Assembly: GCF_025449215.1 (NCBI RefSeq) | Contig: NZ_CP104900.1 | Coordinates: 2,108,001 to 2,172,000 of the forward strand | Source of the DNA: Shewanella seohaensis | GTDB lineage: Bacteria; Pseudomonadota; Gammaproteobacteria; Enterobacterales; Shewanellaceae | Direction: 5' to 3' | DNA: 64,000 bases | Shown here: positions 1 through 64,000 of the stretch, piece after piece | How positions within the stretch are numbered: the first letter of the stretch is position 1 | Layout: every line of letters starts with the position of its first letter | The notes under the pieces: model-generated | Databases searched by the model: none | What the model was told of the DNA's origin: nothing | Seen by the model: only the letters and a program-made list of their open reading frames with translations | Program-made: the position numbers and the translations under genes

Positions 1-249
1 ATGTGGGACGGTTCGGGCGAGTTGACTGTTGAGCAGCTCAAGTTGCCATCCTACGCCGAAGGTTTTGGCTATTTCGATAATGCCTTCGAAGGCAATCTCG
101 ATGATGCGATGAAGCAATTTGAGGCCAGCTTGCTGCGCCGCTTATATCCGGCTTACCCCAGTACTCGCCAATTGGCGAAAAAATTAGGGGTGTCCCACAC
201 GGCCATCGCCAACAAACTCAGGGAATACAAGATAGCCAAGCCAAAGTAA
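1..249 (+). CDS. tyrR: TyrR transcriptional regulator, C-terminal end (partial)
   Basis: This is the last 82 codons of a gene that begins left of the window, so the ATG at base 1 is probably internal. The end carries a Fis-like helix-turn-helix (STRQLAKKLGVSHTAIANKL), the hallmark of the TyrR C-terminus, which binds TGTAAA-N6-TTTACA boxes and controls aromatic amino acid genes. The preceding segment, with the LKLPSYAEGF stretch, matches the linker between the AAA+ domain and the HTH. Location next to two tyrosine-catabolism genes fits. The AAA+ and ACT/PAS parts are not visible here. Confidence 0.88.
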   Translation: MWDGSGELTVEQLKLPSYAEGFGYFDNAFEGNLDDAMKQFEASLLRRLYPAYPSTRQLAKKLGVSHTAIANKLREYKIAKPK

Positions 250-390
250 TTTTGCTTTAAGCTTAGGATGTAACAGTATCGTTCCACTTTGTTGCCGACT
301 TTTTCACCATATCGTTCTGCGAAATAGTGACAAGCGGCAGCAGGGTATGAAACGTAATGATTAGTTTACAAAATGTGAAATAATAGGGTG

Positions 391-412
391 AAATGTGATT
401 TTGCTCACGCTA
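391..412. promoter_or_regulatory. Putative CRP binding site upstream of the fumarylacetoacetase-family gene
   Basis: The core TGTGA-TTTTGC-TCACG at 394-409 differs from the CRP consensus TGTGA-N6-TCACA only in the last base. It lies in the 337-base gap between tyrR and the hydrolase gene, about 180 bases before the ATG, and nothing else in the gap is recognisable apart from scattered AT-rich promoter-like sequence. Catabolite or anaerobic control by CRP would suit a tyrosine degradation operon in Shewanella; that role is inferred. Confidence 0.5.
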
Positions 413-586
413 TAGGAATCCGCCGTCGCTTCGGGTATTTCTACGCGCAGCAAACCCTAACGCCGAGTCAAAAAAGGCTAGATTGCCCGCACTCGTTGTC
501 ACCCATTCCCGTTAGCTGAGCGTATCGGCTAACCATAAATAGATAAAAAGCGCAGTACGCCGAGCCGTAGAAGCACAGGAGCAGAT

Positions 587-1573
587 ATGAAACTTGCCAG
601 TTATAACAATGGTCGCCGTGATGGCCAGCTGATGTTAGTGAGCCGCGATCTTACTCAAACGGTTGCCGTACCCGCGATTGCCCACACGATGCAACAATTA
701 CTCGATGGTTGGGATCTGCTCAAGCCACAATTGCAAGAACTGTATGATGCGCTGAACGAAGGCAAATTACCGAACGCGCAAGCCTTCGATGAAGCCAAAT
801 GTTTATCACCTTTGCCACGTGCGTACCAGTGGGCCGATGGTAGTGCCTATGTCAACCATGTGGAATTAGTCCGTAAGGCGCGTGGCGCTGAAATGCCTGA
901 AACCTTCTGGACCGATCCGCTGTTTTACCAAGGCGGCTCTGACAGCTTTATCGCGCCAAAGGCGGATATCCCACTGGCGAGCGAAGACTGGGGCATCGAT
1001 TTCGAATCGGAAATCGCCGTGATCACCGATGATGTGCCTATGGGGGTGAGCGTTGAAAATGCTACCGCGCATATTAAGCTGTTGATGTTAGTGAACGATG
1101 TCTCACTGCGTAACCTGATCCCCGCAGAGCTGGCCAAAGGTTTTGGTTTCTTCCAATCCAAACCCTCGAGCAGCTTCTCTCCTGTCGCCATCACGCCAGA
1201 TGAATTAGGCCACCGCTGGGAAGATTCAAAGGTGCATTTACCGCTTATCACCCATTTGAATGGCGAACTATTCGGTCGCCCTAATGCGGGTGTGGATATG
1301 ACCTTTAACTTCAGTCAGTTAGTATCTCATGTTGCTAAAACCCGTCCATTAGGCGCTGGCGCGATTATCGGTTCTGGTACGATTTCTAACTATGATCGCA
1401 GTGCCGGCTCAAGCTGTTTGGCCGAGAAACGTATGCTCGAAGTGATCGCCGACGGCAAAGCAAGCACGCCGTTTATGCGTTTTGGCGACACAGTGCGCAT
1501 CGAAATGCTCGATGATAACGGCGCCTCTATTTTTGGCTCTATCGATCAAAAAGTGGTTGAGTACAAGGCGTAA
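587..1573 (+). CDS. Fumarylacetoacetate hydrolase family protein
   Basis: The 328-residue protein belongs to the FAH family, which cleaves fumarylacetoacetate to fumarate and acetoacetate in the last step of tyrosine/homogentisate breakdown. The metal-binding region is visible as DFESEIAVI (around residue 140), followed by the conserved NDVSLRN and GFGFFQSKPSSSFSP stretches and GSGTISN near residue 265. The length matches the short bacterial form. It starts at ATG 587 behind AGGAG and is followed 84 bases later by maleylacetoacetate isomerase, the enzyme acting just before it. A hairpin with a T-run (1608-1632) lies between the two. Function is confident, exact substrate slightly less so. Confidence 0.9.
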   Translation: MKLASYNNGRRDGQLMLVSRDLTQTVAVPAIAHTMQQLLDGWDLLKPQLQELYDALNEGKLPNAQAFDEAKCLSPLPRAYQWADGSAYVNHVELVRKARGAEMPETFWTDPLFYQGGSDSFIAPKADIPLASEDWGIDFESEIAVITDDVPMGVSVENATAHIKLLMLVNDVSLRNLIPAELAKGFGFFQSKPSSSFSPVAITPDELGHRWEDSKVHLPLITHLNGELFGRPNAGVDMTFNFSQLVSHVAKTRPLGAGAIIGSGTISNYDRSAGSSCLAEKRMLEVIADGKASTPFMRFGDTVRIEMLDDNGASIFGSIDQKVVEYKA

Positions 1574-1607
1574 GGCTTTTGTGTTTACACAGTGACAGAT
1601 AATATTG

Positions 1608-1632
1608 ACGGGGCTTTTAGCCCCGTTTTTTT
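1608..1632 (+). terminator. Rho-independent terminator or attenuator between FAH gene and maiA
   Basis: A GC-rich stem ACGGGGC / GCCCCGT with a four-to-five base loop is followed directly by seven T. It sits in the short gap before maiA, so it may only lower downstream expression if the two genes share a transcript. Confidence 0.75.
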
Positions 1633-1657
1633 CAGGATGACATAAGGACAGAGTGAG

Positions 1658-2308
1658 ATGAAACTATACGGTTATTGGCGCTCTAGCGCCGCCTATCGTG
1701 TGCGTATTGCCCTCAATCTTAAAGGCGTGAGCGCCGAGCAGCTGTCGGTGCATTTAGTGCGTGATGGTGGCGAGCAGCATAAGGCGGATTATATCGCCCT
1801 AAATCCGCAGGAGTTGGTGCCGACCTTAGTGGTCGATGATGAGCAGGATGGTGATGCCTTATCCCAATCCCTCGCCATTATCGAGTATCTGGATGAGCTT
1901 TATCCAAAGACGCCGCTACTGCCGGCATCGGCGCTTGAACGTGCCCATGTGCGCGCCATGGCGTTAACCATCGCCTGTGAAATTCATCCACTCAATAACC
2001 TGAGGGTATTGCAGTATTTAACTCAGAAGCTGAGCGTCGACGAAGAAGCCAAAACCGCGTGGTATCACCATTGGGTGGCGAGTGGATTTGCGGCGCTCGA
2101 AACTCAACTTGCGCGCCATAGTGGTCGTTATTGCTTTGGTGACAAAGTGACGCTGGCGGATCTGTGCTTAGTACCGCAGGTTTACAACGCGCAGCGTTTT
2201 AATGTGGATTTAACACCGTACCCCAATATCATGCGGGTATGGGCTGAGTGTAATCTGTTGCCAGCTTTTGCGGATGCGGCGCCAGAGCGTCAAGCCGACG
2301 CGGTTTAG
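1658..2308 (+). CDS. maiA: Maleylacetoacetate isomerase (zeta-class glutathione S-transferase)
   Basis: The 216-residue cytoplasmic enzyme isomerises maleylacetoacetate to fumarylacetoacetate with glutathione as cofactor. The N-terminal thioredoxin-like domain contains the zeta-class active-site stretch SSAAYRVRIALNLKG (residues 9-23) and the glutathione-contacting PTLVVDD and QSLAIIEYLDE segments. The C-terminal helical domain has the conserved GDKVTLADLCLVPQ motif near residue 170. It follows the fumarylacetoacetate hydrolase gene on the same strand, which supports the tyrosine degradation assignment. The ATG at 1658 lies behind a purine-rich GGACAGAG. Confidence 0.93.
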   Translation: MKLYGYWRSSAAYRVRIALNLKGVSAEQLSVHLVRDGGEQHKADYIALNPQELVPTLVVDDEQDGDALSQSLAIIEYLDELYPKTPLLPASALERAHVRAMALTIACEIHPLNNLRVLQYLTQKLSVDEEAKTAWYHHWVASGFAALETQLARHSGRYCFGDKVTLADLCLVPQVYNAQRFNVDLTPYPNIMRVWAECNLLPAFADAAPERQADAV

Positions 2309-2373
2309 GCCATTTTGTGGTGAGTATCGTTTGTCCAAGATAAGGTTAAGCTTATCGCCATACTAACCTGGAT

Positions 2374-2400
2374 GATAAGACTCATTTTATGAGTCTTATC
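2374..2400. terminator. Perfect 12-bp hairpin after maiA
   Basis: GATAAGACTCAT and its exact complement flank a TTT loop. There is no following T-run, so it is either a factor-assisted 3' end of the maiA transcript or a palindromic protein site. It is the only structured element in the 300-base gap 2309-2608. Confidence 0.4.
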
Positions 2401-2608
2401 ATAGCGATGGCGTTGATATGGTGGTTATTGGAAGATGATTTTCACTAAATTAATAGGTTATTGGCTTTTTTGTCATCAAGTGGTTAAGTGCAGTATTGCT
2501 AATAACGATCTCTAATAGCGATTTCAATAACGATGACAAATGGCATAAATCGACGCCCAGTGATTGTCCATTCTTATGTGCTAGCCAAGATAACCGCGGA
2601 TTTTAGGC

Positions 2609-3195
2609 ATGACTGAAACGGAATTAGCTGCAGTATTACGCACATGGCTAAGCCAAGATAAGCATCGGATGAGAGCGCTTGAATTGGCGCAGCAGTGCGC
2701 CCAAGTGCATAGTTTGCCGCAGTGGTGCTTGGCGGCTGGGTTTGTCCGCAATTTGGTGTGGGACAAATTGCATGATATTCAGCAGCGTCCGTTAAACGAT
2801 ATCGATCTGATTTACTATTGCCCCTTGGATACTCGTCCCGAGCGGGATAGGGCGATAGAAGCATACCTGCAAACTCTGGCGCCAGAGTTACCTTGGTCGG
2901 TAAAAAATCAGGCGCGCATGCACCTTAAGAATCACGACACCCCTATCAATCGACACAGGATGCGATGTGTTATTGGCCAGAACAGGAAACTGCCGTCGCC
3001 GTTTTTCTTGCGCAAATACCTAACCCACCCACTTCCGTCATCGATAGCTTACAGCTTATCGCTCCCTTCGGTTTAACCTCATTATTTGCCTTGCAGTTAA
3101 CCCATAATCCCAAGCGTGCGTTGGCGGTGTTTGAGCAGCGCCTTGCCGCAAAGGGTTGGCTTTCGCAATATCCGCACCTGACCTTGGCCGAGTAA
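2609..3195 (+). CDS. Nucleotidyltransferase family protein (DUF925-like), frameshifted
   Basis: The first part (from 2609) shows the conserved core of the DUF925 nucleotidyltransferase-like family: CLAAGFVRNLVWD followed by the acidic pair in PLNDIDLIYY, which corresponds to the metal-binding DxD of nucleotidyltransferases. The downstream part (IDSLQLIAPFGLTSLFAL, RLAAKGWL) is also typical but is read in another frame. The frames join if the C-run at 2940-2943 is given one more C. The complete product would be about 195 residues. No substrate is known for the family. The break is more likely a sequence error than a real pseudogene because the same defect recurs across the window. Confidence 0.75.
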
Positions 3196-3549
3196 GAGCA
3201 TCAATCGTTAACGTTAGACTCTTTCACCCGTTAGTGACTCAAGCCCATATCAAGCTCACCAGATTAACGAGTTTGAGTGTGATGACTCCTGGCTTGATTG
3301 AAGTCTGTGTCGAGTTTATTCCTCCCTATTTTTATGCCCGCTTGTACCTCAATAGGCTGAGTTTTCTTAAAACCGATGTAAACATTTTGTAAGCGGCGCG
3401 ATGACGCAATTACTCCTTGTGGAGGTATTTAGTTGTGGCTAATGAACGCGACAAGTCACAAAAAATGAACTGGCATTATCAATAAATGTTTAGATAGCGT
3501 GATGCGGATCCCATGACTCATACCTCAAAATAAGTATCGCCACTTAATC

Positions 3550-3563
3550 TTGATTTGGATCAA
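3550..3563. promoter_or_regulatory. FNR/EtrA-type binding site upstream of ompW
   Basis: TTGATTTGGATCAA is a perfect match to the FNR consensus TTGAT-N4-ATCAA. It lies about 90 bases before the ompW start, in the 460-base gap 3196-3655 that otherwise shows no supported gene. OmpW is known to be under FNR control in enteric bacteria, and Shewanella has the FNR homologue EtrA, so oxygen-dependent control of ompW is a reasonable inference. Confidence 0.7.
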
Positions 3564-3655
3564 TAAGGTAAACGAATTTATCTGGCAGTGTAGGCGTCAA
3601 TTGTTAAGGATGTAATGTAAAACAAAAACCTATGTTGTACATATGGAGTATGATG

Positions 3656-4300
3656 ATGAATAAAACTACTGTTTCTACACTGATCGCTGCCACCCTGTTA
3701 GCCGCTGGTTTCTCTGCTTCTGTTTCTGCCCATCAAGCGGGCGATATCATAGTTCGTGCCGGTGCAGTGGTTGTCGCACCCAATGAATCAAGTGATGATG
3801 TCGCGGGCAATGGTGAGTTTCAAATCAGTAATAACACCCAACTGGGCTTGAACTTTGGCTACATGTTGACCGATAACTTCGGCGTAGAGTTATTAGCAGC
3901 GACTCCATTTAGCCACGATGTGTCTTTAAAAGGCGTTGGTAAAATTGCAGAAACTAAGCACTTACCACCAACCTTAGTTGCACAGTATTATTTCGGTGAT
4001 GCTCAATCTAAATTACGTCCATATGTGGGCGTTGGTGTGAACTACACTAACTTCTTCGACAATGAATTCACCAACGATTTAAATGGTGCCTTAACTGACT
4101 TAAGCATGAGCACCTCTTGGGGTTTAGCGGCGCAAGTGGGTTTAGACTACCAAGTGAATAAAAACTGGTTAGTAAACGCCTCTGTGTGGTACGCGCAAAT
4201 TAGCAGCGATGTGAAGTTTAAATTAGCGGGTGATACAGTGGTTATCGATACCGATATTAACCCATGGGTTTATATGGTTAGCGTGGGTTACACTTTCTAA
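3656..4300 (+). CDS. ompW: OmpW family outer membrane protein
   Basis: The protein has a clear signal peptide (MNKTTVSTLIAATLLAAG... ending SVSAHQ) and the OmpW pattern: DIIVRAGAVVVAPNE at the mature N-terminus, then alternating beta strands, PPTLVAQYYFG near the middle, YVGVGVNYTNFF, and a C-terminal strand ending in Phe (VYMVSVGYTF). OmpW forms an eight-stranded barrel with a hydrophobic channel. Three successive in-frame ATGs at 3650, 3653 and 3656 are possible; 3656 has the best distance from GGAG at 3645-3648. An FNR-type site lies upstream and a strong bidirectional terminator follows. Confidence 0.93.
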   Translation: MNKTTVSTLIAATLLAAGFSASVSAHQAGDIIVRAGAVVVAPNESSDDVAGNGEFQISNNTQLGLNFGYMLTDNFGVELLAATPFSHDVSLKGVGKIAETKHLPPTLVAQYYFGDAQSKLRPYVGVGVNYTNFFDNEFTNDLNGALTDLSMSTSWGLAAQVGLDYQVNKNWLVNASVWYAQISSDVKFKLAGDTVVIDTDINPWVYMVSVGYTF

Positions 4301-4320
4301 TTATCTGATTTTAAAGTAAC

Positions 4321-4347
4321 AAAAAAGGAGCCTGAGGCTCCTTTTTT
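4321..4347. terminator. Bidirectional terminator between ompW and the SDR gene
   Basis: AAAAAAGGAGCC, a TGA loop and GGCTCCTTTTTT form a perfect stem with A and T tails, serving the two convergent genes. Confidence 0.9.
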
Positions 4348-4384
4348 GTTTTTCGCAGTTTATAAAGCTAAACGTGGCATAACA

Positions 4385-5128
4385 CTACTTTTTAGCCTTT
4401 TTCGGCTTCCAGTGGCGAGTGTTGTAGATAAACTCCGGCAACAATTTCGTTAGCCAAGCCACTAAGCGCCAACGCTTGGTCACATACACGCGGCGTTTAC
4501 CCTGCTGCATGGCCTTAATGATTTGCGCCGCCACTTGCGGGAGTGGGGCAAGCCATAGCGTACTTTGCTGCATGGCGGCCTTATCCAGTAAACCGAGTTG
4601 GATATCGGTAATGGTAATGGGCAGCTTAAGCCGCTGGGCATGCATGCTTAAGCCTTCCAAATAGTTTTGCGCAAAGGCTTTAGAGGCATGGTAAGCCACA
4701 CTTGGGCCGCCGCGCAGACCGGCAATCGAGTTGATGGCGGCAAGCTGGCCATAACCCTGCTCGCGAAATAATCTAAATGCCGTATTGCAGATAGCGGCAA
4801 AGCCCCGCACATTGACATCGATAATGTCCTGCTCATGTAGCCATGGCAGCTCAGGATCATAGCTATTGAGTCCGGTATTCACTAAGACTAAGTGGGCGCC
4901 ACCTAAGTCGTGCCAGACGCTTTCGAGTTGCTTGATGATGGCACTTGGCTGCTCAATTTGCAGTGAAAAGACCTGAACTTTAGTGGGCAGGGTCGAGGCA
5001 AATTCGCGGAGTGATTCGACATCTTGGGCAAAAAGGGCTAATTCAACCTGCTGATCGGCCAATTGTTTGGCAAGTTCGCGGCTTAAATGTGAGCTAGCGC
5101 CCACAATTATCGCAGTTGCTTGGGTCAT
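4385..5128 (-). CDS. Short-chain dehydrogenase/reductase (SDR)
   Basis: About 247 residues from the chosen ATG at 5128. The N-terminus IIVGASSHLSRELAKQLA is a variant glycine-rich nucleotide-binding loop, followed by LVNTG, the catalytic Ser in AINSIAGLRGG and the YxxxK pair in AYHASKAF. The C-terminus is basic and includes a hydrophobic stretch (WRLVAWLTKLLPEF), as in SDRs related to short-chain membrane-associated dehydrogenases. The reading frame extends to 5185, but no better ribosome site is seen there. Substrate cannot be inferred; the gene faces ompW and shares its terminator. Confidence 0.85.
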   Translation of the reverse strand: MTQATAIIVGASSHLSRELAKQLADQQVELALFAQDVESLREFASTLPTKVQVFSLQIEQPSAIIKQLESVWHDLGGAHLVLVNTGLNSYDPELPWLHEQDIIDVNVRGFAAICNTAFRLFREQGYGQLAAINSIAGLRGGPSVAYHASKAFAQNYLEGLSMHAQRLKLPITITDIQLGLLDKAAMQQSTLWLAPLPQVAAQIIKAMQQGKRRVYVTKRWRLVAWLTKLLPEFIYNTRHWKPKKAKK

Positions 5129-5245
5129 AAATTTTTCGGCAACGAAATGGTGGCTTATCATAGGAAGATATGCCCAGCATGACAAGATTTATAGCTTGGG
5201 CGTATAGACATCCAGAAGTCTTTATGTATGATTAGGAGAAATGAA

Positions 5246-5680
5246 ATGAGACAAGGGTTAAGGATTAGCGGACTGACATCTGCATGGCAAAAATTAGCGG
5301 CTATGGTGTTACTAGCCGTCACCACGGTGATTTCAGGTTGTGCCACACCTAATGCGATTGTTGAGATTAAAGGTGAGGCCATGTACCGCGAACGTATCGC
5401 ATTGCCCGCCGATGCCAAGTTGATAGTGCAGTTGCTTGATGTCTCTAAGATGGATGTGCCCGCCGTAGTCATGGCAGAGCGCGTTTCCCAAGGGGCGAAA
5501 ACCCCAACGCCGTTTAGTTTTTCGATGGGGCGTGATCAGTTTCAAGCGGGGCATACCTATGCCATTGGGGCAAGGATAATGCTCGGTGATAAGTTATTGT
5601 TTATTAATACTCAAGCCTATCATGTCGACCTCAATTCGACAGAGCCTATGACGATACTGCTTGAGAAAGTCGGTCGCTAA
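5246..5680 (+). CDS. YbaY-type lipoprotein
   Basis: A 144-residue exported protein. The start at 5246 is set by AGGAG at 5234-5238. The signal peptide ends in a lipobox (VISGC), so the mature protein should begin with a lipidated Cys. The rest resembles the YbaY/META-like type III secretion-associated lipoprotein family, with IALPADAKLIVQLLDVS and PFSFSMGRDQF stretches forming a small beta-sandwich. Function in the family is not established. Confidence 0.75.
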   Translation: MRQGLRISGLTSAWQKLAAMVLLAVTTVISGCATPNAIVEIKGEAMYRERIALPADAKLIVQLLDVSKMDVPAVVMAERVSQGAKTPTPFSFSMGRDQFQAGHTYAIGARIMLGDKLLFINTQAYHVDLNSTEPMTILLEKVGR

Positions 5681-5749
5681 TTTGTTTGCTCTTTGATGAG
5701 TGGCATACGCGCGCCGGAACCTTTGATTGTTGAATAGAAGAGGCGCGGT

Positions 5750-6691
5750 ATGCCAGTTAAAATTCCAGATCATCTGCCTGCAGCAGGGATTTTAGAATCA
5801 GAAAATATTTTCGTCATGTCCGAAACCCGGGCGGCAAATCAGGATATCAGACCGATGAAGGTGCTGATCTTGAACCTGATGCCCAATAAAATAGAGACAG
5901 AAACTCAGCTTCTGCGCCTATTAGGCAACACGCCATTGCAGGTGGATGTGGATCTGCTGCGTATTCACGATAAAGAGTCTAAGCACACCTCTATCGATCA
6001 TATGGACAACTTCTATCGTGATTTTGAGGACGTGCGTCACAAAAATTACGATGGCCTGATCATTACGGGCGCGCCCCTTGGGCAAATTGATTTCGAAGAG
6101 GTGACTTACTGGGACCATATTCGTGAGATCATCGACTGGTCACAGCAGCATGTCACCTCTGTGCTCTTCCTCTGCTGGGCAGCTCATGCGGGGCTTTACC
6201 ATCTCTATGGTTTAAATCGGAAAATCCTGCAGCAAAAGCGTTCAGGGGTGTTTGTGCATCGCCGCACCTGCCAACATTTCCCTTTGCTGCGCGGTTTCGA
6301 TGATGAGTTTTTTGCGCCTCACTCTCGCTTTGCCGAAATGGATGTCGAGGAACTTAAACTGCACCCTGAGCTGCAGGTGTTGGCGGAATCCGATGAGGCA
6401 GGGGCTTACTTAGTTCTCAGTCGTAACAATCGCAACCTGTTTGTCATGGGTCATCCCGAATACCAAAAATCTACCTTAAACGATGAATATCATCGGGATT
6501 TGGCGCAGGGATTAAATCCCAATGTGCCGCAAAACTATTATCGTAATGACGATCCTAAGGCCGATGCCATTGCCCGTTGGCATAGTCATGGCAGCTTGCT
6601 CGTCAGCAACTGGCTCAACTATTACGTTTACCAATTAACGCCCTATGACTTAAGCGATATGTCGGCCGTCACGCCGTGGGAATCGCAATAA
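5750..6691 (+). CDS. metA: Homoserine O-succinyltransferase
   Basis: The 313-residue enzyme acylates homoserine with succinyl- (or acetyl-) CoA, the first committed step of methionine synthesis. Visible family features are [11 protein letters not shown] at the N-terminus, [15 protein letters not shown], the nucleophile Cys in [16 protein letters not shown] (about residue 142), the catalytic His in [11 protein letters not shown] and the acidic residue of the EYHRD segment. Length equals the family norm. The upstream 69-base gap shows no recognisable riboswitch or MetJ box array. Confidence 0.96.
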
Positions 6692-7082
6692 TTCCCTCTT
6701 AACTTTCGGCGTCACACTGTTTTAGTGTTTGTTTTGGCGTTTATTTTATTGCTCTCTTAAATCGAGTGGCTTTGGCTAACTAAGGCCACTCTGCTTATCA
6801 CGCTGTGTTCGCCATATCGTTTTGTAAACCCCTCTTATCCCGCCTCTTTTAACTCGGTCTAAATTGATTTCGGGCTTGGCAACTTCAGCCTCACCGCATT
6901 AACGCTGCTTTTCACTCCCTTGACTGTAAATCCTGACTGACAATTTTTGTGGGATTTTCTCGACACATTAGACCAAGGAATACTTGCTTTACGTTCGCGT
7001 AAACGTCAGAGTGGTTTCATTGTCATTATTTATCCGCCGCTGGCGAGTGTTACCGCCAAGGCACATTTAGCTTGGAGTCCCC
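6692..7082. other. Intergenic region between metA and the catabolic operon
   Basis: No gene is seen in these 391 bases. There is a hairpin with GAGTGGC / GCCACTC arms at 6764-6791 lacking a T-run, which may end the metA transcript, and the 6988-7003 palindrome listed separately. A stretch of AT-rich sequence before 7060 probably holds the operon promoter. Confidence 0.6.
6988..7003. promoter_or_regulatory. Putative LiuR-type operator of the branched-chain catabolism operon
   Basis: TTTACG-TTCG-CGTAAA is a perfect inverted repeat with a self-complementary-sized 4-base centre, 80 bases before the thiolase start. MerR-family LiuR regulates branched-chain amino acid degradation genes in Shewanella and related bacteria and recognises ACGT-rich palindromes of this kind; the assignment rests on similarity to that motif and on location. 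No regulator gene is adjacent. Confidence 0.5.
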
Positions 7083-8272
7083 ATGAGTACTGAACAATTT
7101 AACCAAGAGATCGTTATTGTTGCCGCTAAGCGCACCCCAATGGGTGGCTTTCAAGGCAGTTTGTCTGGCGTAACGTCTCCGAGCTTAGCGGCCACCGTCA
7201 TCAAAGCCCTGTTAGCTGACACCCAAGTAGCGGGTGACAAGGTCGATGAAGTGTTAATGGGCTGCGTATTGCCAGCGGGTCTGGGTCAAGCGCCAGCGCG
7301 TCAGGCGACCTTAGGGGCTGGTTTACCTCTGTCTGTGGGTGCTACGACCGTAAACAAAGTTTGTGGCTCTGGGATGAAAACCGTAATGCTTGCCCACGAT
7401 TTACTCAAAGCGGGCAGTGCTAAGTTGGTGGTTGCTGGCGGTATGGAAAGCATGAGCCAAGCTCCTTACTTGCTAGATAAAGCGCGCTCAGGCATGCGTA
7501 TGGGCCATGGCAAAGTATTAGATCATATGTTCCTCGACGGTTTAGAAGATGCCTACACTGGCGGCGCCATGGGCACATTCGCCCAGAAAACCGCCGATGA
7601 ATACGGCTTAACTCGCGAGCAAATGGATGCCTTTGCCCTAAGCTCACTGGAAAAAGCCAACGCGGCCATTCAATCTGGCGCCTTTAAGGCGGAGATTGTG
7701 CCCGTCACAGTAAGCGATCGCCGTGGTGATGTGACTATCGATACCGATGAGCAGCCAGGTAATGCTCGTCCTGAAAAATCCCAACCCTGCGTCCAGCCTT
7801 TGCTAAAGACGGCACTATTACTGCGGCAAACTCAAGCTCAATTTCCGATGGTGCGGCGGCGCTGATGCTAACCACCCGCGTCAATGCCGAGCAGTTAGGC
7901 TTAACTGTGCTTGCCACTATTAAGGGCCACACAACCCATGCTCAGGAGCCATCACTCTTTACCACTGCGCCTGTTGGCGCTATGGCAAAACTGCTGAGCA
8001 ATGTGGGCTGGTCTAAGGATGAGGTTGACCTATTCGAAATCAACGAAGCCTTTGCCATGGTGACCATGCTGGCGGTTTCTGAATTAGGTTTAGACATGGC
8101 AAAAGTGAACGTGAATGGCGGCGCCTGCGCCTTAGGTCATCCTATCGGCTGCTCGGGCGCACGTTTACTGGTGACTTTAATTCATGCACTTAAAGCCCGT
8201 GGGCTTAAGCGCGGCGTAGCCTCACTCTGTATCGGTGGCGGTGAAGCGACCGCTATGGCTATTGAGGTCTAA
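7083..8272 (+). CDS. Acetyl-CoA C-acyltransferase (thiolase), frameshifted
   Basis: Thiolytic enzyme of about 397 residues; the likely role is cleavage of 2-methylacetoacetyl-CoA or acetoacetyl-CoA at the end of isoleucine or fatty acid breakdown. The acyl-accepting Cys is in TVNKVCGSGMK (near residue 91); the second half has NEAFA, GGACALGHPIGCSGAR and the C-terminal catalytic Cys of CIGGG. The two halves are in different frames; restoring one A to the A-run at 7774-7778 joins them exactly at the conserved NARPEK position. First gene of a seven-gene operon. In MR-1 the equivalent is annotated atoB/ivdA. Confidence 0.88.
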
Positions 8273-8407
8273 TCAAAGGCTTAATCGCGAATAACGGCAA
8301 AACAATCAACAAGACCAAGACTGAGCTGGCAAGGGCAAACATCCCGCTGAGGATAAACATAATATCGCACCGCCAGCTCGACCCTAAACAAGGAAAAGGA
8401 TTGCAAC

Positions 8408-9907
8408 ATGACCACACAAGTTAAGCATTATATCGATGGCGAATTCACCACAGGCACTGGTACATCACAAATCGTGGTGACCAATCCCGCTAATAACGAG
8501 CCAATTGCCCTTATCAACAGCGCTACGGCCGATGAAGTGCACGCGGCCATTGCCAGTGCCAAGGCGGCTTTTAAGACGTGGAAAGAAGTGCCAGTGTCTG
8601 AGCGTGCCCGTGTCATGTTGCGCTACCAACACTTGTTAAAAGAACACCACGACGAACTAGCGACAATCCTTGCCAAAGAAACGGGCAAAACCTTTGAAGA
8701 TGCCAAGGGCGATGTGTGGCGCGGAATTGAAGTGGCAGAACATGCCTGCAACATTGCTTCATTATTGATGGGCGAAACCGTTGAGAACGTCGCGCGCTCT
8801 ATCGATACCTACAGCTACACTCAGCCTCTGGGTGTGTGTGCGGGCATCACGCCGTTTAACTTCCCTGCGATGATCCCGCTGTGGATGTTCCCACTTGCGA
8901 TTGCCTGCGGTAACACTTTTATCCTTAAGCCATCCGAGCAAGACCCAATGACGCCGCAGCGCTTAGTTGAGCTGTTTGTTGAAGCGGGCGCGCCAAAGGG
9001 CGTATTACAACTGGTGCATGGCGATAAAACGGCGGTCGATATCCTGCTGGCAGACCCTACGGTGAAAGCCATTTCCTTCGTCGGTTCTGTGGCTGTAGGT
9101 CAATACATCTACAAAACCGGTACCGATAACTTAAAACGCGTGCAAGCCTTTGCTGGGGCAAAAAACCACTGCGTGATCATGCCTGATGCGAATAAGCAGC
9201 AAGTGATCAACAACCTAGTTGGGGCATCGGTTGGCGCTGCGGGTCAACGCTGTATGGCGATTTCGGTCGCGGTATTTGTCGGCGCGGCTAAAGAGTGGAT
9301 CCCTGAGCTTAAAGAAGCCTTAGCTAAGGTTCGCCCAGGTTTATGGGACGATAAAGAAGCCGGTTACGGCCCGCTGATCAGCCCAGCCGCTAAAGCGCGC
9401 GTGCTCAAACTTATCGCCCAAGGTAAGGCAGAAGGGGCAGAGTGTTTACTCGATGGCAGCGACTTTAGCGTGGTAGGTTTCGAGTCAGGCAACTGGGTAG
9501 GGCCGACCATGTTCACTAAGGTCACGACCGATATGAGCATCTACAAAGAAGAAATCTTTGGCCCTGTGCTTTGCTGTATGGAGTCCGATTCATTAGAAGA
9601 TGCCATCGAACTGGTTAACGCCAGCCCTTACGGCAATGGTACCTCTATCTTTACCGCAAGCGGCGCCGCCGCCCGTAAATATCAACACGAAATCGAAGTT
9701 GGCCAAGTCGGTATTAACGTGCCTATCCCAGTGCCATTACCTTTCTTCTCGTTCACGGGTTGGAAGGGCAGCTTCTATGGCGACCAACACGCCTACGGTA
9801 AGCAAGCGGTACGTTTCTACACTGAAACTAAGACCATTACTTCCCGCTGGTTCGAGTCGGACATTGCCGTGGCCGCAGGTCCAAATATGAGCATTAACTT
9901 GCGCTAA
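8408..9907 (+). CDS. mmsA: CoA-acylating methylmalonate-semialdehyde dehydrogenase
   Basis: The 499-residue NAD-dependent enzyme converts methylmalonate semialdehyde to propionyl-CoA (and malonate semialdehyde to acetyl-CoA), the last step specific to valine degradation. Features are [14 protein letters not shown] near residue 150, the nucleotide-binding [10 protein letters not shown], and the catalytic Cys in [11 protein letters not shown] near residue 285. The [12 protein letters not shown] segment near the C-terminus is typical of MmsA rather than other aldehyde dehydrogenases. It lies 135 bases behind the thiolase and is followed by an acyl-CoA dehydrogenase and mmsB, which fits the pathway. 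Confidence 0.95.
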
Positions 9908-10071
9908 GCGGTTTTAAGAACAGTTTCAACGCATTGTGAAACGGCAGGTTTTTCAGTCTAAACGTGGCGCCAGTTAGTGCCCATTGATGATAAGCCTGCC
10001 GATAAATTCACTGTGTATTACGCAAAAGATATTGACGAAAAGAAATGGCCAAAGAGTCATAGGAGAGCCAA

Positions 10072-11229
10072 ATGGATTTTAATTTCAACGAAGACCAACG
10101 CCAATTTGCCGATCTGGCCCGCCAGTTCGCGGCGGATGAACTCGCCCCCTTTGCCGCCAAATGGGACGAAGAACATCATTTCCCTAAGGATGTGATCCAA
10201 AAAGCCGGTGAGCTGGGTTTCTGCTCCCTCTATTCCCCCGAGTCGGAAGGCGGTATGGGTCTGTCGCGTTTAGATGCCTCGATTATTTTCGAAGAGCTAT
10301 CGAAAGGCTGTACTGCCACAACGGCTATGCTGACCATTCACAATATGGCCACTTGGATGGTTACCACTTGGGGCACAGAGACGCTGCGTCAAGCTTGGTC
10401 AGAGCCTTTGACCACAGGCCAAATGCTGGCGTCTTACTGCTTAACTGAACCCGGTGCGGGCTCGGATGCGGCATCACTGCAAACCAAAGCGGTGCGTGAG
10501 GGTGATGAATACGTGGTCTCTGGCTCTAAGATGTTTATCTCGGGTGCAGGTTCAACTGAATTGCTGGTGGTGATGTGCCGCACTGGGCAAGCGGGGCCAA
10601 AGGGGATTTCGGCGATTGCCATTCCTGCCGACAGTGAAGGCATTATCTATGGCAAGGCCGAAGATAAGATGGGCTGGAACGCGCAGCCGACGCGCTTAGT
10701 TACCTTCGATAATGTGCGTGTGCCGGTTGCAAACCTACTCGGTGAAGAAGGCCAAGGCTTTACCTTTGCGATGAAAGGCTTAGACGGTGGCCGTATCAAT
10801 ATCGCTACTTGCTCTGTCGGTACGGCGCAGGCGGCTTTAGAGCGTGCAACTCAGTACATGAATGAGCGTCAGCAATTTGGTAAACCGCTGGCAGCCTTCC
10901 AAGCATTGCAATTTAAGCTTGCCGATATGGCGACCGAATTAGTGGCTGCGCGTCAAATGGTGCGTCTGGCCGCCTTTAAACTCGACAGTGGCGACCCAGA
11001 AGCTACCGCCTATTGCGCGATGGCGAAGCGTTTTGCCACCGATGTGGGTTTCCAAGTTTGTGATGCCGCGCTGCAAATTCATGGCGGATATGGCTATATC
11101 AGGGAGTACCCCTTAGAGCGTCACTTCCGTGATGTTCGCGTACACCAGATTTTAGAGGGCACTAACGAGATTATGCGCCTCATTATCGCCCGTCGTTTAC
11201 TCGACGAAAATGCCGGACAAATCCTCTAA
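10072..11229 (+). CDS. Acyl-CoA dehydrogenase, probably isobutyryl-CoA/2-methylacyl-CoA specific
   Basis: The 385-residue FAD enzyme has the family landmarks YCLTEPGAGSDAAS (FAD/substrate loop), KMFISGAGS, GGRINIATCSVG, NERQQFGKPLAAFQALQFKLADM and the C-terminal QIHGGYGYIREYPLERHFRDVRV followed by LEGTNEIMR. Catalytic base in such enzymes is a Glu in or near this last segment. Operon context with mmsA, a crotonase, a 3-hydroxyisobutyryl-CoA hydrolase and mmsB suggests isobutyryl-CoA oxidation in valine breakdown. ATG 10072 follows AGGAG. The SO equivalent is annotated acdH/ivdC. Confidence 0.92.
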   Translation: MDFNFNEDQRQFADLARQFAADELAPFAAKWDEEHHFPKDVIQKAGELGFCSLYSPESEGGMGLSRLDASIIFEELSKGCTATTAMLTIHNMATWMVTTWGTETLRQAWSEPLTTGQMLASYCLTEPGAGSDAASLQTKAVREGDEYVVSGSKMFISGAGSTELLVVMCRTGQAGPKGISAIAIPADSEGIIYGKAEDKMGWNAQPTRLVTFDNVRVPVANLLGEEGQGFTFAMKGLDGGRINIATCSVGTAQAALERATQYMNERQQFGKPLAAFQALQFKLADMATELVAARQMVRLAAFKLDSGDPEATAYCAMAKRFATDVGFQVCDAALQIHGGYGYIREYPLERHFRDVRVHQILEGTNEIMRLIIARRLLDENAGQIL

Positions 11230-11293
11230 GCTGCCCAGATGGGACTGTAGGATTTGGCGATAACCGATTGGAAATATAAGGGAGCCGAAACAG

Positions 11294-12067
11294 ATGGAAT
11301 ATTTAGTTGAGCGTATCGAAGGCCACACGGCGATTCTGACGATGAATAATCCGCCGGCCAACACTTGGACCGCCCAGAGTTTGCAGGCGCTCAAGGCCAA
11401 AGTGCTGGAGCTTAATGCCAACAAGGACATTTACGCGCTGGTGTTAACTGGCGAGGGCAACAAGTTTTCTCTCGCGGGTGCCGATTTAAAACTGTTTAGC
11501 GATGGTGATAAGGGCAATGCGGCGAGCATGGCAAAACACTTTGGCGAAGCATTTGAAACCTTAAGCCAGTTCCGCGGCGTGTCGATTGCCGCCATTAACG
11601 GTTATGCCATGGGCGGCGGCTTAGAAGTCGCGCTGGCCTGTGATATTCGTATCGCCGAAACCCAAGCCGTGATGGCGCTGCCTGAGGCCACTGTTGGCCT
11701 GTTGCCCTGTGCAGGCGGTACCCAAAACCTGACCGCTTTAGTGGGCGAAGGTTGGGCGAAACGGATGATCCTCTGCGGTGAGCGGGTGAATGCCACCCAA
11801 GCGCTGAATTTGCGTTTAGTCGAGGAAGTGGTTGAAACGGGTGAAGCCTTAAATGCGGCGATTGCACTGGCCGCCAAAGTGGCGAATCAGAGCCCAAGCA
11901 GCGTAACTGCCTGTAAGACACTTATCCAAGCTGGGCGTCAAATGCCGCGCAGCCAAGCCTTACCGATAGAGCGTGAACTGTTTGTCGGATTGTTCGATAC
12001 TGAAGATCAGACCGAAGGCGTGAACGCGTTTTTGGAAAAACGTAAAGCTGATTGGAAGAACCGCTAA
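11294..12067 (+). CDS. Enoyl-CoA hydratase (crotonase family)
   Basis: A 257-residue crotonase-fold protein. The oxyanion-hole segments are KFSLAGADLKLF (residues 55-66) and INGYAMGGGLEVALACD (residues 99-115); Glu residues in LPEATVGLLPCAGGTQ (around 135) correspond to the catalytic acids of hydratases. It probably hydrates methacrylyl-CoA or tiglyl-CoA made by the dehydrogenase upstream. Its stop codon overlaps the start of the next gene (TAATGA at 12065-12070), showing tight coupling. Confidence 0.9.
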   Translation: MEYLVERIEGHTAILTMNNPPANTWTAQSLQALKAKVLELNANKDIYALVLTGEGNKFSLAGADLKLFSDGDKGNAASMAKHFGEAFETLSQFRGVSIAAINGYAMGGGLEVALACDIRIAETQAVMALPEATVGLLPCAGGTQNLTALVGEGWAKRMILCGERVNATQALNLRLVEEVVETGEALNAAIALAAKVANQSPSSVTACKTLIQAGRQMPRSQALPIERELFVGLFDTEDQTEGVNAFLEKRKADWKNR

Positions 12068-13215
12068 TGACACATTTAGTAGATAAGGCTGCACACACGT
12101 CCACCACACAAAATGTGGTTTTTCAAACCTTAGCCACCGCCTCAGGTAAATTAGTTGGGGTGGTGACGCTCAATGTTGAAAAAGCCCTCAACGCCTTGGA
12201 TCTCGATATGGTTCGGGCCATGACGGTGCAGCTCAATTTGTGGAAAAAGATCCGTTAATCGCCTGTGTGGTACTCGATGGCAGCGGAGAAAAGGCGTTCT
12301 GTGCGGGTGGCGATGTGCGCGCGTTATACCACGCGTCTGTTGCTGCTAAGGGACAAGTGACTGAGGTCGCTAAAGTATTCTTCGAAGAAGAATATCGTCT
12401 CGATTATCTACTGCATACCTATGGCAAACCTGTGCTGGTATGGGGTGATGGCATAGTGATGGGCGGCGGTCTCGGCCTGATGGCGGGCGCAAGTCATAGA
12501 GTCGTGACTGAAACCTCCCGTATCGCCATGCCCGAAGTCACCATTGGGCTTTATCCCGATGTGGGCGGCAGCTATTTCCTCAACCGTATGCCGGGCAAAA
12601 TGGGGCTGTTTTTAGGGCTAACGGCCTATCAAATGAACGCCGCCGATGCCTGTTACGTTGGCCTTGCCGATCATTATCTGAATCGTGACGATAAAGAGCT
12701 GATGTTCGATGCCATGGCGACCCTCGATTGGAGCGATACGCCAGCGCTGAACCATCAAAGACTCGACTCGATGATCAACGAACTGTCTAACCAAGTGGAC
12801 ATCCCTAAGGGTGATAGTTTACTGGCCGAGAGCCAAGAGATGATCGACCGACTGATGGCGGGCAGCTTGACGGATATCGTCAGCCGTATGTCAACCTTAA
12901 GCACCGAAGAAGCTTGGTTAAATAAAGCCTGTGCGACCATGTTGGCGGGCAGTCCTATCAGTTGGCATTTGGCGTATATCCAAACGCAACTCGGCACCAA
13001 ACTCAGCCTAGCACAATGTTTTAAATGGGAATTAACCGTCAGTGTTAACACCTGCGCTAAGGGCGATTTCAGAAGGCGTACGGGCACTGCTGATCGATAA
13101 AGACAGACAGCCCAAATGGCAATTTGCCGATGTGCAATCCGTGCCAAACAGCGTTATCGAGGACATTTTGATCTCACCTTGGGGAGAAGAACATCCCTTA
13201 AGCCAATTAAGCTAA
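12067..13215 (+). CDS. 3-hydroxyisobutyryl-CoA hydrolase-type crotonase, with two frameshifts
   Basis: About 383 residues when repaired. The conserved blocks are KALNALDLDMV, AFCAGGDVRALY, GIVMGGGLGLMAGA, AMPEVTIGLYPDVGGSYFLNR, the signature of HIBYL-CoA hydrolases, which release 3-hydroxyisobutyrate for MmsB. Two breaks exist. The first is at the A-run 12244-12248, where one more A would restore WKKDPLIACV. The second is near 13070-13073, where the frame changes by a net loss of two bases (or gain of one); the resumed frame reads EGVRALLIDKDRQPKWQ and ends at 13215. The second site is not a homopolymer. Whether either break is real cannot be decided here. Confidence 0.82.
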
Positions 13216-13223
13216 GCCAATCG

Positions 13224-13259
13224 ATGGCAGGCAGAGCGAGCGCTTTGCCTGCCATTTTT
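13224..13259 (+). terminator. Hairpin with T-run inside the catabolic operon
   Basis: ATGGCAGGCA and its exact complement TGCCTGCCAT are separated by 12 bases and followed by five T. It sits between the hydrolase gene and mmsB, so it would either attenuate the distal genes or mark a processing point. Confidence 0.65.
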
Positions 13260-13315
13260 GTCTGGAATAACAACTATCTGGAATAATAAAGACACCAGAA
13301 CACAGGAGTGATGGC

Positions 13316-14218
13316 ATGAGTACAGTAGCATTTATCGGTTTAGGTAATATGGGCGGCCCAATGGCGGCCAATCTATTAAAAGCGGGCATGACGGTACGTG
13401 TCTTCGACTTAGTGCCAGCCGCCATGCAAGCCTTGGCCGACCAAGGCGCTTTAGTGTCGAGCACGGCATGCGGCGCAGCGGCGGGAGCCAATGTGGTGAT
13501 CACTATGCTGCCTGCGGGTAAGCATGTTCGAAACTTGTACTTAGGCAATGGTAGCGAGAAGGGGCTACTCGACGTAGTCGCTGGCGATACCCTGTTGATT
13601 GATTGCTCGACCATTGATGCCCAAAGCGCCCAATTGGTGGCGGCCGAAGCGGCTAAGAGTGGTATCGAATTTATCGATGCGCCAGTATCGGGTGGTACGG
13701 CGGGCGCGGCGGCAGGCACCTTGACCTTTATCTGTGGAGGCTCGGACATCGCCTTCGAACGTGCGCAACCTGTACTTAACGCTATGGGCAAGAATATCTT
13801 CCATGCGGGCGGCGCTGGTGCGGGTCAGGTTGCTAAAATCTGCAACAACATGCTGTTATCTGTGTTGATGGTCGGCACTTCTGAGGCGCTACAAATGGGG
13901 ATTGACCATGGTCTCGACCCTAAAGTGCTGTCGGACATTATGAAGGTCAGCAGCGGCGGTAACTGGACCTTAGAGAAGTACAATCCTTGCCCGGGCGTAA
14001 TGGAGAATGTGCCTTCTTCTAAGGGCTATCAGGGCGGCTTTATGGTAGATTTGATGGTTAAAGATCTCGGCCTCTCTCAAGAAGCGGCATTATTGAGCAA
14101 TTCGAGTACACCCATGGGCTCACTCGCGCGCAGCTTGTATGTGAATCATGCAAGACAAGGCAATGGTCGCCGAGACTTCTCCAGTATTTTTGAACAATTT
14201 GCACCACTTAAAAAATAG
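13316..14218 (+). CDS. mmsB: 3-hydroxyisobutyrate dehydrogenase
   Basis: The 300-residue NAD-dependent enzyme oxidises 3-hydroxyisobutyrate to methylmalonate semialdehyde, the substrate of MmsA. The N-terminal Rossmann loop is FIGLGNMGGPMAANL; the substrate loop is DAPVSGGTAGAAAGTLTF (near residue 120); the catalytic Lys lies in GAGQVAKICNNM (near 170). SSGGNWTLEKYNPCPGVM and the RDFSSIF end are also typical. It begins at ATG 13316 after CACAGGAG and is followed 19 bases later by the SDR gene. Confidence 0.95.
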   Translation: MSTVAFIGLGNMGGPMAANLLKAGMTVRVFDLVPAAMQALADQGALVSSTACGAAAGANVVITMLPAGKHVRNLYLGNGSEKGLLDVVAGDTLLIDCSTIDAQSAQLVAAEAAKSGIEFIDAPVSGGTAGAAAGTLTFICGGSDIAFERAQPVLNAMGKNIFHAGGAGAGQVAKICNNMLLSVLMVGTSEALQMGIDHGLDPKVLSDIMKVSSGGNWTLEKYNPCPGVMENVPSSKGYQGGFMVDLMVKDLGLSQEAALLSNSSTPMGSLARSLYVNHARQGNGRRDFSSIFEQFAPLKK

Positions 14219-14237
14219 ATAAACAAGGGATAACCAG

Positions 14238-14996
14238 ATGGATTTAAAAGATAAGGTTGTCGTCATCACTGGCGGCGCGGGTGGTTTAGGCTTAGCAATG
14301 GCGCACAATTTTGCGCAGGCGGGCGCTAAGTTGGCGCTGATCGATGTTGATCAAGAAAAACTCGAGCGCGCCTGTGCCGATTTAGGCTCAGCCACCGAAG
14401 TCCAAGGTTATGCGTTAGATATTACCGACGAAGAAGATGTGGTCGCAGGTTTTGCTTACATATTGGAAGATTTCGGCAAAATCAACGTATTAGTGAATAA
14501 CGCCGGCATCCTGCGCGATGGCATGTTAGTTAAAGCTAAAGACGGCAAAGTGACTGACCGTATGTCATTCGACCAATTCCAATCGGTGATCAATGTTAAC
14601 CTTACTGGCACCTTCCTCTGTGGCCGTGAGGCGGCTGCGGCGATGATCGAATCGGGTCAAGCTGGGGTGATTGTCAACATTTCTAGCCTCGCCAAAGCGG
14701 GTAACGTAGGCCAATCTAACTACGCGGCCTCTAAAGCGGGTGTGGCGGCCATGTCTGTGGGCTGGGCAAAAGAGTTAGCCCGTTACAATATTCGTAGCGC
14801 AGCGGTAGCCCCTGGGGTGATTGCCACTGAAATGACCGCGGCGATGAAGCCAGAAGCGCTTGAGCGATTAGAGAAGCTTGTGCCCGTTGGCCGTTTAGGC
14901 CAAGCGGAGGAGATAGCCTCTACCGTACGCTTTATCATTGAAAACGATTATGTAAATGGTCGTGTCTTTGAAGTGGATGGCGGTATCCGTCTGTAA
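14238..14996 (+). CDS. SDR family 3-hydroxyacyl-CoA dehydrogenase
   Basis: A 252-residue SDR with the TGGAGGLG nucleotide loop (residues 11-18), NNAG, catalytic Ser in NISSLAKAGN and YxxxK in SNYAASKAG. Length and sequence resemble the HSD10-like 3-hydroxy-2-methylbutyryl-CoA dehydrogenase named ivdG in Shewanella, which would act before the thiolase in isoleucine breakdown. FabG-like acyl-ACP reductase is the alternative, but operon position favours catabolism. Last gene of the operon; a strong terminator follows. Confidence 0.85.
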   Translation: MDLKDKVVVITGGAGGLGLAMAHNFAQAGAKLALIDVDQEKLERACADLGSATEVQGYALDITDEEDVVAGFAYILEDFGKINVLVNNAGILRDGMLVKAKDGKVTDRMSFDQFQSVINVNLTGTFLCGREAAAAMIESGQAGVIVNISSLAKAGNVGQSNYAASKAGVAAMSVGWAKELARYNIRSAAVAPGVIATEMTAAMKPEALERLEKLVPVGRLGQAEEIASTVRFIIENDYVNGRVFEVDGGIRL

Positions 14997-15020
14997 TATG
15001 CTATCTTATTGATATTAAAC

Positions 15021-15046
15021 AAAACCGAGCATTTGCTCGGTTTTTT
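15021..15046 (+). terminator. Terminator of the branched-chain catabolism operon
   Basis: AAAACCGAGCA and TGCTCGGTTTT form a near-perfect stem over a TT loop, followed by TTTTTTATT, 25 bases after the last gene. Confidence 0.9.
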
Positions 15047-15203
15047 ATTGGGTAAAGATTTGTGTGTGGCAGACGATTTTCGCGCCGCACAACGGTGGAT
15101 CGGAGTTGACATTTACTGGCTATCCTTCAACAATCGCACTCCACTTTTTTTACATAACTTTACAAATAGGGTTGACATTATAGTGATGGAGTTGATTATC
15201 TGA

Positions 15204-15446
15204 ATGTCATGGCAGGATAAGGCCCTTTGGCTTGAAAAAATCACTAAGCGGATGATGCTGATAGTCGGTGTCTTGGGTGTGATAGTGATCTACGGCGGCT
15301 TCTTCTTTCTTCTTTTCACAGGTCGTTCGGTCGCGGTGATCCCGTGGTTTTTTCTGCTGTCACCTTGGATTTGTATTTACTTTGGTCTCACGCAAGTGCA
15401 GCAGGCCAATGTCATCAAGTGGTTTATCAGAAAAGTTAAAAAATAA
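15204..15446 (+). CDS. Small membrane protein of unknown function
   Basis: An 80-residue protein with two predicted membrane helices (MMLIVGVLGVIVIYGGFFFL and the stretch VIPWFFLLSPWICIYFG) and a basic C-terminal tail ending KWFIRKVKK. Not recognised as a named family. It is preceded by AT-rich sequence containing two TTGACA hexamers (15109 and 15173 regions) that could serve as promoter -35 elements. It lies just before the S9 peptidase gene on the same strand. Confidence 0.6.
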   Translation: MSWQDKALWLEKITKRMMLIVGVLGVIVIYGGFFFLLFTGRSVAVIPWFFLLSPWICIYFGLTQVQQANVIKWFIRKVKK

Positions 15447-15503
15447 GCCCAAAAGGGCTGTAGCATATTTCGGTTTGTTCAGTTGGCAAACTTGGGGAAT
15501 ACA

Positions 15504-17537
15504 ATGGGGTTAGGACGCTATTTACCATATCTGCTGAGTGCAGTTTTGCTGCTGGGCGGGTGTGAGCGTACGGATACACAGGATTTACCCGCCAAGGAAA
15601 ATGGCGATATTAAAGTTGCACCCTATGGCAGTTGGCAATCGCCCTTGTCTGCGGCCTCGGTGTTTGAGCAGGCCGATGATATTGCAGAGCTGCAAAGCGT
15701 GGGCGACGCGATTTATTTTGCCGAATCCAGCGGCAGCGCACAGGGCAAAGTTGGCATTAAACGCCTCGATGACCTTGGCAAAGTGACCGAAGTGGTTCCC
15801 CCTGATTTTAATGTCAGATCTACCGTGCATGAGTATGGCGGCGCGGCATTCTTAGGCATAGGCCAGAGCTTGTTTGCCACTAAATTGCAGGATCAGCTGT
15901 TTTATCGTTTCGCCCCGAATCAACCGCCATTGCCATTAACCCCCAATGGCACCCGCCATGCCGATTGCGTGGCGTACCCTAAGGGCTCGCGGATTATTTG
16001 TGTGCGTGAAGATCACCGTCAGGGCGGCGAACCTAAAGCCAGCCTAGTGACCATCAATCTTAACTTTGCCGGTGAAGGCGATACCTTTGTCACTGGCCAT
16101 GACTTTATTTCTTCCCCCACGATTTCCCCCGACAACACGCAATTGGCGTGGATTACTTGGGAACATCCCTATATGCCTTGGGATAACAGCGTGCTCTGGC
16201 TTGGGGATCTTGACCGTAAAGGCCAGTTAAAAAATATTCGTAAGGTGAATACGCCCAAGGATTCTTCGGTGACTCAGCCCTTATTTGGCCCCGATGGTAA
16301 CTTATATGTGGTGTCCGATCTCAGTAACTGGTGGAACATTTACCGCGTGACGCCACAACAAACTTTAGCGCCAGTGCTGAGTAAAAATGCCGAGTTTGCA
16401 GTGCCCGATTGGCGTTTAGGCAATCATAACTACGCCTTCGAAAATGCCTCGACCTTGATTGCCAGCTATGTCGAAGGCAATCGAGCGGCATTGCTGCGAA
16501 TGCACTTAGATTCGGGATTAACTGAATCCCTTGCCGTTGATTTTGCTGAGATTACTCAGGTGGTGAAGGGCGAAGATGGGGTTTATTTTGTCGGCGCTAA
16601 GGCGACGCCAGAGAAGGGCATATATCGAGTTGTCGGCCGTGGCACAGAGTTAGTCTATGCCCCTGCGCTGCCGAATCTTGACCCTAATTATGTGTCGCGG
16701 GCGAAAAATATTGCCTTCGCGACGGGTAAAAATCAGCAGGCCTATGGTTATTTTTATGGTCCGGTGAATCCCAATTACATTGCGCCCCATGATACAAGGC
16801 CGCCGCTTATCGTGATGTTACATGGCGGGCCGACGGCGCGCGCATCACTTGCCTATCGCAGTGAGATCCAATTCTGGACCAGCCGCGGCTTTGCCGTGTT
16901 GGATTTAAACTTCCGTGGCAGCAGTGGCTTTGGCCGCGCCTATCGTCAGAGCCTGTATGGCAAATGGGGTGAAAGCGATGTGGAAGATGCGGTCAATGCG
17001 GCCAAGTATTTAGTGGCTAAGGGCTGGGTCGATGCAAATAAGTTGGCGATTCGCGGGATCAGCGCTGGTGGCTTAACCGTCATGTCTTCATTGGCGTTTT
17101 ATGATGTGTTTCAAGCGGGTGTGAGCTACGAGGGCATCAGCGATTTTGAGAAGCTCGCTAAGGGCACACATAAGTTTGAATCTGGCTATTTAGATCAGCT
17201 TATCGGCCCCTATCCCGAGAATAAGCAACGCTATCGTGAGTTATCGCCACTCAATCACTTAGATGGCTTGAACGAACCCTTGCTGATTTTCCAAGGCTTG
17301 AGAAACAAGATTGTACCGACGGCGCAGTCGCGACAAATTTATGAGGCACTGAAAGCTAAAGGCGTGCCGACGGCCTATATCGACTATGGTGATGATTCCG
17401 ATGAGGGGCGAACGCCTGAGCATAAAGCCGCAGGCTTAGAAACCGAGTTAGCCTTTTATGGCCAAGTATTTCACTTTACCCCTGCGGGTAAGTTGCCAGC
17501 CTTGCAGCTGGATAATGTGGCCGCGCTAAAGTACTAA
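15504..17537 (+). CDS. S9 family prolyl oligopeptidase-like lipoprotein
   Basis: About 677 residues from ATG 15504, chosen because GGGGA precedes it; a TTG at 15483 would extend it by seven residues. The signal peptide ends in the lipobox LLLGGC, so the enzyme is probably anchored in the envelope. The N-terminal half is a repeat-rich beta-propeller-type region; the C-terminal half is an alpha/beta hydrolase with VMLHGGPTARAS, nucleophile Ser in RGISAGGLTVMSS, NKIVPTAQS near the acid residue and a C-terminal His in TPEHKAAG. It likely cleaves short peptides. Specificity is unknown. Confidence 0.88.
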   Translation: MGLGRYLPYLLSAVLLLGGCERTDTQDLPAKENGDIKVAPYGSWQSPLSAASVFEQADDIAELQSVGDAIYFAESSGSAQGKVGIKRLDDLGKVTEVVPPDFNVRSTVHEYGGAAFLGIGQSLFATKLQDQLFYRFAPNQPPLPLTPNGTRHADCVAYPKGSRIICVREDHRQGGEPKASLVTINLNFAGEGDTFVTGHDFISSPTISPDNTQLAWITWEHPYMPWDNSVLWLGDLDRKGQLKNIRKVNTPKDSSVTQPLFGPDGNLYVVSDLSNWWNIYRVTPQQTLAPVLSKNAEFAVPDWRLGNHNYAFENASTLIASYVEGNRAALLRMHLDSGLTESLAVDFAEITQVVKGEDGVYFVGAKATPEKGIYRVVGRGTELVYAPALPNLDPNYVSRAKNIAFATGKNQQAYGYFYGPVNPNYIAPHDTRPPLIVMLHGGPTARASLAYRSEIQFWTSRGFAVLDLNFRGSSGFGRAYRQSLYGKWGESDVEDAVNAAKYLVAKGWVDANKLAIRGISAGGLTVMSSLAFYDVFQAGVSYEGISDFEKLAKGTHKFESGYLDQLIGPYPENKQRYRELSPLNHLDGLNEPLLIFQGLRNKIVPTAQSRQIYEALKAKGVPTAYIDYGDDSDEGRTPEHKAAGLETELAFYGQVFHFTPAGKLPALQLDNVAALKY

Positions 17538-17597
17538 AGCTAACGCACTAAAACAAAAGCACTCACGCCTTGGCGCTTAAGCCTTAGCGACAACCCC

Positions 17598-17631
17598 ATA
17601 AAAAAGCCTGCATCCAAGCAGGCTTTTTTAT
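17598..17631. terminator. Bidirectional terminator between the S9 peptidase and cueR
   Basis: AAAAAAGCCTGC / GCAGGCTTTTTT with a six-base loop, flanked by A and T tails, lies between the two convergent genes. Confidence 0.92.
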
Positions 17632-17659
17632 GGCTGGGTTAATGCAGATGATTAAGCAT

Positions 17660-18049
17660 TTAGTGCTGGTGGTTAAGGCTATCAATAATCGCGCAGTGGG
17701 GCTGGTCGCCACCTTGGCACTCGCTGACCATTTGCTGTAACTGGCTTCGAAGATTCTGCAATTTACCAATTTGCTCCTCAACATAGGCCAAATGGTTGCG
17801 GGTGAGTTGCTTCACCTCTTCGGCATTGCGGCTGTCGTTATTGCGAAGGCCAAGCAGGAGTTTGCAATCCTCGAGACTAAAACCTAAGTCGCGGCACTGG
17901 TGGACAAATTTCAACGATTCGATATCCCGATGGCGATACACCCTGTATCCCGCCTCGTTACGCTCACCGCAGACAAGGCCGATATCGTGGTAATAGCGTA
18001 TGCTTTTGACGCTTAACCCTGTGTGCTTCGCGACTTCACCAATTTTCAT
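17660..18049 (-). CDS. cueR: Copper-responsive MerR-family regulator
   Basis: The 129-residue protein has the MerR winged helix (MKIGEVAKHTGLSVKSIRYY, then GYRVY), a dimerisation coiled coil and a C-terminal metal loop in which two Cys are separated by seven residues (CQGGDQPHC). This Cys-X7-Cys spacing is diagnostic of CueR/HmrR sensors for monovalent Cu/Ag/Au. It is transcribed away from copA, and a matching operator with a 19-bp promoter spacer lies between them, so it is expected to activate copA when copper rises. Confidence 0.93.
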   Translation of the reverse strand: MKIGEVAKHTGLSVKSIRYYHDIGLVCGERNEAGYRVYRHRDIESLKFVHQCRDLGFSLEDCKLLLGLRNNDSRNAEEVKQLTRNHLAYVEEQIGKLQNLRSQLQQMVSECQGGDQPHCAIIDSLNHQH

Positions 18050-18118
18050 ACTGACCTCGGTTCTTATCTGTTCTAAAGACTCGTGCAGACAAGTGTGATA
18101 CTTGCCACAAAAACACCC

Positions 18119-18149
18119 TTGACTCTCCCGTGATGGGAGACTTTATCTT
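18119..18149 (+). promoter_or_regulatory. CueR-type copA promoter with 19-bp spacer
   Basis: A -35 element TTGACT (18119-18124) and a -10-like TATCTT (18144-18149) are separated by 19 bases holding the dyad CTCCC-GTGAT-GGGAG. The overlong spacer with a central dyad is the classic architecture activated by MerR-family proteins through DNA untwisting. It reads toward copA. The -10 box directly abuts the terminal repeat of the palindromic element that fills the leader. Confidence 0.85.
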
Positions 18150-18150
18150 A

Positions 18151-18413
18151 TACCAATCGTATTAAATATCTGTTCATTCAGCGGGAGTTAAACGGGCTTT
18201 AGACAAGGCGAAGGCTTGAAGGCATAGTGGTGCTATGTCGAAAGCCTTAAACGCAGTATAAAGCCCGTTCAACCCCGCCCTTCGGGAGCCTCACAGGCAT
18301 CTCACTCCCGTGTTACATTGACTTAAAAGGGAATAACCATTTCTTCGTCAATGCGCCTTGGATTGAGATGCCTGTGAGGCTCTGAACTGATTAGATATTT
18401 AATGTGATTGGTA
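18151..18413. mobile_element. MITE-like palindromic element in the copA leader
   Basis: The ends are imperfect inverted repeats of about 31 bases (18151-18181 and 18382-18413) sharing TACCAATC, ATTAAATATCT and TTCAG. Inside are two further perfect inverted pairs: AACGGGCTTTA at 18190-18200 with its complement at 18259-18269, and a 19-bp arm at 18286-18304 with its complement at 18364-18382. No coding capacity is seen. Such non-autonomous palindromic elements with ATACCAATC-type ends are familiar in Shewanella and related genera. It separates the CueR promoter from copA. Confidence 0.75.
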
Positions 18414-18452
18414 TTAACCCTATAGCGGTTAAGTTCAAGTGAGGGATCTTCC

Positions 18453-20729
18453 ATGTCGCAGATAAAACTCTATGTCGCCACCATGAATTGTGCTGGTTGT
18501 GTGGCCAAAATTGAAAAGGCCTTTGCGGCCGAGCCGAATGTGAGTGCCCGTATCAATCTCGCCGATAAGCAAGTGACTGTGGATGGCAAGATGAGCAGCG
18601 ATGCGGCGCTGGCAGTGATGGATAAGGCGGGCTATCCCGCCCAGTTGATTGTGGACGCAAAGGCGGCCGCTGAGGAAAAGCGGGTCGAAGATGCGGCGGA
18701 GTATCGCCTGCGGATGCGTCAGGCCACCGCCGCGCTCGCTGTCGGTATCCCTATGATGTTATGGGGATTACTGGGCGGCGAAATGATGATTAATAGTCCT
18801 AGCATGCAGCTTGGCTGGGGCATTATGGGCGTAGTTACCCTAGCTCTTTTAGTCGGTACCGGGCGCCATTTCTATCAGGGAATGTGGCGTGCGCTTAAAG
18901 CCAAAACCACCAATATGGATACTTTAATCGTGTTAGGTACGAGTACGGCATGGCTCTATTCCATGCTGGTGGTGCTTATCCCGAGTGCGTTCCCAATGGA
19001 CACTCGCCACGTGTACTTTGAGGCGAGTGTGATGATCTTAGGCTTGATTAACTTAGGTCACGCCCTCGAGCTGAAAGCTCGGGGCAAGACCAGCGAAGCG
19101 GTGCAGCGCCTACTCGGCCTGCAATCTTCTACCGCGATTCGTATTGGCGACAATGGCGATGAAGAGGTGGAAATCGATAAGCTTAAACTAGGGGATAAAC
19201 TCAGACTTCGCCCGGGCGACAGGGTCGCACTCGATGGCGTGGTAGAATCCGGCCAGTCATTACTCGATGAGGCCATGCTGACGGGTGAACCTATCCCCGT
19301 GCCTAAGCATGTTGGCGATAATCTGAGTGCGGGGACAGTCAATGGTAACGGCAGTTTAGTCTATCGGGTAACCGCTGGGCAGCAGGATACGCGCCTTGCC
19401 AAAATCATCGCACTGGTGCAGGAGGCGCAAACCTCTAAGATGCCGATTGGTCGTCTGGCCGATAAAATTTCGGCGGTGTTTGTGCCAACGGTCGTGGTCA
19501 TCGCCTTACTCGCGGCGGCGATTTGGTATTTTGTAGGGCCAGAACCCGCGCTCAGCCATGCGCTTGTGGTGCTCACTAGCGTGCTGATCATCGCCTGTCC
19601 CTGCGCTTTAGGGTTAGCCACACCTATGTCTATTATGGTGTCCGTTGGCCGCGCCGCTCAAATGGGCGTATTGGTTAAAAATGGTGAAGCACTGCAAAGC
19701 GCCAGCAAGGTCGATTGCGTGGTGCTGGATAAAACCGGCACAGTGACTCAGGGGAAACCCCAAGTGACTGATATCCATTGGATTGAAGGTAATGACCAAG
19801 CTCCTAATGACCAAGCACTCAGTGATGAAGACAAGCGCGCACTCCTTGGCGCTATCGCCAGTCTTGAGCAGCATTCGGAGCATCCGCTGGCCAGCGCAAT
19901 TGTCAGCCATGTTAAGCAAGCCTCGATTCCATTGCCTGTGACCGAGATTTTTACCAATCATCAAGGTAAGGGCATCGAAGGGCGAGTCGATGGCGCCGAC
20001 TTTTTAGTGGGCAATCAAGCCTTAATGGCGGCATTTGATGTGCAGTCAGAGAAGGGCGTGACAGGCAGCCACTCAGGCTTTGCGGTAGAAGCCGCCGCGC
20101 AATTTGCCAAACAGGGTAAGACGGCGATTTATGTCGCCAAGGCGGGCAAGTTAGTGGCCACTATCGCGATTGCCGATCCGATCAAGGCCGACGCCAAAGA
20201 AGCGATCAGCGCTATCCGCTCACAGGGGATTCGCGTGGTGCTGCTGACCGGAGATAATCCGCAAACGGCGCAGGCGGTAGCTGCTCAAGTGGGCATCGAA
20301 GAAGTGATTGCGGGCGTATTGCCCGAGCAAAAACAGCAGCATATTAAAGCCTTACAACAGCAAGGCCATGTGGTTGCCATGGTGGGGGACGGTATCAACG
20401 ATGCCCCCGCCCTGATGAGCGCCGATGTGGGGATCGCCATGGGATCGGGCACTGAGGTGGCGATCGAAAGCGCGGATATGACTCTGCTGTCCCAGCAGCT
20501 GATAGTGATTGCTAACTTATTGGCACTTTCCCGCGCGACCATTCGCAATATTAAACAAAACCTGTTTGGGGCCTTTATCTACAACAGTTTAGGTATTCCA
20601 GTGGCGGCGGGTGTTCTTTATCCGCTCACGGGTATGCTGTTAAGCCCTGTGATTGCCGGGGCGGCGATGGCGCTGTCTTCCTTAACTGTGGTCACCAATG
20701 CGAACCGATTAAGACAGCAAAAGTTATAA
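18453..20729 (+). CDS. copA: Copper-exporting P1B-type ATPase
   Basis: The 758-residue membrane pump exports Cu(I) from the cytoplasm. It has one N-terminal heavy-metal domain with MNCAGC (Cys13 and Cys16), eight expected membrane helices, the transmembrane CPC in IIACPCALGLATP, the phosphorylated Asp in DKTGTVTQG, the TGDNPQTA and GDGINDAPAL hinge motifs, and the SEHPLA motif of P1B pumps. ATG 18453 follows GAGGGA. Control by the divergent CueR is indicated by the promoter upstream. A hairpin follows the stop. Confidence 0.95.
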   Translation: MSQIKLYVATMNCAGCVAKIEKAFAAEPNVSARINLADKQVTVDGKMSSDAALAVMDKAGYPAQLIVDAKAAAEEKRVEDAAEYRLRMRQATAALAVGIPMMLWGLLGGEMMINSPSMQLGWGIMGVVTLALLVGTGRHFYQGMWRALKAKTTNMDTLIVLGTSTAWLYSMLVVLIPSAFPMDTRHVYFEASVMILGLINLGHALELKARGKTSEAVQRLLGLQSSTAIRIGDNGDEEVEIDKLKLGDKLRLRPGDRVALDGVVESGQSLLDEAMLTGEPIPVPKHVGDNLSAGTVNGNGSLVYRVTAGQQDTRLAKIIALVQEAQTSKMPIGRLADKISAVFVPTVVVIALLAAAIWYFVGPEPALSHALVVLTSVLIIACPCALGLATPMSIMVSVGRAAQMGVLVKNGEALQSASKVDCVVLDKTGTVTQGKPQVTDIHWIEGNDQAPNDQALSDEDKRALLGAIASLEQHSEHPLASAIVSHVKQASIPLPVTEIFTNHQGKGIEGRVDGADFLVGNQALMAAFDVQSEKGVTGSHSGFAVEAAAQFAKQGKTAIYVAKAGKLVATIAIADPIKADAKEAISAIRSQGIRVVLLTGDNPQTAQAVAAQVGIEEVIAGVLPEQKQQHIKALQQQGHVVAMVGDGINDAPALMSADVGIAMGSGTEVAIESADMTLLSQQLIVIANLLALSRATIRNIKQNLFGAFIYNSLGIPVAAGVLYPLTGMLLSPVIAGAAMALSSLTVVTNANRLRQQKL

Positions 20730-20801
20730 CGCTTGCGCTCGCATGAGTGATAACACTTTGCCTCGCAAATCAGCAGACGAGTGAGTAAGCACTCCCAATC
20801 C

Positions 20802-20830
20802 AGCCCGCATTTTGCGGGCTGTATTGTTTG
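20802..20830 (+). terminator. Probable terminator after copA
   Basis: AGCCCGCA and TGCGGGCT form an eight-base stem over TTT, followed by a moderately T-rich GTATTGTTT. The rest of the 474-base gap 20730-21203 holds only the promoter listed next. Confidence 0.6.
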
Positions 20831-21063
20831 AACATAAATCTACACTTCAGCCTACACACCTGTACAAACCTTACATTTCCCTCACATCTAAATAGCTAAT
20901 CACTTTGCGAATTCATCCTGCTGTCATCCCATTCCATTAACTTGGATCATCCGGTAAAAATGTTGCTGAAATAAGTCGTTAGCTTAGGTTAATGCCAGCA
21001 CTAAAATAAGCGTTATAGTCCGTTATTTTGCTTGACGATTCGCGGCTAAGTAGGCCTTTTTAG

Positions 21064-21091
21064 TTGATAATTTAGCCCAAACTGCTATAGT
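21064..21091 (+). promoter_or_regulatory. Putative sigma-70 promoter of ybiT
   Basis: TTGATA (21064-21069) and TATAGT (21086-21091) are separated by 16 bases, 113 bases before the TTG start. Supported by motif match and location only. Confidence 0.45.
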
Positions 21092-21203
21092 GCCACGTTT
21101 ATTTTTACCCCCTCAGGTTAGACAGCTTGGCTTTCGCAAATAGGGTTATACTTAGTTGCCTTGCCAGACGTCCGGCCAACCTAACTCGATTTGGAAGTTC
21201 ATT

Positions 21204-22795
21204 TTGATCACTACAGCGAATATCACCATGCAGTTTGGCTCTAAGCCACTGTTTGAAAACATCTCAGTTAAATTCGGCGGCGGTAACCGTTACGGTCTTA
21301 TCGGTGCGAACGGCTGCGGTAAATCAACCTTCATGAAGATCCTTTGCGGTGATCTAGAGCCGAGCAGCGGTAACGTATCCTTAGACGTCAACGAGCGTCT
21401 GGGTAAGTTAAGCCAGAACCAATTCGGTTATGAGGAATTCACCCTCATCGATACAGTGATCATGGGCCACCGTGAACTGTGGAAGGTGAAGCAAGAGCGT
21501 GACCGTATTTATTCTCTGCCAGAAATGAGCGAAGAAGACGGCATTGCCGTGGCAAACCTTGAGATGGAATTTGCCGAAATGGACGGTTACACCGCCGAAT
21601 CTCGCGCCGGTGAGCTGTTGCTCGGTGTCGGTATTGGTATCGAAAGCCATTTCGGTCTGATGTCTGAAATCGCGCCAGGTTTAAAACTGCGGGTGTTATT
21701 GGCGCAGGCGCTGTTCTCTGATCCAGACGTACTGCTGCTCGACGAACCCACCAACAACTTGGACATCGACACTATCCGCTGGTTACAGGACGTACTGAAC
21801 CAACGCGACAGCACCATGATCATCATTTCGCACGACCGTTACTTCTTAAACTCTGTCTGTACCCATATGGCAGACTTAGACTACGGTGAACTGCGCGTTT
21901 ACCCAGGTAACTACGACGAATATATGCAAGCAGCGACTCAGGCCCGTGAGCGTCTGCTGGCCGATAACGCCAAGAAGAAAGCGCAAATCTCTGAGCTGCA
22001 AACCTTCGTGGCGCGCTTCTCTGCCAACGCTTCTAAGGCAAAACAAGCGACTTCGCGCGCGCGTCAAATCGATAAGATCAAGCTGGATGAGGTTAAAGCC
22101 TCTAGCCGTGTTAACCCATTCATTCGTTCGATCAGGAAAAGAAACTGTTCCGTAACGCATTAGTGGTTGAAAACTTAGCCAAAGGTTACGACACGCCGCT
22201 GTTTAAAGACTTAAACCTTATCGTCGAAGTGGGTGAGCGTATCGCCATCCTCGGTGAGAACGGTGTGGGTAAAACGACCTTGCTGCGTACCCTAATCCAT
22301 GATATTCCTCAGGATGAAGGCGTTATCCAATGGTCTGAAAACAGCAATATCGGTTACTACGCGCAGGACCATGAGTCAGATTTCGAAAATGACATGACCC
22401 TCTTCGAGTGGATGAGCCAATGGCGTAAACCTGAAGACGACGACCAAGCGGTACGCGGTATTTTAGGCCGTATGCTGTTTAGCGCCGACGACATCAAAAA
22501 GTCAGTCAAAGTGCTGTCGGGTGGTGAAAAGGGTCGTATGTTATTTGGTAAGCTCATCATGCAAAAACCAAATATCCTGATGCTCGACGAACCAACCAAC
22601 CACATGGATATGGAATCGATCGAATCATTAAACAACGCGCTGGAAAAATACGAAGGCACCTTGCTGTTTGTGAGTCACGACCGCGCATTCGTATCGTCAC
22701 TGGCCAACCGTATCCTTGAAATCACTCCGAACGGCGTGAATGACTTCAAGGGCACCTACGATGAGTTTCTCGCGAGCAAGGGCATCGAAGGCTAA
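21204..22795 (+). CDS. ybiT: ABC-F family ATPase YbiT, frameshifted
   Basis: A soluble twin-ATPase ABC-F protein of about 530 residues; relatives bind ribosomes and relieve stalling. The start is TTG 21204, six bases after GGAAG, giving a product whose N-terminus aligns with E. coli YbiT ([20 protein letters not shown]). Walker A is GANGCGKST in the first domain and GENGVGKTT in the second; signature sequences are degenerate [10 protein letters not shown] and LSGGEKGR; Walker B segments are [12 protein letters not shown] and [12 protein letters not shown]. The reading frame breaks at 22127-22128, where a third T would restore the sequence [15 protein letters not shown]. Otherwise it is intact. 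Confidence 0.9.
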
Positions 22796-22836
22796 TCACT
22801 GGCTTTAATGATTAACTCGCCTTAAGTATTCAGATT

Positions 22837-22863
22837 AAAACGCCGCTTATTAGCGGCGTTTTT
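22837..22863 (+). terminator. Terminator of ybiT
   Basis: AAAACGCCGCT and AGCGGCGTTTT flank a short loop and are followed by further T. It lies 42 bases after the stop. Confidence 0.88.
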
Positions 22864-22880
22864 GTTGCTGGCTTTTAGCT

Positions 22881-22932
22881 TGAGTATTGGCCCTGAGTAT
22901 TAGCCTTGAGTATTGGCCTTGAGTGTTTACGC
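22881..22932. repeat. Four tandem 13-base units
   Basis: TGAGTATTGGCCC, TGAGTATTAGCCT, TGAGTATTGGCCT and the degenerate TGAGTGTTTACGC are directly adjacent. They lie just past the 3' end of the lipocalin gene (minus strand) and have no evident function. Confidence 0.8.
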
Positions 22933-22944
22933 TTGGATGAGCAG

Positions 22945-23475
22945 TTATGGCTTAACTTCGGCTTTTTGCTCGACATAAATCAAGCTGTTGGTATCAAAGC
23001 CGCGGGCGCTCGCCATCTCGACAAATTGCTTCATCACCTCTGGGGATACGGTCGGGGTTCTTGCCAATAGCCATAAATAATCCGTATCAGGCCCAGAGAT
23101 AAAGGCGTATTGGTAATCTTGCTGGTCGAGCCCAAAGACCACATACGAGCCATAAAATGGCCCGAAGAAGGAGACTTTTAAGTAGGCTTCGCCATCGCCG
23201 TTGACAAAATAGGCCTTACCCTCGGCTTCTTTCCATTGCTGGGTATCATTGGAATAACCCCGATTAATCACCTTCACCCCACCATCGGCTTTAAGGCTGT
23301 ATTCGGCGGTGACTTGGGTTAATCCGCGCTCGAAGGAATGGTCGAGCCTCGCAATTTCATACCATTTACCTAAGTAACGCTCTAGCTGAAAATCCTTAAC
23401 GGGTTCGACATTGCGTGGCATGCCCAAACAACCCGATAGCACTAATACACTAATAAGTAAGAGTAGTTTTTTCAC
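22945..23475 (-). CDS. blc: Outer-membrane lipocalin lipoprotein
   Basis: The 176-residue protein has a signal peptide with lipobox LSGC, then the bacterial lipocalin signature YLGKWYEIARLDHSFERG and GYAFISGP-like YQYAFISGPDTDYLWLLAR with the closing TP. Blc-type lipocalins bind fatty acids or lysophospholipids at the inner face of the outer membrane. Length is normal. It is followed upstream on the same strand by an exporter gene; co-transcription is possible given the 68-base gap. Confidence 0.92.
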   Translation of the reverse strand: MKKLLLLISVLVLSGCLGMPRNVEPVKDFQLERYLGKWYEIARLDHSFERGLTQVTAEYSLKADGGVKVINRGYSNDTQQWKEAEGKAYFVNGDGEAYLKVSFFGPFYGSYVVFGLDQQDYQYAFISGPDTDYLWLLARTPTVSPEVMKQFVEMASARGFDTNSLIYVEQKAEVKP

Positions 23476-23543
23476 TTAAGACTTCTGTTAAATCCGAGTG
23501 CCCATTATTAGCCATATGGTTAATTGTGCGTTTAACTGTACGC

Positions 23544-24440
23544 TTAAGTCGGGCAATTCTTCAAGGTTTTGCTGGCCGAGTGGCGCTGGCTTAAGTAGCC
23601 CTGTGCCATACCCGCCAACATAATCAGCGCCACCCCCAGCATTTGCTGCGTTGTGAGCGCCTCATCAAATAACCACCAAGCGAGTGCGACCACCACTACA
23701 GGTTCGACGTAGGAGAGGGTGCCATAGGTGACCGAAGGCAGCTGCGCGAGGGCTTTTACCGCAAATAGAATGGCTAAAAATCCCGGAAAGAAGCCAATCG
23801 CCAGCAGCCAAGCAAATTGATTCAGACTCGGCACTATGGGAGTGGTTAACACTAAGGGCAATAAGCAGAGGGCGCCGACACTGAGCTGGACTAAGGTGCT
23901 TTGATAGGGCGAAGCGGCACTCGGTTTACGGTTGATTAAGATAAAGCCGCAATAGGTCAACAATGCGAGCAAGGCATAAAAATATCCCATGATTTCATTG
24001 TCGTAGAGTGACTGACTCGAAGTCACAGGCAGCATCAGCATAAAGCCTAACAAGGCGAGCACCACACTGGCGATGCTGGATCGCTTAAGCCTCTCGTGAA
24101 ACACAAAATGGGCAAAGAGTGACGCCAGCACAGGGGCGAGATAGATAATCATGATCACAGTTGCCATTTGGGTGTATTCAATGGCCTCGATATAAAAAGC
24201 CATAAATCCCGCCAACATAGCGCCATTTATCAAGGTGCGCTTGCTTGGTTTGTGGCGAATTTGCTGTCCCTTACCCGTTAACAGCATATAGGCCATTAAA
24301 AACAACGCGCCGAGTAGCAGGCGGTAAAAGGTAATATGTTCGGCGGGCAGGGCGGCAAAACGGGCGAATACGCCAATGGTGCCCATTAGGCTCGCGGCCA
24401 GCAGGGCAAGCACTATGGCCAGTGCGGGTGGCGGTGTCAT
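23544..24440 (-). CDS. EamA/DMT family transporter
   Basis: A 298-residue inner-membrane protein with about ten hydrophobic helices in two EamA repeats (roughly residues 8-140 and 150-285). Landmarks include the glycine-rich MGTIGVFARFA at the start, the stretch YTQMATVIMIIYLAPVLASL, and SYVEPVVVVALAWWLFDE in the second repeat. Members export amino acids or other metabolites; no substrate can be assigned. Confidence 0.88.
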   Translation of the reverse strand: MTPPPALAIVLALLAASLMGTIGVFARFAALPAEHITFYRLLLGALFLMAYMLLTGKGQQIRHKPSKRTLINGAMLAGFMAFYIEAIEYTQMATVIMIIYLAPVLASLFAHFVFHERLKRSSIASVVLALLGFMLMLPVTSSQSLYDNEIMGYFYALLALLTYCGFILINRKPSAASPYQSTLVQLSVGALCLLPLVLTTPIVPSLNQFAWLLAIGFFPGFLAILFAVKALAQLPSVTYGTLSYVEPVVVVALAWWLFDEALTTQQMLGVALIMLAGMAQGYLSQRHSASKTLKNCPT

Positions 24441-24616
24441 GTATCACCTTTAATGCAAATAATTCAACGACGAAGGGAGCTGAGTTTGCCTTAAAAATGC
24501 CGCCTAGGCGAGTGCTATTGCGAACGCTGTGTTGGCGCGGTGTGATAAAGAAGCAGACCGCCCGACACAAGCCGAGATTGATGGGTTGACTGCGCTAGCA
24601 AGCCATCAATCCTCAG

Positions 24617-27306
24617 CTACACAATCGACTTACGCGAGCGAAAATGATTTAAGGGGTCTTGGCAATAACTGGCCTTAACCTGCTGCAACATTTGGTAATT
24701 TTGCCCAAAGTAGCGTGCGGTCGGGATGGTATTGTCCTTAAAGCTGATAAAGGCGCCAGCGCTATTGGCAATGCAGGCATCGCGGCAGGTGTCTATCCAG
24801 TCGAGCGCCTTATTCACTCGGGGATACACTGAGTTCACCTGCATTAAGGCTTGCTCTTGGAGTTCACTATTCCACCATGCTTGATACTGAATAATGTAGG
24901 CCTGCTCCTTGTAGGGGAAGGCGCTCTGGCTTTTTTGTACTTCACCAAGCGTGCGATAAAAATCACCGGCAATTGCGCTTAGGGTGACATAGGTAAACAA
25001 GCCTAATTGCCGATTGCCATCAATCAGTTGGGGTGAGGTGAGGCTGTCGATAAGCGCAATATGCCCCTGTTTTAGCCCCTGTGCATGGGCCAAGCGTGAT
25101 GTCACCCTATGGGGCGCGGGTCTGAGTAGATCCTGTGAATGTTGGCGCTGATTTTTATAGAGTTGTATGTCCTTATCATTAAGCAGTTCAGCCAATCTAT
25201 GGTTTAAGACGGGTTGTAAATCCTGAATCGCTTCGCGGTTCCAGCTCTCCATCAATTCGTCGCCATAGGATTGAGTTAAGCCGCCCATGGCCGCCATTTG
25301 CACCCGGTTAGGCTTTAAACCGACTTCACTAAACTGGGCCTTAATAAAGTGCGCAAGGCTTGCGGGATTGCCCTCCCAATAGCCGTACATGATGCAGTTA
25401 TGTTTAGCCTCTTGGGGCGCCTGCACCACAGTGTTTAATGGTGGTTTTACCCCTTGCAACAGGGCGGGTTTGGCTTGAATTTTAAGGTTAGTCCCGAGCA
25501 AACAAGGCAGATTATCGGCCAGAATAATCTGCTCCCAACGCTCCAATAATCTTAAGGTCGGGGTGGTTTCGCGCAGCTGTTGGCTGTCCTTCTGATACGG
25601 GTTCCACTCCAGCTCAAATTTCAACAGGCTTGGGGGCAGGGCAAAGGTCTGCACAAAAAACGGGTGACAATACCGTAGCTTAGGCCACCGCCGCCCTTGA
25701 GCGCCCAAAGGAGTTCGGGCTTATTGGCCGCCGAGACCACTTGGGTTTCACCTATGCCCAACACGATTTCCGCCTGCACTAAGCTTTCGCAGCACATGCC
25801 GTATTTGCGGCACCAAGGTCCCCAACCGCCGCCCATAATAAAGCCCGCCAAGGCATGGGAGGCGCTGGTGCTGTGGGGCAGCATTAAGCCCTTTTGCGCC
25901 AGATAACTGGTTAAGGCCTGCATGGTACAACCTGGCCCAATGGCGACAATGCCACTGATGGGGTCGAGCTCTATGCTGTTCATCGAGGATAAGTCGATCA
26001 CTATGCTATTGGTTTCGCCACTTTCCCCTTCGTGATCATGGCCGCTAGAGCGCACGCTAATGGCGAGGTGATAATCGACCGCCGTCTTATAGACCAGTTT
26101 TACCTCTTGGCTGCTGCGGCATTTGATGATGGCAAGGGGCTTTTTTTGCAAGCGGCGATTAAACAGTTGGCAGGCTTTTTCGTAGGCCAACATCTGTTGT
26201 CCCGTGCTCACCCAAAAATCCTGCTCTGCATAATACTGGCCATCAGTAATGATATGGTCGCTGGCAATATGGCTGCGCACTTCGTTAATAAAGCGCATAA
26301 AATGCTTAGCTTGTCGGGTGACTATATTTTCACTGATGCGGATCTCGGCCGTTAATCGGCTCGAGGTCGACTGGCTGATAAAACAATCAAATTCCAGTTC
26401 ATTGCTCAGTTGTAAATCAATGTGCGAGCGATGGGGCGTGAGGGATTTTAAAATATCGAAGCTCAGTTTGATATCGGCACTTTCTTTCGCCTGATAATTC
26501 GCCTTATAAATAAAATGTGGCCAATTATCACTGCTGGATTCAATCATATACGCGCAGCGTTCATGGGCGGGAATAATACTGGGTAGCTGCTTGTTAAAGT
26601 GGTTGCTGTTTAAATTCTGCTTATTAAAACTATATTCGGTTTCATTAAAAATAATGAGCATGACTTCCTGTCTTGCCAATTGGGTTGGCATTAATTGGAG
26701 TTCATGCTTTGCATGTTTTTTAGGATAAATATATAAATTACTGTCAATCAGCGCCGCTTGTTGGTGTGGATGTAAATAACAATCTAAAATTTCGGCTTCG
26801 GTTAAACAGGTTTCAATCAAATTAATATTAACTATCTCACCATCAAAATCCGTAGTGGTTTGCGTGGCAAATTTTAATTTAGCCTCATCCGTTAAGGGGA
26901 TTGAATGCTGCTGTAAATGGATTTCATCACCGTCGATAAAACAGCTTAATTCATGGTATTGGTAGGTAATGGATAATAAATGCCAATAACCATCATTTAA
27001 GCCGCCTAAGGTGGATATAGTGTCAATCTGTAATAACTGGCTATTAACTCGAATCTCAATATGGCCAAGTGGCGTAACTTGTACGATAAAGCTGGGATAA
27101 TTGGCTTGGTCGCAATACTGAAATACAGTCCCGCCCTGCAGGGTTTTCACCCACGCCTGAAAAGTAAATACATCGAGTGTGTGACTGAGGGGCAATGGCG
27201 TTAAGGAAAGTGAATTCATCGAGGCGGTTGTCTCTTGGCTCTGTGCTTGAGCCACAGTGTTGATTAACGTATCCGAAGCGCTATGGGGTGTTTTCGGCGT
27301 TTTCAT
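24617..27306 (-). CDS. LamG-like plus FAD-binding (BBE-type) oxidoreductase fusion, frameshifted
   Basis: About 896 residues when repaired. Start chosen at 27306, eight bases behind AAGGA. Residues about 20-190 look like a concanavalin/LamG jelly roll (GTVFQYCDQ, GYWHLLSITYQYHELSCFIDG). A middle region is unassigned. Then comes a PCMH/FAD_binding_4 domain with VRSSGHDHEGESG, whose His is the likely covalent flavin ligand, and GFIMGGGWGPWCRKYGM. The second flavin-linking Cys of bicovalent enzymes is not at its usual place. The frame breaks at the A-run 25655-25660 (plus strand), where one more A restores GIVTRFFVQTFALP. The C-terminal part has a substrate domain ending near DPLNHFRSRKSIV. No signal peptide is evident. 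Substrate unknown, probably an oligosaccharide or aromatic alcohol. Confidence 0.78.
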
Positions 27307-27366
27307 CGGCAACATCCTTGTTTAATTTCATTCCCTGACAATTGCTTAAGCTGCAATCGTGGCGAC

Positions 27367-28386
27367 CTACAGTGAGGCGTTTATCCGGTCACGACCATCG
27401 GCCTTGGCGCGGTAAAGCGCGGTATCGGCGGCGCACACCATGGCGAGTGAGGTACGGAACTGGCCATTGACTTCACTGGCAATCCCTTGGCTGGCGCTTA
27501 CCGAGACATAATCCCTGAGTCCTTGGTCAGTAAAACGAATATTATTAATCCCTTGCTGAATTTTTTGCGCTATGGTCAGCGCCATTTTGGCATTGTGATT
27601 AGGCAGGATCAGCGCAAACTCTTCGCCGCCGTAACGGGCCGCAAGGCCGATGTCGATAGGCACAATAGTGGCGATCACTTTGGCAATTTTTCTAAGGCAT
27701 TCATCACCTTGGATATGACCGAACTGATCATTAAACACCTTAAAATAATCCACATCGATAATGACTACGCTGATAGGGCGTAGTTTGGCGGTGCATTCTT
27801 CCCAGTGTTGTTGCAGCATTTCATCAAAATAGCGACGGTTCGCCAGTTGGGTGAGGGAGTCGGTGGCAGCCAACTTACGCAGCTTTTGGTTTTCCGCCTT
27901 ATGCTGAGTTAAATCGTGCATTACCATCACAAACACAGGTTCATGGCTGGGAATATAAGAGATAGACAACTCCACATCTTTGGCCTTGCCAGAGGCGCAG
28001 ATCAGCGTAGTTTCCTGCGCTGGGTGCTGCACGGGGTGACCGCAGTTGGTGCCTAATTGCACATCGTGACTCAGAAGATTGTCATAGCGCGCTTGATGAT
28101 GTTCGGTCAAAAAATTGCGCCAGTCTTGGCCCTTTAAAGTCGCCTGCGGGCAATCGAGCAGCTCGGCACTGCGTTGATTGCACGAACGGATAAAGCCATT
28201 GGCATTCACTAAGAGCACGGCTTCGGTTAAATGTTGAATAAAGAGCTCAATGGTCTCGAGGGACGAATGCTCGAAAAAGTTCAGCGGTAACTCGGCACTC
28301 TTTGCAGGTTGAGTTGCGGGCAATACAGCATCATCGACAATTGATAAGGCTGGTTGTTGGCGAGCCAGTTTCGGTGAGTTTGTCAT
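27367..28386 (-). CDS. PAS-GGDEF diguanylate cyclase
   Basis: The 339-residue cytoplasmic protein has a PAS-like sensor (about residues 45-165: [20 protein letters not shown], then the ...MVMHDLTQ end) and a GGDEF domain whose active site reads ARYGGEEF, predicting synthesis of cyclic di-GMP. The upstream inhibitory RxxD site is absent at its normal position five residues before GGEEF, so product feedback is probably weak. It lies upstream of the FAD oxidase gene on the same strand with 60 bases between. Confidence 0.9.
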
Positions 28387-28652
28387 TGTTATCTTTCTCC
28401 GTGAACTTTAATCATCTGCGCTAGGCGCTTTTCTGAGGATGACTTTATTCTGGCGGAAGAAAAGATACCTTCTGCTTACCTTCTGGTTTAATTGATTGAT
28501 TTTAAATGTTTTAAGTTTTACCTTCTGAGTCGTTTTGTCTGCGATTAGGAGCGTGGTTAGCTTGGGGCTTGCTTACATCTCGCAAAATTTGGGCTAAATA
28601 GCCCCTAATCTGAAGCCTCAAGATTGAGTCGAATACTTGTTATTGGGTCAAT

Positions 28653-29699
28653 TTAATGCAATGTAAGTCCATTAGTTTGCTCGGGATGTAGTGCTTGGCT
28701 ATGGGATTTTCCTCGACACCATTTGCCACCTTGCTTGTGTTTAAATGCACACATTGCATCCCATCGACCGCTTATGCCACTGTACTGTCGGCGAAACTCC
28801 TTGGCTGAAAGTAACCAGGCATCGGATGCTATGCCTAATTCATTAAGTAACTTAGGTCGCTGATTATCAATAAAGCCCTTTTTATCATGGCGGATAGCGC
28901 GGCCGGTCCAATCGATAAGGTCAAGATAATCGGCAAAATGAAAGGGGATGCCCGTTTGCTGATGGAGATGCGTTGCACCATCAAATTTTACGAGGGGTTT
29001 ATGTGGTAATGGCTGAGTGTTATCTACAGGGGTTGGGTTGACAGTGGTGTGACGCTGTTAGATGAAAGTGCATTCAGACGTTCTTGAATCGATGTAAAAT
29101 CAGAGGATTGCAAAGAATCGGCAATGCCAGCTCGAATAGGATTTAAATCCACATACATCATGCAGGCTAGTAAGGCTTGTTCATCTAGCAAAGCTTGGGA
29201 TTTAAAACGACCTTCCCAGAAGGCGCCTTTGCACTCATCTTCTCGATTGGCTTTACGGGCAATCTCTTCATTTAAGCAACGCATAAACCAAGATATGCTG
29301 GATAAGCGCTCATGCCATTCGACAATTAAGGCATCGAGTAACATGCGTTCTCCGTCGATTAATGCATCACCATTCATATACTTAGTGGCAATGGCATGGC
29401 CTTTAGTGATTTGGCACCAGCGACTGATAATATCTTTTTGCGTTAACGATTTAGCCTTCTCGACGTCAATTTTAAGCACTAAATGATAGTGATTGCTCAT
29501 CACCGCATAAGCGCAAATATCAATACAAAATATTGCAGACAAGGCTTTGATTTTATCGACAATCCAGCTACGTCGATGCTCATAACTGCGCCCTGTGAGT
29601 TTATCTTCACCACACAAAAAGCCCTTCTGACACAGCGATTAATCACATGATAGAAGGGGTTGTATTGGCATCGATAAGCATTCTTCTGGCCGAGGTCAT
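28653..29699 (-). CDS. REP-associated tyrosine transposase (RAYT), three frameshifts
   Basis: About 349 residues when repaired. It has the Y1 transposase core: TPFYHVINRCVRRAF, the HUH motif in MSNHYHLVLK, the GAFWEGRFKSQAL stretch and the MYVDLNPIRAGI segment carrying the expected catalytic Tyr. A C-terminal extension reads WLLSAKEFRRQYSGISGRWD. RAYTs nick single-stranded REP hairpins and are thought to spread them. Breaks are at G-runs 29029-29032 and 29656-29659 and A-run 29616-29620, each one base short; the adjacent partial copy has the full runs at the last two. Four REP-type repeats lie next to the 5' end. Confidence 0.88.
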
Positions 29700-29786
29700 G
29701 ACTCGCTCCAAACAGACAAGGTGAAGATAATCTAAAGACTAGTAGAAGAGGGGACAAAGCACAAAAGACATGGCTGTCCCTACTTA
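29698..29786. repeat. REP-type repeat, copy 1
   Basis: An 89-base unit that starts at the RAYT start codon and ends in the complementary pair GGGACA / TGTCCC enclosing about 19 bases. On the minus strand it begins AAGTAGGGACAG, showing the GTAG tetranucleotide that RAYTs recognise beside REP hairpins. Confidence 0.8.
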
Positions 29787-29791
29787 TTATC

Positions 29792-29830
29792 CCTCGACAC
29801 CATTTGCCACCTTGCTTGTGTTTAAATGCA
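29792..29830. repeat. Duplicated 39-base piece of the RAYT 3' end
   Basis: This stretch is identical to 28711-28749 inside the RAYT C-terminal coding region. It joins REP copies 1 and 2, evidence that the cluster grew by local duplication. Confidence 0.85.
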
Positions 29831-29918
29831 ATGACTCGCTCCAAACAGACAAGGTGAAGATAATCTAAAGACGAGTAGAAGAGGGGACAAAGCACAAAAG
29901 ACATGGCTGTCCCCACTT
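29831..29918. repeat. REP-type repeat, copy 2
   Basis: Same unit as at 29698, with GGGGACA / TGTCCCC arms and one substitution (ACGAG for ACTAG). It flanks the truncated second RAYT copy. Confidence 0.8.
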
Positions 29919-29923
29919 GGTTT

Positions 29924-30214
29924 TTGGCACCAGCGACTGATAATATCTTTTTGCGTTAACGATTTAGCCTTCTCGACGTCAATTTTAAGCACTAAATGAT
30001 AGTGATTGCTCATCACCGCATAAGCGCAAATATCAATACAAAATATCGCAGATAAAGCTTTGATTTTACCGACAATCCAGCCACGTCGATGCTCATAACT
30101 GCGCCCTGAGAGTTTATCTTCACCACACAAAAAAGCCCTTCTGACACAGCGATTAATCACATGATAGAAGGGGGTTGTATTGGCATCGATAAGCATTCTT
30201 CTGGCCGAGGTCAT
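29924..30214 (-). pseudogene. Truncated 5' fragment of a second RAYT gene
   Basis: These 291 bases repeat the RAYT from its start codon (30214) to just past the HUH motif, matching 29411-29699 with a few substitutions. Translation gives MTSARRMLIDANTTPFYHVI and runs in frame through SNHYHLVLK to SRWCQ, then leaves homology at the REP repeat. The catalytic Tyr region is absent, so it cannot transpose. Its G-run (30170-30174) and A-run (30129-30134) are one base longer than in the full copy, where they are in frame. Confidence 0.88.
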
Positions 30215-30302
30215 GACTCGCTCCAAACAGACAAGGTGAAGATAATCTAAAGACTAGTAGAAGAGGGGACAAAGCACAAAAAGACATGGCTGTCCCCACT
30301 TA
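30213..30302. repeat. REP-type repeat, copy 3
   Basis: Same unit overlapping the start codon of the truncated RAYT, with GGGGACA / TGTCCCC arms and one extra A in the loop (AAAAAG). Confidence 0.8.
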
Positions 30303-30325
30303 TGAGCATTCTTCTTGCCGAGGTC

Positions 30326-30414
30326 ATGACTCGCTCCAAACAGACAAGGTGAAGATAATCTAAAGACGAGTAGAAGAGGGGACAAAGCACAAAAGACATG
30401 GCTGTCCCTACTTA
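30326..30414. repeat. REP-type repeat, copy 4
   Basis: Last unit, preceded by a repeat of the RAYT 5' sequence GAGCATTCTTCTTGCCGAGG. It ends 15 bases before the stop of the DP-EP-like gene. Confidence 0.8.
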
Positions 30415-30428
30415 TTCTGTAATAAAAA

Positions 30429-30803
30429 TTAATTTGGTTTGTTAATGATTTGTGGGTCCGGACTTAATACCAATAGAGTATTGGTGGTATTGCTTAATAC
30501 AAATTGGAACTTTGTAGTACCAGGCGTTCTGTCGAGGTCGACAAGTTGTACTAACATACCATCGCTGCTGATGGTGACCGCATCGACAACTTCATCGAAT
30601 GGGGTCACAAAACCCACACCGACAAATTTTAGCCCTTTACCGGTTTGGTCATTCAGCAAATAGGTTACAGTGCTAGCTTGAGTGATGGTGACATCACCTG
30701 CGCATTGCTCGCCGCTGGCATCAGTATAGATAAATACTGGTTCACCATTTTCTAAGGTAACATTGACTTTAACAAATTGAGCTGCACCTTGTGGTGTTAT
30801 CAT
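30429..30803 (-). CDS. DP-EP-like small protein of unknown function
   Basis: A 124-residue, beta-rich protein without signal peptide or membrane helix. The sequence resembles the small DP-EP (DUF1888) family known mostly from Shewanella; this is from memory. Segments such as [37 protein letters not shown] and [21 protein letters not shown] suggest an immunoglobulin-like sandwich; the DP near the C-terminus may be the family's namesake. It lies 19 bases behind the large STAND regulator on the same strand, so they are very likely co-transcribed. Confidence 0.65.
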
Positions 30804-30822
30804 TTTGACTTTCCTCTTTGAA

Positions 30823-33800
30823 TTACAGTTGTTTAATTGGGGTGTTTTTAATATCTAATTTTTCTAAACAGCGTTCCGAATCTAAATAAGGGGTTACTAT
30901 TTGAGGGTTTTGGTCTTTTTCTATTAAAGGTTTTAATAATTCTATTGTTTGGTTACATAACTTAAAAGCAGTATTTTTATTTCCGTTTTCCAAGTATCTT
31001 ATTGCAAGATTTACGTTTGTTTTTGCAACTCCAATGAGATAATCCTTGTCGTCAGGAAAGTTGTTGGCTAATTTTTTAAATATGACATTAGACTCTGTTA
31101 GCTCGTTATAACCGTTATTAACATTGCTGTTTTTTTCTTTGATTGCAATAGCTAATAAAACATTGGCTCGTAAATGCTCTCTTTTTACTTCGCTGATTGA
31201 TACTAAGTCCGTATCAAGTGTATCTAAAAGAGATTTAGAGGTTTCGTTAACTCTAGAGTCATTAACTAAAATGTTCAAAAGAAATATTTTTGTGCGAATA
31301 TGAAATAAATCTCTTTTCCATACTTCATTCCCTGAATCCATGGCTAATGATTTTTCAATAATTTCTTTTGCTAGTAATAGTTTATCGAGGCCAGATGTAA
31401 ACTCTCCCTTATATTCAAGTAACTCTGCTAATCTGCCTAGAGTACTGGCTAATCTATCTCTCATATAGGCATCATTTTGATTTAGAGAGTTGAGTAATTG
31501 ATTTTGAGTTGCTTCTTGGAGTTTGATAGCAGTATCGAGATCGCCAAGGGAGGTTAATGCACTTGCTAACCAAGAACGTGTATCGGCTACATCGGCAATT
31601 AGTTGGCTATCTTCGGGGGCTTTGGCCAGTGCCAATAGCTTTAATCGTAACGACTCCTCAAAATCTTGCTGTGCTTTAGCAAACTCCTGTTGTTTCATCG
31701 AAACAGAACCCAAGGTGTTATGGGCATAGGATAGCTCCATCAGCGCATCTTTATCCTCTGGCGCTAGGGCATACATGGTTTGGCTATAGGCTAAGTACTG
31801 CTCGAAGAAGGGGCGCGATGCGGCCCAATCACTCACATCATATTTAAGCTGGCCCAACCAAAAGGCATTGGCGCCCAAGGTTTTTAGCAGGGCTAAGTTG
31901 TCTGGCTGCAATTCGAGCAGCGGCAGCATTTTTCCTGCGCGGCGAGCAGGGCGCTGCGGGCTTCATCGATTTTATTGCGTGAATAGGCGACTTCACCCAT
32001 GGCCTCTAGGGTTTGGCCGTGTTGGAAGCGGGCGTCGAAGCTTAAGTACTTCTCATCGTCTTGGCTGGAGAAATCCGTGAAATATTCCAGTGCTTTATTG
32101 CTGATCCCATCGAGTAAGTCCATCCGGCCGATGCCGCGCATCTTATCGGCGAAGTCACCCACCATAAACCCGAGCAGATCTTCGGCGGCGAGGCGTTTTT
32201 GCTGGGCCAGCTTCTCGGCTTCGATACTGCGAGCACTCATAATGACCGAGGTTAAGGTGAGTACGCACAGCAGGGCGACTGTGATGCGCCTCGTCCAGCG
32301 CAGCATAGTGGCGCGTTTACTGGAGGCGGCAATAAAGTCGGTTTCTCGCTCGTCTAAGTCAAACAAGGGGTTTTGCCTAAGGCTTTGGGCTTCTTTTAAG
32401 GGTTTCCCCTCGGCCAGCAAATAGGCGCTGTGTTTAGCCTCGCTGAGCCAGCGCTGGGATAAATGCTGTAGTCGGCTCTTAATGCTAAGGCTGTCGTTAT
32501 GTTCGCTGATCCACGCCGTCGCCCTTGGCCAGCGGCGCAGCAGAGCTTCGTGGGCGATGCTAAAACAGGGTTCACCATTTTGCAGATGGGACACAAATAA
32601 GCGGCTATCGACCATGGCTTGCACTAGGGCGGTTTCGGCCGCGCTTTGCAATTGCGACCAGCGGGCGGTGCGGCTGGTGATGGATTTTTCATCCTCTCGC
32701 AGGGTGACTAACAGGGACAAAATCCGCGGCAGACTGGCTTTTTCGGCCTCGGTTAAATGGGAGATGGCCTGCTCGGCATTTTTACCGATAGCGCCTTCGA
32801 TACCGCCCAAGGTGCGATACACAGAAACCAATAGTTTGTCATCGTCGCTGCGTTGTAAGTACAGCGCCTGCAAGGTGTATTGCAGCATAGGCAGCGCATC
32901 TGGGTTGCTGGCGGCATCGCTACAGAGCATTTCATCGAGCGGCATGGCGGTGTCGCTATCGATTTCCCAAGTTAAATTGGCGGCAACGGCTGGCAGACGG
33001 ATCATCTGCAACAGTTCGGTGCGAGTGGGAGGCGCTAAGTCGAAATGGGCGCCACGCGCTTTGCCTGCCATCAGGCTGGGGTAATTGACCAGCAACGGAT
33101 AAAAGTCGTTGCGACAGGCACTTAAAATCAACACCGCATGGGAAGTGGCAAGGCGCTCTAACAGCTCGATAAAGGTGCTGCGCTCGGCGTCGCTAAACAG
33201 CGGCGATGATAATAAGACCTCTAATCTGTCGATAAATAAGGCAAAGCGTGGCGTAGCATAGGTCTGATTTTTAAGACTTTGTTTGCATATATCGACAATG
33301 CTCTGTGGATCTTGCTCAAGCTTGGCGGCAAGTGTATCGGCGCTCATTCCCTCAAAGACTGGGGTGTCGTTTAGCTCCCAGTCGAGCATGGCGCTAGCCA
33401 AATCGGTGAGCAGTTGTCCCTTGCTGACATCGGCAAAATCGAGGCTGCTATAGGCCACAACGCCGACGCCATTAAAGCCATTGGCGGCCATGAGGTTAGG
33501 CAATACACCAGCATTAATTAAGGAGGATTTACCGCTACCACTGGGGCCTAAAATTAAGCAGAAGGCGCGGCCAAACTGGATTTGTTGGCTAATGCGATTC
33601 AGCAGCGTGCTAATTTGTTCGCTGCGGCCGAAGAACACGTCGGCATAGTTGGCGCTGTAAGCTTGCAGGCCCGGAAACGGTGAGCCACCTTGCCAGGTCT
33701 GTGGCGTGGCGCTGGCCTCGTGGCCGACGGGAAAACGCACCTCGGCTAAGGTGCGATAACCGCGTTTGCGGATGGTCTCAATGTAACGGGATTCGGTGGC

Positions 33801-34046
33801 GCTATCGCCTAAGGCGCGACGTAACTGGTTGATAATTTTGTGCAGTGGATTATCACCTGTGTCGACCCCCGGCCAGCAATGGCTGACAATCTCGTCGCTG
33901 CTGACCACTTCACCGGCGTTTTGGCAGAGAAATAACAACACATCCATCGCCTTAGGCTCAAGCTGTTTAACTTGCTTACCCAGAAGCAGGCTGTTGGCGC
34001 TGGGATTAACTTGCCATTCACCCAAAAAAAATGTGCTGTCACTCAT
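30823..34046 (-). CDS. Winged-helix / STAND NTPase / TM / TPR signalling protein, frameshifted
   Basis: About 1074 residues from ATG 34046. Residues 1-105 form an OmpR/CadC-type winged helix ([29 protein letters not shown]). Residues 125-450 are an nSTAND1-type NTPase with FFGRSEQI, P-loop GPSGSGKS (167-174) and Walker-B-like [12 protein letters not shown] single membrane helix lies at about 588-605 ([16 protein letters not shown]). The remainder is TPR repeats, expected on the periplasmic side ([20 protein letters not shown]). The frame breaks at 31929-31933 (plus-strand T-run); a sixth T joins the two parts at [12 protein letters not shown]. It looks like a one-component membrane regulator that senses by TPR or NTPase. 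The downstream DP-EP-like gene is its likely partner. Targets unknown. Confidence 0.82.
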
Positions 34047-34231
34047 AGGATTTCCATTGCTTGAGCATCGACTCAGGCGGGAAATAGGGAGCCGCGAGTC
34101 GCTGTTATTTTTATTGTTAGCGCGTTTTGTACATTGAGTGTCATCATTTCGCATGACGTCAAAACATTGACATTATGCCTAGACCCTTTGTTATTTAAAA
34201 GGAATAACCCTAGGTAATCAATGTAAATTTT

Positions 34232-34252
34232 ATATCGTCATTGTGACGATAT
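34232..34252. promoter_or_regulatory. Perfect 9-bp inverted repeat upstream of the STAND regulator
   Basis: ATATCGTCA and TGACGATAT flank a TTG centre, 186 bases before the regulator's start. It could be the operator for self-regulation by the winged helix. No experimental motif is known to me. Confidence 0.4.
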
Positions 34253-34364
34253 TGCGTGGTTTAGCGCTCTGTTTATCACAGGGTTGCGGGTTTTGGCTAT
34301 CACTCGGCAATCTTTGTTATTAAGTTGAGGCAGCTTGCGCAGAGGCTGGTTCGCGACAGTGCTC

Positions 34365-34391
34365 AAAAAAGAGTGCCCAAGGTGGGCACTC
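34365..34391 (-). terminator. Terminator of the lipase/DUF4785 pair
   Basis: On the minus strand GAGTGCCCA and TGGGCACTC pair over CCT and are followed by six T, 48 bases past the stop of the DUF4785-like gene. With the palindrome above it explains most of the 392-base gap 34047-34438. Confidence 0.9.
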
Positions 34392-34438
34392 AAAGCGGTT
34401 GCGAAGGGAGAAATGGATGGGGATTAGGTTCAATTGAG

Positions 34439-35767
34439 TTAGCGAGTAAGCACCAGTGCATTGGCCTGAAAACTTAACCGCGCCATTTGCCCTTGGTCTT
34501 GCAGCTCTAGCTCGTTGAGTTCGAAGGGCGGTTGCAGGCCCGATGCTTGGATGAGCGTTGGGTCAAACATCAGCTTGAGTTTGGGGGATTCGGGCGTTAA
34601 CCAGTTGGCTGCTTGGGTGCGCATGATCGCCACTTTTTGACCCTCGGCATTGGTGCCCGTTAGCACGCCACTCAAACCAAAGCGTCCCGCTTCGGCGATA
34701 TCTAGCTCAAAGTTGACTTGATTCGGTACGCCTTTATCCCAAACGGTTAGCACTTCGGGTTTGATGCTGGCCGAGTTCACATAGGACTTAAACGCGGTTT
34801 TCACCGTGCGTTGTACTGGGCGGCCATCGATCTGAGTCTGGACTGTGACTTCGATTTCACTCAGCCCCGCATTACTGCTGGCAAGGGGTAAGTCTGCGGG
34901 CACTAAAGCCTGCCATTCATCCCCCTGTTTCACCATGGTCAGCGCTTGCTCTGTGCCATCGGCTTGCTTGAGTTTGGCCTGAGGCGCAAATTGATTATCG
35001 CTATGACTTAAGGCGAGTTTTACCCCAACCGTTTGGGCATCGGCCGCAATCGCGCTCGGCGTCTTGATGCTCAGTTGATAGGGCGAGCCTTTTTCCTTCA
35101 CGTTGACCAGATAGTTGGCCTTAGCGACTAAGGGCTGGCTGACTTGTAGGCGATATTCTCCGGCCGTGGCCTTTTCAGACATTTGCAGGGCACTGGAGTC
35201 ATCGGCTAAGCCTGCGCTGGCTAAGGCGTCGGCGCTCACCAGCGATTTAACCAAGGATTCCGTTGCTTGTGGGCTGGCGTTTTTCCCCTGCGGTGTTTGG
35301 CCTATCCGATGAATTTGCACCCGCTCGGGGGCAACGGCATCGGCATGCATTAAGGCGCCTGTGCTGACATCGCCGCGGGGCGCAATCCGCACTAAGCTGC
35401 CTGCTTGGCTTAAGTTGAGTTGCACACCAGCATTTAGCTCGGCGCCGGTGACATTGAGCCAATACTCATCACTCTGGTTTGCCTGCTCAAGCACGGGCTG
35501 ACTGGCTTGGTATTCGCCATAGAGCGGAGTGATAAAGCTGACGTAATCGGTACTGGTATTAATCGGCGCTAGGGTTGGCGAGGCGATATTGGTATCGACA
35601 AGATCGCTCTGCGTCGGCGCGGCTAAGGTTAAGCCCTTGGCATACATTGGGCTGGCTTCTTTTTGTGGCTCTGGCGCGGGCGCCTCATCCTGACAGGCAC
35701 CGAGCAGGCCACCTAAGATAACGAGGCTGACCATTTTGCTTAAGGTGCGGAGTGTAAAAGGTTGCAT
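34439..35767 (-). CDS. DUF4785-like exported lipoprotein
   Basis: A 442-residue protein with signal peptide and lipobox (LGGLLGACQDE), then a Pro/Glu-rich linker and several beta-sandwich-like regions (YLVNVKEKGSPYQLS, IEVTVQTQIDGRPVQRTVKTAF, SGVLTGTNAEGQKVA). I recognise it as DUF4785-like with moderate certainty. Ig-like repeats and the lipid anchor suggest an outer-membrane helper, perhaps a chaperone or receptor for the secreted lipase encoded 10 bases upstream. Confidence 0.7.
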   Translation of the reverse strand: MQPFTLRTLSKMVSLVILGGLLGACQDEAPAPEPQKEASPMYAKGLTLAAPTQSDLVDTNIASPTLAPINTSTDYVSFITPLYGEYQASQPVLEQANQSDEYWLNVTGAELNAGVQLNLSQAGSLVRIAPRGDVSTGALMHADAVAPERVQIHRIGQTPQGKNASPQATESLVKSLVSADALASAGLADDSSALQMSEKATAGEYRLQVSQPLVAKANYLVNVKEKGSPYQLSIKTPSAIAADAQTVGVKLALSHSDNQFAPQAKLKQADGTEQALTMVKQGDEWQALVPADLPLASSNAGLSEIEVTVQTQIDGRPVQRTVKTAFKSYVNSASIKPEVLTVWDKGVPNQVNFELDIAEAGRFGLSGVLTGTNAEGQKVAIMRTQAANWLTPESPKLKLMFDPTLIQASGLQPPFELNELELQDQGQMARLSFQANALVLTR

Positions 35768-35777
35768 GTTAGGCTCC

Positions 35778-36635
35778 TTAAATATGGTTGCGGATCAGCG
35801 TGTCTAAGTTAAAGCAGGCACGGCGACTCTGCTGATGGCTTAACGGTTCTTGGCCTCGGGTCTTTTGTTTATCGGTAAACCAGACTGTGCCTGCGGCTTT
35901 TTGCGAGCTGCAATTTAAGAAGCCGTCGGAGCAGCTATCGAGCCAGTTTTGGGTGGTTTCGAGGGCGACTTGATATTGATAGCCAGCGCAGTAGCTGTCG
36001 CTGTCCCAAATGGCGGAATCCACATCCGAACCGACAACCACCTCGAAGGGTTTACCTAAACTTGGGCGACCCGAGGTGCCATAGAGCCAAGTGTTGTTGT
36101 AGTTTGCCATCCAGCCGACTTGCTGCTGTTTGACCGCATTGCTGCCATAACCTAAGAGCCAACCTAGGCTGGTTTCGAACACATTGCCTTGATTGACCGC
36201 ATCGGCCAGCGGCGTGCCGCCACTCGAGGGGGCGAGGGCGATGACTCTGGAGGTGGCTTTGATCACCGCAGGATAACGGCTGTCCCAAGTGGGGTTGGAT
36301 AAAATCCAGCGCACCACATTGCCGCCATTGGAGTGGGTGAGCAGGATTAAATCATCAATATTCTTGGCTTGAATAAAGCTATTGAGCTGAGTGGCAAGAC
36401 AGCCTGCAGCCGTTTCTTCCCACATATATTGGTCGAAGTCACAGTTGATGACAGTGTAATTATTGGGAACGGGGATCCCTTGGCGCACCGAGTTAACAAA
36501 CTCCGATGTCCAATAGTCGGCTAACGCATTGGTTTGGTGCCCCGTTCCGTGGACAAAGGCGATACCCGTTGCAGCAAATACCGCGGGGCTGACAGCTAAC
36601 AGACCCAAGAGCATTAAGGTGTTTTTTATCTTCAT
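35778..36635 (-). CDS. Secreted lipase/esterase (alpha/beta hydrolase)
   Basis: A 285-residue protein with a signal peptide (MKIKNTLMLLGLLAVSPAVFA). It keeps the oxyanion-hole segment AFVHGTGHQ and the nucleophile Ser in LLTHSNGGNVVRWI (near residue 120). Paired Cys in VINCDF / GCLATQL and CSDGFLNCSS suggest disulfides, typical of exported enzymes. Its exact substrate is unknown. It is the first gene of a two-gene unit with the DUF4785-like lipoprotein. Confidence 0.83.
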   Translation of the reverse strand: MKIKNTLMLLGLLAVSPAVFAATGIAFVHGTGHQTNALADYWTSEFVNSVRQGIPVPNNYTVINCDFDQYMWEETAAGCLATQLNSFIQAKNIDDLILLTHSNGGNVVRWILSNPTWDSRYPAVIKATSRVIALAPSSGGTPLADAVNQGNVFETSLGWLLGYGSNAVKQQQVGWMANYNNTWLYGTSGRPSLGKPFEVVVGSDVDSAIWDSDSYCAGYQYQVALETTQNWLDSCSDGFLNCSSQKAAGTVWFTDKQKTRGQEPLSHQQSRRACFNLDTLIRNHI

Positions 36636-37112
36636 GGGTGTTTCTCATCTCTTAGTGATTGAGCACGGCCTTGCAGTCCATTGCTAACGGCCATTGAGTG
36701 TCGGGTGAATGGCGTTAAGTCGCAGCGTTCGGCATGGCAAGCGTTTGTCAGGTTTAATCAATACGGCGAAACCTTGGGAATGGAAGCCTAAAACACATCA
36801 TTACTAGGCTTTAGCATCGAGGGTTAAACTGGCCCGACGTCCACTCTGGGTTATTAACCTAGTCGCAACATTTTCTGCTGGCAAGCAAAAATTCACCATA
36901 CAATTTAATGACATAGCGACAATCTTTTGACTGTGTTTTAATAGGGTGGATGGACACGCTAATTACTTGATCAGTAAACGCTAATAAAACGCATAGCGTA
37001 TTAAGCTGTTTAAATTTGCCTAAAGCTGTGGGAAATTATTTTTATTAACACTGATAGGCTAATCAGTTTATTGTTCTGTATATCAAGATGTTTACACTTT
37101 CAGGAGGCACTT
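36636..37112. other. Intergenic region without recognised features
   Basis: These 477 bases separate divergent genes (lipase on the minus strand, a hypothetical gene on the plus strand). They are AT-rich toward the right and must hold both promoters, but no operator, repeat or small gene stands out. A strong AGGAGG at 37102-37107 belongs to the next gene. Confidence 0.6.
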
Positions 37113-37481
37113 TTGGCTATTACACAACAGGAAATGAGCCGCTGTTTAACCGAGTTGAATTGTCGCAGCAATTTTTCGGTGAAGAGCATTACCGAATACA
37201 TGTTGCCGGAAACCAAGGAAGCATTTTATCTGCATATGGAGGGCAAAACCGCGCAGCTGATTATTCGCCCAGCCTTTGAGGTGTTTTCAAGCGAGTTAGC
37301 CACCTTAGCGGGCGTACATGCCAAGTATGACTATTACCACAATGCGGAAATGACGCGTTTTCCCAAGCGGTTACATAAGAGCCTTAACGAAACCCACTAC
37401 GGATTGGCGTTTAGTTTCGATACCCTTGAAGCTGTGCAGCAATTTATCGCACGTTTAAGTGCCATCGTTAAAGGGGCGTAA
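37113..37481 (+). CDS. Conserved hypothetical protein
   Basis: About 122 residues from TTG 37113, which lies five bases after a perfect AGGAGG. The reading frame extends upstream to 37071 without a comparable ribosome site. The protein appears soluble with alternating strands and helices (KEAFYLHMEGKTAQLIIRPAF, HYGLAFSFDTLEAVQQFI). Not recognised as a named family. Confidence 0.65.
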   Translation: MAITQQEMSRCLTELNCRSNFSVKSITEYMLPETKEAFYLHMEGKTAQLIIRPAFEVFSSELATLAGVHAKYDYYHNAEMTRFPKRLHKSLNETHYGLAFSFDTLEAVQQFIARLSAIVKGA

Positions 37482-37584
37482 GCTGTACAGCCTTGAGCCT
37501 TAAGCTCAACTCCTGCGTTTGAGCCGTTCAGTGAGAGGTAAAAGTGGCTTAAGCGGCTGAAAGCTCTACCTTAAGCCTTTTAGG

Positions 37585-37645
37585 TTAAATTCCTCAATTT
37601 GAATCAAAATGAGGAATTTAACTGCTGCCTTTTCCAGCAGCTTTT
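37585..37645 (+). terminator. Pair of hairpins before the TetR gene
   Basis: TTAAATTCCTCA (37585-37596) pairs perfectly with 37610-37621, and CTGCTG pairs with CAGCAG at 37622-37640 followed by CTTTT. The second is a plausible weak terminator for the upstream gene. Confidence 0.45.
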
Positions 37646-37651
37646 CAGTAT

Positions 37652-37669
37652 ATTCATCAATAGATGAAT
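37652..37669. promoter_or_regulatory. Palindromic operator, probably for the adjacent TetR regulator
   Basis: ATTCATC-AATA-GATGAAT is a perfect inverted repeat 16 bases before the TetR start. TetR-family proteins usually bind such sites to repress themselves and adjacent efflux genes. Confidence 0.65.
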
Positions 37670-37685
37670 TCTGCTGGAGCTGGTT

Positions 37686-38387
37686 ATGTCGCTTATTCCC
37701 AGCCGCCCCCGTGGGGTGGTGCCATTTGCTACCCATGCCGACACCTCCCAGGCGGCAGGCCGCCCTAAGGGCAACTCAGATGCGCGCCAACGGCTGATCA
37801 CCGCCGCCGTCAGCCTCTTTAGTGAACGCAGTTATCCCACAGTGTCGACCCGTGAAATTGCCCGAGTGGCCGAGGTGGATGCGGCGCTTATCCGTTATTA
37901 CTTTGGTTCTAAGGCTGGGCTGTTTGAGCAGATGGTGCGCGAAACCCTCGAGCCTGTGATTACCCGTTTACGCGAAATGTCCACGGCGCAAGCGCCTAAT
38001 AATGTGGGCGATTTAATGCAAACCTATTATCGGGTGATGGCGCCCAACCCCGGATTACCGCGATTGATTGTCCGTGTGCTGCAGGAGAGCGATGGCACCG
38101 AAGCCTATCGGATCATGTTGTCTGTGTTTGAGCAAATGCTGTCCCTCTCGCGCCAATGGCTCGAAGCCTCATTTGTTAGCGCTGGCATTCTCAAGGAGGG
38201 GCTAGACCCCAATTTTGTGCGCCTCAGTTTTGTCAGTTTAATGGTGTTTCCGCTGATCGCGCCTCCGGTATTAATGCGTCAGTTTGGCCTATTTAGTACC
38301 AGTGGCACGGATTTACAACGGTTAGCGCTACACAATATGCAGGTATTTACGCAGGGGGTGATGCGTGAACCTAGGAGTGAATTATGA
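37686..38387 (+). CDS. TetR-family transcriptional regulator of the exporter operon
   Basis: A 233-residue regulator with the TetR N-terminal HTH (ARQRLITAAVSLFSERSYPT, STREIARVAEVDAALIRYYFGSKAGLF, residues 34-80) and a helical C-terminal ligand domain. An extra 30-residue N-terminal tail is present. The last codons overlap the start of the HlyD-family gene (38384), so it leads the exporter operon. A palindrome immediately upstream suggests autorepression. Relatives (YbiH/CecR type) control similar ybhFSR exporters; ligand unknown. Confidence 0.9.
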   Translation: MSLIPSRPRGVVPFATHADTSQAAGRPKGNSDARQRLITAAVSLFSERSYPTVSTREIARVAEVDAALIRYYFGSKAGLFEQMVRETLEPVITRLREMSTAQAPNNVGDLMQTYYRVMAPNPGLPRLIVRVLQESDGTEAYRIMLSVFEQMLSLSRQWLEASFVSAGILKEGLDPNFVRLSFVSLMVFPLIAPPVLMRQFGLFSTSGTDLQRLALHNMQVFTQGVMREPRSEL

Positions 38388-39397
38388 TTTTAACCAATAG
38401 GTTAACAGTTAGGTCGGTTAAGGTGCGGCAACCTTCTCCCCGAGGATGGGGCAAGCTGGTGGCGAGTTTATTGGGCGCGGCGTTGTTGCTGCAATTGACG
38501 GCCTGCGGCGATGAATCGCCCCGCGTGCTGGGCACCGTCGAGCGTGACAGGTTAACCCTCACCGCGCCTGTGGGGGAGCTGATCAAGCGGATTAATGTGG
38601 TCGAAGGCCAGCAAGTGCAGGCGGGGGAAGTGTTACTCGAGCTGGATAGTACAGCCGCTCAGGCGCGCCTTGGCCAGCGTCAGGCCGAGCTTAAACAGGC
38701 GCAGGCCAAGCTAGAGGAAGCCGTGACGGGTGCTCGCTCGGAAGACATAGATAAAGCCCGCGCAGCCCTCGATGGCGCCAATGCCAGCGTGAAAGAGGCG
38801 CGGCAGAATTTTGAGCGTACGCAACAGTTATTTAAGACTAAGGTGCTCAGCCAAGCGGACTTAGATGCGGCGCGCGCGGCGCGTGATACCAGCCTTGCCA
38901 AGCAGGCCGAAGCCGAGCAGAGCCTAAGACTGCTGCAAAACGGCACCCGCAGCGAGCAACTCGAGCAAGCCAGAGCCGCAGTCGAGGCGGCGATGGCAGG
39001 CGTGGCGCAGGAGCAAAAAGCCCTCAAGGATTTAAGCCTAGTAGCGGCGAAACCCGCAGTGGTGGATACCTTGCCTTGGCGGGTGGGTGACAGGGTGGCC
39101 GCAGGTAGTCAACTCATTGGTTTATTGGCAATTGAACATCCCTATGTGCGGGTATATCTGCCAGCAACTTGGCTCGATAGGGTTAAGGCGGGGAGCCAAG
39201 TGAAGATCCTTGTCGATGGCCGCACCCAGCCTATTGCAGGCACTGTGCGTAATATTCGCAGTCAACCGGCTTACACTCCTTTTTATGCGTTAAATGAGCG
39301 TGATAGGGCACGACTGATGTATCTCACCGATATTGATATTGCGCCAGAGGGAGAGAATTTACCCACGGGGATGGCCCTTGAGGTACTGCTGCCATGA
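38384..39397 (+). CDS. HlyD-family membrane fusion lipoprotein
   Basis: A 337-residue periplasmic adaptor with an N-terminal hydrophobic segment ending in a lipobox-like LQLTAC. A biotinyl-lipoyl-like half (VEGQQVQAGEVLLELDS, residues 65-90) is followed by a long alpha-helical hairpin rich in Ala, Glu, Lys (about 90-200) and the second lipoyl half plus beta-barrel (YVRVYLPATWLDRVKAG). It overlaps both neighbours by four bases. It should link the ABC-2 transporter to an outer-membrane channel encoded elsewhere. Confidence 0.9.
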   Translation: MILTNRLTVRSVKVRQPSPRGWGKLVASLLGAALLLQLTACGDESPRVLGTVERDRLTLTAPVGELIKRINVVEGQQVQAGEVLLELDSTAAQARLGQRQAELKQAQAKLEEAVTGARSEDIDKARAALDGANASVKEARQNFERTQQLFKTKVLSQADLDAARAARDTSLAKQAEAEQSLRLLQNGTRSEQLEQARAAVEAAMAGVAQEQKALKDLSLVAAKPAVVDTLPWRVGDRVAAGSQLIGLLAIEHPYVRVYLPATWLDRVKAGSQVKILVDGRTQPIAGTVRNIRSQPAYTPFYALNERDRARLMYLTDIDIAPEGENLPTGMALEVLLP

Positions 39398-40434
39398 GTG
39401 CTCAACAGGCTTCAGCAGGGATATCAATCGCTGGGACATCTGCGGCAGAAACATCAAGCGCTGCTTCTGAGTTTGCTATCGAAACCCGCGGCATGACCCG
39501 CGCCTTTGGCGGCATCAATGCGGTCGAAGATCTCGATTTAGCTATCCCTAAGGGCACGATTTATGGATTTTTAGGCCCCAATGGTTGCGGTAAATCGACC
39601 TCCATTCGGATGTTGACTGGGCTGCTTAGCCCGACCTCGGGGGATATTCGGGTGCTGGGCGAAACCTTGCCCGGCGCCGAGGAAAAACTGCGCCGCCGCA
39701 TTGGCTATATGACGCAAAAATTTTCCCTCTACGACAATTTGTCGGTGCGGGAAAACCTCGAGTTTGTGGCACAAATTTATGGGCTGAATCGTCGCCACAC
39801 CAAGGCGCGTTTGGCCGAGTTATTAAGCCTTTACGATTTGGCGGGGCGCGAGAAGCAAATGGCGGGCTCCATGAGTGGCGGGCAAAAGCAGCGTTTAGCC
39901 TTAGCCGCCGCGACCTTACATCACCCCGAACTGTTATTTCTCGATGAGCCGACGTCGGCGGTGGACCCTGAAAATCGCCGCGAGTTTTGGGAGCGGCTGT
40001 TCGACCTCTGTGCCCAAGGCACCACGATTTTAGTCTCGACCCACTATATGGATGAGGCCGAGCGTTGCCATGGTCTCGCGATTTTAGAGCGCGGGATAAA
40101 ACGCGCCGATGGCTCACCGCAACAACTCATGGCGGCCATGGGCGCGCGGGTGATTGAAGTGTCGGGGGAGGATTTACGCAAGCTTAAACAATCGCTTATC
40201 AGCGACGCCAACGTGTTATCGGCGGCGCAGATTGGCAGTCGTTTACGGGTATTGGTACAAAGTTCGATTGCAGATCCGCTGGCTTGGTTAAGCCCAAGGG
40301 TCGCGGGGCGGGCGCTGACCGAAGTGCGCCCAAGCCTTGAGGATGTGTTTGTGACTTGCACGGGCGGACGTGCCCAGCTAACGCCGCCAAACGGCAGTCA
40401 GGCCACGACAGTGGAGGCTCAAGATGCTACGTAG
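39394..40434 (+). CDS. ABC-2 exporter ATP-binding protein
   Basis: The 346-residue ATPase has Walker A GPNGCGKST (around residue 67), signature MSGGQKQRLALA, Walker B ELLFLDEPTSAVDP and the switch His in LVSTHYMDEAERC. The C-terminal 60 residues are typical of ABC-2 (DrrA/YbhF-like) subunits. E. coli YbhF has two ATPase domains; this one has one. The gene overlaps the adaptor gene upstream and the permease gene downstream. Confidence 0.92.
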   Translation: MSAQQASAGISIAGTSAAETSSAASEFAIETRGMTRAFGGINAVEDLDLAIPKGTIYGFLGPNGCGKSTSIRMLTGLLSPTSGDIRVLGETLPGAEEKLRRRIGYMTQKFSLYDNLSVRENLEFVAQIYGLNRRHTKARLAELLSLYDLAGREKQMAGSMSGGQKQRLALAAATLHHPELLFLDEPTSAVDPENRREFWERLFDLCAQGTTILVSTHYMDEAERCHGLAILERGIKRADGSPQQLMAAMGARVIEVSGEDLRKLKQSLISDANVLSAAQIGSRLRVLVQSSIADPLAWLSPRVAGRALTEVRPSLEDVFVTCTGGRAQLTPPNGSQATTVEAQDAT

Positions 40435-41544
40435 AATTTGGGCCGTAGTGGTCAAAGAACTCAGGCAGTTATCGCGGGATCGCATGACCTTCGGCATGAT
40501 AGTGATGATCCCCTTAGTGCAGTTGATGCTGTTTGGCTATGCCATCAACACCGATGCGCGCCATTTGCCCGCAGGTTTAGTGAATTTAAGCGACTCCGCC
40601 TATAGCCGCGCCTTAGTCAAGGCGGTAGAAGCGACTCAAGTCGTTGATTTTAAACATCGGTATTTGAGCGCCGCCGAGGCGGATGCGGCCATCACTCGGG
40701 GCGAAGTGAAAGCCGTGCTGTATTTAGGCGCCGATCTCGACGAGCGTTTAGTGCGACATCCCGCCTTTGCGGGGCAGGCCTATTTTGCCGAGCCCGTGGG
40801 GCAATGGTTGGTGGATGGCTCGGATACTGTGGTCGCTTCTACCATTCGCAGTTTAAGGCAAATGCCGCTGGATGAAATTGCGGGCAGGGCGGTCAAATCG
40901 AATCCCCCAGTTTTGAGGTGGTGCAGTACTTTAACCCTGAGCAGCGTTCTGTGGTGAATATCGTCCCCGGCCTCTTGGGGGTCATTTTGACTATGACCAT
41001 GGTGATGTTTACCTCGGCCGCGATTGTGCGCGAGCGAGAGCAGGGCAATATGGAGTTTTTAATCACTACGCCGGTGAGGCCGCTGGAGCTAATGCTTGGG
41101 AAAATCACCCCTTATGTATTAGTGGGCTTTGTGCAATTGGCCATTATTCTCACCGCCGGACATTTACTGTTTGCCGTGCCGATCCGCGGCGGTTTGGATT
41201 CGATTGCGCTGGCGGCCATGTTGTTTATCTGCGCCAGTTTGACCTTAGGCCTAGTGATTTCGACCATAGCGAAAACCCAGTTACAGTCGATGCAGATGAC
41301 GGTGTTTATCCTGCTGCCGTCGATTCTGTTGTCGGGCTTTATGTTCCCCTACGAGGCCATGCCCGTGGCGGCGCAGTGGATTGCCGAGGCGTTACCCGCG
41401 ACGCACTTTATGCGCATGTCCCGCGCGATTGTGCTGAGGGATGCCGAGGTGAGTGACTTGCAATTTGATGCGCTGTGGATGATTGGCTTTACCTGCCTAG
41501 GGCTGCTGGTGGCAAGCCTGCGATTCTCTAAACGTTTGGATTAA
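40424..41544 (+). CDS. ABC-2 type permease, frameshifted
   Basis: About 373 residues when repaired. The N-terminal helix and VVKELRQLSRDRMTFGMIVMIP stretch are typical of YbhS/YbhR-like permeases, followed by a periplasmic loop (to about residue 165) and five C-terminal helices with NIVPGLLGVILTMTMVM, REREQGNMEFLITTP and the LLSGFMFPYEAMP signature. The frame breaks at the C-run 40904-40908; one more C gives SNPPSFEVVQYFNPEQRS. Only one permease gene is present, whereas ybhFSR systems have two; a homodimer or a second subunit elsewhere would be needed. Confidence 0.88.
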
Positions 41545-41782
41545 CGGCTCTCGCTTTGGGCGTGAGTTTTGACTTAACGCAAAGTATTGGTAAAGAATCG
41601 GACTAAGTCGTTGAAATGGATGTTAGTTACTTTAGAACTCGCTTACACTGCTGCTAATAAAATGTTCCTTTGCGGTATTGGCTTTGCGTAACCCTTGGGG
41701 GAGCGGAGATGCAAAGCGTGTGGCGCATCCTCGCCACACCATGCGCAAAGGGATGGGGATCAGTTTAGCGAAGGAATTCAGT

Positions 41783-43069
41783 ATGCCTGCGATTGTGTGT
41801 CAAAGTGCCCTCGAAGCGGTATCGCTTATTCAAAGTGGCGAAACCCTGTGGACCCATTCCATGGGGGCGACCCCCAGAGTCTTATTGGATGCGCTGGCAA
41901 AACATGCGCTCACCCTTGAAAATCTCACCTTATTACAGCTACATACCGAAGGCGCCGAGTCCTTAAGTCATCCCGATTTGCGTGGTCATCTGCGCCATCG
42001 TTGTTTCTTCGGTGGAGTGCCGACTCGGCCGTTATTACAAAGCGGTGACGCCGACTATGTGCCGATTTTCCTCTCGGAAGTGCCTAAACTGTTCCGCAGC
42101 GGTGAGCAAAAAATCGATACCGCGATAATCCAAGTGTCGCCGCCCGACAAACACGGCATGTGTTCCTTAGGGATTTCGGTGGAGGCCACTTTAGCCGCCT
42201 GCCAAGTGGCGGGTAAAATCATCGCCCATATCAACCCGCAAATGCCCCGCACCCACGGCGATGGCTTTATCCATATCGACCGTTTTGCTGCCGTGTATGA
42301 ACAGAGCGCCAGTTTACCCATCCATGCCTTTGCCACCGGCGATGCCGTGAGTTTGGCGATAGGTCAAAACGTGGCCGAATTAGTGCGTGATGGCGATTGT
42401 TTGCAGATGGGGATTGGCGCTATTCCCGATGCAGTGTTGTCCTGCCTGACTGAACACAAAGACTTAGGCGTGCATACCGAGCTATTTTCTGACGGGATTT
42501 TGCAACTGGTCGAAAAGGGCGTGATTAACAACAGCAAGAAACGTTTTTACCCCGGAAAACTGGTCACAGGTTTCGCCTTAGGTAGCCAGAAGTTATACGA
42601 CTATGTGGATGATAATCCTGCGGTCATTTTTATGGATATCGAGCAGGTGAATGATACTGCCATCATTCGTAAAAACCCCAATGTGATGGCGATTAACTCG
42701 GCATTGCAGGTCGATCTTTCTGGCCAAGTCTGCGCCGATTCGATAGGCACTAAGATTTATTCGGGTGTTGGCGGGCAGATGGACTTTATTCGCGGCGCAG
42801 GGCTATCTGAAGGCGGCCGTTCTGTGATTGCCTTGCCAAGTACCGCTTCGGGCGGCAAGATTTCCCGCATTGCTCCTGTGTTATCGCCAGGTGCAGGGGT
42901 TGTGACGACGCGTGCCCATGTGCATTACATAGTGACCGAGTATGGCGCGGCGAACCTGCGTGGCCGCTCCCTGCGCGAGCGGGCGCAGGCGCTGATCAAT
43001 ATCGCTCATCCGGATTTTCGTGAGCAGCTTTGCCGCGATGCCTTCGAGGTGTGGGGATTAAGTCTGTAA
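41783..43069 (+). CDS. Acetyl-CoA hydrolase/transferase family protein
   Basis: About 428 residues from ATG 41783, seven bases after AAGGA; the frame is open back to 41678. The family transfers CoA between acetyl-CoA and acids such as succinate, propionate or 4-hydroxybutyrate via a glutamyl-CoA intermediate. Visible features: QMGIGAIPDAVL, HTELFSDGILQLVEKG, IEQVNDTAIIRKNPN, SGVGGQMDFIRGA and the C-terminal VTEYGAANLRGRSLRERAQ. The catalytic Glu is expected near the HTELFSDG segment. Specific substrates cannot be told. Confidence 0.9.
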   Translation: MPAIVCQSALEAVSLIQSGETLWTHSMGATPRVLLDALAKHALTLENLTLLQLHTEGAESLSHPDLRGHLRHRCFFGGVPTRPLLQSGDADYVPIFLSEVPKLFRSGEQKIDTAIIQVSPPDKHGMCSLGISVEATLAACQVAGKIIAHINPQMPRTHGDGFIHIDRFAAVYEQSASLPIHAFATGDAVSLAIGQNVAELVRDGDCLQMGIGAIPDAVLSCLTEHKDLGVHTELFSDGILQLVEKGVINNSKKRFYPGKLVTGFALGSQKLYDYVDDNPAVIFMDIEQVNDTAIIRKNPNVMAINSALQVDLSGQVCADSIGTKIYSGVGGQMDFIRGAGLSEGGRSVIALPSTASGGKISRIAPVLSPGAGVVTTRAHVHYIVTEYGAANLRGRSLRERAQALINIAHPDFREQLCRDAFEVWGLSL

Positions 43070-43299
43070 CCCTATCAATCAGTTACTCCTGAGTGCCGAG
43101 TTTGCGACTACGCAGGCTCGGTACAGTACTAAGTGCCTGCTTTGATGCCAATTGTGGGATGTTTTGCTCGATTCGACGCCCTCAATGTTTTACCATGCCC
43201 ACGCGATTTAATCTGGTCAGTGTGAATCGAATGGCTAAAAATTATTTTTAACTCTTTGATAGTAAAGGACTGAACCGCTTAATAACAGGAAGTTTGCCA

Positions 43300-44130
43300 A
43301 TGTTGTACACCCTAGAAGCGACAACCCCACTCGAACAAATTTTTGTGAAAGCCCTCCAAGACAATCTGTATGCGGCCGAGTTTTATCAACAACTTAGCCA
43401 ATCAACCCTGTTTATCTTGAGTGAGAGTAGCACTGAGGCACCCGAGGCGGGTGAAGGTGCGATGGCTATCGGCATCACCCAGTGGTATGTCCCCCTCGAG
43501 GATGGCAGTGATCATCCTTTTACGCCGATTTTCACATCTCAAACCGCCGTCGATAAGGCCATCGAATTGATGAAGAGCGAAGGCACTGCGCACCATGGGG
43601 TGATGACGCTCGATGCCGAGACGCTGTTCCAAGTGTTGCTGCAATCGGGGAGCGATATGGCGCTGAACCCTAACAGCAATATGTCGAAATCCTTGGATGC
43701 ACATGAAGTACGCTTGATGCTGTCATCGCAGCTTGAGTTGGTGGAGCACAGGGGCGCGCTCTCGCTATTTGGCAATATCGAGCCCCATGAGTATCCGCAT
43801 TTCGCCCAGCTCAAAGCGTTACTCGCTAACTATAAAGCCGTCGAGAAGGCCTATCTGTTGGAATCGTCACGCTTGGATTTTATTCGAAGTACGTCGGACC
43901 ATGCCTTAAGCCTAGTGATCCAGCTACCCGCTGAAAATTCAGAGGATATTAATCGTATTCGTGGCGATGTGAAGTTGCTCGAGCGTCAACTTGGGCAGGA
44001 CAGCTGGCCCATTAAGGTGCATCATTTACATGGCGACAGCGTCGAGCCAATTGCGACATTTTGCCAAGCCAAGAGCGCGCCTTTTTACAGCCGTTCACTG
44101 CTGAGCAGTATCAAAGGTTGGTTTAAGTAA
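43300..44130 (+). CDS. sseB: SseB-like enhanced serine sensitivity protein
   Basis: About 276 residues from ATG 43300 (CAGGA nine bases upstream; a TTG at 43294 is also possible). The N-terminal SseB domain reads LEQIFVKALQDNLYAAEFYQ, then PVLP-like VPLEDGSDHPFTPIFTSQ and GVMTLDAETLFQVLLQSG. The C-terminal SseB_C domain spans about residues 150-265. The family affects serine tolerance in E. coli, but the mechanism is not known. Confidence 0.8.
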   Translation: MLYTLEATTPLEQIFVKALQDNLYAAEFYQQLSQSTLFILSESSTEAPEAGEGAMAIGITQWYVPLEDGSDHPFTPIFTSQTAVDKAIELMKSEGTAHHGVMTLDAETLFQVLLQSGSDMALNPNSNMSKSLDAHEVRLMLSSQLELVEHRGALSLFGNIEPHEYPHFAQLKALLANYKAVEKAYLLESSRLDFIRSTSDHALSLVIQLPAENSEDINRIRGDVKLLERQLGQDSWPIKVHHLHGDSVEPIATFCQAKSAPFYSRSLLSSIKGWFK

Positions 44131-44144
44131 CTCCAGTCGATAAT

Positions 44145-44173
44145 AAAAAACCAGCACAAGTGCTGGTTTTTTT
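44145..44173. terminator. Bidirectional terminator after sseB
   Basis: AAAAAACCAGCAC and GTGCTGGTTTTTT pair over an AA loop between two convergent genes. Confidence 0.92.
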
Positions 44174-44209
44174 ATTGGGATTACCTTGGCTGATTATCTT
44201 GGCTAAATA

Positions 44210-45775
44210 CTATTTGCCAGAGCAGCCATAGGTGGTGAGGTAAGCATCGGCCGCTTTCGCGTTGACGATACCATAACCGAAGTAGTTATCCTTACCCACA
44301 GTGCCTGCATCCATTGCCGTTGCTTTGAGTGCCTTACGGATTTGTGTACCAGTACATTGTGAATGGTTAGACCATACCAGTGCCGCCATACCCGATACTG
44401 CTGGTGTCGCCATTGAAGTACCGCTCATAAAGCCGTAGTCAACCGAATCGATTGAAACCGTTGCGTTTTGTGCAGCGATTAGGCTCGCTCTATCTTCAAA
44501 TGCAGCGCCAACTGCTGGAATGGTGGTGGCGTTGGTATCACCCAAAGTGCCGTAGAGCATGCCCGCGACGTTGTTGATAACGATTGCACCGACACCGCCT
44601 GAGTTTTCACAGTTAAGCACTTTATCGTGGAAGGAAATCACGCCGCGATCGATTACGCAAATCTTACCGTTCGCGCCAGAATCCACGGCTTGAGCTGTGC
44701 CCATAAAGTAGGTATTACCTGTGGCTGAACCTGGGTTTTCCATTGCTGACGATGCGACTGTCGCGCCATCGGCGGTTAAGGTTGAGGCCGTTGCCATGCC
44801 AGCAGGGTAGGTTGATAGGGTATCGACACCACCCGCGGTAACTTCAACACAGATGCCATCATCGTTGACGGCTTTTTTACCACGACCGCTCACGCAGCTT
44901 GGGTATTGGGAGAAGTCGGCAATCTTATTGTTGGCATCGTTAGCACCGATCATCATTACCGATGGGTAACCCGCTGGATAAGAACGAACCGAGTTACCGT
45001 CGTTACCCGCAGCCGCGACCACTAAACCACCCGCCGCAGTAAAGGCGTCGAAGGCATTCTTTTCAGTATTGTTGGCTGCGCCGCCACCTAAGCTCATGCT
45101 GATGATCTTAGCGCCAGCATTGCTACATTTGTTGGCTGCATAGGCTAAGTCAGAGGAGTAACCCCAGCCCGATGCGTTGAATACTTTTACGATGTGCATA
45201 GGTACGCCAGGCGCCATACCGACTACACCGATATTGTTGTCTTCCGCACCAATAGTACCCGCAACGTGAGTGCCGTGTGGGCCACCATTTTGGAACCAGT
45301 TACCCGTGCCTGGGTCGTTGTCGCCTGTGATGTTGTTCCAGTTAAAGTCGGGGTTTGAGCTATCTAAACCAGAGTCAATAATACACACCTTCATGCCCGC
45401 ATTTGGGTTAAAGGTCACTTCGTTGGCATGGGATTGATATACCGCATAGGGCGTGACTTGCTGGGTCATTGGATTGCCCGCATCGTCGTTATACAGCGCC
45501 ATAGGATGGCGGCGAACGTCTTCTTCAATCAGGGTGATATGTGGATTGTTTAACAGGCCTTTTACTTGGGCGAGATCTTTACCGGTAAAAGTCGCTGCAA
45601 TAAATTCATCCCCTTCGAGATTGATTTCAGCACCTAATTTTTTAGCCAGTGCCTTCACTATGCCTGCATGACCCGCTTCGACTTGGATGACATAACGATT
45701 ATCGTCGGCATGGGCTTGGGCAATAACGCCCACAGATAAGGCAATAACGGCACTCGCGATTTTGGTTAATTTCAT
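44210..45775 (-). CDS. Secreted subtilisin-like serine protease (S8) with PA domain
   Basis: A 521-residue preproenzyme starting at 45775 behind GGAG. A signal peptide (ending AQAHA) is followed by an I9-type propeptide (about 27-90, ending ITLIEEDVRRHP). The catalytic triad is Asp134 (CIIDSGLD), His167 (GPHGTHVAGTIG) and Ser454 (GTSMATPAVSG). A protease-associated domain is inserted between His and Ser (about 330-440: CVIDRGVISFHDKVLNCE, GAIVINNV). Secretion outside the cell is likely. The frame runs further upstream to 45964, but the signal peptide argues for 45775. Confidence 0.94.
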   Translation of the reverse strand: MKLTKIASAVIALSVGVIAQAHADDNRYVIQVEAGHAGIVKALAKKLGAEINLEGDEFIAATFTGKDLAQVKGLLNNPHITLIEEDVRRHPMALYNDDAGNPMTQQVTPYAVYQSHANEVTFNPNAGMKVCIIDSGLDSSNPDFNWNNITGDNDPGTGNWFQNGGPHGTHVAGTIGAEDNNIGVVGMAPGVPMHIVKVFNASGWGYSSDLAYAANKCSNAGAKIISMSLGGGAANNTEKNAFDAFTAAGGLVVAAAGNDGNSVRSYPAGYPSVMMIGANDANNKIADFSQYPSCVSGRGKKAVNDDGICVEVTAGGVDTLSTYPAGMATASTLTADGATVASSAMENPGSATGNTYFMGTAQAVDSGANGKICVIDRGVISFHDKVLNCENSGGVGAIVINNVAGMLYGTLGDTNATTIPAVGAAFEDRASLIAAQNATVSIDSVDYGFMSGTSMATPAVSGMAALVWSNHSQCTGTQIRKALKATAMDAGTVGKDNYFGYGIVNAKAADAYLTTYGCSGK

Positions 45776-46142
45776 TGTGCTTGCTCCATTTGTTATCAAG
45801 GTTGTAAGACCTAAGCGACACGGAGCATCTACTTGCGCTCCTATGGACAGACGGGCGTCTGCTGACTTAGGCGATTTCAACCTAACACAGGAATTTGTAT
45901 TTAACAAATAAATAACAAAAGTAGCAATTTGTAAACATTTTGAGCTGTAAACAAAGAATGACAATCATGGTAGCGTTAACAGCCAAGCCATGTTGGGGAG
46001 AATAGATTGGTTAATTCACTCTAAGATAATGAATTATAGCTATGTTTTTATCTATGCTGGCAGAGATCAAAACTTGTGACCGACAGGCCGTTTGGTTATA
46101 GTGTCGCCGCCTGTGACCTAAGAAGAGGACGAGATAATCGAC
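45776..46142. other. AT-rich region between divergent genes
   Basis: These 367 bases hold the promoter of the protease (minus strand) and of the next gene (plus strand). AT-rich tracts at 45890-45960 are evident, but no convincing operator, repeat or small gene was seen. Confidence 0.6.
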
Positions 46143-46615
46143 ATGGATGAGATTGAATTAAAAGCGTATTTAACACAGCATGTGTTATCTTTCTGCCAAA
46201 GCTGGAATGAGATCGAAAATAATCTCTATGCCAAACTGCAAGCAGAGGAAGAAGCTTTAAGAAAGGCCGTGCCCGAAACTGAGTTTCACTATGCGGAGCG
46301 AACCGACTGGTTTGCACTGCTCAATGAACAAATCTCCCCTTATTCGATGCGTTTTGTACTGATAAGCCCCGTGTTTACGGCGGTAAAGTTCGCAACTCCT
46401 TTGGTTTTCCTTCAAAGTTTAATGGTTGTGACTATCCCCTTGAGCTGCTCGTTAACTTAAAACATAAGAGCAGAGCCGAAATTTATATCAAAACCAACAC
46501 TCACTTCGAAGATGAGTATCTATTTATCGTCCTTAAAAAAGCCGATGAATGGCGTATCGATAGCTATAAGAATCGTCGCTATGGCAATGAGAAATGGAGC
46601 GCACAAATCCTGTAA
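46143..46615 (+). CDS. Small NTF2-fold immunity-like protein, frameshifted
   Basis: About 157 residues when repaired. The N-terminal half has a helix with WNEIENNLYAKLQAEEEAL; the C-terminal half, in another frame, reads RAEIYIKTNTHFEDEYLFIV and ends EWRIDSYKNRRYGNEKW. This strands-plus-EWRID pattern resembles NTF2-fold immunity proteins of polymorphic toxins, but I cannot assign the exact family. The frames join if the T-run at 46352-46355 gains one T, giving RFCTDKPRVYGGK. It is followed by a DUF4303 gene. Confidence 0.6.
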
Positions 46616-46734
46616 TTGGACTTCATCTTCATGCTCTAATCGTAAAATGTGGCACAAACGTCGAGCGGATAAGGCCGGCTTAAGCTGAGCGATACGACGT
46701 AACTTCAAAGGATATGTTTAGGTGAAAAATCTCT

Positions 46735-47271
46735 ATGCCATTAGATGATCAGCTTGTTACACGGATCAAAGCCGAGATAATGCGGTTTACAACAGTGGAG
46801 GTTGAGCGGTTTTTATTAAGCCATCCTGATAAAACCTTTTATGCCTTCGCCTTCGATACAAATGCAGAATACGCAGAGTTAAATCTTTGTTTTAATACTG
46901 AATTGGATTTCCAGCGTTGCTTAGCCTATTACCAGTCAGGGAAATGGGCTACGTCATACCAAAACCCTGAAGCCATCCAAGAGCTTAAGTTCAATACGGG
47001 GGACTGGGAATATCAATGTGTGAGTACGCTTTATGTGCTTTCAGAGGACGAGTTGCAGGTGATTCAACGGCGTTTACCCGAGGATGACTTTAGCGAGTGG
47101 GAAGCCATAGTGGGGCAAATACGTTCGATATTTTCCGAATGCCTACTGCAGTTTACTCAGACGGAAGTGTATCAAGCGATACCTAAGACCGATGACTTTA
47201 TCGCCTTTAGTATCGACCATGATGAAGATGTTGCCGATATCTTGGCCGATAGAGTGGAATGTGCAGAATGA
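46735..47271 (+). CDS. DUF4303-like protein
   Basis: A 178-residue soluble acidic protein. The segment FYAFAFDTNAEYAELNLCFNT is characteristic of DUF4303, a family often encoded among immunity genes of toxin systems. No toxin gene is adjacent. The gene starts with ATG 46735 behind a weak ribosome site and lies 119 bases after the NTF2-like gene. Confidence 0.7.
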   Translation: MPLDDQLVTRIKAEIMRFTTVEVERFLLSHPDKTFYAFAFDTNAEYAELNLCFNTELDFQRCLAYYQSGKWATSYQNPEAIQELKFNTGDWEYQCVSTLYVLSEDELQVIQRRLPEDDFSEWEAIVGQIRSIFSECLLQFTQTEVYQAIPKTDDFIAFSIDHDEDVADILADRVECAE

Positions 47272-47304
47272 CATTTACCCTTATTGAATCATCACCAGCC
47301 TACT

Positions 47305-47796
47305 TTAAGCGTAGGCTCTGATCTCCAATTGCTCGATGATCTGCTTCCCTTGTTCGAGGCCCACATGATGAACAATTTCCGTTTTAATTAACTCAACATA
47401 ATTTGGTTGGATATTATAGTCATCATCAAAAAGGGCATCGCCTGCGTGGGTGATGAGTGTTGCTAAGGCATTAAAGCAGATAGACATTTGGGTTAAATCG
47501 GTAAAAAGAAGGCGGGGCGCCCAACGGCCCATTCCATGGCGAGCGAAAAGAATGCTCCCATTCTTTAAATGATAAATTAAGGGATCGCCATGGGAGCTTG
47601 CCAGTACTAACCAATTATCATCCCAAGCAGGTTCCCGCGCTTGGGTGATACCGTGCCAGCGATAACCCATTTGAAAATCGATTAAGTCTTCAAATCTTGG
47701 AAATTCAAATAGGGCAAAACCGATATCCAGTTGGCATGATTCAGGAATACCAGAACCTAACCATGGCTTTAATGCTGGTGGGATGAGCAAGTCCAT
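47305..47796 (-). CDS. SUKH (SMI1/KNR4)-like protein
   Basis: A 163-residue protein converging on the DUF4303 gene. Features include a Trp-rich start of the core (YRWHG), the WDDNWLVLASSHGDPLIYHL pattern that recalls the SUKH-superfamily W...WLVIA...GDP motif, and a hydrophobic helix with ICFNALATLI. SUKH proteins commonly serve as immunity proteins against nuclease toxins. The assignment is by motif only. Confidence 0.55.
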   Translation of the reverse strand: MDLLIPPALKPWLGSGIPESCQLDIGFALFEFPRFEDLIDFQMGYRWHGITQAREPAWDDNWLVLASSHGDPLIYHLKNGSILFARHGMGRWAPRLLFTDLTQMSICFNALATLITHAGDALFDDDYNIQPNYVELIKTEIVHHVGLEQGKQIIEQLEIRAYA

Positions 47797-47868
47797 CGTG
47801 ATTACATTCCTTTGTTGTAAGCAATGAGCAGATTCCGATGCGGCGCATGTACTTTCGCCGCGATGAGA

Positions 47869-48417
47869 CTATTTCCCCATGCACTCTGCGAGTAATTTAA
47901 TAAAAAATTCGCTGCCTTTACGCTCACAAAATTGAATATTGCGCTCGGGAATCGATTCTGGGTCGTTGTAGTTAGCAAGGGCTAACTCCATACTGGCCTC
48001 GCGAATAATATGCAGGGTTGGGTAGGGCGCGCGGTTGGTAAAATTGGCCGCAGAATCCTGTGGTTCATCCTCGAAGCAATAGTCGGGATGAAAATGCGCG
48101 AGCTGATACACGCCTTCATAGTCGTTGTCGAACACGGCGTCGTTCGCCATATCGACGAGATCGAGGTAAGTATAAAAGCCCTCAAAACCCCGCGGCAGAA
48201 TAAACAGTGTGGTTTCGGCTTCGGGATGCGCATCTAGATATTGGCATTCTTCAATCAAGGCCTTAAGCACTAGCTTGACTTTGGTTTGTTCAACAACGAG
48301 ATAGCGAATACTGCCGCGCTCGACCTCACGTCTGGCGAAGGGGCAAATATTGTATTTCATGATCACTTTTTTCACCCAGTTATCGGTTTGTTCAATGATC
48401 AGATCGATCTCATTCAT
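47869..48417 (-). CDS. DUF1415 family protein
   Basis: A 182-residue cytoplasmic protein with the DUF1415 pattern: KYNICPFARREVERGSIRY, ETTLFILPRGFEGFYTYLDL, YQLAHFHPDYCFEDEPQDSA and TNRAPYPTLHIIRE. Conserved Cys, His and Asp suggest a metal- or cofactor-dependent enzyme, but its function is not established. It overlaps nothing and is separated from lysE-type gene by 27 bases, so may be co-transcribed. Confidence 0.85.
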   Translation of the reverse strand: MNEIDLIIEQTDNWVKKVIMKYNICPFARREVERGSIRYLVVEQTKVKLVLKALIEECQYLDAHPEAETTLFILPRGFEGFYTYLDLVDMANDAVFDNDYEGVYQLAHFHPDYCFEDEPQDSAANFTNRAPYPTLHIIREASMELALANYNDPESIPERNIQFCERKGSEFFIKLLAECMGK

Positions 48418-48444
48418 GCTAGTGCTTAACTCTTACGGCCAAAA

Positions 48445-49038
48445 TTAGGGGGCGATCATAGGGATGATAGACGCCACAAGCAAGATGGCCATAGTGATAT
48501 TAAAGATCTTCTGCTGGCGCTCATTTTTCAAAATACGTTTAAGCGCCACACCAAACCCAAGCCACACCACGGCGCAGGGAAAGGCGACGCATAAAAACAC
48601 TGTGGCGATAGTGACCACTTGCGGTGTGAGATCCTGTTGCACCGAGGTAAAAGTGGCAATCGCACCCACCGCCATAATCCAGCCTTTAGGGTTAACCCAT
48701 TGAAATGCGGCGGCTTGCAAAAAACTAAAGGGTTTAGCGATGCTCTTGCCCTCCATCTTGCTACTGCTGTTGGCAATTAGCCAAGACAGGTACAGGAGAT
48801 ACACAATCCCAATCACTTTAATCACTTGGTGGATAATCGGATAGGCTTGAAATAGGGCGCTTAAGCCTAGGCCGATGGCGAGGATCATAGTGGGAAAGCC
48901 AAGGCTAATCCCCATCAGATGCGGAATACTGCGTTTAACGCCAAAGTTGACCCCAGAGGTCATCAGCATAATGTTGTTAGGCCCTGGGGTGATCCCCGAT
49001 GAGAAGGCAAACAACGCGATAGCGAGTATTAACTCCAT
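48445..49038 (-). CDS. LysE/RhtB family amino acid exporter
   Basis: A 197-residue membrane protein with about six helices and the family start ELILAIALFAFSSGITPGPNNIMLM, then GVNFGVKRSIPHLMGISLGF and FQWVNPKGWIMAVGAIATF. Such exporters expel basic or neutral amino acids; substrate is unknown. Length is typical. Confidence 0.88.
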   Translation of the reverse strand: MELILAIALFAFSSGITPGPNNIMLMTSGVNFGVKRSIPHLMGISLGFPTMILAIGLGLSALFQAYPIIHQVIKVIGIVYLLYLSWLIANSSSKMEGKSIAKPFSFLQAAAFQWVNPKGWIMAVGAIATFTSVQQDLTPQVVTIATVFLCVAFPCAVVWLGFGVALKRILKNERQQKIFNITMAILLVASIIPMIAP

Positions 49039-49351
49039 AGATCTATTTCACACCTTTTGTTGTCGTTTTTGGCATTGTGATTGTGACTGTGACTGAATTT
49101 GCGCCTAGTGGCACGAGTTGGTACAGACGCTAGGCGAGGCATTCTAGCGGGTAAATTGGGTGGCGCCTATACGCCCTGCGGGCTTTATAAAGTAACAAAT
49201 CATAACGCATTGGCCGGAGTTGAGTGCCTTGGTGCTATTTTGCCGCAATCCTTGTCGATGACCATGATTTAACACTATGATGCATATCGACTTTCAGTCT
49301 GAGAAATAGCAACTATCCTTAAGCTGTAAAAATCGCAATAAAGGAAAGAGC
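49039..49351. other. Intergenic region without recognised features
   Basis: Holds the divergent promoters of the LysE-type and DUF4136 genes. A short GTGACTGTGACTG-like dinucleotide-rich patch near 49080-49095 is the only simple sequence. Confidence 0.6.
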
Positions 49352-49954
49352 ATGTATTTATCACAAACCATTGGGCGTTTATTGACGCTATTAACCATCA
49401 GTTTGGCCGCGCTGACGGCCTGCGTGAGTGTGGATGATTCGCAGGCGCTGCGAACCACGATTGTGACTTCGGGGGATTTGAGCCTATTACCGCCGAGTGC
49501 CATGACCTATACCTGGCATCCCACCCTACAGAAGATCTTTGTTGACAGTCGACTCGATAAACAGCAAGTGCAGCAGCATATGCAAGATACGCTGAAAAAA
49601 GTGCTGCTGACCAAAGGGTACCGCTGGGTCGAAGATCCACAGCTTGCTGATTTTCAAGTGGGGTTTGGCGTTGCCATGGGCACACAAATGTCGGACGAGC
49701 AGATACTCGCCGCCGCAGGCCTAGTGCCTGGGTTGTCAAACCAAGGTGTTGATCCTAAAAAATACGATAAAGGCTCAGTGCTGATTAGCTTTTTTAAGCC
49801 GACGGGAGTCGCAGGTCAACCCACTGAAATGGTCTGGCGAGTCCTTGCCCAAGGCTTTGCCAACATTAAAGATATGGACGAAGTTAAGGCCCGCTTCGAT
49901 GGTTTAATCGATGAAATGCTGTTATCGCTGCCCGTCACCCATGCGGTGCAATAG
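49352..49954 (+). CDS. DUF4136 lipoprotein
   Basis: A 200-residue exported protein with lipobox LAALTAC. The mature part fits DUF4136: TYTWHPTLQKIFVD, then an amphipathic helix, KGYRWVEDPQLADFQVGFGV with the typical W..v.dp.aDf.v.f pattern, and MVWRVLAQGFANI near the C-terminus. It probably sits in the outer membrane. Function unknown. Confidence 0.85.
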   Translation: MYLSQTIGRLLTLLTISLAALTACVSVDDSQALRTTIVTSGDLSLLPPSAMTYTWHPTLQKIFVDSRLDKQQVQQHMQDTLKKVLLTKGYRWVEDPQLADFQVGFGVAMGTQMSDEQILAAAGLVPGLSNQGVDPKKYDKGSVLISFFKPTGVAGQPTEMVWRVLAQGFANIKDMDEVKARFDGLIDEMLLSLPVTHAVQ

Positions 49955-49985
49955 TGCGGTTATCCAGCTCGGTTGCAAACTGACT

Positions 49986-50060
49986 CTTATAAACAGATAG
50001 CTAAAAACCGATAGTTATAAACAGATGGCTATAAGAAGAAGGTTATAAACTGACAGAATT
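49986..50060. repeat. Short degenerate direct repeats
   Basis: TTATAAACAGAT-GCT appears at 49987 and 50015 and a third partial copy TTATAAACTGAC at 50043, spaced by about 28 bases. Function is not evident. Confidence 0.5.
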
Positions 50061-50102
50061 AAGGCTGAAAGCTTAAGAACATTGTCATAAGGTATCCCCA
50101 TT

Positions 50103-50123
50103 AGGCGAGTAAGATACTCGCCT
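50103..50123. other. Perfect 9-bp hairpin
   Basis: AGGCGAGTA and TACTCGCCT pair over AGA, in the 300-base gap 49955-50253. No T-run follows, so a terminator role for the upstream gene is uncertain. Confidence 0.45.
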
Positions 50124-50256
50124 TATGCTCTTGTGGGAATATAGGTTTAGGATGCCGCAATGATTGGCTAGACTGTTCTCTGAGCTATTTACAGTTACAG
50201 GTATTTTTACAGGACAGGATGTGACGTCCGCAGAGGATTTTTAAAGGGAGATTATG

Positions 50257-50655
50257 ATGGCACAAAGTATCTTTGTTAATTTAGCGGTTGAAAGTGTTCA
50301 ACAATCACGGGTTTTTTACGCTGGCCTAGGATTTGGTATCAATGAGCAATACAGCAATGAGCAGGCTGCTTGCGTGGTGATTGCCGACAATATTTATGTG
50401 ATGCTGCTGGCGAAGCCTTTTTTCGCTGGCTTTACCGATAAGGCGATTGCCGATGCCTGCACCACGACAGAAGTGCTCAATTGTCTAGACTGCGACAGTC
50501 GAGAGCGTGTCGACCAACTGGTTAAGCTCGCAGAGCAACATGGCGGCAAAGCCTATCGTCAAGCCCAAGATCAAGGATTTATGTATGGCCACGCGTTTGA
50601 AGATCCCGATGGACATATCTGGGAACTTGTTCATATGGCAGCGCAAGTGGGTTAG
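50257..50655 (+). CDS. VOC family (glyoxalase/bleomycin resistance) protein
   Basis: About 132 residues; ATG 50257 lies six bases after AAAGGGAG (50254 is an alternative). One vicinal-oxygen-chelate repeat pair is visible: FVNLAVESVQQSRVFYAGLGF at the start and FEDPDGHIWELVHM at the end, with a Glu that often ligates a metal. VOC proteins of this size include glyoxalases and dioxygenase-like enzymes; no substrate is evident. Confidence 0.85.
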   Translation: MAQSIFVNLAVESVQQSRVFYAGLGFGINEQYSNEQAACVVIADNIYVMLLAKPFFAGFTDKAIADACTTTEVLNCLDCDSRERVDQLVKLAEQHGGKAYRQAQDQGFMYGHAFEDPDGHIWELVHMAAQVG

Positions 50656-50767
50656 GGCATCCTCTTACACACTCTTCTATACCACGCTTGTTCAATAATA
50701 GCGCGCGTTGCGTGAGGCCTAAGCTGTACACAACGTAGCGCGCCTATGTTTAATTAACCAGCCTATC

Positions 50768-51337
50768 TTAAGCTGACTTATTCCCTCGATTGGAAATATG
50801 AGTCTCAAGAAATTCCTTTATAAAATCAAAATCATCCACATTTATTTCCCTAGGCGTGAACGACACTTGGCAGGAAATGTGGGCAAAGTTGATCGTGAAG
50901 CTATGTGTGCCTCTGTATTTAAAGTATTTTGTACTGGCAATCTCATCCAAAGGGATAAACTGCTGTTTCATCTCAAAAAGATGAAATTCGGCATCGTAAA
51001 TATGAAAAATGAGGCCTTCTTGATAGATATCAATGTAATAGCCATCTGGCCCCGCTTCGGCTAATTTCCTTTGTTCATTTTTAGCGGCTTTGCCTAGTCT
51101 TATCGATTCAGAAATGATCATGAAGACGAAGAAAAATGCCACCACAACGGCTAAAACAACAACAATTGTAAATCCTATATCCCATGGTTCTGTCGAAAGC
51201 GATGCCGTCAGTTCCTTCCAAGGACCGCTTGCTATTATCAGCGGGATTATCAAGAGCAAAAATATTCCAGATTGCTTATTACGTAATTTTTGTTGGAATG
51301 CACAGCGACGGATAAAATGTTGAGGTCCTTGTTTCAC
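50768..51337 (-). CDS. Membrane protein of unknown function
   Basis: A 189-residue protein with two N-terminal membrane helices (GIFLLLIIPLIIASG and GFTIVVVLAVVVAFFFVFMI) and a soluble C-terminal beta-rich domain containing GPDGYYIDIYQEGLIFHIYD and FTINFAHISCQVSF. The layout resembles YcxB-like PH-fold membrane proteins, but I cannot confirm this. Confidence 0.6.
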   Translation of the reverse strand: MKQGPQHFIRRCAFQQKLRNKQSGIFLLLIIPLIIASGPWKELTASLSTEPWDIGFTIVVVLAVVVAFFFVFMIISESIRLGKAAKNEQRKLAEAGPDGYYIDIYQEGLIFHIYDAEFHLFEMKQQFIPLDEIASTKYFKYRGTHSFTINFAHISCQVSFTPREINVDDFDFIKEFLETHISNRGNKSA

Positions 51338-51566
51338 TAAAAATATTCCATATAAAGATGTTTTTTACTTTGGGGAAGCCTAGCGCCATTTTTATCCATA
51401 GGGAGGCAAGGCTTGAGTTCCTCGGGGTAATAACGAAACGGCGGCAATCAATTAGCCTATGCTCTGGCACAGTATCAATACTTCAGCATGAGCATGTCGA
51501 GGTTTCGCTATCAGTGTGTTGATAACCATGACAGATAGCAACACACTGAATTGCATAAAAATGAAT

Positions 51567-52388
51567 TTATATTAGCTCTACGCTCACTTCATAGGCCGTG
51601 AATTTACGAATGTTAATCACGCCGGTATCGAAGATCAGATACTGACCTTTAATCCCCTGTAAAATCCCGCTTACCACCTCATTTTTATCGAAGTTGTGCG
51701 AAGTGATCTTCTTCGGAAAGGTGTCGATGGGATAGTGAATCGACTGAATCGTTTCATCTAAACGTTCGATACTGTCATCGCCTTTTTGCATGCCGATTTC
51801 GTGCAACTTAGCCTCAATTTGCGGGATCAGTTCCGCCGCCTTAGCATTTAAATCGATATCGTCGGCGTGGCCCTTAAGCATGGTTTGCCAGTGGGTTTTA
51901 TCGTTAATGAGTTTGGCTAACTCCACTTCCACTAGACCCGAGATTTGTCGTGTCGACACTTTAAAAATCGGTAAACCTTGAGTCGCGCCTTGATCTATCC
52001 AGCGAGTAGGCAATTGTGTGTGGCGAGTGATGCCGACTTTGATACCTGAAGTATTGGATAGATAAACATAATGCGGCACAAAACAATGGCTTTGCGCCCA
52101 CTCTGGCTCGCGGCAAGTACCTTGGTCAAAGTGACAGGTTTCGGGCTTCATAATGCACATATCGCAACTGGCGAGCTTTTGCATACACACAAAGCAATGG
52201 CCTTGCGAATAGCTCTTTTTGGTCTTTTTACCGCAGTTACAACAGAAGATGTTACCCGTGTGGGTCAGGGTCAGCGGCTTGCCAATTAAGGGATTCAGTG
52301 GCAGTAACTCGTCGCCAACAACCAGTTGATACTGTACTTGTTGCGCCTCATCTAAGTGTGCGCGCAGCTTTTTTAGCGTTCCTAACAT
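51567..52388 (-). CDS. DUF2797 domain protein with zinc-ribbon
   Basis: A 273-residue protein with Cys clusters CCNCGKKTKKS, CFVCMQKLASCDMCIM, ETCHFDQGTCREPEWA, followed by HYVYLSNTSGIKVGITRHTQLPTRWIDQGA, the GIY-YIG-like core of DUF2797. At least eight Cys could bind zinc. The structural similarity to GIY-YIG nucleases suggests nucleic acid binding; a function is not known. Confidence 0.83.
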   Translation of the reverse strand: MLGTLKKLRAHLDEAQQVQYQLVVGDELLPLNPLIGKPLTLTHTGNIFCCNCGKKTKKSYSQGHCFVCMQKLASCDMCIMKPETCHFDQGTCREPEWAQSHCFVPHYVYLSNTSGIKVGITRHTQLPTRWIDQGATQGLPIFKVSTRQISGLVEVELAKLINDKTHWQTMLKGHADDIDLNAKAAELIPQIEAKLHEIGMQKGDDSIERLDETIQSIHYPIDTFPKKITSHNFDKNEVVSGILQGIKGQYLIFDTGVINIRKFTAYEVSVELI

Positions 52389-52632
52389 AGGTGTTCCTAG
52401 TTTTTTATGGTGTCACTGGGTTTGGTAAGACATCCAGCGCACTTATGCATTCGTCATTGCGTGGTGTGCAGTATACAAGATTATCCCGCGGAGTTTAGAT
52501 AGGAATTCTCGATTGAGAGCCTGACTGCAATATGTGGCTAATCAGGGCTTTCTGGTGGCGTAATTATGTTAATAAATTGATTGCCTTGATAAAAACCAGT
52601 AACTTAGCTGCCATTATTCAGGGAGGTTAACG

Positions 52633-53792
52633 ATGCGGATGGTATTAGGACTGATTTTTTCCTGTCGATGCAGGTGATGGCGCAGACAGACAAAATGCAG
52701 ATCCATTCTGAAATATTGAATGATGACATTAACTTACAAATCAGACTCCCCGAAACCTATGGTCATTCCAGCGATTTTCGTTATCCCGTTTTAGTTGTCT
52801 TGGATGGCTCGACACAATTTGAGCATATTGCCGCGAATGTTGGTTTTTTGAGTGGTTATGCCATCGTCCCCGAACTGATAGTGGTGGGTATCAGCTCGAA
52901 TAATCGCTTAAAGTCGTTTACGCCGACCCAATTAGAGCAGTTCAAAGACCGAAGTGGCGGAGCAGAGCATTACAGGCAGTTTTTAGAAACAGAACTACTC
53001 AGCAGCTTGAGCCAGAAATATCGCATGGCCGATTACCACATTCTGTCCGGGCACTCTTTGGCTGGGCTATTCAGCAGTTATGTGGCTCTGACGCCCGATA
53101 CTCGGTTTAATGCGGCGATATCCATCAGCCCAAGCCTTTGGTGGGACAATGATTGGCTCGTACACGAGTCCGCTAAGTTAGCCGTCGCCAAACGGACAAA
53201 ACCCATGCGTTGGTTTTTGAGTATCGCCAGTGAACCCAACGAGATGGCCAGCGCCTTTGCAGCCCAAATCACCCAATTGCAAAATACCTTGGGTAACAGC
53301 CCGTCAGTGAAGTCTCCTTCGGCCCAAATGTTGCGATGGTTTGATAAACGATTCCCCGAAGAAACCCATGACAGTACCCCGCTTATCGGCAATGTTGAGG
53401 CATTAAAGACGTTGTTTGCGGGCTGGAATGCGGTGCCCGAAGTCGCGGTTATGCCGCTAAAGGAATTAAAACAGTTCTATCGTCAGCAAACGGCGGTCTT
53501 CGGCTATGAGTTTCCGCTCTCTGCCCAGCAATATAATGTCTATGGCCTCAAGGCCAGTTATGAGCAAAAAACGGCGTGGGGAGTGGAGATTTTACAGGAG
53601 GGGACAAAGGTGTTTCCTATGTCTGAGGTGCTTTGGGATAGCTTAGCAACCGCCTACGATCTTGATGGTCAAACCGCTCTGGCGATTGATGCTTCCAACA
53701 AAGCGGTGCAGTTGGCAAAGCAATCCGACTCAGTGTTTTTAAATGAAATCTTGAGTCAGGCCAACAGTCTACAACGCAAGAATCGCCAGTAG
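52633..53792 (+). CDS. Exported esterase (BesA/Fes D-like alpha/beta hydrolase), frameshifted at the signal peptide
   Basis: About 386 residues when repaired. Start ATG 52633 follows GGGAGG; the signal peptide MRMVLGLIFFLSMQVMAQT results only if the T-run at 52655-52660 gains one T. The mature enzyme has YPVLVVLDGSTQFEH, the nucleophile Ser in LSGHSLAGLFSSYVAL and a C-terminal TPR-like helical tail (LWDSLATAYDLDGQTALAID). The family includes esterases that open siderophore lactones; that role here is inferred. As read, the start would be at an internal ATG without signal peptide. Confidence 0.83.
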
Positions 53793-53888
53793 GGCACGGC
53801 GTAAAAGCTAACAGTATCGCAACATATTTGGACAAGCGCCCGGCATCTGGGTAATCTTGTCATCCTTTTTAATCATAGAGACTGTATC

Positions 53889-54776
53889 TTGCCAGCCAAT
53901 TTTTTACTCCTGCTCGCCGCCGCCATTTGGGGCTTTGGTTTTGTCGCCCAAACCTTGGGAATGGAGCATTTATCGCCCTTTGCATTCAACGGGCTACGTT
54001 TCTTAATTGGTACTGTGTCACTCGTTCCTCTGGTGTGGTACTTGGCTCGGCAGGGTAAAATTCATCTCGGTACGCCCAAAGATTTTGCCATTGGTTGTGT
54101 TGCGGTGGGCGGACTGTTATTTGCTGGCGCATCGCTACAACAGGTGGGACTGCTTTATACCACGGCCGCCAATGCGGGCTTTATCACTGGGCTTTATATC
54201 GTGTTAGTGCCGATATTGGGCTTAGCCCTGAAACATGCTACCGGCGCCAATACTTGGGTGGGCTGTGGTATCGCCGTGGTGGGGCTGTATTTTTTAAGCA
54301 TTAAAGACGGTTTTCACCTCGGTTATGGCGATACGCTGCAATTGATTGGCGCACTATTTTGGGCGATGCATATTTTGGCGGTGGATCATTTTGCCAAGCG
54401 GATTTCGCCCGTGTTACTCGCCATGATGCAGTTTTTAGTGTGCGGCGTGTTAAGTTTGCTGGTGTCGGCGGTCATAGAGGTGACGACTGTCGATAAGGTG
54501 ATTGCTGCTTGGGGCTCACTGGCCTACGCGGGGCTGATTTCAGTCGGTATTGCTTACACTTTACAGGTGCTGGCGCAAAAGCATGCTCATCCTGCGCACG
54601 CAGCGATTATTTTAAGTCTAGAAACCGTGTTCGCGGCCATCGGCGGTATTCTGTTCCTTGGGGAAAGCTTAGGACTGCGCGCCTTGTTTGGGTGCGGCTT
54701 GATGCTGCTGGGGATGTTGATTTCGCAAGTGCCGCTGCGCTATTTAATTAAGTCTCGGCACCAGAAAGTCAGTTAA
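53889..54776 (+). CDS. EamA/DMT family transporter
   Basis: A 295-residue inner-membrane protein with ten expected helices in two EamA repeats. Landmarks: FLLLLAAAIWGFGFVAQTLG at the start, TTAANAGFITGLYIVLVP, and IILSLETVFAAIGGILFLGE near the end. It begins at a TTG (53889); no ATG with a better ribosome site is seen upstream. It probably exports a small metabolite. Confidence 0.87.
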   Translation: MPANFLLLLAAAIWGFGFVAQTLGMEHLSPFAFNGLRFLIGTVSLVPLVWYLARQGKIHLGTPKDFAIGCVAVGGLLFAGASLQQVGLLYTTAANAGFITGLYIVLVPILGLALKHATGANTWVGCGIAVVGLYFLSIKDGFHLGYGDTLQLIGALFWAMHILAVDHFAKRISPVLLAMMQFLVCGVLSLLVSAVIEVTTVDKVIAAWGSLAYAGLISVGIAYTLQVLAQKHAHPAHAAIILSLETVFAAIGGILFLGESLGLRALFGCGLMLLGMLISQVPLRYLIKSRHQKVS

Positions 54777-54784
54777 TTCGCCAT

Positions 54785-54819
54785 AAAAAACGCCGCAGGG
54801 AGTGCCCGCGGCGTTTTTT
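54785..54819. terminator. Bidirectional terminator between the transporter and gcvR
   Basis: AAAAAACGCCGC and GCGGCGTTTTTT flank an 11-base loop between convergent genes. Confidence 0.9.
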
Positions 54820-54836
54820 GTTGAAGGGGTTGAGGG

Positions 54837-55336
54837 TTAACGGCTGAGTTTATCCAGCACTAAGTCATCACCGAGGGAGTAGAGGGACTGCACCAGTTGT
54901 TCCTCTTGGGCAAGATCGGTTAGGCCCAAGCCAATGGTGGCGCGAAACAGGGCGATGCCGGTATGGCCTGCGGTCTCAAATTGGCTGCTAAACTGTTCGA
55001 TATTGATACCTAGGGCGGTGATGCGATTGGAAATATCCAGCACTAATCCGGGTCTGTCGTAGGACACTAGACTGTAGGTGAGCCGCTTAACGGGTTTGAG
55101 GGCGACCGAGGTTTTTGAATAGGTGAGGGTGAGGCCGTCGATGCATTCCAAGGCTTCAATCAGCTCGTCCATTTTCAGGAAGGCACCTCGAGTAACAATA
55201 TGGCGGCAAAGATCCCGTCAATATGGCGCAACTCTGAGTCTAACCAGTTGCCGCCATGGCGACTCACGGCGTGGGCGATTTGCTCGACTAATCCTTTTCT
55301 ATCAGGTGCTTGAAGCGTGATTAAATATCGTAGCAT
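54837..55336 (-). CDS. gcvR: GcvR-like ACT-domain regulator, frameshifted
   Basis: About 166 residues when repaired. The start at 55336 gives MLRYLITLQAPDRKGLVEQI, an N-terminal ACT domain that reads to VPS, where a stop TGA appears. Restoring one G to the GG at 55178-55179 (plus strand) joins it to the second ACT domain (SLVSYDRPGLVLDISNRI). GcvR is a glycine-sensing partner that inactivates the GcvA activator of the glycine cleavage operon. The break removes only one base, as in many genes here. Confidence 0.82.
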
Positions 55337-55394
55337 GGCGACTGACTCCTATTTTTTGTAAAAGGCACCTGTTTTAAAATCGGGTGTAACACAA

Positions 55395-55412
55395 CTGTCA
55401 TCTTTGCGTCAT
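55395..55412 (+). promoter_or_regulatory. Pho box upstream of pstC
   Basis: CTGTCAT-CTTT-GCGTCAT gives two direct 7-base repeats separated by four bases, as in PhoB binding sites; the first repeat is a perfect consensus and the second matches in five of seven. It lies about 125 bases before pstC. Phosphate starvation control of the operon is a strong inference. Confidence 0.7.
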
Positions 55413-55535
55413 ATAATTCAACGCACTTAGAATGAAGGGTGTTGTTATTGCTCAGTTTATGCTCAAACAGTGTAAGCATAGCATTTCGCAATTCCTAGCG
55501 AAAAAACTCACAGGCTTTAATAATAGAGGTTCTTA

Positions 55536-57794
55536 ATGGAAAGTCAGGTCATTCAACCTGGTTCTGCGCCGCAAAGTATGCTGAAAGGCGGACGTTCAAG
55601 TCGCAGGGCATTTAAGGATAAAGCGGCTCAAATTGGGGTCACGATTGGCGGCACTATGGTGTTTGTCGCCTTATTGTTGATCTTCTTCTATTTGCTGTAC
55701 GTGATTAAACCCATTTTCGACAGCGCGGATGTGACTCCCGTTAAAAGCGTGAGTTATCAACATGCTGAAGTCGCGACCCTGATGGTCGGTGCCGACGAGC
55801 AAAATGAGGTCATGTATCGCGTGGCCGCCGATGGCCAAGTGGATTTCTACACTGTTGCCGATGGCAGCTTACTCTCCAGTTTTACACCGCCATTACCTGC
55901 GGGTGTGAGCGTAACCAGCGCCGCGATTGCCGCGCCGAGTGAGCAACGCTTCGCACTGGGGTTAAGTAACGGTCAAGCCTTAATCGTAGGGATTGAGTTT
56001 GGCTTAAGTTACCCTAATAACAAGCGCCTTATTACCCCAAAACTGCGTTACAGCGCGGGTGACGCGCCGATCACTATCGATGAGTTGGGCAGTGCTATCC
56101 ATCATTTAGCCTTTAGTTACAGCAACGATAAAATCAGCTTCGCCTACCAAGATGACAATGGCGCTTGGCGTTTAAGCCGTCTCGAAGGTCAAGAAAACAT
56201 GATGACCGAAGAGGTGGAATGGACCACCACTGGCGCACTACTGCCCGATGCACCTAAAAAAGTTGCACACCAGTTGATGACGCCAGACCAACGCCAATTG
56301 ATGCTGCAAATGGGCAACAAGGTGTTTATCTACAATATCCGTGATGTTGAGAGCCTGGATTTAATGCAGGTGATTGATGCGGAAAAGGAAAAGTCTAAGG
56401 TTAACAATATTGCCTTACTCGCCGGTGCCAGCTCGATTCTGGTGAGCTACGACTCAGGTGTGGTAACTCAGTACTTCCAAGTGAATGGTCCAAAGGGCCG
56501 TTTATACAAAGAGATCCGTGAGTTTACCGACTTACCGCCAGTGGCCTCGATTGCCTCTGAGTTCTACCGTAAAAGCTTTGCCGTGGTGAGCCCTGAGGGT
56601 GAGTTATCACTCCTGTACACCACCAGTGAGCGCGAACTGTTTGATGAAAAGTTTGACCTTAAAAACCCAGGCGTGATGGGCTTTAGCCCTCGTTCTAACG
56701 GCCTAGTGGTCGAAGCGGACAAGCAACTGAATATCTTCCACGTGGAAAACTCGCACCCAGAAGTGTCTTGGAGCGCGCTGTGGAATAAGGTGTGGTACGA
56801 AGGTTACCCAGAGCCTAAGTTTGTGTGGCAATCCACCTCGGGTAGCGATGACTTTGAAGCCAAACTCAGCTTAATGCCATTGGCCTACGGCACCATGAAG
56901 GCGGCGTTCTACGCCATGCTGTTTGCCGTGCCATTAGCGATTGCGGGCGCCATCTATACTGCTTACTTTATGTCGCCAAAGGTGCGCGGCATCGTTAAGC
57001 CAACGATTGAAATCATGGAAGCCTTACCGACGGTTATCTTAGGTTTCCTCGCGGGACTTTGGCTTGCACCGCTGATTGAAGAGCACTTGCCGGGCATCTT
57101 AATTCTGCTGATCCTGCTGCCGACGGCGATTCTGGTGTCGGCTTACTCTTGGAGCAAATTACCCGGTACTTGGAAACAACGTCTGCCTGAAGTCTATCAG
57201 GAGCTGATGCTCATTCCGGTTATCTGTTTTGTGGGTTGGTTCTCCTTTGCCATCAGCCCGATGATCGAAGTGGCGCTGTTTGATGGCAACACTCGTCAAT
57301 TTATCACTAACGAATTAGGCATCACCTTCGACCAACGTAACGCGCTGGTAGTGGGTATCGCCATGGGCTTTGCGGTTATTCCAACGATTTTCTCGATTGC
57401 CGAAGACGCGATCTTCTCTGTGCCACGCCATTTATCCAACGGCAGTTTGGCGCTGGGCGCGACGCCTTGGCAAACCCTGACACGTGTCGTGCTGTTGACC
57501 GCAAGCCCAGGGATCTTCTCTGCGGTCATGATGGGTCTTGGCCGCGCTGTGGGTGAAACCATGATCGTACTGATGGCAACGGGTAACACCGCCATCATGG
57601 AATGGAGCGTATTTGAAGGTATGCGTACGCTGGCGGCTAACATCGCGGTGGAAATGCCAGAGTCGGCGATTGGTAGCTCGCACTACCGTGTGCTGTTCCT
57701 CGCGGCCTTCGTTCTGTTCGTATTTACCTTCTTCTTTAACACGATTGCCGAAGTGGTAAGACAGCGTCTGCGTGACCGCTATAGCTCGCTGTAA
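55536..57794 (+). CDS. pstC: Phosphate ABC transporter permease PstC, large form
   Basis: A 752-residue protein, more than twice the length of E. coli PstC (319). Helix 1 lies near residue 35-60 (VTIGGTMVFVALLLIFFYLLY is the hydrophobic core; shown in part). Then comes a roughly 370-residue periplasmic domain with propeller-like repeats. The permease core begins near residue 450 (MKAAFYAMLFAVPLAIAGAI) and keeps the EAA loop NGSLALGATPWQTLTRVVLL and GRAVGETMIVL of PstC. It starts a four-gene operon. The periplasmic substrate-binding protein PstS is not encoded nearby. Confidence 0.9.
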   Translation: MESQVIQPGSAPQSMLKGGRSSRRAFKDKAAQIGVTIGGTMVFVALLLIFFYLLYVIKPIFDSADVTPVKSVSYQHAEVATLMVGADEQNEVMYRVAADGQVDFYTVADGSLLSSFTPPLPAGVSVTSAAIAAPSEQRFALGLSNGQALIVGIEFGLSYPNNKRLITPKLRYSAGDAPITIDELGSAIHHLAFSYSNDKISFAYQDDNGAWRLSRLEGQENMMTEEVEWTTTGALLPDAPKKVAHQLMTPDQRQLMLQMGNKVFIYNIRDVESLDLMQVIDAEKEKSKVNNIALLAGASSILVSYDSGVVTQYFQVNGPKGRLYKEIREFTDLPPVASIASEFYRKSFAVVSPEGELSLLYTTSERELFDEKFDLKNPGVMGFSPRSNGLVVEADKQLNIFHVENSHPEVSWSALWNKVWYEGYPEPKFVWQSTSGSDDFEAKLSLMPLAYGTMKAAFYAMLFAVPLAIAGAIYTAYFMSPKVRGIVKPTIEIMEALPTVILGFLAGLWLAPLIEEHLPGILILLILLPTAILVSAYSWSKLPGTWKQRLPEVYQELMLIPVICFVGWFSFAISPMIEVALFDGNTRQFITNELGITFDQRNALVVGIAMGFAVIPTIFSIAEDAIFSVPRHLSNGSLALGATPWQTLTRVVLLTASPGIFSAVMMGLGRAVGETMIVLMATGNTAIMEWSVFEGMRTLAANIAVEMPESAIGSSHYRVLFLAAFVLFVFTFFFNTIAEVVRQRLRDRYSSL

Positions 57795-57853
57795 TGGAGA
57801 TAAGATAATGATACTAAATACTATTTCGCCAATGACCTTGAGAGGTTTGTGCA

Positions 57854-59511
57854 ATGGGTAAGTGGGTAAAATCAGGCTCGCCATGGATTTGGATGACAGG
57901 TGGCGCGGTGAGCATCAGTTTGATTGCAGTATTAGGCCTGTTACTGCTCATTGCATGGCGCGGATTAAGCTACTTTTGGCCTGCAACGATTTATCAATGG
58001 GAACTCGAAGATAACACAGGTACGCGTTCAACCTTAATCGGTGAGATTTACGATAGGGAAGAAGTGCCGACCGAACGTTTAACCGCCGCGGGCCATGTGT
58101 TTAAACAGCCACCCGGTGAGTTTGTGACGCGTTACTTAGTGAAAACCGGTAACCGTGAGTTTGTGGGCTTAGATTTCCGCTGGATTTTAGCAACAGACAT
58201 TATCAGCCGTAGCGAGCCTGCCGATGTGGCCATGCTCGAGCGTGCTAAAAACGGTAACTTTTATGGCTACCCTGTGGCCGTGATTGAAAACGGTAAACGC
58301 TTAGAGCTGAAAAACGATGCGCTTGAATCCTCTTTAATGGAGCATATCGACCGTGCCGTTGCTTTGTCTGACAAAGCGTTATCACTGCAAAAACAAGATA
58401 TTGGTACGATTAACTACAAGATCGAAAAACTGCGTTTAAAAGAGCGCCGTTACGAGTTAGATGGTGAGTTGACCGATAGTCGTAAGCAGGAGTTAGCTGC
58501 GGCGAAACTCGCGCTCGAGCAAGACTATAAAGTACTTGAAAAAGAGCTGTTTGCCCTGCGTGATGAAGCCGCTCGCGACTCTGTTATCGTGCGCGACATG
58601 CGTGGTGTTGAGGTTGAACTTAAGCTGGATTCGGTTCTCGATGTCACCTACGTCAACCACTTAGGCTTGATGGGTAAAATCGGTCATTGGTTTACTGGGC
58701 TTGGCCGTTTCCTTATGGATGACCCACGCGAAGCCAACACCGAGGGCGGCGTGTTCCCTGCGATTTTCGGTACCGTGTTTATGGTGCTGTTGATGGCGAT
58801 TATCGTGACGCCATTTGGGGTGATTGCCGCGATTTACCTGCACGAATATGCCAAAAAGGCCCAATCACTAAGATGATCCGTATTGCGGTAATCAACTTAG
58901 CGGGTGTGCCATCGATTGTGTACGGGGTGTTTGGTTTAGGGTTCTTCGTCTACATGATGGGTGGCTCGATTGACCAACTGTTTTACGCCGAAGCCTTACC
59001 GTCACCGACCTTTGGTTCACCAGGGGTGATTTGGTCGGCGCTGACATTAGCGATTCTGACCCTGCCAGTGGTGATTGTATCGACCGAAGAAGGCTTAAGC
59101 CGTATTCCTAGCGCGGTGCGTCAAGGCAGTTTGGCACTGGGCGCGACTAAGGCCGAAACCCTGTGGCGGATTGTGATCCCGATGGCAAGCCCTGCGATCA
59201 TGACGGGTCTGATTTTAGCCGTGGCCCGCGCTGCGGGTGAGGTGGCACCGTTAATGCTGGTGGGTGTAGTGAAATTAGCACCGACATTGCCACTGGACTT
59301 AAACTTCCCGTTCGTGCATTTAGAACGTAAATTCATGCACTTAGGGTTCCATATTTATGATGTGGGCTTCCAGAGTCCTAACGTTGAAGCGGCACGTCCT
59401 CTGGTATACGCCACCTCCTTCTTGCTGGTAACAGTGATTGTGGCACTGAACTTAACCGCGATTAGTGTGCGTAACCACTTACGTGAAAAATATCGTTCGC
59501 TTGAGCATTAA
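57854..59511 (+). CDS. pstA: Phosphate ABC transporter permease PstA, large form, frameshifted
   Basis: About 552 residues when repaired, against 296 in E. coli. After the first helix it has an added domain of about 250 residues with a coiled-coil (residues 170-250, rich in Lys, Glu, Leu). The core follows with FPAIFGTVFMVLLMAIIV, the EAA loop RQGSLALGATKAETLWRIV and ARAAGEVAPLMLVG. The frame breaks at the GG 58858-58859; a third G gives HEYAKKGPITKMIRIAV. As read, it would be split into two ORFs that overlap by four bases. Confidence 0.9.
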
Positions 59512-59544
59512 TCAGCGATTATCCTGAAAGTATTAGGACTGAAT

Positions 59545-60362
59545 ATGATTTCTATAGATTCGACAGCCATGAAAACCAACAACTTTGACTTAGCAAACTT
59601 GAGCCAGAACGATACCGCACTGGAGATCCGCAACTTAGACCTGCGCTATGGCGACAAGCAAGCGCTGTTTAATGTGTCGATGAAGATCCCGAAGAAGCAA
59701 GTTACGGCGTTTATCGGCCCCAGCGGTTGTGGTAAATCCACCTTATTGCGCTGCATTAACCGCATGAACGATCTGGTCGACAACTGCCATATCGACGGCG
59801 AGATTTTGCTGCACGGTCAAAATATTTATGACAAAAAAATCGACGTTGCCGCCCTGCGCCGCAACGTAGGTATGGTGTTCCAGCGCCCTAACCCATTCCC
59901 TAAGTCGATTTACGAAAACGTGGTTTATGGTCTGCGTCTGCAGGGCATTAACAACCGCCGTGAACTCGACGAAGCGGCCGAGCGTTCGCTACGCGGCGCG
60001 GCGATTTGGGATGAAGTGAAAGACCGTCTGCACGATAACGCCTTTGGCTTATCCGGTGGTCAGCAGCAACGTCTGGTGATTGCCCGTGCGATTGCCATCG
60101 AGCCCGAAGTATTACTGCTCGACGAACCGACTTCGGCCCTCGACCCGATTTCAACCTTAACCATCGAAGAGCTGATCACTGAGCTTAAGACTAAGTACAC
60201 AGTGGTTATCGTTACCCACAACATGCAACAGGCGGCGCGGGTGTCGGATCAAACGGCCTTTATGTATATGGGCGAATTGGTGGAATACGCCGATACCAAC
60301 ACCATTTTCACCACACCGAAAAACGTAAGACCGAAGATTATATTACCGGCCGTTACGGTTAA
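59545..60362 (+). CDS. pstB: Phosphate ABC transporter ATPase PstB, 3' frameshift
   Basis: The ATPase of phosphate uptake. Walker A is GPSGCGKST (around residue 55), the signature LSGGQQQRL, Walker [14 protein letters not shown] and switch His in [13 protein letters not shown]. The family ends [14 protein letters not shown], which appears if the A-run 60319-60323 gains one A, making the stop codon 60360-60362 and a product of 272 residues. As read, the frame runs on to 60405 with an atypical tail. Confidence 0.92.
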
Positions 60363-60489
60363 TCACCTTGCCTTTGGCAGTGGTGATGTGAGTGATAAGC
60401 GATAAACGAAATAAGCCACCGCCTAGAACAGAGTTAAACATTGCAAACTCCATCTAGGCGTTGATACAGTTGAGCAAAAGGTTGGCCAA

Positions 60490-61200
60490 ATGGAAAATAT
60501 GAATTTAAACAAACATATCTCTGGGCAATTTAACGCCGAGTTAGATGATATCCGTAACCGTGTACTCGCCATGGGTGGCTTGGTTGAGCGTCAGTTAGAG
60601 CAAGCCATCGACGCCTTAAGCACCTTAGATGCCGAATTAGCGCAAAAGGTGATCACCGGCGATCACAAAGTGAATGGCATGGAAGTCTCGATTGACGAAG
60701 AATGCACTCGCATTATCGCTAAACGCCAACCAGCGGCGAGCGACTTACGTCTGATCATCGCGATTTCAAAATCGATTGCCGATCTTGAGCGTATCGGTGA
60801 TGCCTGCGTGCGTATTGCCAAGGCCGCATTAGATAAGCGTTTGAATAATCAGCAACCGTTATTAGTCAGCATTGAAAATATGGGCCGCCATGCGATTCGT
60901 ATGCTGCACGCAACGCTCGATGCCTTAGCCCGTATGGATGCCGATTCGGCGCTGGAACTTCACAAAGAAGATGCCAAGCTCGACCGTGAATACGAAGGCA
61001 TTATCCGTCAATTAATGACCTACATGATGGAAGACCCACGCTCAATCCCCGATGTATTAGACGTACTCTGGGCCGCTCGTGCGGTTGAGCGTGTCGGCGA
61101 CCGTTGTAAAAATATCTGCGAATACATTATTTACTATGTGAAAGGTAAAGACGTTCGCCATACTTCCTACGAAGATATGGAAAAGGATTTAAAGGACTAA
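60490..61200 (+). CDS. phoU: Phosphate signalling protein PhoU
   Basis: The 236-residue all-helical regulator couples Pst activity to the PhoR/PhoB sensor and keeps the Pho regulon off when phosphate is ample. Two PhoU repeats are seen with metal-binding helix motifs: [20 protein letters not shown] (around residue 95-115) and [20 protein letters not shown] (around 195-215). It follows pstB in the standard order. Confidence 0.95.
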
Positions 61201-61228
61201 ACGCCTTTTATCACACGGCTTTATCCGC

Positions 61229-61258
61229 AAACGCTCTGCCTAACCGCAGAGCGTTTTT
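61229..61258 (+). terminator. Terminator of the pst-phoU operon
   Basis: AAACGCTCTGC and GCAGAGCGTTT pair over six bases and are followed by TTGTTTTG. The rest of the gap 61201-61517 shows no feature. Confidence 0.88.
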
Positions 61259-61517
61259 GTTTTGTGTTTCTTTAGGGGATAAAGTGAACTGTAAGTCAGA
61301 CAAGAAGTTTGGTTTACGCCTCTGACCTATAAGAAGGGTTACCAATTAGCAAGTTTATCTTTTTGCATAAATCGTTGTTTGAAATTTGTTATTTACAATA
61401 AATAACCCTTTGTTTAATCTGACACTCGCTATAGGTTAATCTCGGCGTTAACCGACACTCGAGAGTAGAAACAGCGCAATGGAATGGGCGCGTATCGGCG
61501 ATTACAGGGATAAGTAG

Positions 61518-62600
61518 ATGAGCCAATTGTTGTATTCTTTAAAGCAGGGATTCGAAGCCCTGAAAAGTATTCGCAACCATATAGTGGAAGCGAATTTACC
61601 CGCAGATTTCCCTCGACCCGAATTACCGCCGATATCAGAAGAGGCGAAAGCGGCACTGTTGCAACTACTCGAGCCGCTAGAAGCTTATCGAATTGAAAAA
61701 CTTGAAACGAAACTTTCTCGGAAGAAATGGGCCAAGCGGTTAGGCTGGCTCCTGTGCTTACCTGCGCTGGTTGTTGATTTGATGTCGTTAGCCTCAAATA
61801 GTGACCCAAGCATTCTGAGCTTGATTGTTCTCGCAGGCATCTTGATGTGGGTTCAGTTGCCTGAAATACAATTTAAGCGCCATTATAAGAATAAAATTTT
61901 ACCTGTTTTACTCGATAAATTAGGGGATTACCAATATAGCCCCGATTCCTGTGTCAATCTGGATGCCGTGGCTGATTTTGAACTCATGCCCAGTTTTAGC
62001 AAGAAAGAAGCTGAAGACCATATTCGCGGCAAGGTAGAAGATGTTAGCTTCGAGTTTTGCGAGTTAACCTTAAAATCCCGTGGAGGCAAGTCGGATAAAA
62101 TTCAATTTAAGGGTGGGGTGGTGATTATCACTATGCCCTTTCATTTTGAATCTCACACCATTGTTAGCCAAGACTATGGTTCCCTGGGGAATGCCATTTC
62201 AGGCATCAAGCAACCCAGAGTTAAACTAGAAAGTGTCACCTTTGAGGCCATGTTTGAAGTGTATTCACACGATCAACATTATGCGCGATATTTATTGTCA
62301 CCCGCAGTGATGGAACGATTGGTTGAGTTGGAGCAGTTATTCCGGAAAACTGCACGAGGTTCAGGGATAAGCATCGAGTTTAAAAACAATACAGTGCTTA
62401 TTATGGCGAGCTATTTTGGTAATTTATTTGATAATGTGGACATCAACTTGCCCACACATGATATGTCAAAGATCCCATTATTACAGCAGGAGCTGGTCCT
62501 TATCACTAGCATTATCAAGCAGCTAAAACTGGATTATCTCGCGGCACAAAATGTGGCAGCACAAAAAATGCATGCGAGGATGGAGACATTAGCGAGTTAA
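61518..62600 (+). CDS. DUF3137-like membrane protein
   Basis: A 360-residue protein with an N-terminal soluble helical part, two membrane helices at about residues 74-113 (LGWLLCLPALVVDLMSLA, ILSLIVLAGILMWVQL), and a large cytoplasmic domain. FEVYSHDQHYARYLLSPAVMERL matches the DUF3137 pattern of a Tyr-Ser-Asp/Ala-Arg-Tyr-Leu-Leu motif. Function unknown. It is followed by an IS5-family insertion only 51 bases after its stop codon. Confidence 0.72.
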   Translation: MSQLLYSLKQGFEALKSIRNHIVEANLPADFPRPELPPISEEAKAALLQLLEPLEAYRIEKLETKLSRKKWAKRLGWLLCLPALVVDLMSLASNSDPSILSLIVLAGILMWVQLPEIQFKRHYKNKILPVLLDKLGDYQYSPDSCVNLDAVADFELMPSFSKKEAEDHIRGKVEDVSFEFCELTLKSRGGKSDKIQFKGGVVIITMPFHFESHTIVSQDYGSLGNAISGIKQPRVKLESVTFEAMFEVYSHDQHYARYLLSPAVMERLVELEQLFRKTARGSGISIEFKNNTVLIMASYFGNLFDNVDINLPTHDMSKIPLLQQELVLITSIIKQLKLDYLAAQNVAAQKMHARMETLAS

Positions 62601-62651
62601 CGATAATAGTGTGCTGAGCGGTTATCTATTCGCATAGTTTTATACAGAGGA

Positions 62652-63711
62652 GGCTTTGTTTCCTAAATCGATTCAGCGAATAAAGCCCCTCATAATCGTT
62701 TAAAAATCAAGCTATATAGTGGGTTTCAGGCATACCTAGCCCAGTGAGTTTGTTCAAAGCCCTAATTATCGCGTAAGTTTCTCCCACCTGAGCGTTATAA
62801 TTCCGCATGCTCAACGTGCCTCCTAGCAGTTGTTTTATCCTGTACATTGCGGTTTCTGAGATTGAGCGGCGATGATAACCATACCGTTTTTTCCACTGCT
62901 TATTTGAACCATAAAGCTGTTGCCAACTGACCGCTAAGTTACGCGGATGTCCCTGTTCCCAGAGTGCGGCTCTTTCCCTCGGTGGAATGAGCACTAAAGC
63001 GCGTTTTCTACGAACCGCATCGTGACAAGCTTTCGTGTCGTAAGCACCATCACCCGAGATATTACGGATTTTTCGATGGGTTTGCTTAAGTAAATTGGGC
63101 ATCACTTCAGCGTCTGTTACACCTGATAAACTGAGTTCTGCGGCAATAATTTCATGGCTATGTGTATCGACGGCAATATGTAGTTTACGCAACACACGGC
63201 GCTTACCATCTGTACCATGTTTCTTCACTTTCCACTCGCCTTCGCCATAAACCTTCAGGCCTGTCGAGTCGATAGCCAAGTGCTCAATGGTGCCACGAGT
63301 CTTGGTTTTAAAAGCAATCTTGACGGTTTTCGCTCGTTTGCTGATGCAAGTGTAATGTGGGTACGAAAGCGGAATATCAGCCAGTTTAAACACTGAGTTG
63401 ATAAAACCTTGTAACGCTCGTAGCGGCATAGAGAAAACACGTTTAACCATCAGCGCGGTGGTAATGGCTAAGTCGCTAAATACGTGTGGGCGACCTTTCC
63501 GTGGTTGCTCGACCTTGGCTTCCCACTGGGCGATAGCATCCTCGTCAATCCAGAAGGTAAGCGAGCCACGATTGATTAAGGCTTGATTGTATTGCTTCCA
63601 GTTGGTTGTTTTATAGCAAGGTTTTGGCACGGGTGATGAGTGAATTGATGGGCAATGCCGATCAGATCAACGTCTACTGTTTTAGTTCAACTGATTTAGG
63701 AAACAAAGCCA
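62652..63711. mobile_element. IS5-family insertion sequence
   Basis: A 1060-base element with perfect 18-bp terminal inverted repeats GGCTTTGTTTCCTAAATC at 62652-62669 and, inverted, at 63694-63711. It contains one transposase gene on the minus strand. No target duplication is apparent: the flanks read GAGGA and ATAGC. Confidence 0.92.
62707..63630 (-). CDS. IS5-family DDE transposase
   Basis: The 307-residue enzyme has the IS5 pattern: KPCYKTTNWKQYNQALINRG at the N-terminus (DUF4372-like part), the first catalytic Asp in HLAIDSTGLKVYGEG, the second in NISGDGAYDTKACHD and the C-terminal Glu in YHRRSISETAMYRIKQLLGG. It is full length and undamaged, so the element may be active. Confidence 0.94.
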   Translation of the reverse strand: MPKPCYKTTNWKQYNQALINRGSLTFWIDEDAIAQWEAKVEQPRKGRPHVFSDLAITTALMVKRVFSMPLRALQGFINSVFKLADIPLSYPHYTCISKRAKTVKIAFKTKTRGTIEHLAIDSTGLKVYGEGEWKVKKHGTDGKRRVLRKLHIAVDTHSHEIIAAELSLSGVTDAEVMPNLLKQTHRKIRNISGDGAYDTKACHDAVRRKRALVLIPPRERAALWEQGHPRNLAVSWQQLYGSNKQWKKRYGYHRRSISETAMYRIKQLLGGTLSMRNYNAQVGETYAIIRALNKLTGLGMPETHYIA

Positions 63712-63843
63712 TAGCGGTATACAAACTTTCTTGTTTAATGCTTAAGCAATATACAGTCGGAGATTATTTACCGCGTCGTTAAATTTTGGGGTCTACTTTT
63801 TCGCCTATAATTTTTAACCTAATTTTACCTCGTTTTTAAGTTA

Positions 63844-64000
63844 TCAATCTTGAATAGTGAGCGGAATTATATTGAGCTTTTTCGTCTCCATATCAATAAA
63901 CGCAATCGCTAGCGAAATAGTGTTATCTTTTACGTGTCTTTCAATTTTATCTGCGATGGCTAATTGCGTACCAGATAAACGCAGTGAGTAGATGACCATA
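63844..64000 (-). CDS. C-terminal end of an unrecognised protein (partial)
   Basis: A reading frame open to the right edge; the last 51 codons read toward a stop at 63844-63846 and include VIYSLRLSGTQLAIADKIER. It ends with IIPLTIQD. It is acidic/basic mixed with no membrane segment. Family is not recognised. The gap 63712-63843 has only AT-rich sequence. Confidence 0.5.
   Translation of the reverse strand, partial: MVIYSLRLSGTQLAIADKIERHVKDNTISLAIAFIDMETKKLNIIPLTIQD

What the first reader, a model, noticed from the sequence alone, without database searches (positions are those of the whole stretch)
30429..34252. Membrane winged-helix/STAND/TPR regulator with DP-EP partner: candidate undescribed signalling system
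One polypeptide joins a CadC-like DNA-binding domain, an nSTAND1 NTPase, one membrane helix and a periplasmic TPR array. Such a protein could bind DNA while anchored in the membrane, with the NTPase as a switch. It is followed after 19 bases by a small beta-rich DP-EP-like protein, which may be a ligand or effector. A perfect 9-bp palindrome at 34232-34252 is a candidate operator. STAND proteins often serve in defence or developmental switches.
Basis: partly seen in the sequence, partly recalled or inferred. Interest (0 to 1): 0.75.

Follow-up and report, generated by a model that had tools for sequence, protein, structure and literature searches.

The report
Variable membrane switch with self-cutting partner
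A bacterial membrane protein that looks like an NTPase-driven gene switch is encoded next to a small self-cutting protein and usually near a maker of the signal c-di-GMP, and its outward-facing end differs sharply between otherwise near-identical strains, which suggests a recognition system for which we found no published description.

Summary
Relatives and a database copy (P0021) have one frame, and two neighbouring genes are split likewise, so assembly error is likely. The 'DP-EP-like' protein is DP-EP itself, close to SO1698 of S. oneidensis, a solved self-cleaving protein. REG and DP-EP co-occur in 54 of 97 Shewanella genomes and were adjacent in all 72 loci examined from genomes holding both. 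They are adjacent in 13 of 13 DP-EP genomes outside the genus, and Massilia has a DP-EP-like gene beside its REG. The palindrome is kept in only 2 of 12 upstream regions compared. Best reading: a membrane-anchored STAND transcription switch with a diversifying periplasmic sensor, a self-cleaving partner and perhaps a c-di-GMP output. The ligand is unknown; kin or phage recognition is possible but unproven.

The parts
31893..34154 (-). Regulator (REG), 5' part as it stands in this assembly (753 aa; likely true start at 34046)
   Evidence: most relatives match from about residue 25-41 on; P0021 starts at the Met encoded at 34046
33753..33968 (-). OmpR/CadC-type winged-helix DNA-binding domain
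   Evidence: PF00486, E 2.6e-16; CadC structure 5ju7, E 7.5e-15
32430..33680 (-). nSTAND1 NTPase with intact Walker A (GPSGSGKS)
   Evidence: PF20703, E 6.8e-89; Walker A conserved
32217..32288 (-). predicted single transmembrane helix, N-terminus in the cytoplasm (position carried over from L063)
   Evidence: hydropathy; mean flank charge +3.4 before and -0.5 after
30823..31929 (-). periplasmic TPR part of REG, in another frame in this assembly (368 aa)
30823..31500 (-). hypervariable AT-rich C-terminal segment (GC 31%)
30429..30803 (-). DP-EP protein (124 aa), SO1698 relative, no obvious signal peptide
   Evidence: PF08985; PDB 3n55 and mutants
30453..30458 (-). Asp116-Pro117, the self-cleavage site by homology to SO1698
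   Evidence: 67 of 68 proteins; invariant in A1 and A4; several deposited chains end at residue 116
27367..28386 (-). PAS-GGDEF diguanylate cyclase (GGEEF), third member of the module
28387..30428 (-). variable spacer between DP-EP and the cyclase, holding an IS200-like transposase-like ORF and a second, similar ORF in this genome; not part of the module's core
   Evidence: ORFs 29024-29617 and 29822-30226; Y1_Tnp for the first, E 0.0013, below cut-off
34171..34231 (-). conserved promoter-like block upstream of REG, a better candidate regulatory site than the palindrome
   Evidence: alignment of 13 upstream regions, window included; the L176 extract begins inside the block
34232..34252 (.). 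9-bp palindrome with 3-base spacer: perfect only in the window and L175 of 12 regions compared

Best explanation
REG and DP-EP form a conserved, closely spaced gene pair, in the order-level sample usually joined by a diguanylate cyclase (DGC). REG is a transmembrane transcription regulator in which a STAND NTPase sits between the cytoplasmic winged helix and the membrane helix, and a periplasmic TPR array acts as a diversifying sensor. Proposed working: the TPR array recognises a ligand that differs between strains; binding is passed through the membrane helix and lets the STAND domain exchange nucleotide and oligomerise, which brings the winged helices together on DNA to control the module and the DGC, and so c-di-GMP. 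DP-EP is the dedicated partner of the periplasmic half. Its Asp-Pro self-cleavage probably works as a one-shot switch or maturation step that arms it as ligand or modulator. SHOWN here by sequence: architecture, co-conservation, adjacency, DP motif, hypervariability, and joint exchange of REG C-terminus with DP-EP in one clear case plus co-variation across the genus. Self-cleavage itself is others' work on SO1698. INFERRED: ligand recognition, oligomerisation, DNA targets, c-di-GMP output, and any role of cleavage in signalling.
For: 97 Shewanella genomes: REG 56, DP-EP 55, DGC 55, all three 54, none 40. DP-EP directly downstream of REG in 72 of 72 loci taken from genomes holding both and in 13 of 13 non-Shewanella DP-EP genomes; a DGC homologue within about 5 kb in 11 of those 13, convergent in 3. 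REG with a DP-EP-like gene in Massilia and in the family of G463, fold match to SO1698. Asp-Pro, Walker A (but a variant in L139) and GGEEF kept. C-terminal identity 31% against 96% (N) and 95% (DGC) in ten close genomes; lower C than N in five clades (C 31-56%, N 95-98%). GC 27-35% against 53-54%. dS raised in REG_C and DP-EP over REG_N and DGC in six of seven pairs. L176 and L179 share a REG_C/DP-EP segment with DP-EP more alike than the backbone. DP-EP co-varies with residues 661-1074 and little with 1-600, and not with DGC. TM and charge.
Against: The short DP-EP has no obvious signal peptide, so it should be cytoplasmic while the half of REG it co-varies with is predicted periplasmic. Co-variation may only reflect DNA linkage: the genes are adjacent and can move as one tract. 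DP-EP is under purifying selection (dN/dS 0.08 or less). A DGC was not found near the pair in 2 of 13 non-Shewanella genomes and lies about 9 kb away in G037 and about 50 kb away in G063. Lys98, the residue of the deposited K98A mutant, is kept in only 27 of 68. 40 of 97 Shewanella genomes lack all three genes, so the module is dispensable. Co-occurrence is not corrected for phylogeny. No REG structure was obtained.
Confidence: 0.5

Rival explanations
1. Self/non-self (kin) recognition (a special case of the best explanation): DP-EP, perhaps its exported form or a released peptide, is the allotype-specific ligand of the REG C-terminus of neighbouring cells, and the output sets c-di-GMP and thus aggregation.
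For: Old alleles with high dS, in one clear case shared together with DP-EP; co-variation with the periplasmic half; long DP-EP copies with signal-like N-termini in 9 of 55 DP-EP genomes of the genus sample.
Against: Short DP-EP has no obvious export signal and is far less variable (78%) than REG_C (31%). No orphan tips were found in the fetched loci.
Confidence: 0.25
2. Phage or toxin sensor (also a special case): like bacterial NLR/Avs proteins, the variable TPR end recognises an invader in the envelope, and the winged helix plus c-di-GMP replace the usual killing domain.
For: STAND plus variable C-terminal repeats is the plan of antiviral STAND proteins (PMC10907252, section 12); patchy presence.
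Against: PADLOC: only short P-loop and marginal Cmr5 matches. No killing domain in the Pfam scan. DP-EP not found on phage or plasmid records by tblastn.
Confidence: 0.2
3. Ordinary environmental sensor whose C-terminus merely drifts; DP-EP varies only because it lies on the exchanged tract.
For: dN/dS in REG_C below 1 (0.14-0.53, near saturation) and 0.08 or less in DP-EP; co-variation starts at residues 601-660 and peaks at 661-850, as a tract would allow; REG residues 741-830 are as variable as DP-EP (0.78 each).
Against: Drift does not raise dS several-fold in one gene end while REG_N and DGC stay low, nor explain a GC of 27-35%; some C-terminal alleles have their best match in distant species (4 of 30).
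Confidence: 0.25
4. DP-EP is a protease that cuts REG and frees its cytoplasmic part (regulated proteolysis).
For: PDB titles call SO1698 an aspartic peptidase.
Against: The most conserved residues centre on its own Asp-Pro site; no cleavage of another protein is known to me, and I could not read the enzyme paper.
Confidence: 0.12
5. REG is naturally made as two proteins by programmed frameshifting or internal start at 31929.
For: Two overlapping ORFs; ATG with a purine-rich stretch before it.
Against: Single frame in relatives and in P0021; two other genes nearby are split in the same assembly.
Confidence: 0.03

Closest known systems
DP-EP family (DUF1888), SO1698 of Shewanella oneidensis, PDB 3n55, 3njf-3njn
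   Same: Same family as the window protein (best E 1.6e-67); Asp116-Pro117 conserved. L064, which I take to be S. oneidensis, encodes the crystallised sequence directly downstream of a REG.
   Different: I found no printed account of its gene context (library searches; the enzyme paper itself is not held). No function in the cell is known to me.
CadC/ToxR-type transmembrane transcription regulators
   Same: OmpR-type winged helix in the cytoplasm, one TM helix, periplasmic sensor; CadC also has a tetratricopeptide part (PMC9214523, section 9).
   Different: A STAND NTPase sits between winged helix and membrane. A survey of such regulators holds none of the words STAND, NTPase, TPR or tetratricopeptide in its main text (PMC10269533, word search only). 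NCBIfam CadC score 65.6 against a cut-off of 400.
Co-component systems (VtrA/VtrC, ToxR/ToxS)
   Same: Membrane transcription factor and a small adjacent, often overlapping, fast-evolving partner; conserved Cys near the C-terminus (PMC9214523: abstract, passages, section 9).
   Different: Partner there is a periplasmic lipocalin-like protein; here it is a self-cleaving beta-sandwich without an obvious signal peptide, and the sensor end is the most variable part.
STAND/NLR-type antiviral proteins (Avs, DGR-diversified nSTAND1 proteins)
   Same: STAND NTPase with a variable C-terminal sensor (PMC10907252, section 12).
   Different: DNA-binding instead of killing domain; membrane-spanning; no reverse-transcriptase match in the window's genome; variation looks like allele exchange.
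SARP/AfsR- and MalT-type STAND transcription factors (recalled)
   Same: STAND NTPase plus DNA binding plus repeats.
   Different: Those are soluble, without DP-EP or a hypervariable periplasmic end (recalled, not tested).

Membership tests
DP-EP family / SO1698 self-cleaving endopeptidase | PF08985 profile match | tested here: met
   131.9 bits, cut-off 25
DP-EP family / SO1698 self-cleaving endopeptidase | Asp-Pro cleavage site near the C-terminus | tested here: met
   D116-P117; 67 of 68 proteins of the family
DP-EP family / SO1698 self-cleaving endopeptidase | Self-cleavage activity | not testable with these tools
   known for SO1698 from others' work (recalled; a Shewanella self-cleaving endopeptidase is named in PMC11655445, passages)
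DP-EP family, Massilia partner (L171:9270-9656) | Profile match | tested here: not met
   no Pfam family at E up to 10
DP-EP family, Massilia partner (L171:9270-9656) | Fold and Asp-Pro motif | tested here: met
   12 best PDB matches all SO1698, E 7.7e-9 to 2.2e-5; motif in A4. The model's alignment held DP-EP proteins, so this is not fully independent.
CadC/ToxR-type transmembrane transcription regulators | OmpR-type winged helix at the N-terminus | tested here: met
CadC/ToxR-type transmembrane transcription regulators | One TM helix with C-terminus outside | tested here: met
   hydropathy only: one segment in 52 of 72 proteins; 18 score a second segment (in the nine printed it lies at residues 287-325, inside the NTPase); 2 score none
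CadC itself | NCBIfam CadC equivalog score | tested here: not met
   65.6 bits against 400
Co-component systems | Adjacent or overlapping small partner gene | tested here: met
Co-component systems | Partner periplasmic and lipocalin-like | tested here: not met
   DP-EP fold; no signal peptide by a crude hydropathy measure
Antiviral STAND (Avs/NLR-like) | STAND NTPase with Walker A | tested here: met
Antiviral STAND (Avs/NLR-like) | Variable C-terminal repeat sensor | tested here: met
Antiviral STAND (Avs/NLR-like) | Killing effector domain or match to a known defence model | tested here: not met
   PADLOC gave only short P-loop and marginal Cmr5 matches
DGR-diversified sensors | Reverse transcriptase in the genome | tested here: not met
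   0 PF00078 matches in the window's genome
Polymorphic-toxin-like tip exchange | Displaced orphan tips downstream | tested here: not met
   fetched loci only; the extra matches were further DP-EP copies

The most novel reading that the evidence does not exclude
An NLR-like bacterial recognition receptor that is itself a membrane-anchored transcription factor: strain-specific periplasmic alleles, exchanged as cassettes with a self-cleaving partner that serves as cognate ligand or covalent switch, report kin or invader encounters through DNA binding and c-di-GMP.
Probability: 0.3. Interest if true: 0.92.

Novelty: new variant of a known kind. Interest (0 to 1): 0.78.

Why it matters
It gives a solved but, as far as I know, functionally unplaced self-cleaving protein a constant gene partner and a likely pathway, links STAND NTPases to membrane transcription factors and perhaps c-di-GMP, and shows NLR-like diversification of a putative receptor in Shewanella and its relatives. 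It can be tested in Shewanella oneidensis MR-1.

Tried and rejected
Operator palindrome: not generally conserved; perfect in the window and L175, imperfect in L063 and L065, gone in 8 of 12. Natural split of REG: unlikely. DGR: no RVT_1. Orphan cassettes: none in the fetched loci. Plasmid or phage carriage: no tblastn match of DP-EP. Known defence system: short P-loop and marginal Cmr5 matches only. DP-EP Lys98 cross-link (recalled) as the conserved function: Lys98 in 27 of 68. Hitchhiking versus co-adaptation of DP-EP and REG: not separated; the correlation does not rise towards DP-EP (peak 661-850), but saturation at the C-terminus could cause that. The genome-contig scan with REG was swamped by a generic P-loop pattern, so named genomes are few. 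REG structure was not obtained. Literature searches that gave no paper on this module; one search found one paper that uses the SO1698 self-cleaving sequence as a tool (passages); one search found one mention of so1699 (passage).
Full report
OBSERVATION. On the minus strand, ORF 31893-34154 (753 aa) carries Trans_reg_C (residues 63-134) and nSTAND1 (159-575); ORF 30823-31929 (368 aa) carries TPRs; ORF 30429-30803 (124 aa) is DP-EP. The first two ORFs overlap in different frames, so in this assembly the regulator (REG) is not one polypeptide. Of 13 relatives 86-99% identical over the matched part, 12 have an open frame of 1073-1117 aa and one (983 aa) runs into a contig end; two of the 13 matches contain a stop codon. 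Database protein P0021 (1074 aa) runs from MSDSTFF (start at 34046) to the last residues of the second ORF. Of 13 MR-4 ORFs (120 aa or more, from the fetched stretch) that align to window 23.6-43.1 kb, three are split between frames in the window: REG, an 899-aa neighbour and a 373-aa neighbour. I therefore read the split as probable assembly error; a very recent mutation remains possible. Later whole-length work on the window type uses P0021.

WHAT DP-EP IS. The window protein matches eight distinct PDB sequences of SO1698 (best E 1.6e-67), titled aspartic peptidase of S. oneidensis with mutants Y26F, D37A, K98A, S114A, P115A, D116A, P117A and Q118A. Several deposited chains end at residue 116. 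Self-cleavage at Asp116-Pro117 is others' work (Osipiuk et al. 2012, content recalled; cited in PMC11655445, seen as passages; the paper is not held). A profile search of 56 fetched contexts and the window gave 68 DP-EP proteins: Asp116 and Pro117 are kept in 67, the exception being a truncated third copy; Asn121 in 66; Ser114 in 64; Lys98 in 27. In 23 divergent proteins D-P are the only invariant columns.

THE MODULE. In a sample of 97 Shewanella genomes REG was found in 56 (E <= 1e-30), DP-EP in 55 and a close homologue of the PAS-GGDEF cyclase at 27367-28386 in 55 (E <= 1e-40, a cut-off I chose; at most 22 candidates were scored per genome). All three occur in 54, none in 40. The exceptions are G038 and G029, where REG lies at a contig end, and G074, with a DP-EP remnant. 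Fisher p is 1e-23 to 1e-26, not corrected for phylogeny. Contexts show REG, DP-EP, then usually the cyclase on the same strand, while upstream neighbours differ between groups of species; the cyclase is about 9 kb away in G037 and about 50 kb in G063, and on another contig in G029, G054 and G058. In 72 of 72 loci (71 fetched plus the window), all taken from genomes already known to hold both genes, a DP-EP starts within -60 to +400 bases of the REG stop. Left out: L095 (REG in pieces, DP-EP shortened), L096-L098 (not both genes), L139 and L168. REG to DP-EP gaps are commonly -4 to 50 bases, with extremes of -47 and 247. The cyclases found in those loci have GGEEF, and REG keeps Walker A apart from a variant in L139. 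In nine of the 55 DP-EP genomes one or two further DP-EP genes (open frames of about 229-317 aa) with a signal-like N-terminus follow.

OUTSIDE SHEWANELLA. A class sample of 369 genomes held DP-EP only in the window genome and G444. An order sample of 394 held it in 35, of which 13 lie outside the genus. In all 13, DP-EP directly follows a REG of 1037-1114 aa; a cyclase homologue (similarity only, orthology not tested) lies within about 5 kb in 11, convergent in three. Comparing (388 genomes, at most two candidates scored per genome): the 34 genomes with a strong REG match (over 600 bits, one of them in two pieces) all have DP-EP. Of the 10 weaker ones, G649 has DP-EP and G639 a sub-threshold one (15.1 bits against a cut-off of 25). 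I fetched five of the other eight (L164-L167, L169) and a second REG-like gene of G758 (L170), 950-982 aa: no DP-EP was detected beside them; G792, G768 and G629 were not fetched. Named genera with DP-EP proteins include Shewanella, Rheinheimera, Arsukibacterium, Alishewanella, Alteromonas, Aliiglaciecola and a Kangiella MAG. In Massilia sp. BJB1822 a REG (38% identity) overlaps by one base a 128-aa ORF with a DPEISN motif. It has no Pfam match, but its model (pLDDT 89) has the 12 SO1698 chains as its 12 best PDB matches (TM about 0.60-0.72); the alignment behind the model contained DP-EP proteins, so this is not fully independent. A class search with the Massilia REG found 3 of 369 genomes, among them G463, which has a DP-EP-like ORF (CDPQVVC). 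In the family of G463, 18 of 177 genomes have such a REG. Of 19 REG ORFs read there, 15 have a downstream ORF with DP in its last 40 residues; 14 of these read DP[QE][VM], the fifteenth (L216) is doubtful; the four without are L210, L211, L215 and L217. No chance control was run for that motif.

HYPERVARIABLE END. In ten close genomes, mean pairwise identity is 92-100% over residues 51-700 but 27-32% over residues 901-1074. Means: REG_N 0.96, residues 741-830 0.78, residues 850 to the end 0.31, DP-EP 0.78, cyclase 0.95. Among 72 database proteins that I aligned (of 120 listed, of 1197 found; 90% clusters, so skewed to diversity), 22, P0021 included, have an N-part at least 96% identical to P0021; their C-parts average 0.31 and fall into 13 groups at 70%. 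P0021 and the MR-7 protein P0022 are nearly identical up to about residue 830 and then different. In five clades of 4 to 25 proteins, one of them Rheinheimera, N averages 0.95-0.98 and C 0.31-0.56. GC is 53-54% in REG_N and 27-35% in REG_C in all ten genomes. Flanking genes compared with four relatives are 95-100% (lipase-like), 80-97% (DUF4785) and 77-99.6% (TetR, one match partial) identical, so the upstream flank varies too, but far less. In seven pairs, dS is 0.17-0.38 in REG_N and 0.12-0.58 in the cyclase; in the six pairs of different alleles it is 1.6 or more in REG_C (one pair saturated) and 0.82-1.48 in DP-EP; in the seventh pair, L176/L179, REG_C gives 0.19 and DP-EP 0.04 against 0.22 in REG_N. 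L176 and L179 share REG residues 701-840 and DP-EP at 99% DNA identity, above their REG_N (95%), with REG_C at 94%; the 200 bases after DP-EP are 56% identical, but that stretch is poorly conserved in all eight pairs compared. For 30 of 30 close proteins the best C-terminal match among 87 distant proteins beats the median match among close ones (a lenient test); in 4 of 30 it beats the best close match. This fits maintenance and exchange of old alleles better than reverse-transcriptase mutation.

CO-VARIATION. Across 56 Shewanella loci DP-EP distances follow REG_C distances after removing REG_N (partial r 0.48; 0 of 500 permutations as high; in the ten close genomes 0.49, 1 of 500), whereas REG_C-cyclase gives 0.04 and DP-EP-cyclase -0.12. 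By window the partial r is -0.20 to 0.19 in residues 1-600, 0.38 at 601-660, 0.63-0.65 at 661-850, then 0.57 and 0.46. The step falls at the membrane helix. Because the genes adjoin and can move together, linkage can explain this; the decline towards DP-EP argues mildly against that, but saturation could cause it.

TOPOLOGY. Hydropathy gives one segment in 52 of 72 proteins, a second hit in 18 (in the nine printed it lies at residues 287-325, within the NTPase) and none in 2; mean net charge in the 52 is +3.4 before and -0.5 after. Two invariant cysteines lie near the C-terminus, as a periplasmic disulfide would have. The first 45 residues of 72 short DP-EPs peak at a mean hydropathy of 0.95 (highest 1.78) against 1.71-2.58 in 13 long ones, a crude measure. 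This leaves a puzzle: the partner appears cytoplasmic, the co-varying half periplasmic.

MECHANISM. See Best explanation. The closest working analogies are co-component systems (PMC9214523: abstract, passages, section 9) and antiviral STAND proteins with variable C-terminal sensors (PMC10907252: abstract and section 12); it fails a tested feature of each and is filed under neither. PMC7159879 (passages) on NTP-dependent conflict systems has no occurrence of nSTAND or Shewanella in its main text. In MR-1 'so1699 (transcriptional regulator)' is listed among genes that ArcA appears to repress (PMC2262068, passage); that so1699 is REG is my inference from its number next to SO1698.

LIMITS. Profiles are not corrected for phylogeny; REG structure prediction failed; DNA binding, NTPase, cleavage and c-di-GMP activity are untested; genome samples are subsets of each rank.

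Noticed in passing
24617-27315 (-): LamG plus FAD_binding_4 gene (899 aa and intact in MR-4) is also split between frames in this assembly.
   Followed up: partly
40424-41544 (+): A 373-aa MR-4 gene is split into two overlapping ORFs in the window.
   Followed up: partly
28387-30428: Repeated stretches with IS200-like transposase-like ORFs between DP-EP and the cyclase; ORFs of the same cluster lie near DP-EP in several relatives.
   Followed up: partly
L065:10021-10785, L070:11833-12588, L135:9227-9733: DP-EP copies with a signal-like N-terminus, most with an extra N-terminal region of about 110 aa of unknown fold, encoded after the short DP-EP.
   Followed up: partly
L164, L165, L166, L167, L169, L170: REG-like STAND proteins (950-982 aa) without a detected DP-EP beside them; the first four match REG from the winged helix on, the last two only from the NTPase on.
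   Followed up: partly
L095 (G055): REG broken into pieces and DP-EP shortened: the module appears to be decaying in this species.
   Followed up: no
L125 (G063): The cyclase homologue lies about 50 kb from the REG-DP-EP pair.
   Followed up: no
34171-34231: Strongly conserved promoter-like block upstream of REG.
   Followed up: partly
34371-34391: A second perfect palindrome (9-base arms, 3-base spacer), kept in L063 and L065, terminator-like in position between genes.
   Followed up: no
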